Under the pieces are notes generated by a model, which searched no databases, was not told the origin of the DNA, and was given only the letters and a program-made list of their open reading frames with translations. Shown here in pieces: positions 1-42,000 of a stretch of DNA of 42,000 bases (within the stretch, counting starts at the first letter, position 1; each line of letters starts with the position of its first letter). Source of the DNA: a virus. The translations under genes were made by a program, and so were the position numbers. The stretch covers positions 1 to 42,000 of the IMG/VR virus record IMGVR_UViG_3300024308_000013; one strand, written 5' to 3'.

Positions 1-127
1 GTGCGCCAGCTGACGACCGGGTTCGCGGCAATCAGCGGTAAAACAAAGGCAGTCTACAACGCCAGCGCCAGTTCGTTCGAGGAAATCCGGCGCGGAGCTT
101 TGGAAGCGGAGGTCATCGACGACAACG
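1..127. repeat. Terminal overlap of a circular contig (left copy)
   Basis: These 127 bases are identical to bases 41874-42000. Joining the two copies keeps the tail-fibre reading frame open (39366 to 41873 is exactly 836 codons), so the overlap marks circular closure and the unique genome is 41,873 bp. A length of 127 equals a common maximum k-mer of short-read assemblers, so this is more likely an assembly overlap than a biological terminal repeat. Confidence 0.93.
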
Positions 128-2142
128 CCGCCTTTGTGGAAATCTACATCCAGGCGGGCGGCAACGCGGCGAACTTCGTCGAGCTCTCGCTGGTCGGTCT
201 CTACAAGGGCGACAGCGCCGTCTATCGGCCGGCGCCGGTCGGGGGCGATCCGGCGACGGCGATCGCCAATGCCGCCTATGGAGTGGAGAAGCTGTTCGCC
301 GAGCCGAACCTCTTCCCCGATCCCGAGCTCCGGTACACCGGCATCGTTAGCGGCATGTGGACGGGCGTTCGGCCGGCCGCCACCACATCACGCGGTCGCC
401 GGGCCATCGTTCTCGATGGCTCGAAGATCTCTTATCTGAACATGCCGGCGGAATGGTTCGGTGGTCCTGGGGCGACCTTTTCGGCCACGGTCACCGTCGA
501 GAACGTGGTGTCGGGTGGCGGATATGGCGTCTTCATCTGGGTGCGCTTCTACGACGCGGCGGGCTCTGAAATCGCCGGCTCGGTGCAGCAGCTGTTGTCG
601 TCCAACGTCACCAACCCGTCCGAGCAGGTTCTGAAGCTTGAGGGCGCGACGATCCCGGCGGGCTGCGCCACAGTTCGCTTGTATCTCGACACCAACTCGA
701 GCGCCGGCACGTCCATGACGCTTTCGCGGATCGGGTTCTATCGCGGCGCGAAAGCGGACTATCGTCCAGCGATCGTGACGCCTGCACGAACGGTCTTTGT
801 CGATGGCGCGACTGGGGCCGACAGTAATCTCGGGACCGCTACCTCGCCGTTCGCAACTCCCGAGCGGGGTCTAATGGCGCTGCGTCGGCCGGATCTCACC
901 TATTCCGGGCGAATGGTCATCGCGGCTGGCGACTACCCGATGTCGTCGTTGACGCTGGGAACCATCTCGGGATCGTCTTTGGGGAATGCCTATGATCTCA
1001 TAGTCGAGGCCGCACCGAACGCGCGGGTGCGATTCATCCTGGGCAACAAACTGGTCTCGGTTACAAAGACCGCTGGTCGGACGAACGTGTATCAAGCAGC
1101 GCTTGCCGCCGCCGCCGCGCCCGCGAATTTCGTGCTTGAGCACGATAGTCCGGAAGGGTTGATCTCCCTTGCCGAGCGCCACGCCCTGCACCTAGGCGAG
1201 ACGCACCGCAGCCCTGTAACGCGCCTGCGGCCGGTCGCCGACCTGGCGGCCTGCGATGCCACGCCCAGCTCGCACTACTACGCCGGCGGCGTCCTCTACT
1301 TCCATGCGCCAGGCAGCTCTGACCCGACGACCTCGGGCAAGGAGTACTATGTCCCGCTGAACCAGACCTCCTGGTACCGAACCAGCGGCATTGCGACCGA
1401 GCAGGGCGGGCGCATCGGCTATGTTGAGGTTCGTGGCATCCAGGTCTGGTATGCGTACGAAGGGTTCCAGATGGGCGGCGTGTCCAGCTACAAGCTGATC
1501 AACTGCACGGCCGTGGGCTGCGCTGGCCGCGGCTTCGACGCCCTTGGAGCTTCGGGCGAAGAGGTTAACTGCCGTTCAATCGCGTGCGGGGAGGACGGAT
1601 TCGCCTATGCGGCGGCCGATGGGTCGCCCGGCGTCCTGTACCAGGACCCTCGGACCCTTTGCATCAACCCGTACGCTGCCATGAACGGCGATGACGGCTG
1701 GTCCAGCCACATCCGCTGCAACGCCGTGATCATCGGGGGCCTGAGCGAGTACAACGACGACGGCGGGTTTATCCCAGTGCTTGGCGCTGAGGTCGTCGCA
1801 TACGGGTCGCACGCCCGCAAGAACGGCCAACGGGCGGGGATCAACGGCGCCATCGGCGAGGGCTTCTCTGTTCGCCAAGCGCCGGCTGGGACCGAAGGCG
1901 GCGTCAACACCTGCCTGGTCGGCTACGATCTGATCTCGGAAGGCAACACGCGGAACTTCTGCGTGGGCGACGCCGGCGGCAACGTCACGCTCTACCGACC
2001 ATTGTCGATGAATGCATCGTCGTTCGGCTATGCTTCGCTGAACACCGGGGCGGCCATGACGGTTGTCGATGGTAAGACCCTGAACGACGCCACGGCGAAG
2101 TACGGGACTGTCACCGTCATAACGCCAGCGGCGTTGACCTAA
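1..2142 (+). CDS. Tail fibre/spike protein, C-terminal part (continues from 39366 across the circular join)
   Basis: This is the distal 713 residues of a protein of about 1,549 residues whose start lies at 39366. Base 1 is mid-gene, so the GTG there is not a start. Residues 1-100 finish the fourth copy of a 173-residue module, and bases 301 to about 780 encode a fifth, diverged copy (EPNLFPD opening, GGPGATFSATVTVE core, closing near ADYRP). From about residue 260 the sequence changes to a right-handed parallel beta-helix type: a TVFVDGATGADSNLGTATSPF opening typical of DUF1565/pectate-lyase-like proteins, then repeated short strands with Gly/Asn turns and GGLSEYNDDGG. Such domains bind or cleave surface polysaccharide. 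No catalytic residues can be assigned with confidence. It stops at TAA 2140-2142, directly abutting the convergent gene's stop codon. Confidence 0.9.
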   Translation: MRQLTTGFAAISGKTKAVYNASASSFEEIRRGALEAEVIDDNAAFVEIYIQAGGNAANFVELSLVGLYKGDSAVYRPAPVGGDPATAIANAAYGVEKLFAEPNLFPDPELRYTGIVSGMWTGVRPAATTSRGRRAIVLDGSKISYLNMPAEWFGGPGATFSATVTVENVVSGGGYGVFIWVRFYDAAGSEIAGSVQQLLSSNVTNPSEQVLKLEGATIPAGCATVRLYLDTNSSAGTSMTLSRIGFYRGAKADYRPAIVTPARTVFVDGATGADSNLGTATSPFATPERGLMALRRPDLTYSGRMVIAAGDYPMSSLTLGTISGSSLGNAYDLIVEAAPNARVRFILGNKLVSVTKTAGRTNVYQAALAAAAAPANFVLEHDSPEGLISLAERHALHLGETHRSPVTRLRPVADLAACDATPSSHYYAGGVLYFHAPGSSDPTTSGKEYYVPLNQTSWYRTSGIATEQGGRIGYVEVRGIQVWYAYEGFQMGGVSSYKLINCTAVGCAGRGFDALGASGEEVNCRSIACGEDGFAYAAADGSPGVLYQDPRTLCINPYAAMNGDDGWSSHIRCNAVIIGGLSEYNDDGGFIPVLGAEVVAYGSHARKNGQRAGINGAIGEGFSVRQAPAGTEGGVNTCLVGYDLISEGNTRNFCVGDAGGNVTLYRPLSMNASSFGYASLNTGAAMTVVDGKTLNDATAKYGTVTVITPAALT

Positions 2143-3168
2143 CTAGAAGTTCTGAAAGAGAAATCGCTTTTCAGCGATTTCTCTTATCTTCTCCGTAGAA
2201 ATCGAGAACTCGTCGTTAGTAATCCGCCAGTCTGGGCTATGAGCGCTTGTTACCTTTCTCACGCCGAACGAAATATCATTGGTACTTGCGTTATGCAGGG
2301 TCACTACAAGCCACCTGCAGCGTTCGATATTAAAGCTCACGGTGCCCGTCGGGTAGGCGAAGGCAGGGTCGGCGCTACCGATGACGAATGCGAAATCAGG
2401 ACTGGACGAGAGCAGCAGGCCGCGTTCGTAGCATTGTATGAGGTTCGGCTCAAAGTCTCTGAGTTCAAGTCCTCTATCAGTTTCTCGCCATGAGCGGCTG
2501 ATGAACCTGATATTGTTGACCCTTGTAAATCGACCGTTCCAGAAGCTGGCCACTTCAAAGCAGCCGCCCCAGCCATCTGAAAGCCCGTCGCCGTTGAGCG
2601 CTTGTTGGGCGAGGACGTAGGAGCAGAAGCTTAGCGCTACTGCAATCCCCTCATCCTGGCTTCTCCGTCCGTCGCCGACGCATCTCAAAACCGCCGGGAA
2701 GTGCTCCCGGAAAGCGTCTGCACCGGATCCAGCCGCCAATGCATATTCGCGATCGGTGGAGCCCGGCAAAAATGCAGCCCCGCCGATCGGGATAATTTGA
2801 GCCCTTGAGCCGGGCGCTTCGTACCAAAGCAGGTAGCCCTCTAATTCTGTGCGCTTCTCAATCGGGAAGGCGTCAAACAATTTTTGAAATTCGTCAGGCG
2901 TGCGCAACGGTCTTCGGCGCGTTTCGCCACTGACAAATGCTGCGAAAGCCCGGGCGGCGTTTGCTGATCCGGCTAGACCAATGGCAATCCGGTCGCTGGC
3001 GATAATCAGTTTCTGGGTAAGCGAGGTCGGCCTGCGCTGGTTCGGGTTCCACGTCGGCATACTCTCGACCAGTGGCAGCTGCTCCAGCGGTTCGCCAAAG
3101 GAGCTGACCATCGTGTCTGCTATCAGGATGGGGTGCGGTCCCCATCCGAAACAGGCAACGAGCGTCAT
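2143..3168 (-). CDS. Proteasome/HslV-like Ntn-hydrolase, accessory gene
   Basis: The 341-residue product begins Met-Thr-Leu-Val-Ala. Met before Thr is normally removed, which would expose Thr1. Counted from that Thr, Asp falls at position 17 in ILIADTMVS, the exact spacing of active proteasome beta subunits. A Lys in QKLIIASDRIAIGLAGS matches the Lys33 region, with an insertion of about 19 residues before it, and the AGS turn matches Gly47. AAGSGADAF (147-149 GSG, Met=1) matches the Ser129 GSG motif, and DGWGG (D198) matches the Asp166 loop, with Gly in place of Ser169. About 120 residues follow the core. The gene is visibly AT-richer than its neighbours, stands alone on the minus strand between tail fibre and lysis genes, and probably is a horizontally acquired moron. 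Its substrate is unknown. Confidence 0.75.
   Translation of the reverse strand: MTLVACFGWGPHPILIADTMVSSFGEPLEQLPLVESMPTWNPNQRRPTSLTQKLIIASDRIAIGLAGSANAARAFAAFVSGETRRRPLRTPDEFQKLFDAFPIEKRTELEGYLLWYEAPGSRAQIIPIGGAAFLPGSTDREYALAAGSGADAFREHFPAVLRCVGDGRRSQDEGIAVALSFCSYVLAQQALNGDGLSDGWGGCFEVASFWNGRFTRVNNIRFISRSWRETDRGLELRDFEPNLIQCYERGLLLSSSPDFAFVIGSADPAFAYPTGTVSFNIERCRWLVVTLHNASTNDISFGVRKVTSAHSPDWRITNDEFSISTEKIREIAEKRFLFQNF
2156..2185. terminator. Bidirectional hairpin inside the 3' end of the convergent gene
   Basis: A 13-bp perfect stem (AAGAGAAATCGCT / AGCGATTTCTCTT) with a TTTC loop begins 14 bases after the tail-fibre stop. It lies within the last codons of the minus-strand gene. There is no long T tract on either side, but the position is that of a terminator for the late tail transcript, and possibly for the opposing transcript. 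Confidence 0.6.
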
Positions 3169-3265
3169 TAAGCCAGTATCTCGTCGGCGATCGGCGGCAT
3201 GAGGCGCTCCCTAGCTTAGGCGACAGCTAAGCCCTAACCGCGCGCCCAAGTCGAGCCCGCCGCGA

Positions 3266-3282
3266 TGCGAACCAGGTTCGCA
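3266..3282. repeat. Dispersed palindrome, site 1
   Basis: TGCGAACCAGGTTCGCA is a perfect palindrome around a central base. It lies in the 158-bp divergent intergenic region between the Ntn-hydrolase gene and the lysis cassette, 45 bp before the lysis start. A smaller dyad (GCTTAG, 7-base loop, CTAAGC) lies at about 3213-3231. This is one of only two intergenic copies. Confidence 0.9.
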
Positions 3283-3326
3283 CCATCACCAAAGCCAGGC
3301 CTTGTGGCCGGAGGTAGGAGCATGCA

Positions 3327-3797
3327 GTGGATCTCCCCACGGCAGTCGAGAAGTATTGGGCGCACTTCACCGCTGCTGCGGCCGGCGTGTGGATCGTCGT
3401 CAAGGCGCTCTGGGACCGCTGGGATAAGCGCCGGGCCGAAGCGGCGGCGGCCAAGGCCGCTGGGGCCGTTGTCGAGGTCGACCTTGCCCGCCTTACCCAG
3501 GACGCCGTTGGCAAGGCGGTGCAAATCCTGCGCGAAGAGGTCGAGCGGATCTCCGAGACCGCCGGTCGGCTGTCCGACGAGCTGGAGGAAGTGCGGGCCG
3601 AGGTTCGGGAGCTGCATCGCATGATCGCAACCAAGGATGCGGAGCTGGCGCTGGCCTACGGCAAGATCCGCCAGCTGGAGGCCGAGAACGAAGCGCTTCG
3701 CCGTCGACTGGTGGCCCTGGGTGAGAGGCCGGAGCTGCCGTTCCAGGCGGCGGAGATCGTCGCCGACGGCACGGTCAAGAGGATGGGGGAAGGCTGA
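3327..3797 (+). CDS. Membrane-anchored coiled-coil protein, first gene of lysis cassette
   Basis: The 156-residue product starts at GTG 3327, with AGGAG 6 bases upstream. Residues about 13-28 form one hydrophobic segment, and residues about 55-125 are a charged heptad-like helix (EVERISETAGRLSDELEEV and onward) typical of a coiled coil. It overlaps the next start by one base (TGATG). Position ahead of a two-helix membrane protein and an endolysin suggests a holin partner, antiholin or lysis accessory protein. No family was recognised. Confidence 0.7.
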   Translation: MDLPTAVEKYWAHFTAAAAGVWIVVKALWDRWDKRRAEAAAAKAAGAVVEVDLARLTQDAVGKAVQILREEVERISETAGRLSDELEEVRAEVRELHRMIATKDAELALAYGKIRQLEAENEALRRRLVALGERPELPFQAAEIVADGTVKRMGEG

Positions 3798-4141
3798 TGG
3801 ACAAGGATCTCAACGCGACGGTCCAGGCCGCCGCCAGCGCCGTCAGTGGGCCGGGCACGCCCGACCAGGTCGCGGCGACCTCGAAGCCCGACCGTCTGCT
3901 CCTGGTCGCCATGGCTGGGGCGGGGCCGGCGCTCTGCGTCATGCTGGGCCTGGTGATCTGGATCTTGGGAAGCCGCAACTGGCCGGCGTCCGTCTCGCCC
4001 GCCCAGATCAAGGGTCTGACGTGGATCGGCCTCAGCCTGTGCGGCTGTCTCGCCGTTACCGTCCTCCGCCTGGCCAGCGGGCAATTCAAGCGGGCCGACG
4101 TCAAAGCCGGCCCCGCGAGCGTCTCCATCGGCTCGGAGTAA
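3797..4141 (+). CDS. Putative holin (two transmembrane segments)
   Basis: The 114-residue product has two clear hydrophobic segments at about residues 33-56 and 74-92, a charged N-terminus and a short polar C-terminal tail. It sits immediately before the endolysin. The endolysin has no export signal and so needs a holin, and this is the best candidate in the cassette. The assignment rests on topology and context, not on recognised homology. Confidence 0.7.
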   Translation: MDKDLNATVQAAASAVSGPGTPDQVAATSKPDRLLLVAMAGAGPALCVMLGLVIWILGSRNWPASVSPAQIKGLTWIGLSLCGCLAVTVLRLASGQFKRADVKAGPASVSIGSE

Positions 4142-4194
4142 GAGCCGAACCTCGCGGGCGTCGCTCGCGGGCTCTCCCACCATAGGAAGTCACC

Positions 4195-4734
4195 ATGAAC
4201 ACGCGAGCCGTGCCCGCGTGCGCCCTGGCGCTTATCCAGCGCTTCGAGGGTCTGCACGACGGCGACAAGAAAACTCCCGTCCTGGAGCCCCAGGCCGATC
4301 CGATCGGCATCTATACCGTCGGCTGGGGCTACGCCCTCTTCGTCGGGGGGCGGCCGGTCAAGGACCGCGAAACCGCCTATCGCCTGTGGCGTGACCGCTG
4401 GCCGGCCGGGATGGTCCGCGAAGACGCCGACGCTCTGCTAGCCAAGGAGGCCCAAGCGGTCTGCGACAGGGTCGTGAGGCTGTTCCCCACGACCCCGCTT
4501 ACCGATGGCCAGCTCGGCGCCATGGTGAGCCTGGCGTACAACATCGGCGTGGGTGAGGTCGGCGGAGCGCCTGACTTCGCCGATAGCAGCGTCCGCAAGC
4601 GTCTGATCGCCGGCGACGTCCAGGGCGCGGCGGACGCCTTTCGCATGTGGAGGTTCGCCGGCGGGCGTGAGCTGCCGGGCCTGGTCGCCCGGCGCGAGGC
4701 CGAGCGGGCGGTGTTCCTGGGGTCGGCGCGATGA
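4195..4734 (+). CDS. Endolysin, T4-type lysozyme (GH24)
   Basis: The 179-residue muramidase cleaves peptidoglycan glycan strands at lysis. The N-terminal catalytic pattern is visible: Glu18 in RFEG, Asp35, and Thr41 in IYTVGWGYA, with the family D-x5-T spacing. The Glu-to-Asp interval is longer than in T4 lysozyme. LSLAYNIGVG-type sequence (VSLAYNIGVGEVG) and a C-terminal LPGLVARREAE match the family. No signal peptide or SAR anchor is evident, so release should depend on the holin. AGGAAG precedes the ATG. It overlaps the spanin gene by four bases (ATGA). Confidence 0.92.
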   Translation: MNTRAVPACALALIQRFEGLHDGDKKTPVLEPQADPIGIYTVGWGYALFVGGRPVKDRETAYRLWRDRWPAGMVREDADALLAKEAQAVCDRVVRLFPTTPLTDGQLGAMVSLAYNIGVGEVGGAPDFADSSVRKRLIAGDVQGAADAFRMWRFAGGRELPGLVARREAERAVFLGSAR

Positions 4735-5174
4735 TCGGCCCGGTTCTCGCTGCTCTCGGCTCGCCGACCGGCCGCCGCCTCGCCGGCGTCGCCGGCATCC
4801 TGGCCGCCTTGGCCCTCACCGTCGCCGGCGTCTATGCCGCCGGCCTCTCCGCCGGCAAAGCGAAGGTCTCCGGAGACCGCGACGCCTGGCGCCGCACGGC
4901 CGGCCAGTACCTGGCCTCGGCCAAGTCCTGGGAGAAGAGCTTCCGCAGCTCCGACAAGATCCGCGCCCAGGAGCGCTCCGACGCGGTCCAGGCGGTCGAC
5001 GACGCCGGGAAGGCCTGTGACGCCCGCGTGGCCGCCGCGCGCCGTTCCTCGGCCGCCATCCAATCCATCGTGACCAGAGAGGTTCGCTATGACGAAAGTC
5101 GCTGCCCTGTTCGTGCTGTCGTTGGCTCTGGTGAGCTGCGCGACGCCCTCGGCCTCGCCGCCGCCGGGCGTTGA
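4731..5174 (+). CDS. Rz: Rz-like inner-membrane spanin
   Basis: The 147-residue product has an N-terminal membrane anchor (about residues 17-40, rich in Ala/Leu/Val) followed by a long charged helix that would cross the periplasm, and ends in CPVRAVVGSGELRDAL, a typical Rz C-terminal pattern. Its last 86 bases overlap the lipoprotein gene in another frame, the classic nested Rz/Rz1 arrangement. The pair would fuse inner and outer membranes in the last step of lysis. Confidence 0.85.
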   Translation: MIGPVLAALGSPTGRRLAGVAGILAALALTVAGVYAAGLSAGKAKVSGDRDAWRRTAGQYLASAKSWEKSFRSSDKIRAQERSDAVQAVDDAGKACDARVAAARRSSAAIQSIVTREVRYDESRCPVRAVVGSGELRDALGLAAAGR

Positions 5175-5391
5175 ACAGCCCAGGCCCAAGGCTCCCAACC
5201 CCGGGATCTGCGCCCAGGTCCGCAAGGCCTCACCGCTGCCGGTTGGCGCCAGCGTCCCGCAAGCGGTGACGCCCGAAGAGCGGGCTGGGCTGTCGTTGTT
5301 CCTGACGTGGGTGGCCGAGCTGGTCGACCACGACAAGGCCGCCACCGAGCGGAATGAGCTAGCCCGCCGCGAAGTCTGTAGCCCGCGATAG
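5089..5391 (+). CDS. Rz1: Rz1-like outer-membrane spanin lipoprotein
   Basis: The 100-residue product has a short signal peptide ending in the lipobox LVSC (Cys17), then a proline-rich stretch (SPPPGVEQPRPKAPNP), both hallmarks of o-spanins. It begins inside the Rz gene in a different frame. A perfect hairpin (5391-5408: GCCTGGCG, 2-base loop, CGCCAGGC) starts at its stop codon. At about 83 residues the mature protein is longer than lambda Rz1. Confidence 0.85.
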   Translation: MTKVAALFVLSLALVSCATPSASPPPGVEQPRPKAPNPGICAQVRKASPLPVGASVPQAVTPEERAGLSLFLTWVAELVDHDKAATERNELARREVCSPR

Positions 5392-5454
5392 CCTGGCGCT
5401 CGCCAGGCCGAACCACCATTGCCGCGCTCGCCTCCGGGCTAGAGCTCCAACAAG

Positions 5455-5486
5455 GCCCCCGTCGGCAGTCGCCGGCGGGGGCTTTT
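5455..5486 (+). terminator. Rho-independent terminator of the lysis cassette
   Basis: An 11-bp GC-rich stem (GCCCCCGTCGG with CCGGCGGGGGC, one G-T wobble) and a 6-base loop are followed by TTTT. It lies 64 bp after the Rz1 stop and just before the convergent gene's stop at 5493. Confidence 0.88.
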
Positions 5487-5492
5487 CCGTGT

Positions 5493-5816
5493 CTAGGCCA
5501 AGTCGTGGTGGCCCATGTGCTCGCCTTCAGCCTCCCAGGCGCCCATGAGCACGCCTTCGAACATCACGCGGCTCTCGTGGTCGCGCCAGACGACGTAGAG
5601 CGTCCCCTTCCGGTCGCCCAGCTCGACAATCGCGCGATCGAACAGCTTGCGATAACGGTAGGACTGGAGGCTTATGGCCGCGCAGGCTCGGCCATAGGTC
5701 GCCACCAGGCGAGCCTCGCGGCTCGTTTCGGTTTGGTTGCTGATAGGCGGCATAGCCGGGCAGGTGTCGGGGCGCGTCTCCCCGCAAAGTTCCTCGCGAT
5801 ATTTGTAGTCGGTCAT
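5493..5816 (-). CDS. Hypothetical protein, 107 residues
   Basis: The ATG at 5816 is chosen because GGAAGG lies just upstream on the minus strand; longer in-frame extensions lack this. The product begins MTDYKYREELCGETRPD and contains a hydrophilic N-terminus and a C-terminal beta-rich part (GTLYVVWRDHESRVMFEGVLMG). It ends near the lysis terminator. It is one of a pair of small minus-strand genes next to attP, a common place for accessory genes. No function was recognised. Confidence 0.65.
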   Translation of the reverse strand: MTDYKYREELCGETRPDTCPAMPPISNQTETSREARLVATYGRACAAISLQSYRYRKLFDRAIVELGDRKGTLYVVWRDHESRVMFEGVLMGAWEAEGEHMGHHDLA

Positions 5817-5830
5817 GGGGCCTTCCGTGA

Positions 5831-6190
5831 TCAGAGGCGGCACCCTAGCAGTCGCGTGGAGCCTGCACCATCGAGCGGCGGATAGCCGTAGGCGGCCGGG
5901 TCTAGGCCCGCTTCGTTCAGCACCGTCCTGATCCAGCGCGCGCGGCCTTCGAGGTAGTCGAACACCATGCCGTAGTGCGCGTAGGACCCGCCGAGAACGT
6001 AGGATCGGCACGCCCGCGCCTCGCACGCGCATTTTAGCCGTTTGGTCAGCTCGCCGATCGGCGCGTTGAGGTACTTGCGCCACGGGCCAAGGAATTGCGC
6101 CTTGCTATGGCGCGCCTCGCGCCCGCAGGCCTCGCACTTCACGGCGAGGTCCCAGCCGTATTCCAGCACCTCGACAAGACGGTAGTCCAT
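5831..6190 (-). CDS. Small cysteine-rich (zinc-ribbon-like) protein
   Basis: The 119-residue product has CEAC near residue 19, with further cysteines in KCACEARACRS around residue 55, an arrangement able to bind zinc. The rest is a mixed basic/aromatic sequence. The stop lies 14 bases before the start of the next minus-strand gene, so the two are probably co-transcribed from the attP side. No clear Shine-Dalgarno sequence is seen at the ATG. No function was recognised. Confidence 0.6.
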   Translation of the reverse strand: MDYRLVEVLEYGWDLAVKCEACGREARHSKAQFLGPWRKYLNAPIGELTKRLKCACEARACRSYVLGGSYAHYGMVFDYLEGRARWIRTVLNEAGLDPAAYGYPPLDGAGSTRLLGCRL

Positions 6191-6281
6191 GAGCCCGCGG
6201 CCGTTCGCTGTTCTCGCTCCGTTCTCATTTCTCGAGGCGAGGAGTCAAGCCGCCGGCAATATAGTCTGGCGATGTTGATCC

Positions 6282-6512
6282 GTTAGAGTCGGCCGAAAAG
6301 TCCAAGCGGGCCGGGGCGTGAACGGAACGGGAAAGTTTGAACGGACCCGTGATAAAACAATATCTTCCATCCCACAGGTCGGCGGTTCGATCCCGCCCCC
6401 CGCCACCAGGACGGATTTCCCGCAAACGCTTGCCTCTGTTGATGTTCTCGGCGCGGGCCGTTGAGAACGAAATGAGGCCGTTAGAGTCGCGTTAGAGCGG
6501 CCCGTTAGAGTC
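6282..6512. other. attP region: integrase arm-type repeats
   Basis: The 328-bp gap between 6190 and 6519 contains no credible gene. The motif GTTAGAGTC or close variants (GTTAGAGCG) appears at 6282-6290, 6480-6488, 6491-6499 and 6504-6512, one copy on one side of the tRNA-like core and three on the other, ending just before the integrase stop codon. Such direct repeats flanking a core are the layout of tyrosine-integrase arm sites. A GTTCTC...GAGAAC inverted repeat (6445-6468) lies inside. Confidence 0.7.
6371..6408 (+). other. attP core: 3' end of a tRNA gene
   Basis: The sequence folds as a tRNA T-arm (GGCGG-TTCGATC-CCGCC, 6381-6397), followed by a 7-base acceptor strand CCCCGCC, discriminator A and encoded CCA (6398-6408). 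There is no matching 5' half (GGCGGGG) upstream, so this is not an intact tRNA gene. It is the tRNA 3' segment that phages carry to restore the target tRNA after integration. The amino acid identity cannot be fixed from this fragment. Confidence 0.85.
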
Positions 6513-6518
6513 TGTTCC

Positions 6519-7664
6519 TCATAAGTCCCCGTTCGCGGCGATCAGACCGCGCTTAATCTGGGCATTGCGGGCGACCTGGCTATCGCGGGGCAGGTAGTGG
6601 CTCAGGATGTCCGCGACCGAGCTGAGCGCGTGACCTGTGATGGCGGCGATTTCCGCGTTCGTGCATCCGGCGCGCGCGAGCTGCACGACACAGGAGTGCC
6701 TCAGTTGGCGCAGCAGGCGATAAGGTCCGCCCTTCGCCAAAATCCGCGTCGATCGGACATAGGCGAAGGCCTGAGATAGCTCCTTCTCCAGCCAGGGCCG
6801 GCCGGTGGCCTCGTTGACGAAGAGGTAGAGCGAGCCCTCGACGCGGCAGGCCTCCAGTAGGCCGGCCAGGCGCTCGCTGATCTCGATGTCAACGCCCGCG
6901 TCGGTCTTAGACTGTTCGAAGCTGAACGTGCGGCGGTTGGCGCTGTACTGGCGGCCAAGCTGGAACAGGCACACGTCGGTCAGGCGTTGGCCGATCTCCC
7001 ATTCTGTCCAGATCATCGCCGCTAGCGATGGGCGGCCCGCGTCGATGCAGGCCTCGGCGTAGAGGGCGACGTCCTCCAGTTCCCAGATCGCGACCTTGGA
7101 CTTAGGGATCTTGACGGTGATGTCCTCGGCCGGGTTGGTCGAGATCCACTCAAGCTTCTTGGCGTAGGCCAGCAGCATCTTGAGTACGGTTTTGAGCTGC
7201 TTCTTCGTGGTTGGCCGATCGTCGTAGATCGCCAGAAAGGCCTCAACCTTGTCGGCCTTCATGAGGGCGACGGGCGGGTGACCGATGCTGGCGGACCAGG
7301 CCTCGATCAGCTCGGCAGCCTCGCTGTAGTTCCTTTGGGTCCGAGGCTTGTTCTTCTTGAAGCCCTGCGTTGCCTGCCATAGGCGGTTGAGGGCCGGCAG
7401 CGATTTCGGAGGCCACGCGGGCGCGGCCTCCGGATCGCGGGCCGTCATCTTGTCGTACAGCGCCTTGGCGTCGACCTGGATGCGCTTGACTTCGGCGGCG
7501 TCGGTCAGATCGCCAGTGCGCTCACCTTCGATCGGCAGCGGGATCGCCGACAACCAGCCGGAGGGCCGCTGTTTGGCGGGGACCTGAAAGAACACGCGAT
7601 ACGTCCCGTCCTTTCGCGCCCGGAGCGTGACGTACTTGCCTAGCTCTAGCTTGACGGATGGCAT
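6519..7664 (-). CDS. int: Tyrosine-type site-specific integrase
   Basis: The product integrates the phage at the tRNA site beside it. Catalytic-domain landmarks are visible: GQRLTDV (first Arg), QSKTDAG (Lys strand), RQLRHSC, ITGHAL, and the C-terminal SHYLP nucleophile Tyr. The box usually read as H-x-L-R-H is R-Q-L-R-H here, so the first His is replaced. The ATG at 7664 (MPSVKLELGKYVTLRARK) is chosen because it starts the conserved N-terminal domain; ATG 7712 and GTG 7748 remain possible and would add a Pro/Thr-rich leader. The gene's 5' end overlaps the excisionase frame by at least 140 bases. Confidence 0.92.
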   Translation of the reverse strand: MPSVKLELGKYVTLRARKDGTYRVFFQVPAKQRPSGWLSAIPLPIEGERTGDLTDAAEVKRIQVDAKALYDKMTARDPEAAPAWPPKSLPALNRLWQATQGFKKNKPRTQRNYSEAAELIEAWSASIGHPPVALMKADKVEAFLAIYDDRPTTKKQLKTVLKMLLAYAKKLEWISTNPAEDITVKIPKSKVAIWELEDVALYAEACIDAGRPSLAAMIWTEWEIGQRLTDVCLFQLGRQYSANRRTFSFEQSKTDAGVDIEISERLAGLLEACRVEGSLYLFVNEATGRPWLEKELSQAFAYVRSTRILAKGGPYRLLRQLRHSCVVQLARAGCTNAEIAAITGHALSSVADILSHYLPRDSQVARNAQIKRGLIAANGDL

Positions 7665-7917
7665 CGGGGTTGACGTTCCAGGGGTCGGCGTCGGTGTCGG
7701 CGGGAGTTGCATCCTTGACCATTCCGAGTGCTTTGAGAACGGCGTCACGGTCGAAAATCGCCTCGTGGCCGCGATCGACTGGCGCGGGCATGGTCCCGGC
7801 CTTCCTGGCCTGCCACAGCTTCTTCACGCCATAGCGAGCCAGGCGGCAGACCTCCGAAGTGTAGATCCGGGGCGGTAGCGCCGCGATCTCCTCGGCGGTG
7901 AAGGGTGCGATGCCCAT
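7522..7917 (-). CDS. xis: Putative excisionase / MerR-like DNA-binding protein
   Basis: The first 70 residues contain a winged-helix pattern (YTSEVCRLARYGVKKLWQAR, then a wing and FDRDAVLKALGM) like excisionase and AlpA-type directionality factors. Position directly upstream of the integrase supports this. The frame stays open for another 60 residues through the integrase 5' end. The tail beyond DADPWNVNPDAIRQ looks unlike a conserved domain and may be a read-on consequence of overlap. The start is ATG 7917, 3 bases after the upstream gene. Confidence 0.72.
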   Translation of the reverse strand: MGIAPFTAEEIAALPPRIYTSEVCRLARYGVKKLWQARKAGTMPAPVDRGHEAIFDRDAVLKALGMVKDATPADTDADPWNVNPDAIRQARARQVRHAPGAKGRDVSRVLSGPRQTAALRLVVGDPAADRR

Positions 7918-7919
7918 TG

Positions 7920-8396
7920 CTAAGCCTCCCCGATGGTCGGAGCGACCGGGCCGGGCGCGGGGATCATGAAGTGTGACGGCGGCGACGTGAGCACGTTCGT
8001 GACCACGGGGTAGCCATACTCGGTCACCCAGGCTTGGCGTTTGATGTCCCACCAGTACCCCACGAGACGTTGCCCGTTGCGCCAGAGGTCTACTTCGGTC
8101 CCGTCGAGCGGAGCCTTGTCGATCGTCTGCCAGTGCGCCTGGGCCAACAGGGGCAAAAGCCTCTCGGGCTGGGTCGCCTCGATCCAGCGCGCGTTGGCCG
8201 TGTGCTCCTCGTGGCGGTTGCCAGCAATCACAACCGCGCCTCTGATCTCGGCGATAAACACCTCGTTGGTCTCGATCGAGGCTCCCACCAGATCATTTTG
8301 TCCCTGGTAGTTCGACGCTTCGTTCAGCAACCAGAGTCCTGGCGTGGTCGACGAGGCAAGCTGTAGCAGCTCCTGAAGGCTAAGGGGTCCCACCAT
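7920..8396 (-). CDS. Ea22-like early protein
   Basis: The 158-residue product has an N-terminal LQELLQLASSTTPGLW and a middle NARWIEATQPERLLPLL, the pattern of lambda Ea22-type early proteins. A C-terminal block (WQTIDKAPLDGTEVDLW ... GYWWD) resembles the small DUF551-like fold often fused to them. The role in such phages is unknown. It sits in the leftward early operon, directly adjoining its neighbours at both ends. Confidence 0.7.
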   Translation of the reverse strand: MVGPLSLQELLQLASSTTPGLWLLNEASNYQGQNDLVGASIETNEVFIAEIRGAVVIAGNRHEEHTANARWIEATQPERLLPLLAQAHWQTIDKAPLDGTEVDLWRNGQRLVGYWWDIKRQAWVTEYGYPVVTNVLTSPPSHFMIPAPGPVAPTIGEA

Positions 8397-8726
8397 CTAT
8401 TCGCCCTCGCCTTCGGCGCGGTCAGGCGCGCGAGAGAAGGCCCAGGTGCAGACGGCGCAGACCGCGCCGGCCACGTCCCACGAGAGCACCAGGGCGATGT
8501 CGACGACTTGCTCCGGCGCACCGATGCGCAGCGCCGCGACCACGGTGTTCAGCAGGACCGTCGCGCACCAGAAGAGGGTGACACCGGCGCAGATCCGCAG
8601 CGCGAGCCGCTGAAGATCGCGCTTCCGGCGGGCGGCAAGGACAACCTCGCGCGCCCTGTAGGCGTCGGCCTCCTCGATCGACATCGAGACCAAGCCGGCC
8701 TTCGTCCAGACTTCCGTCTTAGGCAT
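8397..8726 (-). CDS. Small membrane protein
   Basis: The 109-residue product has a charged N-terminal third (residues 17-40, RKRDLQR) and two hydrophobic segments at about 42-66 and 74-96, ending in an acidic tail. The start overlaps the upstream stop (TAATG). It is a member of the leftward early operon. No family was recognised; membrane proteins here can act in superinfection exclusion, but nothing in the sequence shows that. Confidence 0.65.
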   Translation of the reverse strand: MPKTEVWTKAGLVSMSIEEADAYRAREVVLAARRKRDLQRLALRICAGVTLFWCATVLLNTVVAALRIGAPEQVVDIALVLSWDVAGAVCAVCTWAFSRAPDRAEGEGE

Positions 8727-9064
8727 TACCGGGCTCCTCGATGCTGCTGAGCGTCATGGCGGCGTCGCTCGATGCGACGGCCGTCCTCGGGGGTGCGAAC
8801 CGGGTTCGCGGGTGGCCGCGCCGGCGGCGGGATCTTGCGGTCCGGAGGCACCGCAAGATCCCGCTCCGCCCCGGCGAGGGTCGCCAGGACGTGCGGGATC
8901 TTGCGGCCGTGGTGGCTGGGGAACGGGCTGGTGAAATCCTCCACCGTGACCAGTCCCTCCCGGTGCAGACGATCGACAACCCCAGGGTTGATCTCGCTGC
9001 GCGGGACGGGTGCGCGCAAGGCGCGGCGCAGGGTGGCGAGGGCGAGTGGAGACAACGGGGTCAT
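8726..9064 (-). CDS. Small winged-helix-like protein with repeat-bearing C-terminus
   Basis: The 112-residue product has an N-terminal half (LSPLALATLRRALRA ... VVDRLHREGLVTVEDF) that reads like a winged-helix module. The C-terminal half is Pro/Arg-rich. That half is encoded by a DNA segment holding a 15-bp hairpin, a third copy of the hairpin arm, and one copy of the dispersed palindrome (here encoding ANPVRT), so the DNA rather than the protein may be constrained there. It overlaps both neighbours by 1-4 bases. Confidence 0.65.
   Translation of the reverse strand: MTPLSPLALATLRRALRAPVPRSEINPGVVDRLHREGLVTVEDFTSPFPSHHGRKIPHVLATLAGAERDLAVPPDRKIPPPARPPANPVRTPEDGRRIERRRHDAQQHRGAR
8794..8810. 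repeat. Dispersed palindrome, site 2
   Basis: TGCGAACCGGGTTCGCG: both 7-base half-sites are perfect. It lies near the 3' end of the minus-strand gene 8726-9064, 68 bp from its stop, and encodes ANPVR there. Confidence 0.88.
8827..8906. repeat. Inverted plus direct repeat of GCGGGATCTTGCGG
   Basis: GCGGGATCTTGCGGT (8827-8841) and its exact reverse complement (8850-8864) form a 15-bp hairpin with an 8-base loop. A third copy, GCGGGATCTTGCGG, lies at 8893-8906 in the first orientation. All are inside a leftward early gene. No T tract follows in the leftward direction. Confidence 0.85.
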
Positions 9065-9531
9065 GCCGCCCTCCCGATCGTCGGGGCGTTGGCCTGGACC
9101 GAGGCCAGGGCGGACTCCAGCACCTGGCGCGGACGGCCATCCAGCCAGGCCCAGCCGAGATAGATGTGTGGCGCGCCGTCGGCGGTCAGGGTGAACACCG
9201 AGACGCCTTGCAGCTCGCCCCAGCCGCGCACGAACAACGGCGCGTCCTGGAGCTGGATTGGCCGCCCTTGGCGGGCGGTGTGGACCGCGCGGGCGAGGTC
9301 CCGCAGGGTGGCCTTGGAGACCGGCTTGGCGTTGGGGCGGAGAGGTTCGCGCACGAGGGCGAACCGGACATCTTGAGGCATGACCGGGCTTCCGAGGTTG
9401 TTGACGAGCTGGGCGAGGGCCGCCGTGTCCCAGGACGGGCGCGGCGGCCGAAAGGTGTCGGCGACCAGCGGCCGAGGCGGCAGCAGAGCGGCGATGCGGG
9501 CGGGGTCGGGGTGCGGCGCGCCGGGGATCAT
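9061..9531 (-). CDS. Hypothetical protein of the leftward early operon
   Basis: The 156-residue product has a proline-rich N-terminal third (PHPDPARIAALLPPRPLVADTF) and a more folded C-terminal part with GVSVFTLTADGAPHIYLGWAW. It overlaps the ParB-like gene upstream and the next gene downstream by four bases each (ATGA), indicating translational coupling. No family was recognised. Confidence 0.72.
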   Translation of the reverse strand: MIPGAPHPDPARIAALLPPRPLVADTFRPPRPSWDTAALAQLVNNLGSPVMPQDVRFALVREPLRPNAKPVSKATLRDLARAVHTARQGRPIQLQDAPLFVRGWGELQGVSVFTLTADGAPHIYLGWAWLDGRPRQVLESALASVQANAPTIGRAA

Positions 9532-11945
9532 CGTCCACCCCCACGGATGAAGTTGGTGAAGTCGGAGAGCGGCAGCGACCCGGGAGAGCCGAAGTCCTTG
9601 CCTCCGCGCATCGGCTGAGCCTTGAACAAGATCCGGCCGCCGATCGCGCCCTGGGCTTCCAAGATCCGGTGCTGGGTCGCCGCGCCGGGATGCTTCTCGA
9701 CAACATCGCCCTTGCGGATCACCAGCAACACTTCGTCATCCTGGCGTTTGGCGCGGCTGACGTCGTTCAGCGCGCCCGACAGGTCGCGGTAGACGATGTC
9801 CGCGTCCGGCAAGCCGTTGAACACTTCGTAGTGCTGGAGCATGAGGTCGCGGACGCCGTTGGCCGCGCGCCAGAGCATGGCTTGGGGCTCCTTCCCCTCC
9901 GGCCGGTAGTCGCCTTTTTTGCCGGCGGCGTGCAGCAGGCGGGCGGTCTCGACCGTATCGCCCGAGTGCTCCAAGACCCCGACCAGCGCAGCGATGGCCG
10001 ACAAGGCGTCGCCGCGCAGGATTTCCTGATACGCCTTCGCCGCAAGGTCGGCCGCGCTCTGCCGGGTCCAGTGTTCTGGCTGGCCGTGGGTGCGTCCCAT
10101 TTCCTCGCGCAGGCTGGTCAACAGCTCGTCGAACGCGTCCTCGTCGTCGGTCATGTCCTGGTCTGCCAGGACGGCTTCGGCGTCGGCTTCCGGGCTTTCA
10201 GCGGGCTGGGGGGCGGACGCCATCGGCTCGACGTTCAACCAAGGCGTCGTATAGCCGTCGGGCTCGTTGTACTCGCCCAGGCGGTTTCGCGCATCGAACA
10301 GGATCTCGTCAGGGATCTGAAGATCGCCCTGCGCCGTGAACGCAACCGGGTATGCGGCGCGAAGCCAGGCGTACGCCTTCTCGCCCCACATCACGTGCCA
10401 CCCGCTTTCGCCGCCGCTGTTGACGAAACGGATCAAGCCGGCGGCCGTCAGATTGCTACAGGCGGCGTCGAGCCAGTACGCCCCTACACGCGCGGCGCGG
10501 CCGGCGGTCAGCACGTTCTGGGTGACCATCTTGTGGGTCGCTTCCAGGAACACGAGGCGTTCCCGATTGCCGAGGGCCGGCGCGCCCGCCGCTTCGGCGG
10601 TCTCTGGTTTGGCCTCCGCCTCGGCCGTCTCCTCGGCCGCGATGGTGAGGCGGTCGACCTCGGGCCACTTCAGCCACTTGGTAGCGTAGCGGTCGCGGCC
10701 CTCGGTGCGAGGCGGGAGGGGCTTGAGCGAGACCAGCGCGCGGGCTTTGTCCAGGTCGCGATCAAGGCCGCGCTCCGCCATGACCTCCACGGCCTTGGCG
10801 GAGATTTCCAGCCAGGTTGTGCAGGAGTCCCCGTAGGGACCTTTGGCCGGTTCCTGGTGGATCGCTCCAAGCCCCTGGCGGACGAGGCGCGGGCCGATGA
10901 TCGAAGGATAGCTGTCGGTGACCTTCACCCAGCGCGCCCGGTGAGGATGGCACCCCTTGTTGACGAGGTAGCGTTCGTACGCTTCGGCGATGATGAGCAG
11001 CAGCTCCTCGTCGTACTGGATCTTGGCGGCGGGCGCCCCTGGCGCCGACTTCGCGCCCGTCAGCTCCTCCAGGTCCATCTGGTTCGGATCGACCTCAGCC
11101 GGCGCCGGCGGCCGGAAAATGTCGCGGACTTCGCGCCAGGTCAGCTTGCCGTCGCGCCATTCGGCCTTCTGCGCGTCGGTCAGATCCTCCAGCGCCTTCA
11201 GGCGGTCGCTGACGGTCTTGCCATCGACGCCGGTGGCCTTCCCGCACGCCCGGGCGCTGGGGTAAAGCGCCGGGATCATGGCGCGGTAGGCCAGGGCCTC
11301 CTCGTAGGTGGTCAGGGGCTCGCGCTGGCCATTCTCGACGACGGCGATGTAGGCGGCGTAGGCCTCTTCCTCGGCCTGCTCCTCGGGCGTGGCGTCGCGC
11401 TCGATGTACGGGAGGCGCACGGGGCCGCTCTGATCGCCACGCGCGAGCCTGCGCTCGTTGACGATGCAGGCTGCGCGCCAGCGCCGCTCACCGGCAGAGA
11501 TCACGCGCAAGCCGTCCTCACCGACGGGGCGGACAACCAGCGGCTGGAGGATGCCTTTCTCGTCGATCGTGTCGGCGAGGCGCTCAAGCGGCTCCTGTTC
11601 GAACTTCTTTCGGGGCTGCTTCGGGTTCGGCTTCAGCTCGCTTGTCAAGGCAAACGGGACGCCGCCGGCGGCACCCGGGTCCGCCGCACGCGCCATGGCG
11701 TCCAGGGCCTCGCCGCCGGCCCTGGTTAGGAACCACTGATCCGGGCCTTCCTCCTCCGGTAGGCGCGGATGCAGACCGATGAGGCCCTCCGCGTAGAGCT
11801 TGGGCATGTCGCGCTTGACGTTGGATGGCACCTTGCCCGTCGCCGTGGCGATCTCGGCCGAGGTCGCGCGGTCCACGGTGTTCAGGTGCTCCAGCACCGT
11901 CAGGTGCGCGAGCACGGCGGGCGTGATGGGGTTGGCTGCGGTCAC
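9528..11945 (-). CDS. Large ParB-like protein (CTP-binding/Spo0J family) without ParA
   Basis: The 805-residue product starts at GTG 11945. Residues 8-60 form a winged helix. Residues about 104-142 (LKPNPKQPRKKF ... IDEKGILQPLVVRP), the box AGERRWRAA (151-159) and ENGQREPLTTYEEA (204-217) are the ordered ParB motifs that bind CTP. Residues about 233-258 (KATGVDGKTVSDRLK) are the ParB helix-turn-helix. The roughly 500-residue remainder is unlike chromosomal ParB, which is about 300 residues, and was not recognised. No ParA ATPase gene is present. It may organise, mark or regulate the phage genome through palindromic sites; a nuclease role, as in some ParB/Srx proteins, is the alternative. Confidence 0.85.
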   Translation of the reverse strand: MTAANPITPAVLAHLTVLEHLNTVDRATSAEIATATGKVPSNVKRDMPKLYAEGLIGLHPRLPEEEGPDQWFLTRAGGEALDAMARAADPGAAGGVPFALTSELKPNPKQPRKKFEQEPLERLADTIDEKGILQPLVVRPVGEDGLRVISAGERRWRAACIVNERRLARGDQSGPVRLPYIERDATPEEQAEEEAYAAYIAVVENGQREPLTTYEEALAYRAMIPALYPSARACGKATGVDGKTVSDRLKALEDLTDAQKAEWRDGKLTWREVRDIFRPPAPAEVDPNQMDLEELTGAKSAPGAPAAKIQYDEELLLIIAEAYERYLVNKGCHPHRARWVKVTDSYPSIIGPRLVRQGLGAIHQEPAKGPYGDSCTTWLEISAKAVEVMAERGLDRDLDKARALVSLKPLPPRTEGRDRYATKWLKWPEVDRLTIAAEETAEAEAKPETAEAAGAPALGNRERLVFLEATHKMVTQNVLTAGRAARVGAYWLDAACSNLTAAGLIRFVNSGGESGWHVMWGEKAYAWLRAAYPVAFTAQGDLQIPDEILFDARNRLGEYNEPDGYTTPWLNVEPMASAPQPAESPEADAEAVLADQDMTDDEDAFDELLTSLREEMGRTHGQPEHWTRQSAADLAAKAYQEILRGDALSAIAALVGVLEHSGDTVETARLLHAAGKKGDYRPEGKEPQAMLWRAANGVRDLMLQHYEVFNGLPDADIVYRDLSGALNDVSRAKRQDDEVLLVIRKGDVVEKHPGAATQHRILEAQGAIGGRILFKAQPMRGGKDFGSPGSLPLSDFTNFIRGGGR

Positions 11946-12139
11946 GAGAGGGCCTCGGTGAAGCGGTGAGCGGGGAAGTAGCCGCCGTGCTTGTCGGTCA
12001 GGATCGACCCGGCGGGGCTGACGTGCCGACAGACGACCCGGTCGCCCTCCTTGAAGGGCGGCTTCTGTCCGCCGGGCATGGCGGGCGTCGAGACGACGGC
12101 GAGGACCTGGCCGGCCCGGAAGCGATGGGGCTGGGTCAT
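11942..12139 (-). CDS. Small SH3-like/beta-rich protein
   Basis: The 65-residue product starts at ATG 12139, overlapping the upstream stop (ATGA). The sequence (FRAGQVLAVVS ... FKEGDRVVCRHVSPAGSILTD) suggests a small beta-barrel of the KOW/SH3 kind. It overlaps the ParB-like gene by four bases. No specific function was recognised. Confidence 0.65.
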   Translation of the reverse strand: MTQPHRFRAGQVLAVVSTPAMPGGQKPPFKEGDRVVCRHVSPAGSILTDKHGGYFPAHRFTEALS

Positions 12140-12510
12140 CGGGTTTCGAGCGTCCAATCCCAGCGCTGGATCTTGGCCAGGCCGATCTCGATTTCGCCCT
12201 TGGTCAGGCCTTCGACGAAGGCCAGGGGCTGGAGCGTGCCGGGCTTCAGCTCGGGCGCGGCCGTCTTGGGCATGCGCGCCAGGATGGCCACCGACCCCAG
12301 CTGGAGAGCGCGGGGGATCAGCTCGCCGGCGTGGCGCTTGAGCATGTCCGCCAGCTCGTGGACGGCGCGCTCGATGGTCGGTCCATAGAGCGTCTGCTCC
12401 AGGTTCGGGCGGACCGAGAACGGCGTGTAACGGATGCCGACCACCCGACCCGGCCGGAATGGCGAGGGCGCGGCCGTGGGGAAGTCGACGACTTGGGCGG
12501 CGGCGGCCAT
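12136..12510 (-). CDS. Hypothetical early protein
   Basis: The 124-residue product starts at ATG 12510, overlapping the upstream TAA. The C-terminal half (LAFVEGLTKGEIEIGLAKIQRWDWTLETR) and central helices (IERAVHELADMLKRHAGELIPRAL) look folded. It was not recognised. It forms part of the coupled leftward operon. Confidence 0.65.
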   Translation of the reverse strand: MAAAAQVVDFPTAAPSPFRPGRVVGIRYTPFSVRPNLEQTLYGPTIERAVHELADMLKRHAGELIPRALQLGSVAILARMPKTAAPELKPGTLQPLAFVEGLTKGEIEIGLAKIQRWDWTLETR

Positions 12511-12701
12511 TAGTTCGGCCCTCCGCATCCGTGCAGGATCAGCACCCAGAGGCCGATGGCCATCGGGATGGTCGCGACACGCGCCCAGGCGATGGCCCGG
12601 CGGGTGAAGGCCGCGCCTCGCCGGTAGTCCCAGCGAATGTCGACGAAGGGTTCGCCCGGGGCGGCCTCCCATGCGAACCCGGTTCGCGCCGCCCGGGTCA
12701 T
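12510..12701 (-). CDS. Very small membrane protein
   Basis: The 63-residue product has one hydrophobic segment at about residues 37-58 (AIAWARVATIPMAIGLWVLIL) and a basic N-terminus. Its start overlaps the regulator's stop (ATGA). Codons 5-10 (RTGFAW region) are encoded by one copy of the dispersed palindrome. Confidence 0.6.
   Translation of the reverse strand: MTRAARTGFAWEAAPGEPFVDIRWDYRRGAAFTRRAIAWARVATIPMAIGLWVLILHGCGGPN
12672..12688. repeat. Dispersed palindrome, site 3
   Basis: TGCGAACCCGGTTCGCG, perfect half-sites. It lies 13 bp inside the 5' end of the small membrane-protein gene on the minus strand, 10 bp past the regulator's stop codon. Confidence 0.9.
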
Positions 12702-13132
12702 TGGACCGCGCCCCGGGAGCCGGAGTTGTTCGCCAGGGTGGCGGCCAGGTTGGCCACCAGCTTGCGGGCGTGGGTATCGAGCTGGCCGAAGTGGCGGGCC
12801 AGCTCGGCTCCGCCAGGCGCGTCGGCCAGCGCCATGAACGGTTCCAGATCGGCCGCGGCCTCGCCGGTGTCGTCTGCCTGGGGCAGGCCTTCGAAGAAGA
12901 ACGCGGTGTTGGTCTTCAGGAAGTGCGCGGCGGCGTAGAGCTTCGAGGCGCTGATGCGGTTGGCCCCGCGCTCGTACTTCTGGACCTGCTGGAAGGTCAG
13001 CCCCAGGGCGTCGGCCAAGGCCGACTGGCTGAGGTCCAGCGCCTTGCGGCGGCGGCGGAGCTGGCGGCCGACGTGAAGGTCAACGGGGTGAGTTGAGCGC
13101 GCTTCCTGCGGCGCGGCGGCGGCAATCGACAT
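12698..13132 (-). CDS. XRE-family transcriptional regulator, first gene of leftward early operon
   Basis: The 144-residue product has a helix-turn-helix at residues 18-75: VGRQLRRRRKALDLSQSALA, then LGLTFQQVQKYERGANRISAS. This TFQQVQKYERG form is typical of a group of alphaproteobacterial XRE regulators. The C-terminal part is a helical tail. It heads the operon, with promoter and operator at 13253-13276. It may be a second regulator acting after induction, in addition to the CI-like repressor. Confidence 0.88.
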   Translation of the reverse strand: MSIAAAAPQEARSTHPVDLHVGRQLRRRRKALDLSQSALADALGLTFQQVQKYERGANRISASKLYAAAHFLKTNTAFFFEGLPQADDTGEAAADLEPFMALADAPGGAELARHFGQLDTHARKLVANLAATLANNSGSRGAVQ

Positions 13133-13252
13133 GGGCGTCTCCGTGCCTCCCGCCGATCCCCAGTCGCTTAGAGCCCGGGCTGGGGCCTTAAGCCGGCGGA
13201 CGATCCGACGACGAGAGTTGCGTCATGGATCGGCGAGAGGTTGCGATAATGG

Positions 13253-13276
13253 ATGGAAAATTTGTCCATACGTCAA
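13253..13276 (-). promoter_or_regulatory. Leftward early promoter with repressor-operator candidate (OL)
   Basis: On the minus strand TTGACG (13276-13271) is a strong alphaproteobacterial -35. The following spacer is filled by ATGGA-N7-TCCAT (13253-13269), the same dyad found near the repressor gene at 14549. A second TTTTGTCCAT half-site lies at about 13297-13306. The rest of the 270-bp gap 13133-13402 shows no gene. Confidence 0.55.
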
Positions 13277-13402
13277 CGCTGATTTCCATATTGCGATTTT
13301 GTCCATGCCCATTTCCGCGTTTTTGACTCGGCGCGAGCGCAGTCTTGACGGTGGCGCACGCGGCTCCCTTGAATGCAGCTTCGGGCTGCGCGGGAGGCGA
13401 CT

Positions 13403-13921
13403 TTGATCCTGAAATTGTTGGGCTTAGTCGCCGCGCTATCCGGCCCCCTCGGTGGCCCAATGATCGAGTTCGATCCGCAAACCGTGACCTGGGCGCTGAC
13501 CAGGGGAAAGGGTGTGATTGAGGGCGAGGCGTTCCTCAAGACGCGCGGCGGCGACGTGAAGACGTGCGCCGGGAGTGAGGTCTCGCTCATCCCTGATTCG
13601 CCCTACGCACGGGCAAGAATGCAGCTGCTGTACGCGAGCGAAGAGAAGGGCCTTCTCGCCCCCCGGCCCAGCCTAGCCCAGCTACGGCCAGCAGATCCCG
13701 ACTATGCCCGTGCGCGCTTCAAGGCCACCTGCGATGCGCAGGGGCATTTCAAGTTCATGAGGCTTGCGGCGGGTCGCTACTACGTTGTCACCGATGTCAT
13801 TTGGTCGGTACCGACGCGCGATTGGGGCTCCCGCTACTCAATGGAGCCGCAAGGCGGAAATCTCATGCTCAGGGTCGATGTGTCGGAAGACGATCCGCAG
13901 ACCGTGATCTTGACTTACTAG
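13403..13921 (+). CDS. Secreted accessory protein with carboxypeptidase-regulatory-like domain
   Basis: TTG 13403 is preferred as start because GGGAGG lies 5 bases upstream; ATG 13373 is possible. The 172-residue product opens with a hydrophobic export-like segment (ILKLLGLVAALSG). The middle and end (ATCDAQGHFKFMRLAAGRYYVVTDV) match the beta-sandwich of carboxypeptidase-regulatory-like domains. It is on the plus strand inside the immunity region, convergent with the repressor gene, and the two stop codons share CTAG (13918-13921). This is a typical setting for a lysogenic conversion gene expressed from the prophage. Confidence 0.72.
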   Translation: MILKLLGLVAALSGPLGGPMIEFDPQTVTWALTRGKGVIEGEAFLKTRGGDVKTCAGSEVSLIPDSPYARARMQLLYASEEKGLLAPRPSLAQLRPADPDYARARFKATCDAQGHFKFMRLAAGRYYVVTDVIWSVPTRDWGSRYSMEPQGGNLMLRVDVSEDDPQTVILTY

Positions 13922-14550
13922 CGGAGGCGACGCGTCGGTAGGTCCACCGCGTGAAGAGCCTTCACGCTGGCGCCGTCGTAGCGCACTTCGTTGTCCTCGC
14001 CCCGGGGCGGATTGTACTGCCACGCGTAAACAAACCCATCGCGTTGAGCGCGGTAGTTCTTGATCACGGCGGAGCCGTCTTGAAACTCAATCAGGCAGTC
14101 CTGGCCTCGGCCTGGTGGCAGGCCAACCGTGACTACGACCGCCTCGCCGGCGAAGTAGCGCGGCTCCATGCTGTCGCCGATAATCCGCACCACCATTAGG
14201 TCGCCAAGGCCGTTCCATAGCGGCGGCGCATCCACCCACTCGATGACCTGCCCGGCGTTGATAGCGATCCGCTCGCTGCCGCCTGCTGCCGCATAACCGT
14301 AGACGGGGATGCGCCGTGGCGGGGACGCGCGGCGAGAGGACAAGGTCTCCACGACCCCCGCCCGGTCCACGGACTCCCCAAAGAACTGCTCGATCTTCAC
14401 CAGCTCGTCGGCCTTCAGGCGACGATCGCCCTTCAGCAGCTTCGTCATGGTCGAAGGGTCGATGTTCAAGTGACGAGCCAGGTCGGCCTGCGAGCGCTTC
14501 ATGCTGCGCAGGCGCGAGGGGATTTCGGACATTTCCATAACAGCAAGCAT
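13918..14550 (-). CDS. CI/LexA-like prophage repressor (S24 peptidase)
   Basis: The 210-residue product has an N-terminal helix-turn-helix (residues about 20-45, QADLARHLNIDPSTMTKLLKG) and a C-terminal S24 peptidase domain. The Ala89-Gly90 cleavage site, Ser127 in IIGDSMEP and Lys164 in SAVIKNY are all in place, so RecA-stimulated autocleavage and SOS induction are expected. It maintains lysogeny. Start could be Met1, Met5 or Met7; no Shine-Dalgarno sequence is obvious. It is divergent from the Cro-like gene, with operators between. Confidence 0.92.
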   Translation of the reverse strand: MLAVMEMSEIPSRLRSMKRSQADLARHLNIDPSTMTKLLKGDRRLKADELVKIEQFFGESVDRAGVVETLSSRRASPPRRIPVYGYAAAGGSERIAINAGQVIEWVDAPPLWNGLGDLMVVRIIGDSMEPRYFAGEAVVVTVGLPPGRGQDCLIEFQDGSAVIKNYRAQRDGFVYAWQYNPPRGEDNEVRYDGASVKALHAVDLPTRRLR

Positions 14551-14638
14551 GGAAGAAAATTCCGTGGACCGTCCCTTGAGCTTTTTTCCAAATCAGTTCA
14601 GCCCAGGTGTGGAGATTTCTTCTAGACGGATTTTCCAC
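14549..14638. promoter_or_regulatory. Repressor operator cluster (OR candidate)
   Basis: Four sites fit the dyad TNGA-N7-TCNA, with one departure: 14549-14565 (ATGGA-N7-TCCGT, where the right half has G for A), 14575-14591 (TTGA-N7-TCCA), 14609-14625 (TGGA-N7-TCTA) and 14622-14638 (TAGA-N7-TCCA). A further TTCCAT...ATGGAA inverted repeat spans 14533-14554. The cluster fills the gap between the divergent repressor and Cro-like genes. It is recognised by eye only. Confidence 0.5.
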
Positions 14639-14639
14639 A

Positions 14640-14876
14640 ATGGCAACGTTGGAGACGACATCGGTCGACACGCCAGCTGCGCGTGCCGTGGGCCTCCTCG
14701 GCTTGACGGACATCGCGCACGCCTGCCGGCTAACCACGGATGCAGTCCGAAAGTGGCTGAAAAGCAAGGGCGGTCTGATCCCCGCGCAGCACCAGGCCGC
14801 TGTTCTGGCGCTCGCCCAGGCTAAGGGCAAAGAACTAGCCCCGTCGGACGTGATCGCTGGTTGGGGTGAGCCATGA
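14640..14876 (+). CDS. Cro-like/YdaS-type regulator
   Basis: The 78-residue product contains a helix-turn-helix (GLTDIAHACRLTTDAVRKWLK) followed by a GLIPAQHQAAVLALAQ helix, as in YdaS/Cro-type proteins. It is the first rightward early gene, divergent from the repressor, with ATG 14640 just past the operator cluster. Expected role: block repressor synthesis and drive the lytic switch. Confidence 0.8.
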   Translation: MATLETTSVDTPAARAVGLLGLTDIAHACRLTTDAVRKWLKSKGGLIPAQHQAAVLALAQAKGKELAPSDVIAGWGEP

Positions 14877-15226
14877 ACCGCCTCGATCGCCTCGCCCTTT
14901 GGCGGGATCTGTCGGCGGAGTGTGCGAACCTGGTTCGCGACCACGAGGCCTCGCTGACTGTCGATGCCGACAGCGCCTCGGCTCGGCTCGACATCCGCTT
15001 TGCCGCCCTGCGTGGCCTGGTCAACGGCCTGTCGGTCGGCAAGTGCCCGGTGGCTACGGCCTGGGAGGCGGCGGCGGACTTCCTGCCGCTGGCCCGCCTG
15101 TTCGTGGCCGACGACACGACGCCAGCGGTGAAACTGCAGCTTGGTCCCAAGGTGATCCTGGCGGCCGAGCGGCTGGCGGCTGAGCTGGAAAAGGGCGAGC
15201 GCCAGCGCGCCGACGTGTACGGATGA
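14873..15226 (+). CDS. Hypothetical early protein
   Basis: The 117-residue mostly helical product overlaps the Cro-like gene (ATGA). Codons near the 5' end (ANLVR) are encoded by a dispersed palindrome copy. The central PVATAWEAAADFLPLARLF looks like a buried helix. Not recognised. Confidence 0.7.
   Translation: MNRLDRLALWRDLSAECANLVRDHEASLTVDADSASARLDIRFAALRGLVNGLSVGKCPVATAWEAAADFLPLARLFVADDTTPAVKLQLGPKVILAAERLAAELEKGERQRADVYG
14923..14939. repeat. Dispersed palindrome, site 4
   Basis: TGCGAACCTGGTTCGCG, perfect half-sites. It lies 50 bp inside the gene that starts at 14873 and encodes ANLVR. Confidence 0.9.
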
Positions 15227-15684
15227 GCCGCCCGTCGCGCCTGGAAAAGGACAAGGCGTCGCTGCGGGTGCTCAAGGCCAGCCGCATGTCGCCGGCGTCG
15301 ATCGCGTCAGTGCTGGGGCGCTCGCGCAGCTGGGTCGAAACCCAGCTTGAGGAAATCGCCGCCGAGCAGCTGGCGGGGGTCGAGAGTGTCGAGGCGATCG
15401 AGGCCGAGGCCAGCGCCGAGGCGGCCCAGCAGGAAGAGCGGGAGCGCGCTGCCGAAGCCGTCGAGAGCCTGGGCGAAGCGGCCGAGTTCGATCGGGCGCC
15501 CGTTGCGGCCGTCCGTCAGATCCATGCCGCGCCGCGCGCCGGTCGCCACCAGCTGAGGCCCGTCACGGCGGACGTCGTGCGATGGGCTCGCTGGTTCCGC
15601 GCGGCGCGCTGGCCGGTCGCCGAGGTCGCCTATCTGTTCAACCGCGACGAGGACGCCCTCGCGGCGGCGCTGGTGGATGCGTGA
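15223..15684 (+). CDS. Helix-turn-helix protein of the rightward early operon
   Basis: The 153-residue product has an N-terminal helix-turn-helix (MSPASIASVLGRSRSWVETQLEEIA), a Glu/Ala-rich linker (about 55-90) that may be a coiled coil, and a C-terminal module (VVRWARWFRAARWPVAEVAYLFNRDEDALAAAL) that looks like a second DNA-binding unit. Probably a regulator or replication accessory factor. It overlaps both neighbours. Confidence 0.7.
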   Translation: MSRPSRLEKDKASLRVLKASRMSPASIASVLGRSRSWVETQLEEIAAEQLAGVESVEAIEAEASAEAAQQEERERAAEAVESLGEAAEFDRAPVAAVRQIHAAPRAGRHQLRPVTADVVRWARWFRAARWPVAEVAYLFNRDEDALAAALVDA

Positions 15685-15823
15685 CCAGCGGACTGAACGC
15701 GCAAAGCTTCGGGCCTGGCTTGAGCACGTCGCTCAATACGCCATCGACTGGCTCGACGAGCTGGACGCCGATGACGTCGACCTCGAAGACGACGAGCTGG
15801 GCGACGACGCCGCCCTCAGCTAG
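15677..15823 (+). CDS. Short acidic protein, 48 residues
   Basis: The ATG at 15677 overlaps the end of the previous gene (ATGCGTGA). The product MRDQRTERAKLRAWLEHVAQ is a basic amphipathic helix that continues into a strongly acidic tail (DELDADDVDLEDDELGDD). It exactly fills the space before the methyltransferase. The acidic tail could mimic DNA or bind a basic partner, but this is speculation. Confidence 0.55.
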   Translation: MRDQRTERAKLRAWLEHVAQYAIDWLDELDADDVDLEDDELGDDAALS

Positions 15824-15845
15824 GCCGGCCGACCATAGGGCGGTG

Positions 15846-16502
15846 ATGGCCTCGCGCCTCGGCCTGGAGGACGAAACCGACTTCTACCCGACCCCGCCCT
15901 GGGGTGCGCGGGCCGGAGCCGAGTTCGTGCGCCGCCTGGACCCGGCCGCGCGGTCGGTCTGGGAGCCGGCCTGTGGCGCGCTGCACATGGCCCACGGTCT
16001 GCGCGACTACTTCCCGACGGTGTTGCTGAGCGACGCCTATCGCTATGGCCCCGGCTACCCGCTGTTCGACTTCCGGTCCAATGCCGCCCCGCCGCACCGG
16101 GCGGGCTGGATCATGACCAACCCGCCGTTCATGGACCTGATGCAGTTCATCCGCATGGCCTATGCCCGCGCCGAGCGCGGCGTGGCCCTGCTGATGCGCG
16201 CCGGCGTCATGGAGGGGATCAACCGCTATCCCCTGCTCTACGCCGGTGGCGAGTGTCCTCTGACGATCTTCGCGCCGTTCAGCGAGCGCCTGCCCATGCA
16301 TCGCGGGCGCTGGGAGGAGGACGGGTCCACCGCGACCTTCTACGCCTGGTTCATCTGGCTGAAGCCGGTGCTGCGGCCTCGCCGCTTCATGGTCCACATG
16401 GACGGCCAATGGTGGCCGAGCACCATCCCGATCGCGCCAGGCGCCCGTAAGCGCCTGACCCGCCCGTCCGACGCCGCCTATGCGGTGCGGGAGGCGGCAT
16501 GA
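15846..16502 (+). CDS. DNA N6-adenine methyltransferase (phage Dam-like)
   Basis: The 218-residue product has SAM-binding motif I as WEPACGALHM (39-48) and catalytic motif IV as NPPF (92-95), with the phage-type opening DFYPTPPWG. It would methylate adenine in phage DNA for protection or regulation. The specificity cannot be read from sequence; GANTC, the alphaproteobacterial CcrM site, is one possibility to test. ATG 15846 is chosen because the family's conserved N-terminus begins there; the longer open frame upstream overlaps the short acidic gene. Confidence 0.85.
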   Translation: MASRLGLEDETDFYPTPPWGARAGAEFVRRLDPAARSVWEPACGALHMAHGLRDYFPTVLLSDAYRYGPGYPLFDFRSNAAPPHRAGWIMTNPPFMDLMQFIRMAYARAERGVALLMRAGVMEGINRYPLLYAGGECPLTIFAPFSERLPMHRGRWEEDGSTATFYAWFIWLKPVLRPRRFMVHMDGQWWPSTIPIAPGARKRLTRPSDAAYAVREAA

Positions 16503-18250
16503 CGCTGGCCGAGTACGCCCTGGCCTATGCGCGGACCGGCATCGCCGTCTTCCCGCTGATGGTGCGCCAGAAGAAGCCTTACCCGTACAGCGACGGGTTT
16601 GTGTCGGCTTCGCACGACCCGGGCCAGGTCGGGGCCTGGTGGTCGGGTCAGGGCCGCCTGACACCCAAGGCCGACGCCAAGGTTCAGAAGCCCATCGTGG
16701 TGCGCGCGACGTCGAACATTGGCGTCGCCACGGGCGCAGCCAGCGGGTTCTGGGTGCTGGATCTGGATGGGCCGGAGGCCGAGGAAGGCCTTGCCGCCTT
16801 GGTCGCGGTGCATGGCCCGCTGCCGGTCACGCCGGAGCAGTCGACCGGCCGAGGGCGGCACCTGTGCTTCGCCTATGACCCGGCCTTCCCGATCCACAAT
16901 TCGGCGGGGAAGATCGGCAAGAACATCGATGTCCGTGGAGACGGCGGCTACATCGTCGCGCCGCCGTCGATCCATCCCGGCGACGAGAAGAAGGGAATTC
17001 CCCCCGGCCGCGTCTATGCCTGGACGGCGGGCCGCTCGCCGCTGGAGATCCCGTTCGCCCCGGCGCCCGAATGGCTGTCGCGAATGGCCATGCCGGTCCC
17101 TGAAGCGCCTAGGCCAACGGGGCCGGTGCAGCCTCGGGTTCGGATCGACGGACGGGCGTCCCGCTACGGCGAAAGGGCGCTAGACAACGCGTGCCGCGAC
17201 ATCGCCCTGGCTCCCGCTGGCCAGAGGAACAACACCCTCTGGCTGAAGTCGATCGGCATAGGCCGTCTGTGCGCCGGCGGCGAGATTGCGGACCAGGGCT
17301 ACGCCCTGCAAGCCTTGCGGGACGCCGGGCGGGACATGTGCGCCCGGGCCGGTTCGGCCTGGACGGTCAAGGAGGAGGGAACGCTCACGCGCGGCTTCGA
17401 GCTGGGCCTGGGCGATCCGCGCAACGCCCCTGTGCGCGACAGCTTCCAGCCGGCCGAGCGCCGCCCCCAGGCCCCGCTGGTCAGCCCGGCCAAGGTGGCC
17501 GAGGTCATCCGCGACGTTCGCGGCCTTTGGGCCGCCGCGCGCCCGGCCGACTGCAAGGCCTTCCGCATGTGGCTGCGAGTCCGCGGGCTCGACGCGGACG
17601 CCATGCCCGAGGCGCTGGGGCGGCTGCGGGCCTACCAGCGCGCGCCCTATGGCGATGGGCGGGACGGCCCCGCCGTGCTCGTGCCGCTCGTGCGCGGCGA
17701 GCTGGGCGAGCCCGAGGCCTTGGCGGTGCTGCCGCTGTTCGAGGGGGCCGAAACGATCCGGGGCTTTGTAGGCGATCCCGCCGGTGCGGTGGCGCACCTG
17801 GCGGGCGACGCGGCGCAAGGCGCCCTCTTGGTCGCAACCGACTTCCAGGACGCCTGGGCGCTGGGCTCCGGCGCGGCTGAGAGCGGCGATGACGTCGCCG
17901 TGGTGCTGGCCCCGACGCCGCGCGCGTTCTCCGGCGAGGCCCTGGGCGACAAGTGGGGCCGCATCGACCCCAGGACGCCGCACGGGGACCCGGCGCATGG
18001 GCCTTGGACCTTGCGGGCGGAAAGGCCCGTCTACCTTGCGGTTCGCGGCGATCTGCGCACCGGCGAGCTCAAATACCGCCGAACGTTCGGCGGCACCGGC
18101 CGCGTGGTCCTCCACGGCGAGGACGCGGCGCAATTTCACGGCGGCTTGGCGAGGCAGGCCTGGGTGCGGGCGGGTGCGAACCCGGTTCGCATCCTGCGCC
18201 CGTCCGCCGGCGTCGGTTTCAACAGTGGGCGTAGGGGCGTGGGCGCGTGA
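16499..18250 (+). CDS. Bifunctional primase/polymerase (Prim-Pol)
   Basis: The 583-residue product has an N-terminal archaeo-eukaryotic primase-like domain: ALAYARTGIAVFPL opening, metal-binding VLDLDGPE (about residue 85), STGRGRHLCF, and GGYIVAPPSIHP. The C-terminal half, after about residue 330, contains a region that may be TOPRIM-like (AVLVPLVRGELGEPEALAVLPLF). It primes phage replication together with the SF3 helicase, whose GTG start overlaps its stop. One dispersed palindrome lies near its 3' end. Confidence 0.88.
   Translation: MTLAEYALAYARTGIAVFPLMVRQKKPYPYSDGFVSASHDPGQVGAWWSGQGRLTPKADAKVQKPIVVRATSNIGVATGAASGFWVLDLDGPEAEEGLAALVAVHGPLPVTPEQSTGRGRHLCFAYDPAFPIHNSAGKIGKNIDVRGDGGYIVAPPSIHPGDEKKGIPPGRVYAWTAGRSPLEIPFAPAPEWLSRMAMPVPEAPRPTGPVQPRVRIDGRASRYGERALDNACRDIALAPAGQRNNTLWLKSIGIGRLCAGGEIADQGYALQALRDAGRDMCARAGSAWTVKEEGTLTRGFELGLGDPRNAPVRDSFQPAERRPQAPLVSPAKVAEVIRDVRGLWAAARPADCKAFRMWLRVRGLDADAMPEALGRLRAYQRAPYGDGRDGPAVLVPLVRGELGEPEALAVLPLFEGAETIRGFVGDPAGAVAHLAGDAAQGALLVATDFQDAWALGSGAAESGDDVAVVLAPTPRAFSGEALGDKWGRIDPRTPHGDPAHGPWTLRAERPVYLAVRGDLRTGELKYRRTFGGTGRVVLHGEDAAQFHGGLARQAWVRAGANPVRILRPSAGVGFNSGRRGVGA
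18175..18191. repeat. Dispersed palindrome, site 5
   Basis: TGCGAACCCGGTTCGCA, perfect 17-base palindrome around a central base. It lies about 60 bp before the primase stop codon and encodes ANPVR. Confidence 0.92.
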
Positions 18251-19833
18251 GCGACGACAACGTGATTCAGTTTGGCCGAACGGCCAAGGAGGGCGGGTCG
18301 GGACCCAGCCCGGAAGACCTGGCGCTCTACCCGCTGAACGACTTGGGCAACGCCATGCGCCTGATCCTGATGGCCGGCGGCGACATCGATCGGGACGGCG
18401 TGGTCGACGCCACCAACTCGCGCCTGCTCTACCAGCTGGGCGGCGGATGGGTTGGGTTCAACGGCAAATACTGGGACCGCAAGCACGGCGAGGATCTGGC
18501 CCGACGCCTGGCGCACCAGACGGCCAACAAGGTCTCTGACCTCTGGGACTTCGTGAAGGACCGCGTGCCGGCCAAGGAGTTCTTCAAGTTCGCCAACGGC
18601 TGCGGCTCCAGCGGCGCGACCACGGCTATGCTGCGCCAGGCGCAGTCCTATTTGACGGTCGAGATCGGCGTGTTCGACCGCGATCCGCTAGCCATCAACT
18701 GCCTGAATGGCACGCTCAAGATGAGCTACGCCGACGGCAAGTTCTCGAAGGTGCTGAGGCCCCATAGCCCGTCGGACCGCATCACGCGCTGCACGACGGT
18801 CAACTATGACCCTGCCGCGACAGCGCCGCTGTTCCGGAACGTCGCCCTGGAGTCCTTGGCCGACAAAGAGGAGCGCGACCACTTCCAGCGCATCTGCGGC
18901 TACTCCTCGACGGGCTGCACCCACGAACAAGCCTTCTTCCTGGCCCAGGGCCGAGGGCGAGACGGCAAGTCCACCCTCCTCGACGCCTGCCGAGAGACCA
19001 TGGGCAGTTACGCGGTCGCCGCGAGCCCTCAGACCTTCCTGGAGGGCGGCATTCAGAACGGGTCGGGGCCGTCGCCCGACCTGATCGCCCTGTCCGGCGA
19101 CGTACGCCTGGCCATCCTCTCGGAGCCGCCCAGGGGATCGAAACTCAAGGAGGGGCTGCTCAAGGCCTGGACCTCGGGCACGCCGATCCCGGCCCGGGAT
19201 CTGAACGCCAAGCCCATCGAGTTCCGACCCATCGCCAAGCTGTTCTGGGAGTGCAACGCCTTCCCAGTCGCCCGGGGGGACGATGACGGCATCTGGCGCC
19301 GGATCTACCCGGTGCTGTTCCGCCGCCAGGTGCCCAAGGACCAGATCGACAGGCTGTTGCCCAAGAAGCTGGAGCCCGAGCGCCCCGGCATCCTCAACTG
19401 GCTCGTGGAGGGCGTCGGCGACTGGTTGGCGCGGGGGCTAGATCAGCCGGAGACCTACAGGGCCGCCCTGGAGGACTACCGGCGGGCTTCCAGCCCGTTC
19501 GGCGACTGGCTGGCCGAACGGTGCGTCACCGGCGAGGACGCCAAGGATCAGCGCGAGCTGTCCAGCAATCTCTACGCCAGCTTCAAGGAGTGGTCCGAGG
19601 AGCAGGGCCACGAGAAGATCATGAGCGCCCGCGCCTTCGGCGACGCCCTGCGCGACCGCCAGGTGGGCCTGGCGGGCAAGAACGCGGCCGGCCTGAAGTA
19701 TCGCGGCCCGATCCGGCTCAAGAGCCTGGAGGAGCGCGCCAGCGAGGGCGACGCCGGGGCGAACCATGCCTCTGCGGCGTCGGCGACCCAGCGCGAGCCC
19801 GGCGATGACGACGGCGATTGGGGCGGCGAATGA
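18247..19833 (+). CDS. D5/P4-type SF3 replicative helicase
   Basis: The 528-residue product has Walker A as GRGRDGKST (235-243), Walker B region SGDVRLAILSEP, and sensor block FWECNAFPVARGDDDGIWRRI, the order of phage/plasmid P4-type DNA helicases. The N-terminal part (residues 60-200) is the D5-N type domain (INCLNGTLKM). GTG 18247 overlaps the primase stop. It probably unwinds the phage origin; an iteron cluster follows immediately. Confidence 0.92.
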   Translation: MSDDNVIQFGRTAKEGGSGPSPEDLALYPLNDLGNAMRLILMAGGDIDRDGVVDATNSRLLYQLGGGWVGFNGKYWDRKHGEDLARRLAHQTANKVSDLWDFVKDRVPAKEFFKFANGCGSSGATTAMLRQAQSYLTVEIGVFDRDPLAINCLNGTLKMSYADGKFSKVLRPHSPSDRITRCTTVNYDPAATAPLFRNVALESLADKEERDHFQRICGYSSTGCTHEQAFFLAQGRGRDGKSTLLDACRETMGSYAVAASPQTFLEGGIQNGSGPSPDLIALSGDVRLAILSEPPRGSKLKEGLLKAWTSGTPIPARDLNAKPIEFRPIAKLFWECNAFPVARGDDDGIWRRIYPVLFRRQVPKDQIDRLLPKKLEPERPGILNWLVEGVGDWLARGLDQPETYRAALEDYRRASSPFGDWLAERCVTGEDAKDQRELSSNLYASFKEWSEEQGHEKIMSARAFGDALRDRQVGLAGKNAAGLKYRGPIRLKSLEERASEGDAGANHASAASATQREPGDDDGDWGGE

Positions 19834-19844
19834 CCCGGCTCCGA

Positions 19845-20067
19845 ACGGACATTAACGGACAGACGGACATTCCCGTCAGCCGTCGAGGGTGGTCGGGGCG
19901 CGCGAGACGGACAATCAACCGTCCGTCAGGCCGCAAATGTCCGTTCCATAAGCCACTGAAATCGCTGGCCAAACGGACAGAACGGACAGTCCGGACAGTT
20001 CCCCCATAGCCGGTGATGCGGGCGGGTGATGCGGGCGTGAGCCTGCGCGGCCCGTACCTGTGTCCGT
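19845..20067. repeat. ACGGACA iteron cluster, candidate replication origin
   Basis: The 285-bp gap after the helicase gene has no good gene. ACGGACA occurs at 19845, 19855, 19863, 19907, 19973 and 19982 (plus a CCGGACA variant at 19991) and in the opposite orientation (TGTCCGT) at 19938 and 20061. Three copies are spaced 8-10 bp. Iterons beside primase and helicase genes fit an origin or initiator-binding region. Confidence 0.65.
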
Positions 20068-20118
20068 TCGTCCGTCCCTCCGCCTGTCTCTACCCGTCCC
20101 CTGTTCTTGGTGTTCAAG

Positions 20119-20850
20119 ATGACCTTCACTGAAAGAGGAAAAACTGAAAGCCTGGCGGAGCACCTGCTCCGCAACGCCGATCACCTGGCCCTCAGCGAGG
20201 ACCAGCGGTCGCGGCTGCTCGCCGCGTATCGGCTGTCGGTGGTGGTGATCCACGACAAGGAGAAGCGCGCCGAGGCTCGCCGGGAGGGCGACGAGATCGC
20301 GAACCAGGTTCGCGGCGAGCTGGACGCCAGCGTCGAGGATGCGGCGTTGTCGGCCAAGCGCCGGGGCGAACGAGTCAGCCAGCACAACGACGACGGCGCC
20401 CGCCGGATCAAGACACGGGACGGTCTGGCGTCGTTGCAGGAAGGCGGGGCGATCACGGAAGACGAGGCCAAGGCGGGTATGGCCTACCGACTGCTGTTCG
20501 AGGAGGCCGGCAAGGGTGCGGGCCTCGGCTCGCAGCTGGAGGACCGACCTAAGTCCATCCGCTCCAGCACGCACGGGGCCGTGGCCCATGGCCTGTTCCG
20601 CGCCTATGTCGGTGTTCGTCTCACCGGTATCGAGACGGCCGTGAGCAACGCCGATGCCAGCGGGCGGGCTCTCGCCGCGCTGCGGGCTGTGGCTGGCGAG
20701 GGTCGGACGGTGCGGTCCCTCGGGCAGGGCGGCGACGTGAAGAAGAAGAACCTGGCCGCGCTGCGGCTGGCCCTTCGCGTCGCCAGGGCCGCCATCGCCG
20801 GCAATGGCGGTCTTAAGCCCAAGCGCCACCTTGCGAATCAGGCCCACTAA
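20119..20850 (+). CDS. Putative late-gene regulator (DUF6456-like)
   Basis: The 243-residue product is rich in basic helices. Its C-terminal block (GAITEDEAKAGMAYRLLFEE ... LRAVAGEGRTVRSLGQ) resembles the alphaproteobacterial DUF6456 family, though this comparison is from memory. It is the last early gene, followed by a terminator and the packaging genes, the place taken by antiterminator Q or another late activator. GTG 20107 is an alternative start; neither has a clear Shine-Dalgarno sequence. A dispersed palindrome lies at 20298. Confidence 0.65.
   Translation: MTFTERGKTESLAEHLLRNADHLALSEDQRSRLLAAYRLSVVVIHDKEKRAEARREGDEIANQVRGELDASVEDAALSAKRRGERVSQHNDDGARRIKTRDGLASLQEGGAITEDEAKAGMAYRLLFEEAGKGAGLGSQLEDRPKSIRSSTHGAVAHGLFRAYVGVRLTGIETAVSNADASGRALAALRAVAGEGRTVRSLGQGGDVKKKNLAALRLALRVARAAIAGNGGLKPKRHLANQAH
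20298..20314. repeat. Dispersed palindrome, site 6
   Basis: CGCGAACCAGGTTCGCG, perfect palindrome with outer C/G instead of T/A. It lies about 180 bp inside the regulator gene and encodes ANQVR. Confidence 0.9.
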
Positions 20851-20889
20851 AGTCATAAAGAGAGCACGGTTAATCACTGCGCCGGATCG

Positions 20890-20921
20890 CCCGCCCCGCT
20901 CCCCAGCGGCGGCGGGTTTTT
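20890..20921 (+). terminator. Rho-independent terminator of the rightward early operon
   Basis: CCCGCCCCGCT pairs with AGCGGCGGCGGG (one bulge) around a CCCC loop, followed by TTTTT at 20917-20921. It lies 39 bp after the last early gene and is the likely target of antitermination or the early/late boundary. Confidence 0.82.
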
Positions 20922-20988
20922 CATGCGCGTCGCCCGGGCGCTCAGAGGGGCGAGGCCGAAAACCCCAACGACATCAATGACATGACCT

Positions 20989-21019
20989 CAGCCGCGGCTG
21001 GGTCCTCCCCCCTGGGGGG
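20989..21019. other. Adjacent palindromes before terminase: cos/pac candidate
   Basis: CAGCCGCGGCTG (20989-21000) is a perfect 12-bp palindrome and CCCCCCTGGGGGG (21007-21019) a near-perfect one. They lie in the 265-bp gap between the early terminator and TerS, where lambda-like phages carry cos. A GACAT direct repeat lies just upstream. The rest of the gap shows nothing else. Confidence 0.35.
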
Positions 21020-21115
21020 TGTATGCGGTGGGGCTGAGCGCGTTCCTTCGGCAGTGAGGGCGGGTGGGGAAAGCCTAAACTTCTAAACGACCAGCTAGAG
21101 ACGGGAGCTAAAGCC

Positions 21116-21745
21116 ATGCTTGAAGCCGCTCCCGCCCCGGCCGCGACGCTGCCCAAAGGCGAGTTCGCCAAACTGCTGAAGGTGTCGGCGGGGCGGGTCT
21201 CGCAGATGATCACCGAGGGCAAAATTTCCCCCGACGCGCTTGAGGGCGAAGGGCGCACGGCCAAGATCAAGGTCGCCCTGGCGATGGAGCAGATCCGACG
21301 CCGGACGGACATCGGCCAGCGCTTTGGCAACGGGTCGGGCACGAATTTAGAAAATTCGACTAAACCGCCGGTGCAAAATGGGGCCTCGCCCCCGCTCGGT
21401 GACCCGGTCGAGGTCAAGATGCGGCTGGAGAAGCTGCGCGAGGTCGAGTTCCGCAACCGCGAGGCCGAGCGCAAGGAGCTGGCCAGCCAGGGCGTCTATG
21501 TCATCGCCGACGAGGTGGCGATGGGCCTGGGCAAGATGGCGGTCTCGATGGTGACCGTGTTCGAGGGGGCGTTGAGCGACTTCGCGCAGGCCATCGCTGC
21601 CCGCTTCGAGTTGCCCCAACGCGACGTCCTGCACCTGTTGCGGGCGGAGTTCGTCACGGTGCGCGAGCGGGCCTCGACGGCGGCGGCGAAGGCGGCCGAA
21701 AAGCTGCCGGCGTCGAAGATCGATCAGCGTCCGGACCCCGCCTAG
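21116..21745 (+). CDS. terS: Terminase small subunit
   Basis: The 209-residue product has an N-terminal helix-turn-helix (GEFAKLLKVSAGRVSQMITEGKI) like lambda Nu1, then a helical middle (EKLREVEFRNREAERKEL) for oligomerisation and a C-terminal helix. It recognises the packaging site and loads the large subunit, encoded 2 bases downstream. Confidence 0.85.
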   Translation: MLEAAPAPAATLPKGEFAKLLKVSAGRVSQMITEGKISPDALEGEGRTAKIKVALAMEQIRRRTDIGQRFGNGSGTNLENSTKPPVQNGASPPLGDPVEVKMRLEKLREVEFRNREAERKELASQGVYVIADEVAMGLGKMAVSMVTVFEGALSDFAQAIAARFELPQRDVLHLLRAEFVTVRERASTAAAKAAEKLPASKIDQRPDPA

Positions 21746-21747
21746 CC

Positions 21748-23709
21748 ATGGATTTTCATGTCGGGTCGGTGGAGCGCCTCGTGGCGCTGGCCATGGCGGC
21801 TGCGCTGAAGCCGCCGCCCCAGGACGACTACATCGCCTGGGCGGTGAACAATATCTCGTTCAGCAAGCGCGAGAGCGAGTTCGAAGGTCCCTATAACCGG
21901 GCGCTCTTCTCGTACTTCGATGAGCCGTTGCGGGCGTTCTCGATGTCGGACCCGTGCCGGATCGTGACGCTGATGAAGTCGGCCCAGCTGGGCGGCACGG
22001 TATTGGCCAACATCTTCACCCTGGGGTCCCTGGACATGGACCCCGGCGACTTCCTCTACACGCACCCGACCGAGGAAAATGCCCGTCGCTGGTCGCGGAT
22101 GAAGCTGTCGCCAATGCTGCGGAGTACGACGGCCTTGGCCCGGGCCTTTCCGCAAAAGTCGCGGGATGGCGCCGATAGCGTGACCTACAAGGAGCGCGCC
22201 GACGGTCGAGGCTCCATCCTGATTTCGGGCGCCAACTCGCCGGCTGGCCTGTCCATGGTCAGCATGCGGCGCCAGGTACAGGACGACCTGGCCAAGTGGG
22301 ACATGAACACCGCCGGCGACCCGGAGACCCAGGCCGACAGCCGTAGCCAGGGCTTCGAGTTCGCCAAGATCGTTAAGATTTCGACGCCGATGGTGGTCCC
22401 GGGTTGCCGCATCACTAAGAGCTACGAGGCCGGGAGCCAGGAGGTTCCCGAGGTCCCTTGTCCTCACTGTGACCACTTCCAGGTACTGGAGTGGGACAAC
22501 ATGCTGGCGCAGCTGAAGGAGGCTGAGCCCGAGAAGGCGCATTTCACCTGCACCGCCTGCGGCTGGGAGATCCACGAGCATCACCGACCGGACATGCTGC
22601 GGCGGCTCCGCTGGACAGCGCGAAACCCGGCCATGATGCGGGTCCATCGGTCGTTCTGGATCTGGTCGGCTTACAGCGTCTTGCAGAGCTGGGAGCGTAT
22701 CGCACGGGCTTGGTTCAAGGCCCGGGGCGACGCCGCTGCCGAGCAGACCTTTATGAACGACACCGTCGGACTGCCCTTCCGGGCGATCGGCGAGGCGGTG
22801 GCGTGGGAAACCCTGCGAGACCGCGCGTCGGAGTCTCACTACCCCGTCGGGCGCATCCCGGCCGGCTACCAGATCGTCACGGCGGGCGTCGACTGTCAGG
22901 GCAACCGGGTCGAGGTCCAGGTCAAGGCCTATGGACGAGACGGTCGTAGCTGCGTGGTCGACTACCGGGTCATCCCGGGCCACATCAGCGAGCCCAAATG
23001 CCAAGAGGCCCTGGACGCGCTTATGGTGCAGACCTGGCCCAACGCCCACGGCCGACGCCTCGGCGTGGATATGCTGGGCATCGACGGCAACGCCTGGACC
23101 GAGGACGTCTGGTCCTGGGTCAAGCGCTGGCCCTCTGCCAAGGTCATCATGGTGCGGGGCGCGAACAGTGACCATGCGCCATTGCTGGAGCGGGTGAAGC
23201 GCGAGCGCGGCTCCCAGGGTCAGCTGCTCAAGTATTCTCGACGGTTCTACAACTTCGGCAGCTCGGTGATGAAGCTGGCGCTGTACCGGAACCTTCAGAA
23301 GACCGACCCGCTGGAACGGGGCTTTATCGAGCTTCCCAGGGGGCTGGACGACGAGTTCTTCCGTCAGCTGACGGCCGAACGACGCCAGGCCAAGAAGCGC
23401 AAGGACGGCTTCACCGTCTATCGCTGGATGAAGGACCCGGCCGTCGCCAACGAGGCTCTGGACACGCACCTCCAGGCCGACGCCGCCGCGATCCGCTTCG
23501 GCGTTCGGTCCATGCTGGACGCCCAATGGGACCAGTACGAGCTGGAGCGCGATCGACCCGTCCAGGGCGGCCAACTCGACTTGGAAGATTTCATGACCGG
23601 CCCTCCGCCGGTCGAAGCACCTCCGCCCCCTCCGCCCGTCGTCGATGCGAACCCGGTTCGCACCGAAGAGGGCGAGGACTGGGTCCGCATCGAAGGGGAT
23701 TGGGTCTGA
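21748..23709 (+). CDS. terL: Terminase large subunit, lambda GpA family
   Basis: The 653-residue product carries the N-terminal ATPase with MKSAQLGGT (76-84) in place of a standard Walker A, as in GpA proteins. An insertion at about residues 237-271 holds a zinc ribbon (CPHC ... CTAC). The C-terminal nuclease part contains VTAGVDCQGNRVEVQV and LGVDMLGIDGNAW. Lambda-family enzymes cut at cos and leave cohesive ends, so cos packaging is expected. The extreme C-terminus is Pro-rich and includes a palindrome-encoded DANPVR. Confidence 0.94.
   Translation: MDFHVGSVERLVALAMAAALKPPPQDDYIAWAVNNISFSKRESEFEGPYNRALFSYFDEPLRAFSMSDPCRIVTLMKSAQLGGTVLANIFTLGSLDMDPGDFLYTHPTEENARRWSRMKLSPMLRSTTALARAFPQKSRDGADSVTYKERADGRGSILISGANSPAGLSMVSMRRQVQDDLAKWDMNTAGDPETQADSRSQGFEFAKIVKISTPMVVPGCRITKSYEAGSQEVPEVPCPHCDHFQVLEWDNMLAQLKEAEPEKAHFTCTACGWEIHEHHRPDMLRRLRWTARNPAMMRVHRSFWIWSAYSVLQSWERIARAWFKARGDAAAEQTFMNDTVGLPFRAIGEAVAWETLRDRASESHYPVGRIPAGYQIVTAGVDCQGNRVEVQVKAYGRDGRSCVVDYRVIPGHISEPKCQEALDALMVQTWPNAHGRRLGVDMLGIDGNAWTEDVWSWVKRWPSAKVIMVRGANSDHAPLLERVKRERGSQGQLLKYSRRFYNFGSSVMKLALYRNLQKTDPLERGFIELPRGLDDEFFRQLTAERRQAKKRKDGFTVYRWMKDPAVANEALDTHLQADAAAIRFGVRSMLDAQWDQYELERDRPVQGGQLDLEDFMTGPPPVEAPPPPPPVVDANPVRTEEGEDWVRIEGDWV
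23646..23662. repeat. Dispersed palindrome, site 7
   Basis: TGCGAACCCGGTTCGCA, perfect. It lies 48 bp before the TerL stop and encodes ANPVR in the Pro-rich tail. Confidence 0.92.
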
Positions 23710-23918
23710 TGGCCGACTATGCTGCGCGGATCGAGGCGCTCGAAGAAGCCGCCGGCAGCGGCGAGCTGACCGTGAAGGCCGACGGCCGCGAGGTGACCTA
23801 CCGCTCGATGGGCGACCTGATGCGCGCTCTGTCGTACTTCCGATCGCGCCAGGCTGAAGCGACGGCCGCCGCCGGCTCCACCTATGCCGTAACTCTGGCA
23901 AGCTTCGGGGGCGAGTGA
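23709..23918 (+). CDS. gpW-like head-tail connector
   Basis: The 69-residue product (ADYAARIEALEEAAGSGELTV, VTYRSMGDLMRALSYFRSR) matches lambda gpW in size, in the beta-hairpin between two helices and in location between TerL and portal. It overlaps both neighbours (TGATG at each end). Confidence 0.85.
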   Translation: MADYAARIEALEEAAGSGELTVKADGREVTYRSMGDLMRALSYFRSRQAEATAAAGSTYAVTLASFGGE

Positions 23919-25408
23919 TGTTCACGGAAGCCCTGGCGTGGGTGTCTCCGAAGGCGGCTGCGAAACGTGCTGCCTGGAAGGCGACCTATGAGAACCTGAA
24001 GGATCTGGAGGGCGATCGGTCCTACGCGTTGGCAGAGCGTGGACGTCTCACCTCTGATTGGAAGGCGAGCAACGGCTCGGCGGACGCGGAGATCGGCAAC
24101 GATCTGCAGATCATGCGGGCGCGCTGCGGCCAGATGATCCGCGACAACAATTACGCCGAAACTGCCCTCACTAACCTGGTGGCGTGGCTGGTTGGAGACG
24201 GGATCGCTGGCCGTGCGGTCCACGCGGACCCGGCCGTCGCCAAGGTCGCTCAGCAGGTCTGGGACGATCACTGCAAGAAGCAGCTGGACGGCGAACAGGA
24301 CCACTACGGCGCCCAGGCCCTTGGCGCACGTAGCATGATCGAGCGGGGCGAAGTCCTGCGCGTCTGGTCATCACTCGACGGCGAGCCCGACGCCTTCTAC
24401 CAGATCCTCGAAGGCGACCACCTGGCCAACATCAACCGCCGACTGGATGGTGGCGGAAAGATCGTGGGCGGCGTCGAGCGCGATAAGCGCGGCCGTCGGG
24501 TTGCCTACTGGATCTATCCCGAGCATCCCGGCAGCGTTCTAGCCGGTCTCTCGCAGAAGCCAGAGCGTGTCGATGCCCGTGACGTCGACCACATGTACTG
24601 GATCAAGCGCCCCGGACAGAGCCGAGGCGTTCCGTGGTTCCACGCCGGTCTGCGCAAGCTTCGCGACGTCTCGGAAATCGAGGCGGCGGTTCGGGTCAAG
24701 AAGCGCATCGAGGCGTGTTTCGCGCTCTTCCGCCGCAAGGCCGACGGGGTGTTCAAGGCCCTTGGCATCCAGAAGCCGGACGCCAAGCCGGGTCCGCTGC
24801 AAGAGAGCATCCGGCCGGGCAGCATCATCTACGGCGAGGACGGCGAAGAGGCCCCGACGGTCATCAACCCTTCGTCCTCCGGCGACGGCGACGGGTTCCT
24901 GAAGGGCCAACTGAAGGCTATCGCTGCATCGTTCGGCCTGCCCGCTCACATCATGACGGGCGACGTCAGCGAGGCGAACTATTCCAGCCTGCGCGCCGCG
25001 ATCGTGGTGTTCTACAAGCTGCTCGACTTCTGGCACACGCACGTCGTCTTGCCCCGTTGGCTGGAGCCGGAGTTCCGCCGCGTGATGTGGAAGGCGGCGC
25101 TGAAGCTGCGGATGCCCGCCCTGGCGACCGTCACCGCCACCTTCACTCCCCCGCCGCGTCCCTGGGTCGATCCGCTGAAGGACATCGCGGCGCAGGTAAT
25201 GGAAGCCCGCGCCATCCCCGGCGCGCTGCTGGAGCTGCTCACCGAGCGTGGCGAGACGCTGGAGACGGCGGTCGCCAAGGCTCAGCAGATCATGGACGCG
25301 TTCGACAAGGCGGGCGTGGCCAGCGACGCCGATCCGCGTCGCGTCAACGGCTCGGGCGGGCTGCAACCGCCGACCGGCTACCTGGCCCCCAAGGCTGAAG
25401 CCGCCTAA
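23918..25408 (+). CDS. Portal protein, lambda GpB family
   Basis: The 496-residue product shows the family opening with RGRLTSDWKASNGSADAEIGNDL and RCGQMIRDNNYAETALTNLV, then GVERDKRGRRVAYWI and DHMYWIKRPGQSRGVPWF, and GDVSEANYSSLRAAI near residue 350. It forms the dodecameric ring through which DNA enters and leaves the head. Confidence 0.93.
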   Translation: MFTEALAWVSPKAAAKRAAWKATYENLKDLEGDRSYALAERGRLTSDWKASNGSADAEIGNDLQIMRARCGQMIRDNNYAETALTNLVAWLVGDGIAGRAVHADPAVAKVAQQVWDDHCKKQLDGEQDHYGAQALGARSMIERGEVLRVWSSLDGEPDAFYQILEGDHLANINRRLDGGGKIVGGVERDKRGRRVAYWIYPEHPGSVLAGLSQKPERVDARDVDHMYWIKRPGQSRGVPWFHAGLRKLRDVSEIEAAVRVKKRIEACFALFRRKADGVFKALGIQKPDAKPGPLQESIRPGSIIYGEDGEEAPTVINPSSSGDGDGFLKGQLKAIAASFGLPAHIMTGDVSEANYSSLRAAIVVFYKLLDFWHTHVVLPRWLEPEFRRVMWKAALKLRMPALATVTATFTPPPRPWVDPLKDIAAQVMEARAIPGALLELLTERGETLETAVAKAQQIMDAFDKAGVASDADPRRVNGSGGLQPPTGYLAPKAEAA

Positions 25409-25423
25409 CCCCTAGAGGTCACC

Positions 25424-27466
25424 ATGCCCATTGATGTTGAGATGACCCGGCGGCAGGTTGCCGCCGTGGTGGAGCGGCGTGCTGGCCGCACGAGCAGCTA
25501 CGACGCTGAGGCGCGGACGGTTCAGATCGTCATCGCCACCGAAACGCCGGTCCGCATGCCGGGTTGGCGCATCGGCATCGACGCCCGCTACTACTACGAA
25601 ATCCTCGACTGCACGCCCGGCGCCGTCGACCTCAGCGAAGTCGAAACCGGCAACTGCCCGGTGCTGGACAGCCACGGCCGTTGGTCGCTGCAAGACCGAC
25701 TGGGCGTCGTCAATCGCGCCAGCGTCGAGGGCCGTGAAGTGGTCCTCGTCGCCACCTTCGGCCAGTCCCAGGCCGCCCGTGATCTTGAAGCCGAAGTGGC
25801 CGCCGACACCGCGCCGCCGGCCTCGGCGGGCTACGCCGTCAGCGAGCTGATCCTGGAGCGCTACGAGGGCGACGTCCCCGTCTACCGCGCCATCCGCTGG
25901 AAGCTGACGGAAGCCTCCTTCACCCCCATCGCCGCCGACACGAACGCAGGAACCCGGTCGGACCACGGTCAACATCCCTGCATCATCCTGGAGACCCGCG
26001 CCATGCCGCCGGAAAACACGCCTGCCGCCATTCCGGCGGCCCCTGCCCAGACCCGCGAGCAATTGCTCGCCGGCATCTCCGATCCCAGCCTGCGCGCCGC
26101 CCTTGATGGTCTGATCCCGGCCACCGTGGTCGCCTCGCCGGCGCGCGCCGCGCCGTCGATCACCGCACCCGAGGCGGTTCGTCAGCGCGGCGACGAAGTC
26201 CTGACCACGGCCCAGGCCTTCGAGCTGCAAGACCAGGCGCGCACTCTGGGCGTCGAGGACCAGGTTCGCACCCTACTGACGACGGCCGGCTCCACCCGGG
26301 CGCAGATCAGCGAGGCCATCCTGTCCGCCGCTGCGGCGCGCCAGGCCGGCGGCGGCAACCGCATCCCGGCTGGTTCGGGCGCCCGCGTCGGCGATGAACG
26401 CGAAGGCGTTCGGACCAATATGCGCGACGCCATTCGCCACAATCTGGCGGGTACGTCGCGCGTCGACGATGTGCCGGAAGGCGCCCGTCAGTACATGGGC
26501 CGCACCCCGTCGGAGCTGGCGATGGAGTGCCTGGGCGAGCGCACGCCGCCGCGTTCGACCGCCGACCGCATCGAGCTGTTGGAGCGGGCGTTCCACACCA
26601 CGTCCGACTTCGGCAACATCATGGGCGCTGGCCTGAATGTGCGGATGGAAGACACTTACCAGGCGGCCGAGCCGACCTACCGCTTGATCGCCCAGGAAAC
26701 GACCTTCGTCGACTTCCGCGCTCACGACGTGATCCGGCCGGGCGACTTCCCCAGCCTTCAGAAAATCAACGAGGCGGGCGAGATCAAGTACGGCACGTTC
26801 GGCGACAAGCGCGAGCAAGTGTTCGTCGTGCCGTACGGCGTCCAGTTCGGCCTGTCTCGCCAGCTGCTGATCAACGATCGCTGGGGCGAGATCGACACCG
26901 TCCTGAACAACTACGGCATCCAGGTCGCCCTGTTCGAAGAAGTCACCTTCTACGACATGAAGAACCAGAACAACGGCCTGGGACCCGTGCTGCTGGAGGA
27001 CAACAAGACCGTCTTCCACGCCGATCACGGCAACCTCGCCGCCGCTGGTGCTGCCATCGCGAAAGCCAGCCTCGGTCTCGGCCGGGCGGCGATGCGTAAA
27101 CAGAAGAACCTGTCGGGTAAGCAGATGGGCATTCCGCCCAAGATCCTGCTGGGCACCCCCGACAACGAGACGGCGGCGGAAGACGCGATCACGCCGGTCA
27201 TCGTCAACGACGCCGTGAAGGCTAACCCGTTCGCGGGGAAGCTGGAGCTGGTCATTGGCGGGCAGCTCAGCGGAAACGCCTGGGAACTGTACGCCGACCG
27301 TCGCTTCGGTTCGAACTGGACCTGGGGTCTGCTCGACGGCTTCAAGGCTCCCCGCCTGAAGATCGAGGAATCGTTCGGCATCCAGGGCGTGAAGGTGAAG
27401 CTGGAGCATGACTTCGGCTGCGGTCCCCGCGACTTCCGCTTCGGCTATCGCAACCCCGGCGCCTGA
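25424..27466 (+). CDS. Prohead protease-major capsid fusion protein
   Basis: In the 680-residue product, residues 1-175 are an S78-type prohead protease with likely catalytic His84 (LDSHGRW) and Ser134 (PPASAGYAV), ending in the family motif LTEASFTPIAAD. Residues about 190-330 are Ala-rich and helical, like a scaffold or delta domain. Residues about 390-680 are the capsid (FVDFRAHDVIRPGDFPSLQKI ... KVKLEHDFGC). Self-cleavage would release capsid. An internal ATG at 26003 (MPPENTP) could start a scaffold-capsid form lacking the protease. Protease-capsid fusions are known in other phages. Confidence 0.9.
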   Translation: MPIDVEMTRRQVAAVVERRAGRTSSYDAEARTVQIVIATETPVRMPGWRIGIDARYYYEILDCTPGAVDLSEVETGNCPVLDSHGRWSLQDRLGVVNRASVEGREVVLVATFGQSQAARDLEAEVAADTAPPASAGYAVSELILERYEGDVPVYRAIRWKLTEASFTPIAADTNAGTRSDHGQHPCIILETRAMPPENTPAAIPAAPAQTREQLLAGISDPSLRAALDGLIPATVVASPARAAPSITAPEAVRQRGDEVLTTAQAFELQDQARTLGVEDQVRTLLTTAGSTRAQISEAILSAAAARQAGGGNRIPAGSGARVGDEREGVRTNMRDAIRHNLAGTSRVDDVPEGARQYMGRTPSELAMECLGERTPPRSTADRIELLERAFHTTSDFGNIMGAGLNVRMEDTYQAAEPTYRLIAQETTFVDFRAHDVIRPGDFPSLQKINEAGEIKYGTFGDKREQVFVVPYGVQFGLSRQLLINDRWGEIDTVLNNYGIQVALFEEVTFYDMKNQNNGLGPVLLEDNKTVFHADHGNLAAAGAAIAKASLGLGRAAMRKQKNLSGKQMGIPPKILLGTPDNETAAEDAITPVIVNDAVKANPFAGKLELVIGGQLSGNAWELYADRRFGSNWTWGLLDGFKAPRLKIEESFGIQGVKVKLEHDFGCGPRDFRFGYRNPGA

Positions 27467-27493
27467 CCTGATCCCAACAGGCGTCGCGACTAT

Positions 27494-27564
27494 GGGGGCC
27501 GCTTTCGGGTGGCCCCCGCTTCCTCCTCGCCGACCTCCAACGGCCTGCCTACGGGCGGGCCGTT
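27494..27564 (+). terminator. Two tandem hairpins after the capsid gene
   Basis: GGGGGCC/GGCCCCC (27494-27517, 10-base loop) and AACGGCC-T-GCC/GGC-G-GGCCGTT (27539-27564) lie in the 149-bp gap before the decoration gene. Neither has a T tract. They probably protect the capsid mRNA end or partly attenuate downstream expression. Confidence 0.55.
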
Positions 27565-27615
27565 CGACGTCCGCGCCGGACGGCTTTGACCGGCAAATCA
27601 GCCCCGGAGATGATC

Positions 27616-27945
27616 ATGAAAAACACCCTCGCCACCTCGGACACCCGAGACTTCATCGCGCCCTACGACGTCACTAGCGGGGCGGCCTTCAAGGTCGGCA
27701 GCTACATCGCGGTCGCCGCTACGACCGCCCTGGCAGGCGCTGCGCTGGCGGGCGATATCCGCGGTGCTTTCACGCTGGCCAAGGCCACGGGCGCGGCCTG
27801 GACCAAGGGCGACACCCTCTACTGGGATGACACCGCCAAGAAGTTCACCAAGACCGCGTCGGGCAACACCAAGGCCGGTATCGCTTTCGCCGACGCCGCC
27901 AGCGGCGACGCGGTCGGCGGCGTGGACCTGATCCCGACCATCTGA
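27616..27945 (+). CDS. Head decoration protein (DUF2190-like)
   Basis: The 109-residue product (YDVTSGAAFKVGSYIAVAATTA ... GDTLYWDDTAKKFTKTASGNTKAGIAFADAASGD) fits the small beta-rich DUF2190 capsid cement family. The ATG at 27616 has GGAG 7 bases upstream, better than ATG 27610. It follows the capsid gene, as usual. Confidence 0.85.
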   Translation: MKNTLATSDTRDFIAPYDVTSGAAFKVGSYIAVAATTALAGAALAGDIRGAFTLAKATGAAWTKGDTLYWDDTAKKFTKTASGNTKAGIAFADAASGDAVGGVDLIPTI

Positions 27946-27947
27946 CG

Positions 27948-28292
27948 ATGGGTGTCGCGGACCTGGATGCCCGCCTCCTGGCGAGCATCTACCGGAAGTT
28001 CGGTGTCCCGGCGCGCTGGGTTCCCTCGACTGGTTCGCCGGTCGAGGGCATCCGCGTCCGCCGTGTGACCGACGAAGACGCTGCAGTAGAGTTCGGCACC
28101 AACAGTCAGGCCATCGTGGATCGCGTCGTCCTGCATGTTCGCTTGACGGAAGTCGCGAGCGTTACGCGCGACGGTCGCTTTGAGATCCTCGACGCCCAGG
28201 GCGCGGTTATCGCGAGCTATGTGGTGATCAACCGCGCCCGCAAGGTCAATTTTGACCAAGAATGGCGCGCCGAGGTCGAGGCGGCCGGCTGA
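27948..28292 (+). CDS. Head-tail joining protein candidate
   Basis: The 114-residue beta-rich product (YRKFGVPARWVPSTGSPVEGIRV ... GRFEILDAQGAVIASYVV) is in the position of lambda FII-type head-tail joining proteins. It overlaps the next gene by one base. Assignment is mainly by size and order. Confidence 0.65.
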   Translation: MGVADLDARLLASIYRKFGVPARWVPSTGSPVEGIRVRRVTDEDAAVEFGTNSQAIVDRVVLHVRLTEVASVTRDGRFEILDAQGAVIASYVVINRARKVNFDQEWRAEVEAAG

Positions 28293-28999
28293 TGCGTTAC
28301 GGCGTCAAGGGTCCCGACGCCAAGGAAGTCGCCGACTGGACCGAGGACAGCCTCGCCCGCATCCAAACCGGAGCCGTTCGCGAGAACGCCACCCTGTTCC
28401 GGGACGACATGCGCGAGGAGACCTTTCTCGGCCTCGGCGGCCGGTCGCGCCTGCCCCAGGCGTGGCGAATGAAGCTCTATCCCGAGGCCGGCTACAGCCT
28501 CGACCCCGCCGGCTGGGTCTATGTTCGTGGGCCTCGCCCCGGCGTCGAGTCGGCCGGTGCGTCCGCCGCGCTGCTGATCGATGCTTTCGAACGCGGCGTG
28601 TCCATCGTCGCCCGGCGCGGCGCGTGGCTGGCGATCCCGACCGAGGCCGCCGGCAAGCGCGCCCCAGTCGCGGGAGGCGCTCTGCGCGGCCGGGGTTCGC
28701 AACAGGCCAGGATCACCCCCGCCGGTTTCGAGCGGCGGAGTGGTCTTGATCTGCGGTTCGTGCCCGTCAGCCCGGGCAAGGCCCTGCTGGTGGTCGACAG
28801 CGCCAAGCGCGACCGCCTGGCGCGGGCCGTGCCCTACGGCAAGGGGCGCGGCTCCAAGCTCTACGGCCCCGCCGGCCAGACCATCGTCGTCTTCACCCTG
28901 GTTCGCCAGGTGCGCCTGCCCAAGCGGCTCGATTTCACCGGGCCGGAACAGCGGGCCGGCCAGCGCTGGGACGCGCTGCTGACCAAACACTGGAGGTAG
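28292..28999 (+). CDS. DUF6441-like tail-connector protein
   Basis: The 235-residue product starts at ATG 28292 within TGATG. It has an N-terminal RLPQAWRMKLYP and a later block RGAWLAIPTEAAGKR, GLDLRFVPVSPGKALLVVD, seen in a family of unknown function found between joining and terminator genes in alphaproteobacterial phages. Possibly a tail completion or Z-like protein. Confidence 0.65.
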   Translation: MRYGVKGPDAKEVADWTEDSLARIQTGAVRENATLFRDDMREETFLGLGGRSRLPQAWRMKLYPEAGYSLDPAGWVYVRGPRPGVESAGASAALLIDAFERGVSIVARRGAWLAIPTEAAGKRAPVAGGALRGRGSQQARITPAGFERRSGLDLRFVPVSPGKALLVVDSAKRDRLARAVPYGKGRGSKLYGPAGQTIVVFTLVRQVRLPKRLDFTGPEQRAGQRWDALLTKHWR

Positions 29000-29001
29000 T
29001 C

Positions 29002-29424
29002 GTGGCGACCACCCAGGCGCAGATCCTCGACGCCATCGAGGCGATGTTGTCCGCCGGCTTGACGGCGGCGAGCGTCACCTTCGCGCGCAACGACACCAGC
29101 GTCCCGGATCTCGACACGCCCGACCGGGTGACGATGTTCGACGGCGAGCCCGGACAGCCTATCGAGCAGCTGCTGGGTAGCCGCCTGAAAACCTATCGGC
29201 ACGAGATCCCGCTCGACATCTTCCCGGTGCAGGCCCCGATGCCGGAGGCCCGCGCCCACGCCATCCGCGCGCAAATCCTCGCCCTGATCGACGCCGATCG
29301 CACCCTGGGCGGCCTGGTCGATGACCTGGACCTGTCCGAGCTGGCCGGCGGCCTGGCCCCGGTCAGTGAGGCCCGCGCTCTCAAGTTCGGCTCGGCGACC
29401 CTCATCGCCGAATACACCCTCTAA
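29002..29424 (+). CDS. Tail terminator-like protein
   Basis: The 140-residue product starts at GTG 29002. Size, order (immediately before the tail tube) and a mixed alpha/beta sequence (HEIPLDIFPVQAPMPEARAHAIRAQ) fit lambda gpU-like tail terminators. No motif alone is decisive. Confidence 0.6.
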   Translation: MATTQAQILDAIEAMLSAGLTAASVTFARNDTSVPDLDTPDRVTMFDGEPGQPIEQLLGSRLKTYRHEIPLDIFPVQAPMPEARAHAIRAQILALIDADRTLGGLVDDLDLSELAGGLAPVSEARALKFGSATLIAEYTL

Positions 29425-29439
29425 CCACGGAGAACTGAC

Positions 29440-30717
29440 ATGGCCCGCGCACGCGGTGCGAACGCCCAGGCGGCGCTCGCCTTCGCCTCGTCCTACGGGA
29501 CGATCCCGACTACCGGCTTCTTCTCGATCGCGGGCGCGGACCTGGGCGACCTCAGCGACCGCAACGAGCTGATCGAGGACGATCTGATCGGCCAGGGCCG
29601 CGAGCCCTTGGAGCCCGGCGACGGCCCGGTGACCAACACCGCGACCATGACGCTTCCGGTCGACGTGCGGAACGTCGGCCTTGCGCTCAAGTGGTTGTTC
29701 GGCCCGCCGGTGACCACCCAGGGCGTCGCCGCCACGGGCGCGATCACCTTCGCCGCGAACCCGGCCAACAACGACACGATCACGGTTGGCGGGCAGGCCT
29801 TCACCTTCAAAGCGGCCAACCCCGTCGGCAACCAGATCCAGATCGGCGCCACCCTGGCCGATACCGTTCGGGAGGCCGTCTGGGCGCTGAACGCCAGTGG
29901 CGTCGTGGCGGTCGCCGCCGCGCGCTACACCGCCGACCGCGACGGCACGATGATCAACGTGACCCACAAGACGATCGGCACGGCCGGCAACGCCTTTGCC
30001 CTGGCGGCGTCGGCCGCCACGGTGTCTGGCGCGACCCTGGCCGGCGGTTCGGCGACGGGTCCCTATAACCACGTCTTCAGCTCGGGCGCGCAGACCCTGC
30101 CGGACGCCGTGGTCGAGATCGGCCATCCCGAAATCCCCGCCTACCACATGAACTACGGGATCATGGCCAACACCGCCTCGATCCAGCTCCAGCGCTCGGG
30201 CAACCTGAATATCCAGCTGGGCCTGATCGCCCAGGGCGAGCTGCCCTCGACCACGACGAGCCAGGCCGGGACCCCGACCGTCTACGCCATCGAGCGCTTC
30301 TCGCAGGGGTCGGGCGAAATCACCGATCGCGGTGTCCCCCTGGGCGAGATCGTCTCGGGTACGGCCGCCTGGTCGAACAACCTCGACGTGGCCGAGAATA
30401 TCCGCCCCGACGGCCGGATTGACGGCGCGGACCCGGGCAAGGTCTCCGGCTCGCCCCAATTCACGGTGCGGTACAAGGACCTGACGCTCTACAACGCCGC
30501 CAAGGCGAAGCAGACGCTTCAGCCGGCCTACCGCTGGTCGCGCGGGCCTCACAGCCTGGAAATCCAGTACCTGGCCGTGAAGGTGCCGGTGCCCTCCAAG
30601 CCAGTGAGCGGCCCCGGCGGCATCCAGATGAACTACCAGGGGCAGGCCTTCAAGCACCCGACCCTGGGCAAGGCCATCGTCGCGACCCTGGTCAACGACG
30701 TCCCCAGCTACGCTTAA
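29440..30717 (+). CDS. Major tail tube protein
   Basis: The 425-residue product has good GGAGA spacing before the ATG. The N-terminal and C-terminal parts (ADLGDLSDRNELIEDDLIGQG; GQAFKHPTLGKAIVATLVND) form the tube fold. A central insert at about residues 105-215 (ITVGGQAFTFKA ... GNAFALAASAATV) reads as an extra beta-domain likely displayed on the tail surface. It is followed by the frameshifted chaperone pair. Confidence 0.82.
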   Translation: MARARGANAQAALAFASSYGTIPTTGFFSIAGADLGDLSDRNELIEDDLIGQGREPLEPGDGPVTNTATMTLPVDVRNVGLALKWLFGPPVTTQGVAATGAITFAANPANNDTITVGGQAFTFKAANPVGNQIQIGATLADTVREAVWALNASGVVAVAAARYTADRDGTMINVTHKTIGTAGNAFALAASAATVSGATLAGGSATGPYNHVFSSGAQTLPDAVVEIGHPEIPAYHMNYGIMANTASIQLQRSGNLNIQLGLIAQGELPSTTTSQAGTPTVYAIERFSQGSGEITDRGVPLGEIVSGTAAWSNNLDVAENIRPDGRIDGADPGKVSGSPQFTVRYKDLTLYNAAKAKQTLQPAYRWSRGPHSLEIQYLAVKVPVPSKPVSGPGGIQMNYQGQAFKHPTLGKAIVATLVNDVPSYA

Positions 30718-30727
30718 GCCCTGCGCG

Positions 30728-30744
30728 TGCGAACCCGGTTCGCA
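30728..30744. repeat. Dispersed palindrome, site 8
   Basis: TGCGAACCCGGTTCGCA, extended to a 23-bp perfect dyad at 30725-30747 by GCG/CGC flanks. It lies in the 48-bp gap between tail tube and chaperone genes, and is one of only two intergenic copies. Confidence 0.93.
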
Positions 30745-30765
30745 CGCCATGATCCGGAACCCGAC

Positions 30766-31263
30766 ATGCTGACCCTGAAATCCACCACCACGCCGGCTGC
30801 GTTGGTGACCGTCACGCTGCCCGAAGGGGCGGCGTTGTTTCTCCGCCCCTGGAGCACCGGCATTCGCCTGGCCGCGATCCGCGCCTACTGGAAGGCCGTC
30901 GAGGCGTCGGGCGACGAGTCCGTGGGCGACGTCGCTTACGCCGTCGGCGCAGTCCGTGCTGGTCTGGCCGGCTGGGAGGGCTTCGATACCGAGGATGCTC
31001 CGGGCCAGCCGGCCGAGTTCTCGCGCGAGCTGGTCGACAGCATTGAGGCGCTGATTGTCGGCGACCTGGCCGTCTATCGCGCGATCGAGGACCAGTACGT
31101 CCGTCCGGCGCTGGCTGAGGAGCAGGTAAAAAACGGATCGTCGCTTCCGCGCGCTGGTGGTTCGCCGGCGGGAGCGACGTCGACGGCGAACCCCTCGTCA
31201 CCCGCTGGGGCGGTCGAGACTATTGCGCCGCCTGCGAACCCGGCTGCGCCGCTTGTCCCCTGA
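30766..31263 (+). CDS. Tail assembly chaperone, unshifted product (G-like)
   Basis: The 165-residue product (TLKSTTTPAALVTVTLPEGA ... LAVYRAIEDQYV) occupies the gpG position between tail tube and tape measure. After VKN at 31126-31134 the tail is low-complexity Pro/Ser/Ala, typical of a frame read only by non-shifting ribosomes. The in-phase slippery site makes the longer GT-type protein. It guides tape-measure and tube assembly and is absent from mature tails in lambda. Confidence 0.8.
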   Translation: MLTLKSTTTPAALVTVTLPEGAALFLRPWSTGIRLAAIRAYWKAVEASGDESVGDVAYAVGAVRAGLAGWEGFDTEDAPGQPAEFSRELVDSIEALIVGDLAVYRAIEDQYVRPALAEEQVKNGSSLPRAGGSPAGATSTANPSSPAGAVETIAPPANPAAPLVP

Positions 31264-31523
31264 CCACGGTCACGCGGGTCATGCCCGACGGCGAGCGGAT
31301 CACCGAAGAGGAGCCGCTTCCGCCCGAGGGCGAAGACTGCTGGTCGCTGATCCTCGATAGCCGCAGCCAGGTCCGCGTCGCGCCCATGGGCGGCGTCGTC
31401 GGCCTGGACTTCTCCGCCGTGTTCGAACTGGCCCGCGCGAGGGGGCTTCCCGTCGCGCTCCTCGCCGATGTCCTGCCCCGCGTCGAACCCTTTATCGTCT
31501 TTGCTTGGAGCCCGCCGGAATGA
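30766..31523 (+). CDS. Tail assembly chaperone, -1 frameshift product (GT-like)
   Basis: Ribosomes slipping -1 on A-AAA-AAC (31128-31134) re-enter at CGG 31134 and read to TGA 31521-31523, giving about 252 residues (123 plus 129). The extension contains RDYCAACEPGCAACPL, two Cys pairs that could hold zinc, then TTVTRVMPDGERITEEEPLP. Its stop overlaps the tape-measure start (ATGA), as expected of the true 3' end of a GT gene. An isolated ATG-started frame at 31281 is unlikely to be a separate gene. Confidence 0.85.
31128..31134 (+). promoter_or_regulatory. Programmed -1 frameshift slippery heptamer
   Basis: AAAAAAC, with zero-frame codons AAA (31129-31131) and AAC (31132-31134), is the canonical X-XXY-YYZ signal. 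The phase was checked from the ATG at 30766 (363 bases, 121 codons). Runs of six A are rare in this GC-rich DNA. Confidence 0.9.
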
Positions 31524-33952
31524 CGACGAAGACGATTTCGTACCGCTTGACCTCCGAGGGCAAGGACGCTCTCAAGCGCGACGCTGCCGAGGCTGGGGCT
31601 GCTCTTGAGAAGGCCGGCGAGCAGGGCCAAGCGGCGTTCGGACGGACGAACCGCGAGCTGCAAAATACGAGCGAACTGACCGACCGCCAGATCGCCAAGT
31701 ATCAGCGCCTTGCAGCGGCGGCGAAGGAAGCGCAGCTCGCGGAAGAAGCTCAGGCCAGGATCAATGGCGCGATTGGCGTTGGCAGCGGCGCACGTCTTCG
31801 CCCGTCCGACTTTCTGACGGGCGAGGAGCTGGGCGGGCCGGCGGGCCTCACCAAGGGTCAACGCGCTGGCCGCCTTAGCTTGGCGCGGCAGGGCGCCGAT
31901 GTCTTCACGACTGGCTTCATGGGCATGAGCCCGAGCATGATCGCGATCCAGCAAGGTCCGCAGATCATCGACGCCATGACCCAGGCCGGCATCAAGCTCA
32001 CGCCAGTCATGATCGCGTCGGGTGCGGCGGTCGCGGGCCTTGCGGCAGGTGTAGGCGCTCTTGGGGCGTCGGCTATGCAGTACGAGGCCCAAGCTGCGCG
32101 CGTATCTGTCGCTCTGGAAGGTCAGGGCCGTATCCTTCAGATGACCACAGCTGATTTCGATCGCTACGCTAAAGCAGGCGCGACGGCAGGCGACATCAGC
32201 ATCAAGGCGGCTACGGACGCCGGCATCGCCTATGCGTCGACGGGGCGGATCGGCGGCGGAGTTATGGGTGACCTGATCGCCCTTACCCGGCGCTACGCCC
32301 AGACAACTGGCCAAGACATCGGCGAGGCGACCGGTGACCTTGCCAAGCACTTTTCGACGGGTTCGGCCGGCGTGGCTGAACTGAACGACAAGCTGCATTT
32401 CCTCAGCGCGGCCGAACTCGAGCACATCAGGAACTTGATGGACTCGGGCCGGGAGACCGATGCGCAAAGGATCGCCGTCGAGAAGCTGGGCGCGTCCATG
32501 TCCGACGCCGCGACCGTGACCGCAGGCTGGGAGGGCCTTCTTCGCGGGCTTGGTGATACGGCAAGTGACGTCTGGACAAAGGTTGGCCGCGCGATCGACC
32601 TGGCGATGGGTGGCGGGACCGATCAACAGCAGCTCCAGACGCTGCTGGAAAAGCGCAGCCAGGCCGCGCTGGAGCAGCGCAGCAGCTGGATCTACTTGGG
32701 CAAGTCCGTTGAAGATTACGACCGTGAGATCGCGCAGGTTCGGGGTCGTATCGCGCAGAGCGCGCGAAACGCCGCGACGGCGGCAGCCAATGATCGTGAC
32801 ACCGCTCGCGCCGCGATCGTCCGGCGTCACCAAGATCCAGAAATAGCCAAGATACAGGACTTGTCGAACGAGCGCGCCAAATACCTCAGCCTGGGCGGGC
32901 GTGAAGGGGACGCCACGGTCCAGGCGCTCGACGCGGATCTTCGCGCCCTTCGCGCTGGATATTCTTCAGCTGAGGACATGGCCAACAAGCTGCAGCAGGC
33001 TCACGAAAAGGCGATCCGCGAAGGCCGGACGGCGGCGCGTCACCAAGAAGCTGAGACCCGCAAGTCCGCGCGTGAGCGCGAAGAGGCGATCCGTCTTGAG
33101 GGGCTGCGGGCCGATCATGCTCTGGATAACCAGCGGCGGCTCGCCCAGGCGCGCGGCGATGACAGCGCCCTAGACATCCTGAGCCGTCAGGGGCGGCTGC
33201 AAGACGAGATAAATCGCTATCTGCGGGAGGGCTATAGCCTGACTCAGGCAACGGCAAACGCTCGGGCCCAAATCGGTGATGAAATGCAGGCTGAGTCGGA
33301 TCGACTGCGCAGGGAGCGTGCTTCTCCGGAGGGCTTCGTGTCGTCAGCGGACCGGATGGCCGACTCTCTCAAGGGGCGTGTGATTGAGCGTGATGGCTGG
33401 CTTGCTGAGTACGGTGAGCGCCTGAGGTTGATGACCGGAGATGCGTTCCATGATGGCCTCATGGCTGGCATGACCGGTGGGAGCTTCTTCAGCGTATTCG
33501 CAGACCGCCTCAAATATGCAGCGGCCTCCGCCCTCGCGGACAGCCTAACGAGCAGCGTGTTCGGGTCGCGGGGTGGCTCCGGAACGGTTGGGCTTATTCA
33601 GTCCGCTCTCAAGTTCCTGCCGAAGTTCGCCGCCGGCACGGACTTCGCTCCGGGCGGCCTCTCGCTCGTGGGCGAGTACGGTCCAGAAATCGTCAACCTG
33701 CCGCGCGGCTCTGGCGTTCGGTCCGCCCTGGACACCCACGCTATGATCCAGAACGCCGCCGTCCGGGCCGCCAACACGCCAGCGCTGCCGCCGGTTCAGA
33801 TCACCTATGCCCCGTCGTTCGACGCCCGGGGCGCGGGGCCGCGTGAGGTCGAGGAGCTGCGGGCCCAGATGGCGGCCGATAGGGCCTCGTTCGAGGCCCG
33901 TGTCACCCAGGCCGTCCAGGACGGCCTCAACCGCCGCAAGATCCGGGTCTGA
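31520..33952 (+). CDS. Tail tape measure protein
   Basis: The 810-residue product starts at ATG 31520 overlapping the GT stop. It has an N-terminal coiled-coil region, an early hydrophobic zone (residues about 150-200, IASGAAVAGLAAGVGALGASAM), long helical Glu/Arg/Ala-rich stretches (residues 380-600) and a C-terminal FAAGTDFAPGGLSLVGEYGPEIVNLPRG typical of tape-measure ends. It sets tail length; about 810 residues suggests a tail somewhat over 100 nm by the usual scaling. Confidence 0.92.
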   Translation: MTTKTISYRLTSEGKDALKRDAAEAGAALEKAGEQGQAAFGRTNRELQNTSELTDRQIAKYQRLAAAAKEAQLAEEAQARINGAIGVGSGARLRPSDFLTGEELGGPAGLTKGQRAGRLSLARQGADVFTTGFMGMSPSMIAIQQGPQIIDAMTQAGIKLTPVMIASGAAVAGLAAGVGALGASAMQYEAQAARVSVALEGQGRILQMTTADFDRYAKAGATAGDISIKAATDAGIAYASTGRIGGGVMGDLIALTRRYAQTTGQDIGEATGDLAKHFSTGSAGVAELNDKLHFLSAAELEHIRNLMDSGRETDAQRIAVEKLGASMSDAATVTAGWEGLLRGLGDTASDVWTKVGRAIDLAMGGGTDQQQLQTLLEKRSQAALEQRSSWIYLGKSVEDYDREIAQVRGRIAQSARNAATAAANDRDTARAAIVRRHQDPEIAKIQDLSNERAKYLSLGGREGDATVQALDADLRALRAGYSSAEDMANKLQQAHEKAIREGRTAARHQEAETRKSAREREEAIRLEGLRADHALDNQRRLAQARGDDSALDILSRQGRLQDEINRYLREGYSLTQATANARAQIGDEMQAESDRLRRERASPEGFVSSADRMADSLKGRVIERDGWLAEYGERLRLMTGDAFHDGLMAGMTGGSFFSVFADRLKYAAASALADSLTSSVFGSRGGSGTVGLIQSALKFLPKFAAGTDFAPGGLSLVGEYGPEIVNLPRGSGVRSALDTHAMIQNAAVRAANTPALPPVQITYAPSFDARGAGPREVEELRAQMAADRASFEARVTQAVQDGLNRRKIRV

Positions 33953-33962
33953 GGCTCCGCAC

Positions 33963-34646
33963 ATGACGATCGTGTTTCCCCGCCCGATGCCGGCGGCTGG
34001 CGCCTCGCGCCAGGTGTTCGAGCTGAAGCGCGTGGACTACCTGTCGCCCGAGACCGGCGGTCGCCTGGGCGCGATGGCCGGCGGCGTGCCCCTTTGGTAC
34101 GCCAAGTGGACCCTGGGCCAGGGCGGCCAGCAGCGGGCCGAGGAGTGGCAAGCCTTCGTTGACAGCTTGGACGGCCCGGCGCGGCTGTTCATCGGCGAGG
34201 ATCTGAGCCGTCCGTTCCCGCTGGCCTACCCGAACGGCTTTGCGGGCATGGTTCGCGCCGGCGGCGGCGCGTTCGACGGCTCTGCGGCGGTGTGGTCGCG
34301 GCACCTCAGCGACGACGGTCAGGCGCTCGTGGCGCTGAACGGTCTGCCGGCAGGCTTCGAGATCTCCCGCCGCGACTACCTGGGATTCCGCTGGGAAACC
34401 GGCGGCGTGGCCCGACGCGCCATGGTGCGGTTCGTCGAGTCCGTCACGGCCAACGGGTCGGGGTGGATTCCACAAACGGCTGTCCGTCCCGCAATCCCCA
34501 TGGCGGTGCCCAGCAACGCCATCGCCCATTTCGACCGCCCAGGGTGCCTGATGCGGCTTATTCCGAGCGAAACCCAGATGGGCGAGATGGATCGTCGCCT
34601 GGCGGCGGCCGTCACCGTCGCGGCGTTGCAGGACATCCTGCCGTGA
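33963..34646 (+). CDS. Distal tail protein candidate
   Basis: The 227-residue product follows the tape measure directly. The sequence (VFELKRVDYLSPETGGRLGAM ... LWYAKWTLGQGGQQRAEEW) is beta-rich. The order tape measure, this gene, next gene, peptidase, tip parallels the distal-tail/hub block of gene-transfer agents and lambda (M/L/K/J). The family was not firmly recognised. Confidence 0.65.
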   Translation: MTIVFPRPMPAAGASRQVFELKRVDYLSPETGGRLGAMAGGVPLWYAKWTLGQGGQQRAEEWQAFVDSLDGPARLFIGEDLSRPFPLAYPNGFAGMVRAGGGAFDGSAAVWSRHLSDDGQALVALNGLPAGFEISRRDYLGFRWETGGVARRAMVRFVESVTANGSGWIPQTAVRPAIPMAVPSNAIAHFDRPGCLMRLIPSETQMGEMDRRLAAAVTVAALQDILP

Positions 34647-35272
34647 AGGTGTTCGGCGAGGCCGCCATGGCTGCGATCGAGGCCGGCGAGGCAATGGGTG
34701 TGGGGGCTGTCTTCATCGGCTGCGCGCCCAATCCCGTCCGCGTCTGGAGCGGATACGGTCAGATCACGATCGACGGCCAGGTGTTCGAAGGCATCGGCGA
34801 TCGTGGCCTGGTGACGGCGTCGGGCGGCGGCCTGGGCGGCGCGGCGCAGGACGTCACCTTGAGCCTGTCGGGCGTCGAGCCGGCGAACCTCGCCCTGCTG
34901 GACGCGGCGGCGCTGAAGGACTCGCCCGTCATCATCTGGCGACTAATCTTCGACACCGCCGGCCAGACGTTGCTGGCGGCCACGGTCTTCACCCGTGGCC
35001 GGCTGGACACCTTGAACCCAAAGGTCGTGCCCGGCGGCACGGCGACCTTGGAGGCGCGGGTCGAGGGCGCGGCGAAGGGTCTGGGGCGCTCGCGTGGGCG
35101 CACCCGAAGCGACACCGACCAGCGTCTCGATGCGCCCGACGACGCGGGCTTCTCGGCCACCAGCTACGCCGGCCAGAAGACGATTTATCTCGGCGGGAAG
35201 ATCCCCGCGACCGTCTCGACCTTGCCGGGGATCGGCGGGGTCACGTCCAACAGCTACGACGACTGGGGCTGA
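34643..35272 (+). CDS. Tail hub-associated protein candidate
   Basis: The 209-residue product starts at GTG 34643 within GTGA. Beta-rich sequence (IDGQVFEGIGDRGLVTASGGGL, VTLSLSGVEP) and location between the distal tail gene and the peptidase suggest a gpL/hub-like baseplate protein. There is no clear Fe-S Cys cluster as in lambda gpL. Confidence 0.6.
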   Translation: MKVFGEAAMAAIEAGEAMGVGAVFIGCAPNPVRVWSGYGQITIDGQVFEGIGDRGLVTASGGGLGGAAQDVTLSLSGVEPANLALLDAAALKDSPVIIWRLIFDTAGQTLLAATVFTRGRLDTLNPKVVPGGTATLEARVEGAAKGLGRSRGRTRSDTDQRLDAPDDAGFSATSYAGQKTIYLGGKIPATVSTLPGIGGVTSNSYDDWG

Positions 35273-35274
35273 CC

Positions 35275-35673
35275 ATGGTTCGGGACCATCTGGCCTTGGT
35301 GGCCTACATGCGTGAGCGCATGCGAACCGGGTTCGCATGGGGCGCTCAGGATTGCGTGACCTTCGCGGCCGGCGCGGTCGAGGCGCAGACCGGCGTGGAC
35401 CCGCTGGGCGAGATCGCCTCGCGCTGGACGACGGAACGCGGCGCTGCCCGGGTGCTGAAGGCGTTCGGCGGCATGGAAGCCGCCGTCTCGTCGGTGCTGC
35501 GCCCGATCGCGCCCGCCATGGCCGCCCGGGGCGATGTGGCAGGCTGGCTGGACGGCAAGGGTCGGCTTCAGCTGGCGATCGTCGAGGGTGAAACCCTGAT
35601 CGGCCCGGGCCAGGCTGGCCTGACCCGCCTGCCGCGCAAGTCGATGGTCAAGGCGTGGAGCGCCGAGCAATGA
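35275..35673 (+). CDS. DUF6950-like tail peptidase
   Basis: The 132-residue product has the motif FAWGAQDCVTFAAGAVEAQTG, matching the Cys of NlpC/P60-like phage proteins (gpK-like), which cut peptidoglycan during DNA entry. The FAWG part of that motif is partly encoded by a copy of the dispersed palindrome (MRTGFAWG). It overlaps the tip gene by four bases. Confidence 0.75.
   Translation: MVRDHLALVAYMRERMRTGFAWGAQDCVTFAAGAVEAQTGVDPLGEIASRWTTERGAARVLKAFGGMEAAVSSVLRPIAPAMAARGDVAGWLDGKGRLQLAIVEGETLIGPGQAGLTRLPRKSMVKAWSAEQ
35321..35337. repeat. Dispersed palindrome, site 9
   Basis: TGCGAACCGGGTTCGCA, with CA/TG flanks making a 21-bp dyad at 35319-35339. It lies 46 bp inside the peptidase gene and encodes RTGFA just before the active-site Cys. 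Confidence 0.92.
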
Positions 35674-38600
35674 AGACCGCCCTGCGCCGCCGCTGGCGGC
35701 TCGGCGCGGTGATCGGAGCGCTGGCTTTGATGGCGCCCGCCGTCGCCCATGCCGATCCGGTCACGGCGACGATCGCGGCCTTCGTCAACGTCATCGCGGG
35801 CGCGACGGCGGCCGCCGCCGTTGGCAACTTCCTGCTGGTCTACGGGACGCTGATCTACACGACGACTGCCAGCTGGGCGCTGTCCAAGCTGTCGGCTCCG
35901 AAGGGGGCCAGCTCGTCGCAAGAGCGCCAGGCCCAGGTCGCGGCCCTGACGGTCGGCGAAGTGCCGCGCGAAATGATCGTCGGCATGGCCGGCACCGGCG
36001 GTTCGTTGGTCGACGCCTACTACTACGGCGGCCAGTACGGCACCGACTGGAACACCTTCGTCATCGCCCTGGCGGACCATCGTTGCGAGGCCCTGGTGGG
36101 CTTCTATGTCGGCGACACCTACGTTCCCTTCACCGGGGACGGCCCGGTGACCGGCTACAATGGCCAGCTCACGGTCTACTGGCGACCTGGGGCGGCCGAC
36201 GACGCCCCGTTCCCCGGGGACATCGCGGGCCTGGGTCCAGCGACGGCGGCAGGCTCGCTGAAGGGCGTGGCCCGGGTGGCGGTGTCCTACAAGGCCGACG
36301 CGCCAGACGCCAAGAACCCGATCTGGACCAGCGGTCGCCCGACCTTCCTCTGGGTGGTGAAGGGCGCGCGTTGCTACGACCCCCGCAAGGACGACACGGT
36401 CCCGGGCGGTGAAGGCCCGCACCGATGGGACGATCCCGAGACCTGGGAATGGTCTGAAAACGCCGAGATCTGCCGCTACGCCTTCGCGCGTGGCGTCTAC
36501 GCCGTCGATGCGGTCGACAACCCGGCGGCCCTGCGCCTGGGTCGCGGTCTCAGCGTCTATGAGGCTCCGCCCGAGCGCGTTTTCGCCGCGGCTAACCTGT
36601 GTGACGAACCGGTGGATATCGGCAGCGGTACGATGGAGCCCCGGTACCGCGTCGGCGGGGTGATCAAAGCCAACGAGACGTTCGACCGGGTCGAGCAGAT
36701 GTTCGCCGACGCGACCGGCGGCTACATCATCCAGCCCGAGGGCGGCGTTACGGTCGATCCGGGTCAAGCCCGGACGCCGGTGGCCTCGATCACCGACGAT
36801 GACCTCCTGACGGGCATGGAGGCCGGCTTCAGCTACTTCCGGTCGGCGTCTGACCGGGTCAACACCGTGGTCCCGCGTTATGTCGAGCCGGCCCAGAAGT
36901 GGGCCGACACGGCGGCGACCGTCTGCCGGGATATCGACGACATCGCCGCCGATGGCGGGCCGGCCGAGGAGACCCTTGCCCTGCCGCTGGTCACGTCGCG
37001 CGCCCAGGCCGAGCGTTTGGGCGAAATGCGCCGCCGCCAGCACCGCCTGGAGCGCACCGCCACGATCCAGCTGGGGCCGCGCTTCGCGCACCTGGAGGAA
37101 GGCGACTGGATCGAGTGGACGTCGGCTCGCTTCACCAAGGGTGAGACGGTCGTGTTCCGGATCACGGCCTACGCCTTGGACGCAGCCTGGCGCAACACGC
37201 TGGCCCTGGAGGAGACCAGCTACGACGTCTTCGGCTTCGGCGGCTTGCCCAGCACCCCCACGCCCGGCGAACCGTCGATCCCGCCGGGCGCGCTGGCCCT
37301 GGGCGGCGTCACCGTCGCGCCAGTCCTGCTCCAGGGCGACAACGAAAGCCTGCTCCCGGCGGTCCAGGTTGGCTGGGACGTGCCGGTGGACCCGGCCATT
37401 CTGTCCATCCGGGCGGAGGTCAGGCTCCAGGGACAAACGGCGGTCGCGCCGACCAGCACGGCCGAGGTTAACTCGGGCCTGCTGGTGGTCACCAACGGCG
37501 TGCCGCCCTCGGCGCGGATCGAGGTTCGGCTGGTTCCCATGGGCGTCGCCGGGCGCTCCGTCGTGCCCAGCAATTGGCACGCCGTTACGACTGGCGGCCT
37601 GGTCGCGAACGAAGCGCTCAATATCGGCGAGTTCACCAAGGAGCAGCTGCGAACCTGGACCCAACTGACGGACCTGGCCAACGCCAACGCCCGGGACGCG
37701 CTGATCCGGATCGCGGCGGCCGTCGCCCAGGCCTCCGCCTGGGACCAGGATCTCTTGGGCCAGATCCTGCCGGAGAGCGGCCGGCCGATCGGCGCGACCA
37801 TCGACGACCAGGTCCGCATCGTCGAGGACAACACCCAGGCGATCGTCGAGCACCACGAGGAGATGCTGGTCGGGTTCGCTAACTCGGCGGCGGCGCTGTC
37901 GGCGGAGATGCTCGTCCGCGCCTCGGCCGACGAGGCCTTGTCACTCTACGCGGTGAACCTGGCGGCCGTGGTCAACGCGAACTACGCGACCGTCACCAGC
38001 CAGCTGGCGACGCTCACTACGAACACGAGCGCCACGGCCTCGGCTCTGACGACGCTGACGACGAACTTCAACAACAACGTCGCGTCGGTCAGCAACCAGC
38101 TGACGGCGTTGTCGAACGCGGACATCGCCCAGGCCAGCAGCATCTCGACGCTGTCGTCCACCGTGGGCGGACACACCTCGTCGATCAGCTTCTTGAGCAC
38201 CACGCTTTCGACGCTGAGCGGACAGGTCGGCGCGGCCTTCGGTTTGCGGATCGCCGCCGGCAACAAGGCGATCGGCTTCAAGGGGATCAACAACGGGATC
38301 GAGGGAGGCTTCCTCTTCGACGCCGACTATTTTGGGATCTCGACGGGTCTGGGCACGACCTATCCGTTCTTCGTGTCGGGCTCGACCGTCTACATGACCA
38401 ACGTGGCGATCAGCGGGAGCCTAGTGGTCGCCGGCACGGTCGACGCGCCCCAGCTCGCCTCCCGCGCGGCCACAAGCACCTCGCGGTCCAACGCGTCGTG
38501 GACGATGGGTGGCGGCAGCTTCTCGACGATCCTTTCGCACTACGTCTACCTGGCGAAGGCCGGAACCGTGGACAGTGACGCGGTGATTGCGCAGCACTTC

Positions 38601-38807
38601 CCGAGCGGTGATCGGAACTGGGAATTTCAGCTCTGGATCGACGGAGAGATGCAGTTTCGCTGCTACGGGGCCAACGGCCAGGACAGCGTGTCGTTGTCAG
38701 GTTCCAAGGACTGCGCCGCCGGCTATCGACTGGTCGAAGTCTACTGGAACGCACACTCGAGCGTGAACATCGACTACCGCATGCTCAAATCCATGGGGAG
38801 CTGGTGA
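35670..38807 (+). CDS. Tail tip / host-specificity protein (J-like)
   Basis: The 1,045-residue product starts at ATG 35670 (ATGA). Residues 1-30 look like a signal peptide (basic, then GALALMAPAVAHA), followed by a second hydrophobic stretch. The hub domains at about 40-520 contain GGEGPHRWDDPETW and ETFDRVEQMFADATGGYII, like lambda J-type proteins. Residues about 670-860 are helical with Thr/Ser-rich heptads (TTNTSATASALTTLTTNF). A C-terminal domain of about 100 residues is probably receptor-related. It forms the central tip and starts DNA delivery. Confidence 0.88.
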   Translation: MKTALRRRWRLGAVIGALALMAPAVAHADPVTATIAAFVNVIAGATAAAAVGNFLLVYGTLIYTTTASWALSKLSAPKGASSSQERQAQVAALTVGEVPREMIVGMAGTGGSLVDAYYYGGQYGTDWNTFVIALADHRCEALVGFYVGDTYVPFTGDGPVTGYNGQLTVYWRPGAADDAPFPGDIAGLGPATAAGSLKGVARVAVSYKADAPDAKNPIWTSGRPTFLWVVKGARCYDPRKDDTVPGGEGPHRWDDPETWEWSENAEICRYAFARGVYAVDAVDNPAALRLGRGLSVYEAPPERVFAAANLCDEPVDIGSGTMEPRYRVGGVIKANETFDRVEQMFADATGGYIIQPEGGVTVDPGQARTPVASITDDDLLTGMEAGFSYFRSASDRVNTVVPRYVEPAQKWADTAATVCRDIDDIAADGGPAEETLALPLVTSRAQAERLGEMRRRQHRLERTATIQLGPRFAHLEEGDWIEWTSARFTKGETVVFRITAYALDAAWRNTLALEETSYDVFGFGGLPSTPTPGEPSIPPGALALGGVTVAPVLLQGDNESLLPAVQVGWDVPVDPAILSIRAEVRLQGQTAVAPTSTAEVNSGLLVVTNGVPPSARIEVRLVPMGVAGRSVVPSNWHAVTTGGLVANEALNIGEFTKEQLRTWTQLTDLANANARDALIRIAAAVAQASAWDQDLLGQILPESGRPIGATIDDQVRIVEDNTQAIVEHHEEMLVGFANSAAALSAEMLVRASADEALSLYAVNLAAVVNANYATVTSQLATLTTNTSATASALTTLTTNFNNNVASVSNQLTALSNADIAQASSISTLSSTVGGHTSSISFLSTTLSTLSGQVGAAFGLRIAAGNKAIGFKGINNGIEGGFLFDADYFGISTGLGTTYPFFVSGSTVYMTNVAISGSLVVAGTVDAPQLASRAATSTSRSNASWTMGGGSFSTILSHYVYLAKAGTVDSDAVIAQHFPSGDRNWEFQLWIDGEMQFRCYGANGQDSVSLSGSKDCAAGYRLVEVYWNAHSSVNIDYRMLKSMGSW

Positions 38808-39052
38808 TGGCCGACAACATCAGCGCGGTGATCTACGAGCCGCTGGCCGACGATCCGTCTTCGGGCCGTATTCTCTGGTCGACCGTCGCGCCGCCCGGCG
38901 CGATGGCGATGGAGACGCGCCCCTGGGTCCCGACCCTGGTTTACGACGCCGACTATGACCGCAGCCACAAGATCGAGGCTGGCCAGCTCGTGCAGACCCA
39001 TCGCTGGCTTCTAGACGCCGACGGTCGCCGCGTCGGTCTAGAGCCCCTCTAA
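38807..39052 (+). CDS. Small tail-tip-associated protein
   Basis: The 81-residue product's ATG 38807 shares the tip gene's last base (TGATG). Sequence SAVIYEPLADDPSSGRILWSTVAPPGAMAM is beta-like and unrecognised. Lies in the tail fibre operon. Confidence 0.65.
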   Translation: MADNISAVIYEPLADDPSSGRILWSTVAPPGAMAMETRPWVPTLVYDADYDRSHKIEAGQLVQTHRWLLDADGRRVGLEPL

Positions 39053-39071
39053 CCTCAACAAGGAAGACGCC

Positions 39072-39362
39072 ATGTCTGACACCACCACGGCCGCCGAGGC
39101 GGCCGGGGCGAGCCTTGCCGCGCTCGCCGTCCTCAAGAAACAGCAGATCGTGGCCAGCCTCGATCCGCTGCGAACCCTGATCGCCCAGGCCGAGCGGCTG
39201 ACCACGGCCGAGCTGACCGCCGTCGCCCTCACGCTCTCGCAGCTGGTCGACGAGCCCCAGTCCAAGAACACGATGGCCCAGATCGGCTTGCAGATCCTGC
39301 CGACCCTGCCGACCGCGCTGCGCGAGGCCTTGGCCAAGATCGAAAAGCAACTGGAAGCCTAA
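39072..39362 (+). CDS. Small helical protein before the tail fibre gene
   Basis: The 96-residue helical product (LKKQQIVASLDPLRTLIAQAERLTTAELTAV) has AAGGAAG ahead of its ATG. It lies between the tip and fibre genes; possibly a fibre chaperone or attachment protein by position only. Confidence 0.65.
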   Translation: MSDTTTAAEAAGASLAALAVLKKQQIVASLDPLRTLIAQAERLTTAELTAVALTLSQLVDEPQSKNTMAQIGLQILPTLPTALREALAKIEKQLEA

Positions 39363-39365
39363 GCC

Positions 39366-42000
39366 ATGGCCATCGGTATCCCTGAATTCGCCACGCAACT
39401 GGCCGACCTTCAGGCGCAGTTCGTCGCCGGGGACATCGACCAGGGCGAGCTGGCAGGCGGTCTTCGGGCGCTCTGGGAGGAGTCGGAGAACATCCCGCTC
39501 CTCTTCCAGAACATGCAAGAGGTCATCGCCATCAAGGCGACGATCCTGACGGCCTTTCAAGCCGCCCTTCAGGTCAAGGGCACGGTCGCGTCGGTGAGCG
39601 CCCTGCCGGCCGGGGCGGTCGACCGCGACGCCTACAAGATCGACAACGCCGCTGACGCCAAGGACAAGCACCTCTATGTGCGAGTGGCTGGTGCGTGGGT
39701 CGATCTCGGTTCTTTCGGCGGCGATGCTGGCCGTAGCGGGTACCAGGTGGCCGTCGCAAACGGCTTCACGGGGACTGAGACCGAGTACGGCAACCTGCCA
39801 ATTACCAAGGCCGCAATTGCGCAGACTGCGGCGAACAACGCGGATGCGAAAGCGGCGCTAGCGCAAGAGAAGGCTGGCCTCGCTGTTGAGAAGGCGGCGA
39901 TCGCTCAAGCGGCGGCCGACAACGCCGACGCCAAAGCCATCGCGGCCCAGGCCGTTGTGGATGGGGCGGAGACCATCCTCGACGCCGTGCCGCTGGCTGA
40001 GGCTGCGCGAGACGCAGCCGAAGCTTCACGCGTCTCGGCCGAGATGACGCGCAACACCGTCCAGGGCTCGATGCCCTTGCTGTTCGCGTCCCCCAACCTG
40101 TTCCCGGACGCCGACCTGACGGGCTTATTCGCTAAGGACTGGTCAGCCGACGTCCCCACCAGCCAGATCGGGGGGCGCCCGGCCCTGGTTTTCACGGGCG
40201 TGACGCGCACGCAGCGGACGCCTGTCGCGATGCTTGGTGGGCCTGGCGCGATCTTCTCGGCTGGCCTCATCGTGGAAAACCTTACGTGGGTTTCCGGTGG
40301 CGCGAACCTGATCCTGATCCGGCAGCTCGATATCGCCCGCAACCCGATCAGCGGAACGTCGGTGACGCTGTTGCAGACCGGCGCGAACACCTCGACCTCG
40401 CAGTCGCTCACGACGACGGCGCAGACGATCCACGCCGACGCGGCCTTCGTGGAGCTGTACATCTCATCGGGCGGCAATGCCGGCAATGTCGTGACCGCGT
40501 CGCAGATCGGCCTCTACAAGGGCGCGAGCGCCGCCTACCGCCCCGGTGTTACCGGGCGCGTTCCCTCGGTCTCCGATCTCTACGGCGTGCTGGCTGGCCT
40601 GGCGCGTCTGTACGGCGAACCGAATTTGTTCCCCGACAAAACCATGACGGGCGTGGGCTGGAGCGGCCCTATGACGACGTCGCGCCGCGCCGGTCGTAAG
40701 ACGCTGCGCGCGACGGGCGGCGATCGTTATGTCCGTCTAGCGGCGTCCGCATTGGGCGATCCGGGGGCGACGTTCTCCGTGGGTGTGACGGTCGAGGCTG
40801 TCGGCTACACCAGCGGTGCGGCCAACAGCGTCCTGGTTCGTCAGCTGACCTCTGGCGGCGCCGTGATCTCCGGTACGACGGTCACGCTGAACAATAGTTC
40901 GACCAAGTCTTTCGTCGAAGCCACGCCCGCCGTGGCCGAAGCCATGGTGCTCGACGCTACGGCCGCCTTCGTGGAGCTGTATCTCCAGGCCAGCGGAAAT
41001 GCGGCGAACTTCGTCGAGGTCTCGCTGATCGGCTTCTACAAGGGGGACACGGCCTTCTATCGCCCTGTCATGGACGGCCTGGCCACGACGCCGGACCTCT
41101 ACGGCGCTGTGGCTGGGGTGGCTCGTCTCTACAGCGAGCCGAACCTCTTCCCCGACAAGTCCATGTCTGGCGTGGGCTGGAGCGGCGCGCTCACGACGGG
41201 TCGTCGATCGGGCCGCAAGACCCTCAAGACGACCGGCGGTGATCGCTATATCCGGGTCGCCGCGTCGGTGCTGGGTGGCCCCGGGGCGACCTTTTCGGCC
41301 GGCGTGACGGTCGAGGCGATGGGTTGGACGGGCGGCAGCGCGAACAGCGTGCTGATCCGGCAGCTGACCTCGGCGGCTGCGGTGATCTCCGGTACGACCC
41401 AGACCATCTACACGGGATCGAATCGGACCTTCACCGAACCGACGCCGGGCGTGCTGGAAAACGTCACCATCGACGCGTCCGCCGCCTACATCGAGTTCTA
41501 CCTGCAAGCGTCGGGCAACGCCGCCAATTACGTCGAGATCTCGTTGGCGGGCCTCTACAAGGGTGACAGCGCGCTCTACCGCCCGCCCATGGACGGCCTG
41601 GCCACCACGCCGGACCTCTATGGCGCGGTGGCTGGTCTCTCGCGCCTGTTCAGCGAGCCGAACGTCTTCCCCGACGCATCGATGTCGGGGGCTGGCTGGA
41701 GCGGCGCGATGACGACCAGCACGCGGGATGGGCGCAAGACGCTCCGGGCGACAGGCGCTGACCGCTACATTCGCGTTCCCGCCAGCACGCTCGGCGGGCC
41801 AGGAGCGACCTTCTCGGTCGGCGTTGTCGTCGAGGCGGTCGGCTACACTTCGGGCGGCGCCAATACGGTGATTGTGCGCCAGCTGACGACCGGGTTCGCG
41901 GCAATCAGCGGTAAAACAAAGGCAGTCTACAACGCCAGCGCCAGTTCGTTCGAGGAAATCCGGCGCGGAGCTTTGGAAGCGGAGGTCATCGACGACAACG
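39366..42000 (+). CDS. Tail fibre/spike protein, N-terminal part (continues at base 1)
   Basis: ATG 39366 opens a frame with no stop before the window end; the last 127 bases repeat 1-127, so it continues in frame to 2142 (about 1,549 residues in all). Residues 1-65 form a helical attachment region. Residues about 70-130 hold KGTVASVSALPAGAVDRDAYKI and a short Gly-rich hinge. Residues about 140-240 are an Ala-rich coiled coil with internal repeats (AIAQTAANNADAKAALAQ). From about 40089 tandem modules of 173-176 residues begin. It should bind the cell surface and probably hydrolyse polysaccharide through its beta-helix. Confidence 0.9.
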   Translation, partial: MAIGIPEFATQLADLQAQFVAGDIDQGELAGGLRALWEESENIPLLFQNMQEVIAIKATILTAFQAALQVKGTVASVSALPAGAVDRDAYKIDNAADAKDKHLYVRVAGAWVDLGSFGGDAGRSGYQVAVANGFTGTETEYGNLPITKAAIAQTAANNADAKAALAQEKAGLAVEKAAIAQAAADNADAKAIAAQAVVDGAETILDAVPLAEAARDAAEASRVSAEMTRNTVQGSMPLLFASPNLFPDADLTGLFAKDWSADVPTSQIGGRPALVFTGVTRTQRTPVAMLGGPGAIFSAGLIVENLTWVSGGANLILIRQLDIARNPISGTSVTLLQTGANTSTSQSLTTTAQTIHADAAFVELYISSGGNAGNVVTASQIGLYKGASAAYRPGVTGRVPSVSDLYGVLAGLARLYGEPNLFPDKTMTGVGWSGPMTTSRRAGRKTLRATGGDRYVRLAASALGDPGATFSVGVTVEAVGYTSGAANSVLVRQLTSGGAVISGTTVTLNNSSTKSFVEATPAVAEAMVLDATAAFVELYLQASGNAANFVEVSLIGFYKGDTAFYRPVMDGLATTPDLYGAVAGVARLYSEPNLFPDKSMSGVGWSGALTTGRRSGRKTLKTTGGDRYIRVAASVLGGPGATFSAGVTVEAMGWTGGSANSVLIRQLTSAAAVISGTTQTIYTGSNRTFTEPTPGVLENVTIDASAAYIEFYLQASGNAANYVEISLAGLYKGDSALYRPPMDGLATTPDLYGAVAGLSRLFSEPNVFPDASMSGAGWSGAMTTSTRDGRKTLRATGADRYIRVPASTLGGPGATFSVGVVVEAVGYTSGGANTVIVRQLTTGFAAISGKTKAVYNASASSFEEIRRGALEAEVIDDN
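40089..42000 (+). repeat. Tandem 519-bp modules in the tail fibre gene
   Basis: Module starts (codons for xPNxFPD) lie at 40089, 40617, 41136, 41655 and, across the join, at 301. The first spacing is 528 bp and the next three are exactly 519 bp (173 residues). Each has the core GGPGATFS or GDPGATFS, then AAFVELY-like and ISLAGLYKGDSALYRP-like ends, reading as a carbohydrate-binding jelly-roll. Confidence 0.9.
41874..42000. repeat. Terminal overlap of a circular contig (right copy)
   Basis: Identical to bases 1-127. It lies inside the fourth tail-fibre module. Confidence 0.93.

What the first reader, a model, noticed from the sequence alone, without database searches (positions are those of the whole stretch)
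2143..3168. Phage-encoded proteasome-type Ntn hydrolase with intact catalytic residues
After Met removal the protein would start with Thr1. Asp stands exactly at position 17 in ILIADTMVS, a Lys in a QKLII...LAGS context matches Lys33/Gly47, GSG matches the Ser129 motif, and an Asp in DGWGG matches Asp166. Known: these residues define active proteasome beta, HslV and related peptidases. Unusual: it is encoded alone in a temperate phage, on the minus strand between fibre and lysis genes, with an AT-richer composition, an insertion of about 19 residues before the Lys and about 120 extra C-terminal residues, and no unfoldase partner gene. Inference: a moron for anti-defence, superinfection exclusion or self-maturation. 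I know of no described phage system of this kind.
Basis: partly seen in the sequence, partly recalled or inferred. Interest (0 to 1): 0.86.

Follow-up and report, generated by a model that had tools for sequence, protein, structure and literature searches.

The report
Phage-carried proteasome-type peptidase gene
A temperate phage of Caulobacter-like bacteria carries, as a single swappable extra gene, a protein built like the cutting subunit of the proteasome; such genes were already known in phages, but this long form is an unlabelled subfamily that also sits in some bacterial anti-phage defence regions, so it may be a weapon in phage-bacteria conflict.

Summary
The ORF at 2143-3168 (-) encodes a 341-aa proteasome-type Ntn hydrolase with Thr1, Asp17, a Lys33 equivalent after a 19-residue insertion, Gly47 and GSG. 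I found 11 relatives (five chromosomes, two plasmids, four viral contigs); Thr1, Asp17 and Lys are invariant, and one relative lacks the insertion. The family profile ranks HslV-type proteins first among 2,011 ORFs; a five-sequence AlphaFold model (pTM 0.58) matches proteasome subunits (top E 5e-7). The claimed Asp166 is not conserved.

It is a moron: opposite strand, lowest-GC kilobase of the phage, replaced by an unrelated DUF6236 gene in a 90%-identical phage. One relative lies inside a type I R-M operon, another beside a candidate defence gene.

Phage proteasome homologues as a kind are published (PPH, AAH; PHROG 1040), so 'no described phage system of this kind' fails. The long form matches no Pfam, PHROG, NCBIfam or PADLOC model and fails tested features of PPH, RPC, PMI and connectase: probably an unnamed subfamily. 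Best guess: a stand-alone threonine peptidase used in phage-host or phage-phage conflict. Function is inferred, not shown.

The parts
2143..3168 (-). Gene for the long-form proteasome-type Ntn hydrolase (P0001, 341 aa)
   Evidence: ORF; leave-one-out family profile E 1e-28; AlphaFold model and Foldseek against PDB
3163..3165 (-). Codon of the predicted nucleophile Thr1 (residue 2 of the ORF)
   Evidence: T in 12/12 members; in 8/8 that were not picked with a pattern requiring it
3115..3117 (-). Codon of Asp17 (residue 18 of the ORF)
   Evidence: D in 12/12 members, 8/8 unbiased
3016..3108 (-). Insertion region between Asp17 and the Lys (residues 21-51; net +19 residues against the proteasome)
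   Evidence: Lys at mature 52 here and 54-60 in ten relatives but 32 in L127; unstructured in the model, pLDDT under 50
3010..3012 (-). Codon of the Lys33 equivalent (residue 53)
   Evidence: K in 12/12; aligns to Lys33 of HslV
2968..2970 (-). Codon of the Gly47 (oxyanion hole) equivalent (residue 67)
   Evidence: G in 11/12
2722..2730 (-). GSG motif (residues 147-149), Ser129 region
   Evidence: G-[S/T]-G in 12/12
2146..2517 (-). C-terminal extension (about residues 218-341), fold unknown
   Evidence: Shared by the full-length relatives; pLDDT under 50
3169..3261 (.). Upstream part of the exchanged block; homology to the close relative L002 resumes at 3262
   Evidence: blastn window against L002

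Best explanation
The gene is an accessory (moron) gene of a temperate phage. It encodes a proteasome-family threonine hydrolase that needs no propeptide: host methionine aminopeptidase would remove Met and expose Thr1, which with Asp17 and the Lys33 equivalent forms the catalytic centre in the alpha-beta-beta-alpha core. The 19-residue insertion next to the substrate-binding strand probably forms a lid or selectivity loop, and the C-terminal extension a docking or oligomerisation surface, so the enzyme can act on a narrow set of protein targets without a dedicated AAA+ unfoldase. It is most likely used in phage-host or phage-phage conflict (defence of the lysogen, or removal of a host defence protein) rather than in virion assembly. 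Shown here: family, fold, conservation of the active site, moron status, recurrence in phages and in some defence-gene neighbourhoods. Inferred: Met removal, peptidase activity, lid role, conflict function. My step-wise estimates: proteasome-type family 0.97; catalytically competent 0.8; accessory rather than essential phage gene 0.9; role in conflict 0.45.
For: Family and fold: catalytic positions invariant; the family profile puts proteasome-family ORFs in 44 of its top 45 places among 2,011 ORFs, of which only 95 are of that family (related sequences are counted, so this is not a probability); HMM-HMM alignment to HslV puts Thr1, Asp17, Lys33 and Gly47 in register (P 0.0024; with the 7-member profile, score 26.7 against at most 18.5 in 20 column shuffles); the A2 profile hits proteasome subunits in 29 of 30 PDB matches, weakly; the five-sequence AlphaFold model has pTM 0.58 with most of the core at pLDDT about 60-86, and the listed Foldseek matches are all proteasome subunits, top E 4.6e-7, 1,064 matches at E <= 0.001. 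Moron: opposite strand, lowest-GC segment, replaced by a DUF6236 gene in L002, no gene at the site in Caulobacter prophage L088 and viral contig L003. Recurrence in other phages: L204 beside a terminase on the opposite strand, L209 near an integrase, L214 in a 34%-GC cargo block between a repressor/MuA-type transposase region and host genes. Conflict: L128 lies between hsdS and hsdR of a type I R-M operon and overlaps hsdR; L131 lies next to candidate defence protein PDC-S36 and 4 kb from a PtuA/PtuB (Septu-like) pair, in a TniQ/transposase element; L127 lies 3 kb from a multiubiquitin/ThiF operon.
Against: Only two of seven bacterial or plasmid relatives sit directly with recognised defence genes; four (L123, L124, L125, L164) lie among other genes with no defence gene recognised on inspection. 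Almost no shared neighbour across loci: a ThiF in the two plasmid loci and one short match between L125 and L164. No tested member matches PADLOC. No activity data. Proteasome beta subunits are inactive until assembled, and ring formation by this family is unknown. The model of the C-terminal 120 residues is not usable.
Confidence: 0.45

Rival explanations
1. A general housekeeping-type or stress peptidase that helps the lysogen, borrowing a host unfoldase such as HslU or acting on unfolded proteins, with no role in conflict.
For: Fuchs et al. found no contexts or AAA+ partners suggestive of a specific function for the new proteasome homologues and consider unfoldase-independent roles; Caulobacter has an HslV-type protein (PF00227 control); several relatives stand alone in chromosomes.
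Against: Very sparse distribution (5 positive genomes among roughly 1,300 looked at), low GC against the surroundings in most members and carriage by phages, plasmids and a transposon fit a mobile conflict gene better.
Confidence: 0.25
2. A highly specific transpeptidase or ligase like connectase rather than a protease: the insertion between Asp17 and Lys covers the active site and the enzyme joins or trims one partner protein.
For: The insertion lies in the segment between Asp17 and Lys33, at or next to the S3/S4 site that carries the connectase specificity element (exact strand assignment inferred); no unfoldase or co-conserved degradation partner.
Against: Connectase lacks helices H1/H2, whereas the model shows helices 69-85 and 91-100 with good confidence. 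The insertion is modelled as unstructured, not as two helices.
Confidence: 0.15
3. A catalytically dead proteasome-like fold used as a binding protein.
For: Asp166 and Ser169 equivalents are not conserved.
Against: Thr1, Asp17 and Lys are invariant, with Thr directly after Met in every member. By contrast proteasome alpha subunits, which are inactive, have lost Thr1 (own knowledge).
Confidence: 0.08
4. A protease for maturation of the neighbouring tail fibre or another virion protein.
For: Tail-to-tail with the fibre gene, no gap, and exchanged together with the fibre as one block relative to L002.
Against: Opposite strand to the late genes; relatives with a similar tail-lysis arrangement lack it; other members lie near a terminase, an integrase, a repressor region, R-M genes or bacterial chromosomal genes, not fibres.
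Confidence: 0.07

Closest known systems
[quoted passage not shown]
   Same: Proteasome-type, phage-borne, no propeptide, no linked AAA+ gene; catalytic Thr1/Asp17/Lys33. I found a likely PPH (L165) in a terminase/portal region of an alphaproteobacterial genome.
   Different: PPH is about 140 residues without extension and lacks helix H2; this protein has 341 residues, an insertion before the Lys, a predicted H2 and a 120-residue C-terminal extension. The family profile does not detect L165 (rank 181, E 110).
[quoted passage not shown]
   Same: C-terminal extension with no known structural match; group I proteasome homologue.
   Different: RPC lacks H2 and is listed only in Proteobacteria; this family has a predicted H2, an insertion before the Lys not listed for RPC, a cyanobacterial plasmid member (L128) and phage members.
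HslV / proteasome beta subunit (PF00227)
   Same: Fold, Thr1, Asp17, Lys33, Gly47 in register.
   Different: No Pfam match at all; insertion and extension; no HslU seen nearby; no TT start and no GDGQ motif.
phrog_1040, 'peptidase HslV family' (PHROGs v4)
   Same: A known phage-protein family of the proteasome/HslV type.
   Different: Does not match P0001 or the seven relatives tested.
Connectase
   Same: Proteasome-family Ntn enzyme with an extra element near the active site and, in some variants, an extra C-terminal domain.

Membership tests
Proteasome-like Ntn hydrolase family | Nucleophile Thr1 (or Ser1) exposed at the N-terminus | tested here: met
   Thr directly after Met in 12/12, 8/8 unbiased; processing itself not tested
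Proteasome-like Ntn hydrolase family | Asp17, Lys33 and Gly47 equivalents in register | tested here: met
   D 12/12, K 12/12, G 11/12; HMM-HMM alignment to HslV
Proteasome-like Ntn hydrolase family | Alpha-beta-beta-alpha sandwich with helix pairs H1-H2 and H3-H4 | tested here: met
   Model m9d7091d41629 (pTM 0.58; core at moderate to good confidence); Foldseek top 50 all proteasome subunits, TM-score by target length up to 0.64
Canonical 20S proteasome beta subunit | Ser129, Asp166 and Ser169 (residue numbers from own knowledge) | tested here: not met
   GxG with S/T is kept, but the Asp166 and Ser169 positions are not conserved
Pfam Proteasome (PF00227) | Score above the gathering cut-off | tested here: not met
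   No Pfam match for P0001 or five relatives at E <= 10
HslV | About 175-residue subunit with TT start and GDGQ motif, partner HslU | tested here: not met
   341 aa, MTL..AD; no HslU seen nearby
PPH | About 140 residues, no insertion or extension, no H2 | tested here: not met
   341 aa, insertion, extension, helix 91-100
RPC | C-terminal extension | tested here: met
   About 120 residues beyond the core
RPC | Lacks helix H2 | tested here: not met
   Helix 91-100 in the model, pLDDT about 86 in that block; one model from a shallow alignment
RPC | Clusters with RPC sequences (WP_140207863 and others) | not testable with these tools
   Reference sequences not retrievable here
DPH | Clusters with DPH sequences (WP_074989469.1 and others) | not testable with these tools
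   Reference sequences not retrievable here
PMI-2 to PMI-6 | Insertion between helices H3 and H4 | tested here: not met
   H150-164 and H171-192 joined by a short loop
Connectase | Lacks H1/H2; two-helical insertion at S3/S4 | tested here: not met
   Helices 69-85 and 91-100 present; insertion region unstructured in the model
Phage moron (accessory gene) | Present/absent or replaced among close relatives, atypical composition, opposite orientation | tested here: met
   L002 has DUF6236 at the site; L003 and L088 show no gene there; GC 55.9% against 67.3%
Phage moron (accessory gene) | Own promoter and terminator | tested here: inconclusive
   No sigma-70-type promoter in 2000-3500; the one terminator-like hit is internal and no more than chance
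Known anti-phage defence proteins (PADLOC-DB 2.0) | Match to a PADLOC profile | tested here: not met
   None for P0001, L121, L128 or L131

The most novel reading that the evidence does not exclude
An undescribed subfamily of stand-alone proteasome-type threonine peptidases (340-410 aa, lid-like insertion and C-terminal domain) that spreads on temperate phages, plasmids and transposons as a defence or counter-defence module, including as an extra subunit inside a type I restriction-modification operon: a proteasome-fold effector in phage-bacteria conflict.
Probability: 0.35. Interest if true: 0.82.

Novelty: new variant of a known kind. Interest (0 to 1): 0.58.

Why it matters
Fuchs et al. found 22 new proteasome homologues and no functional clue for them. 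This subfamily gives two: recurrence at moron sites of unrelated temperate phages, and a bacterial copy embedded in a type I R-M operon with others in or near defence-rich mobile elements. If it works as proposed, the proteasome fold joins the tools of phage-bacteria conflict, with a one-gene test (wild type against Thr-to-Ala). It also offers new Thr-hydrolases with a possible built-in selectivity loop.

Tried and rejected
Single-protein searches found nothing credible: Pfam, PHROGs, PDB sequences, phage and plasmid tblastn, viral and genome scans with P0001; 'no hits' would have been a false end, since relatives lie at 20-28% identity. The Vibrio phage K251 g3 tblastn hit (E 0.4) spans two small ORFs and was dropped as chance. 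Most weak hits were chance ORFs; only L090 and L091 held up. The search for related loci with alignments A1, A4 and A5 found no viral relatives, and A2 was too diverse to use. The single-sequence AlphaFold model was poor (pLDDT 38.7) and was not used for fold claims. The HslV search of phage records returned mainly host-like DNA. Virion maturation was considered and disfavoured. The Asp166 claim was tested and rejected. Four viral members were selected by a pattern that includes MTL, Pro13 and Asp18, so they are not counted as independent evidence for Thr1 and Asp17.

Full report
WHAT IS THERE. The ORF at 2143-3168 on the minus strand (341 aa, ATG) is real. Its stop codon abuts the stop of the fibre gene, tail to tail. 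The window appears to be a complete circular phage genome: its ends share an exact 127-bp repeat, and the fibre ORF runs in frame across it. The phage has a GpA-type terminase, lambda-type portal, tape measure, lysozyme, integrase and Prim-Pol genes. Its nearest cellular relatives by lysozyme are in Caulobacter genomes.

WHY SIMPLE SEARCHES FAIL. Pfam, PHROGs, PDB sequences, phage and plasmid tblastn, and two contig collections all return nothing credible for the protein alone. A search of 385 genomes of the host class gave two true relatives hidden among chance hits (L090, L091). Their profile led to L121, L130/L131 and L163/L164; L121 led to two plasmids (L127, L128). A DNA pattern written from the N-terminal motif then found viral contigs, of which a profile of the first eight members confirmed L204 (= L205), L207, L209 and L214 at E 1e-32 or better. 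The family is rare: five positive genomes among roughly 1,300 looked at.

CONSERVATION. In 12 members, Thr after Met, Asp17 and the Lys are invariant; GxG (S or T in the middle) and the first Gly of a late GG motif are also invariant; the Gly47 equivalent is 11/12. For the eight members not chosen with a motif pattern, Thr1 and Asp17 are 8/8. The proposed Asp166 is not conserved. A profile without P0001 recovers it as the only significant ORF in the window (E 1e-28).

FAMILY AND FOLD. The profile of the first eight members, run against 2,011 ORFs that include 95 proteasome-family proteins, puts proteasome-family proteins in 44 of the top 45 places, top E 8.8e-5. HMM-HMM alignment to 24 HslV sequences aligns Thr1, Asp17, Lys33 and Gly47 in register at P 0.0024, and an earlier 7-member profile scored 26.7 against at most 18.5 in 20 column-shuffled controls. 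The HHalign probability is only about 12%, so this alone would not decide. An AlphaFold model from P0001 and four viral relatives has pTM 0.58, with most of residues 1-20, 51-131 and 142-217 at moderate to good confidence and the insertion and C-terminus not usefully modelled. Foldseek gives 1,064 PDB matches at E <= 0.001; the 50 listed are all proteasome subunits. BFVD matches include phage proteins named proteasome beta or HslV.

MORON STATUS. The gene is in the lowest-GC kilobase of the phage (55.9% against 67.3%) and lies on the strand opposite to its neighbours. L002, an IMG/VR contig about 90% identical on both sides, has an unrelated minus-strand gene with a DUF6236 domain at the site; the exchanged block includes the fibre. 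Viral contig L003 and the Caulobacter prophage L088 show no gene there. Other phages carry the family as a lone or cargo gene: L204 opposite and overlapping the terminase gene, L209 upstream of an integrase, L214 in AT-rich cargo beside a repressor and a Mu-type transposase. Most members are clearly lower in GC than their surroundings; L131, L204 and L207 are about equal.

CONTEXT OF BACTERIAL AND PLASMID RELATIVES. L128 (Oscillatoria plasmid) lies between hsdS and hsdR of a type I R-M operon and overlaps hsdR by 20 bases. L131 is beside a candidate defence gene (PDC-S36) and 4 kb from a PtuA/PtuB pair in an element with TniQ and an rve/Mu-type transposase. L127 (Candidatus Tenderia plasmid) is 3 kb from a multiubiquitin and ThiF operon, with an integrase-type and other genes between. 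The other four lie among genes in which I recognised no defence gene, though these neighbours were read by eye and not profiled. Across loci the only shared neighbours are a ThiF in the two plasmid loci and a 62-residue match between L125 and L164. The defence association is therefore suggestive, not established.

PRIOR ART AND NOVELTY. Fuchs, Alva and Lupas (PMC8665760) described 22 proteasome-like families, including the phage-borne PPH and AAH, and RPC with a C-terminal extension. They report no functional clue and no co-occurring AAA+ partner. So a phage-encoded proteasome homologue is not new. The present long form fails the tested features of PPH (size), RPC (H2 absent; Proteobacteria only), PMI (H3/H4 insertion) and connectase (no H1/H2), and matches no Pfam, PHROG, NCBIfam or PADLOC model in the members tested. 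Since RPC and DPH sequences could not be fetched, membership in one of them remains possible. I rate it a new variant of a known kind.

MECHANISM. Shown: fold, conserved active-site residues, mobile carriage. Inferred: Met removal exposes Thr1; the insertion, in the segment that in the proteasome lines the substrate pocket (own knowledge), limits access or selects substrates; the C-terminal extension docks or oligomerises; the enzyme works without its own unfoldase. The likeliest use is in conflict with other phages or host defences, at about 0.45.

Noticed in passing
window 1-127 and 41874-42000: Exact 127-bp direct terminal repeat: the record is probably a complete circular phage genome of 41,873 bp, and the fibre gene (39366 through the join to 2142, 1,549 codons plus stop) crosses it. 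The fibre contains several similar repeated modules of roughly 110 residues (seen by eye).
   Followed up: partly
L002:8155-9000 (-): A protein with a DUF6236 domain (PF19749, function unknown) occupies the same accessory site on the same strand in a 90%-identical phage: a candidate conflict gene in the same hotspot.
   Followed up: partly
L128:2058-11037 (Oscillatoria nigro-viridis plasmid pOSC7112.01): Type I R-M operon with the proteasome-type gene between hsdS and hsdR and a SprT-type metalloprotease after hsdR; ThiF and DUF6527 genes just upstream.
   Followed up: partly
L127:515-6945 (Candidatus Tenderia electrophaga plasmid): Multiubiquitin + small ORF + ThiF operon 3 kb upstream of a proteasome-type ORF that has no entry in the gene table at hand.
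   Followed up: partly
L131:1168-18523: Mobile element with ParB-like, PtuA/PtuB-like, PDC-S36, proteasome-type, TniQ and transposase genes: a defence-rich cargo region.
   Followed up: partly
L195: A different proteasome-like ORF (VTVIAA.., about 200 aa) next to a holin-like and a peptidase M15-like ORF (by eye) in an alphaproteobacterial genome, i.e. again at a presumptive phage lysis cassette.
   Followed up: no
window 3168-3200 (-): A 10-codon ORF (MPPIADEILA) preceded by GGGAG ends in TAATG, overlapping the start of the gene: possible translational coupling; read by eye only.
   Followed up: no
L209:3830-4318: A 162-aa ORF of unknown function starts 2 nt after the proteasome-type gene on the same strand; possible partner in that phage, not found at other loci.
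   Followed up: partly
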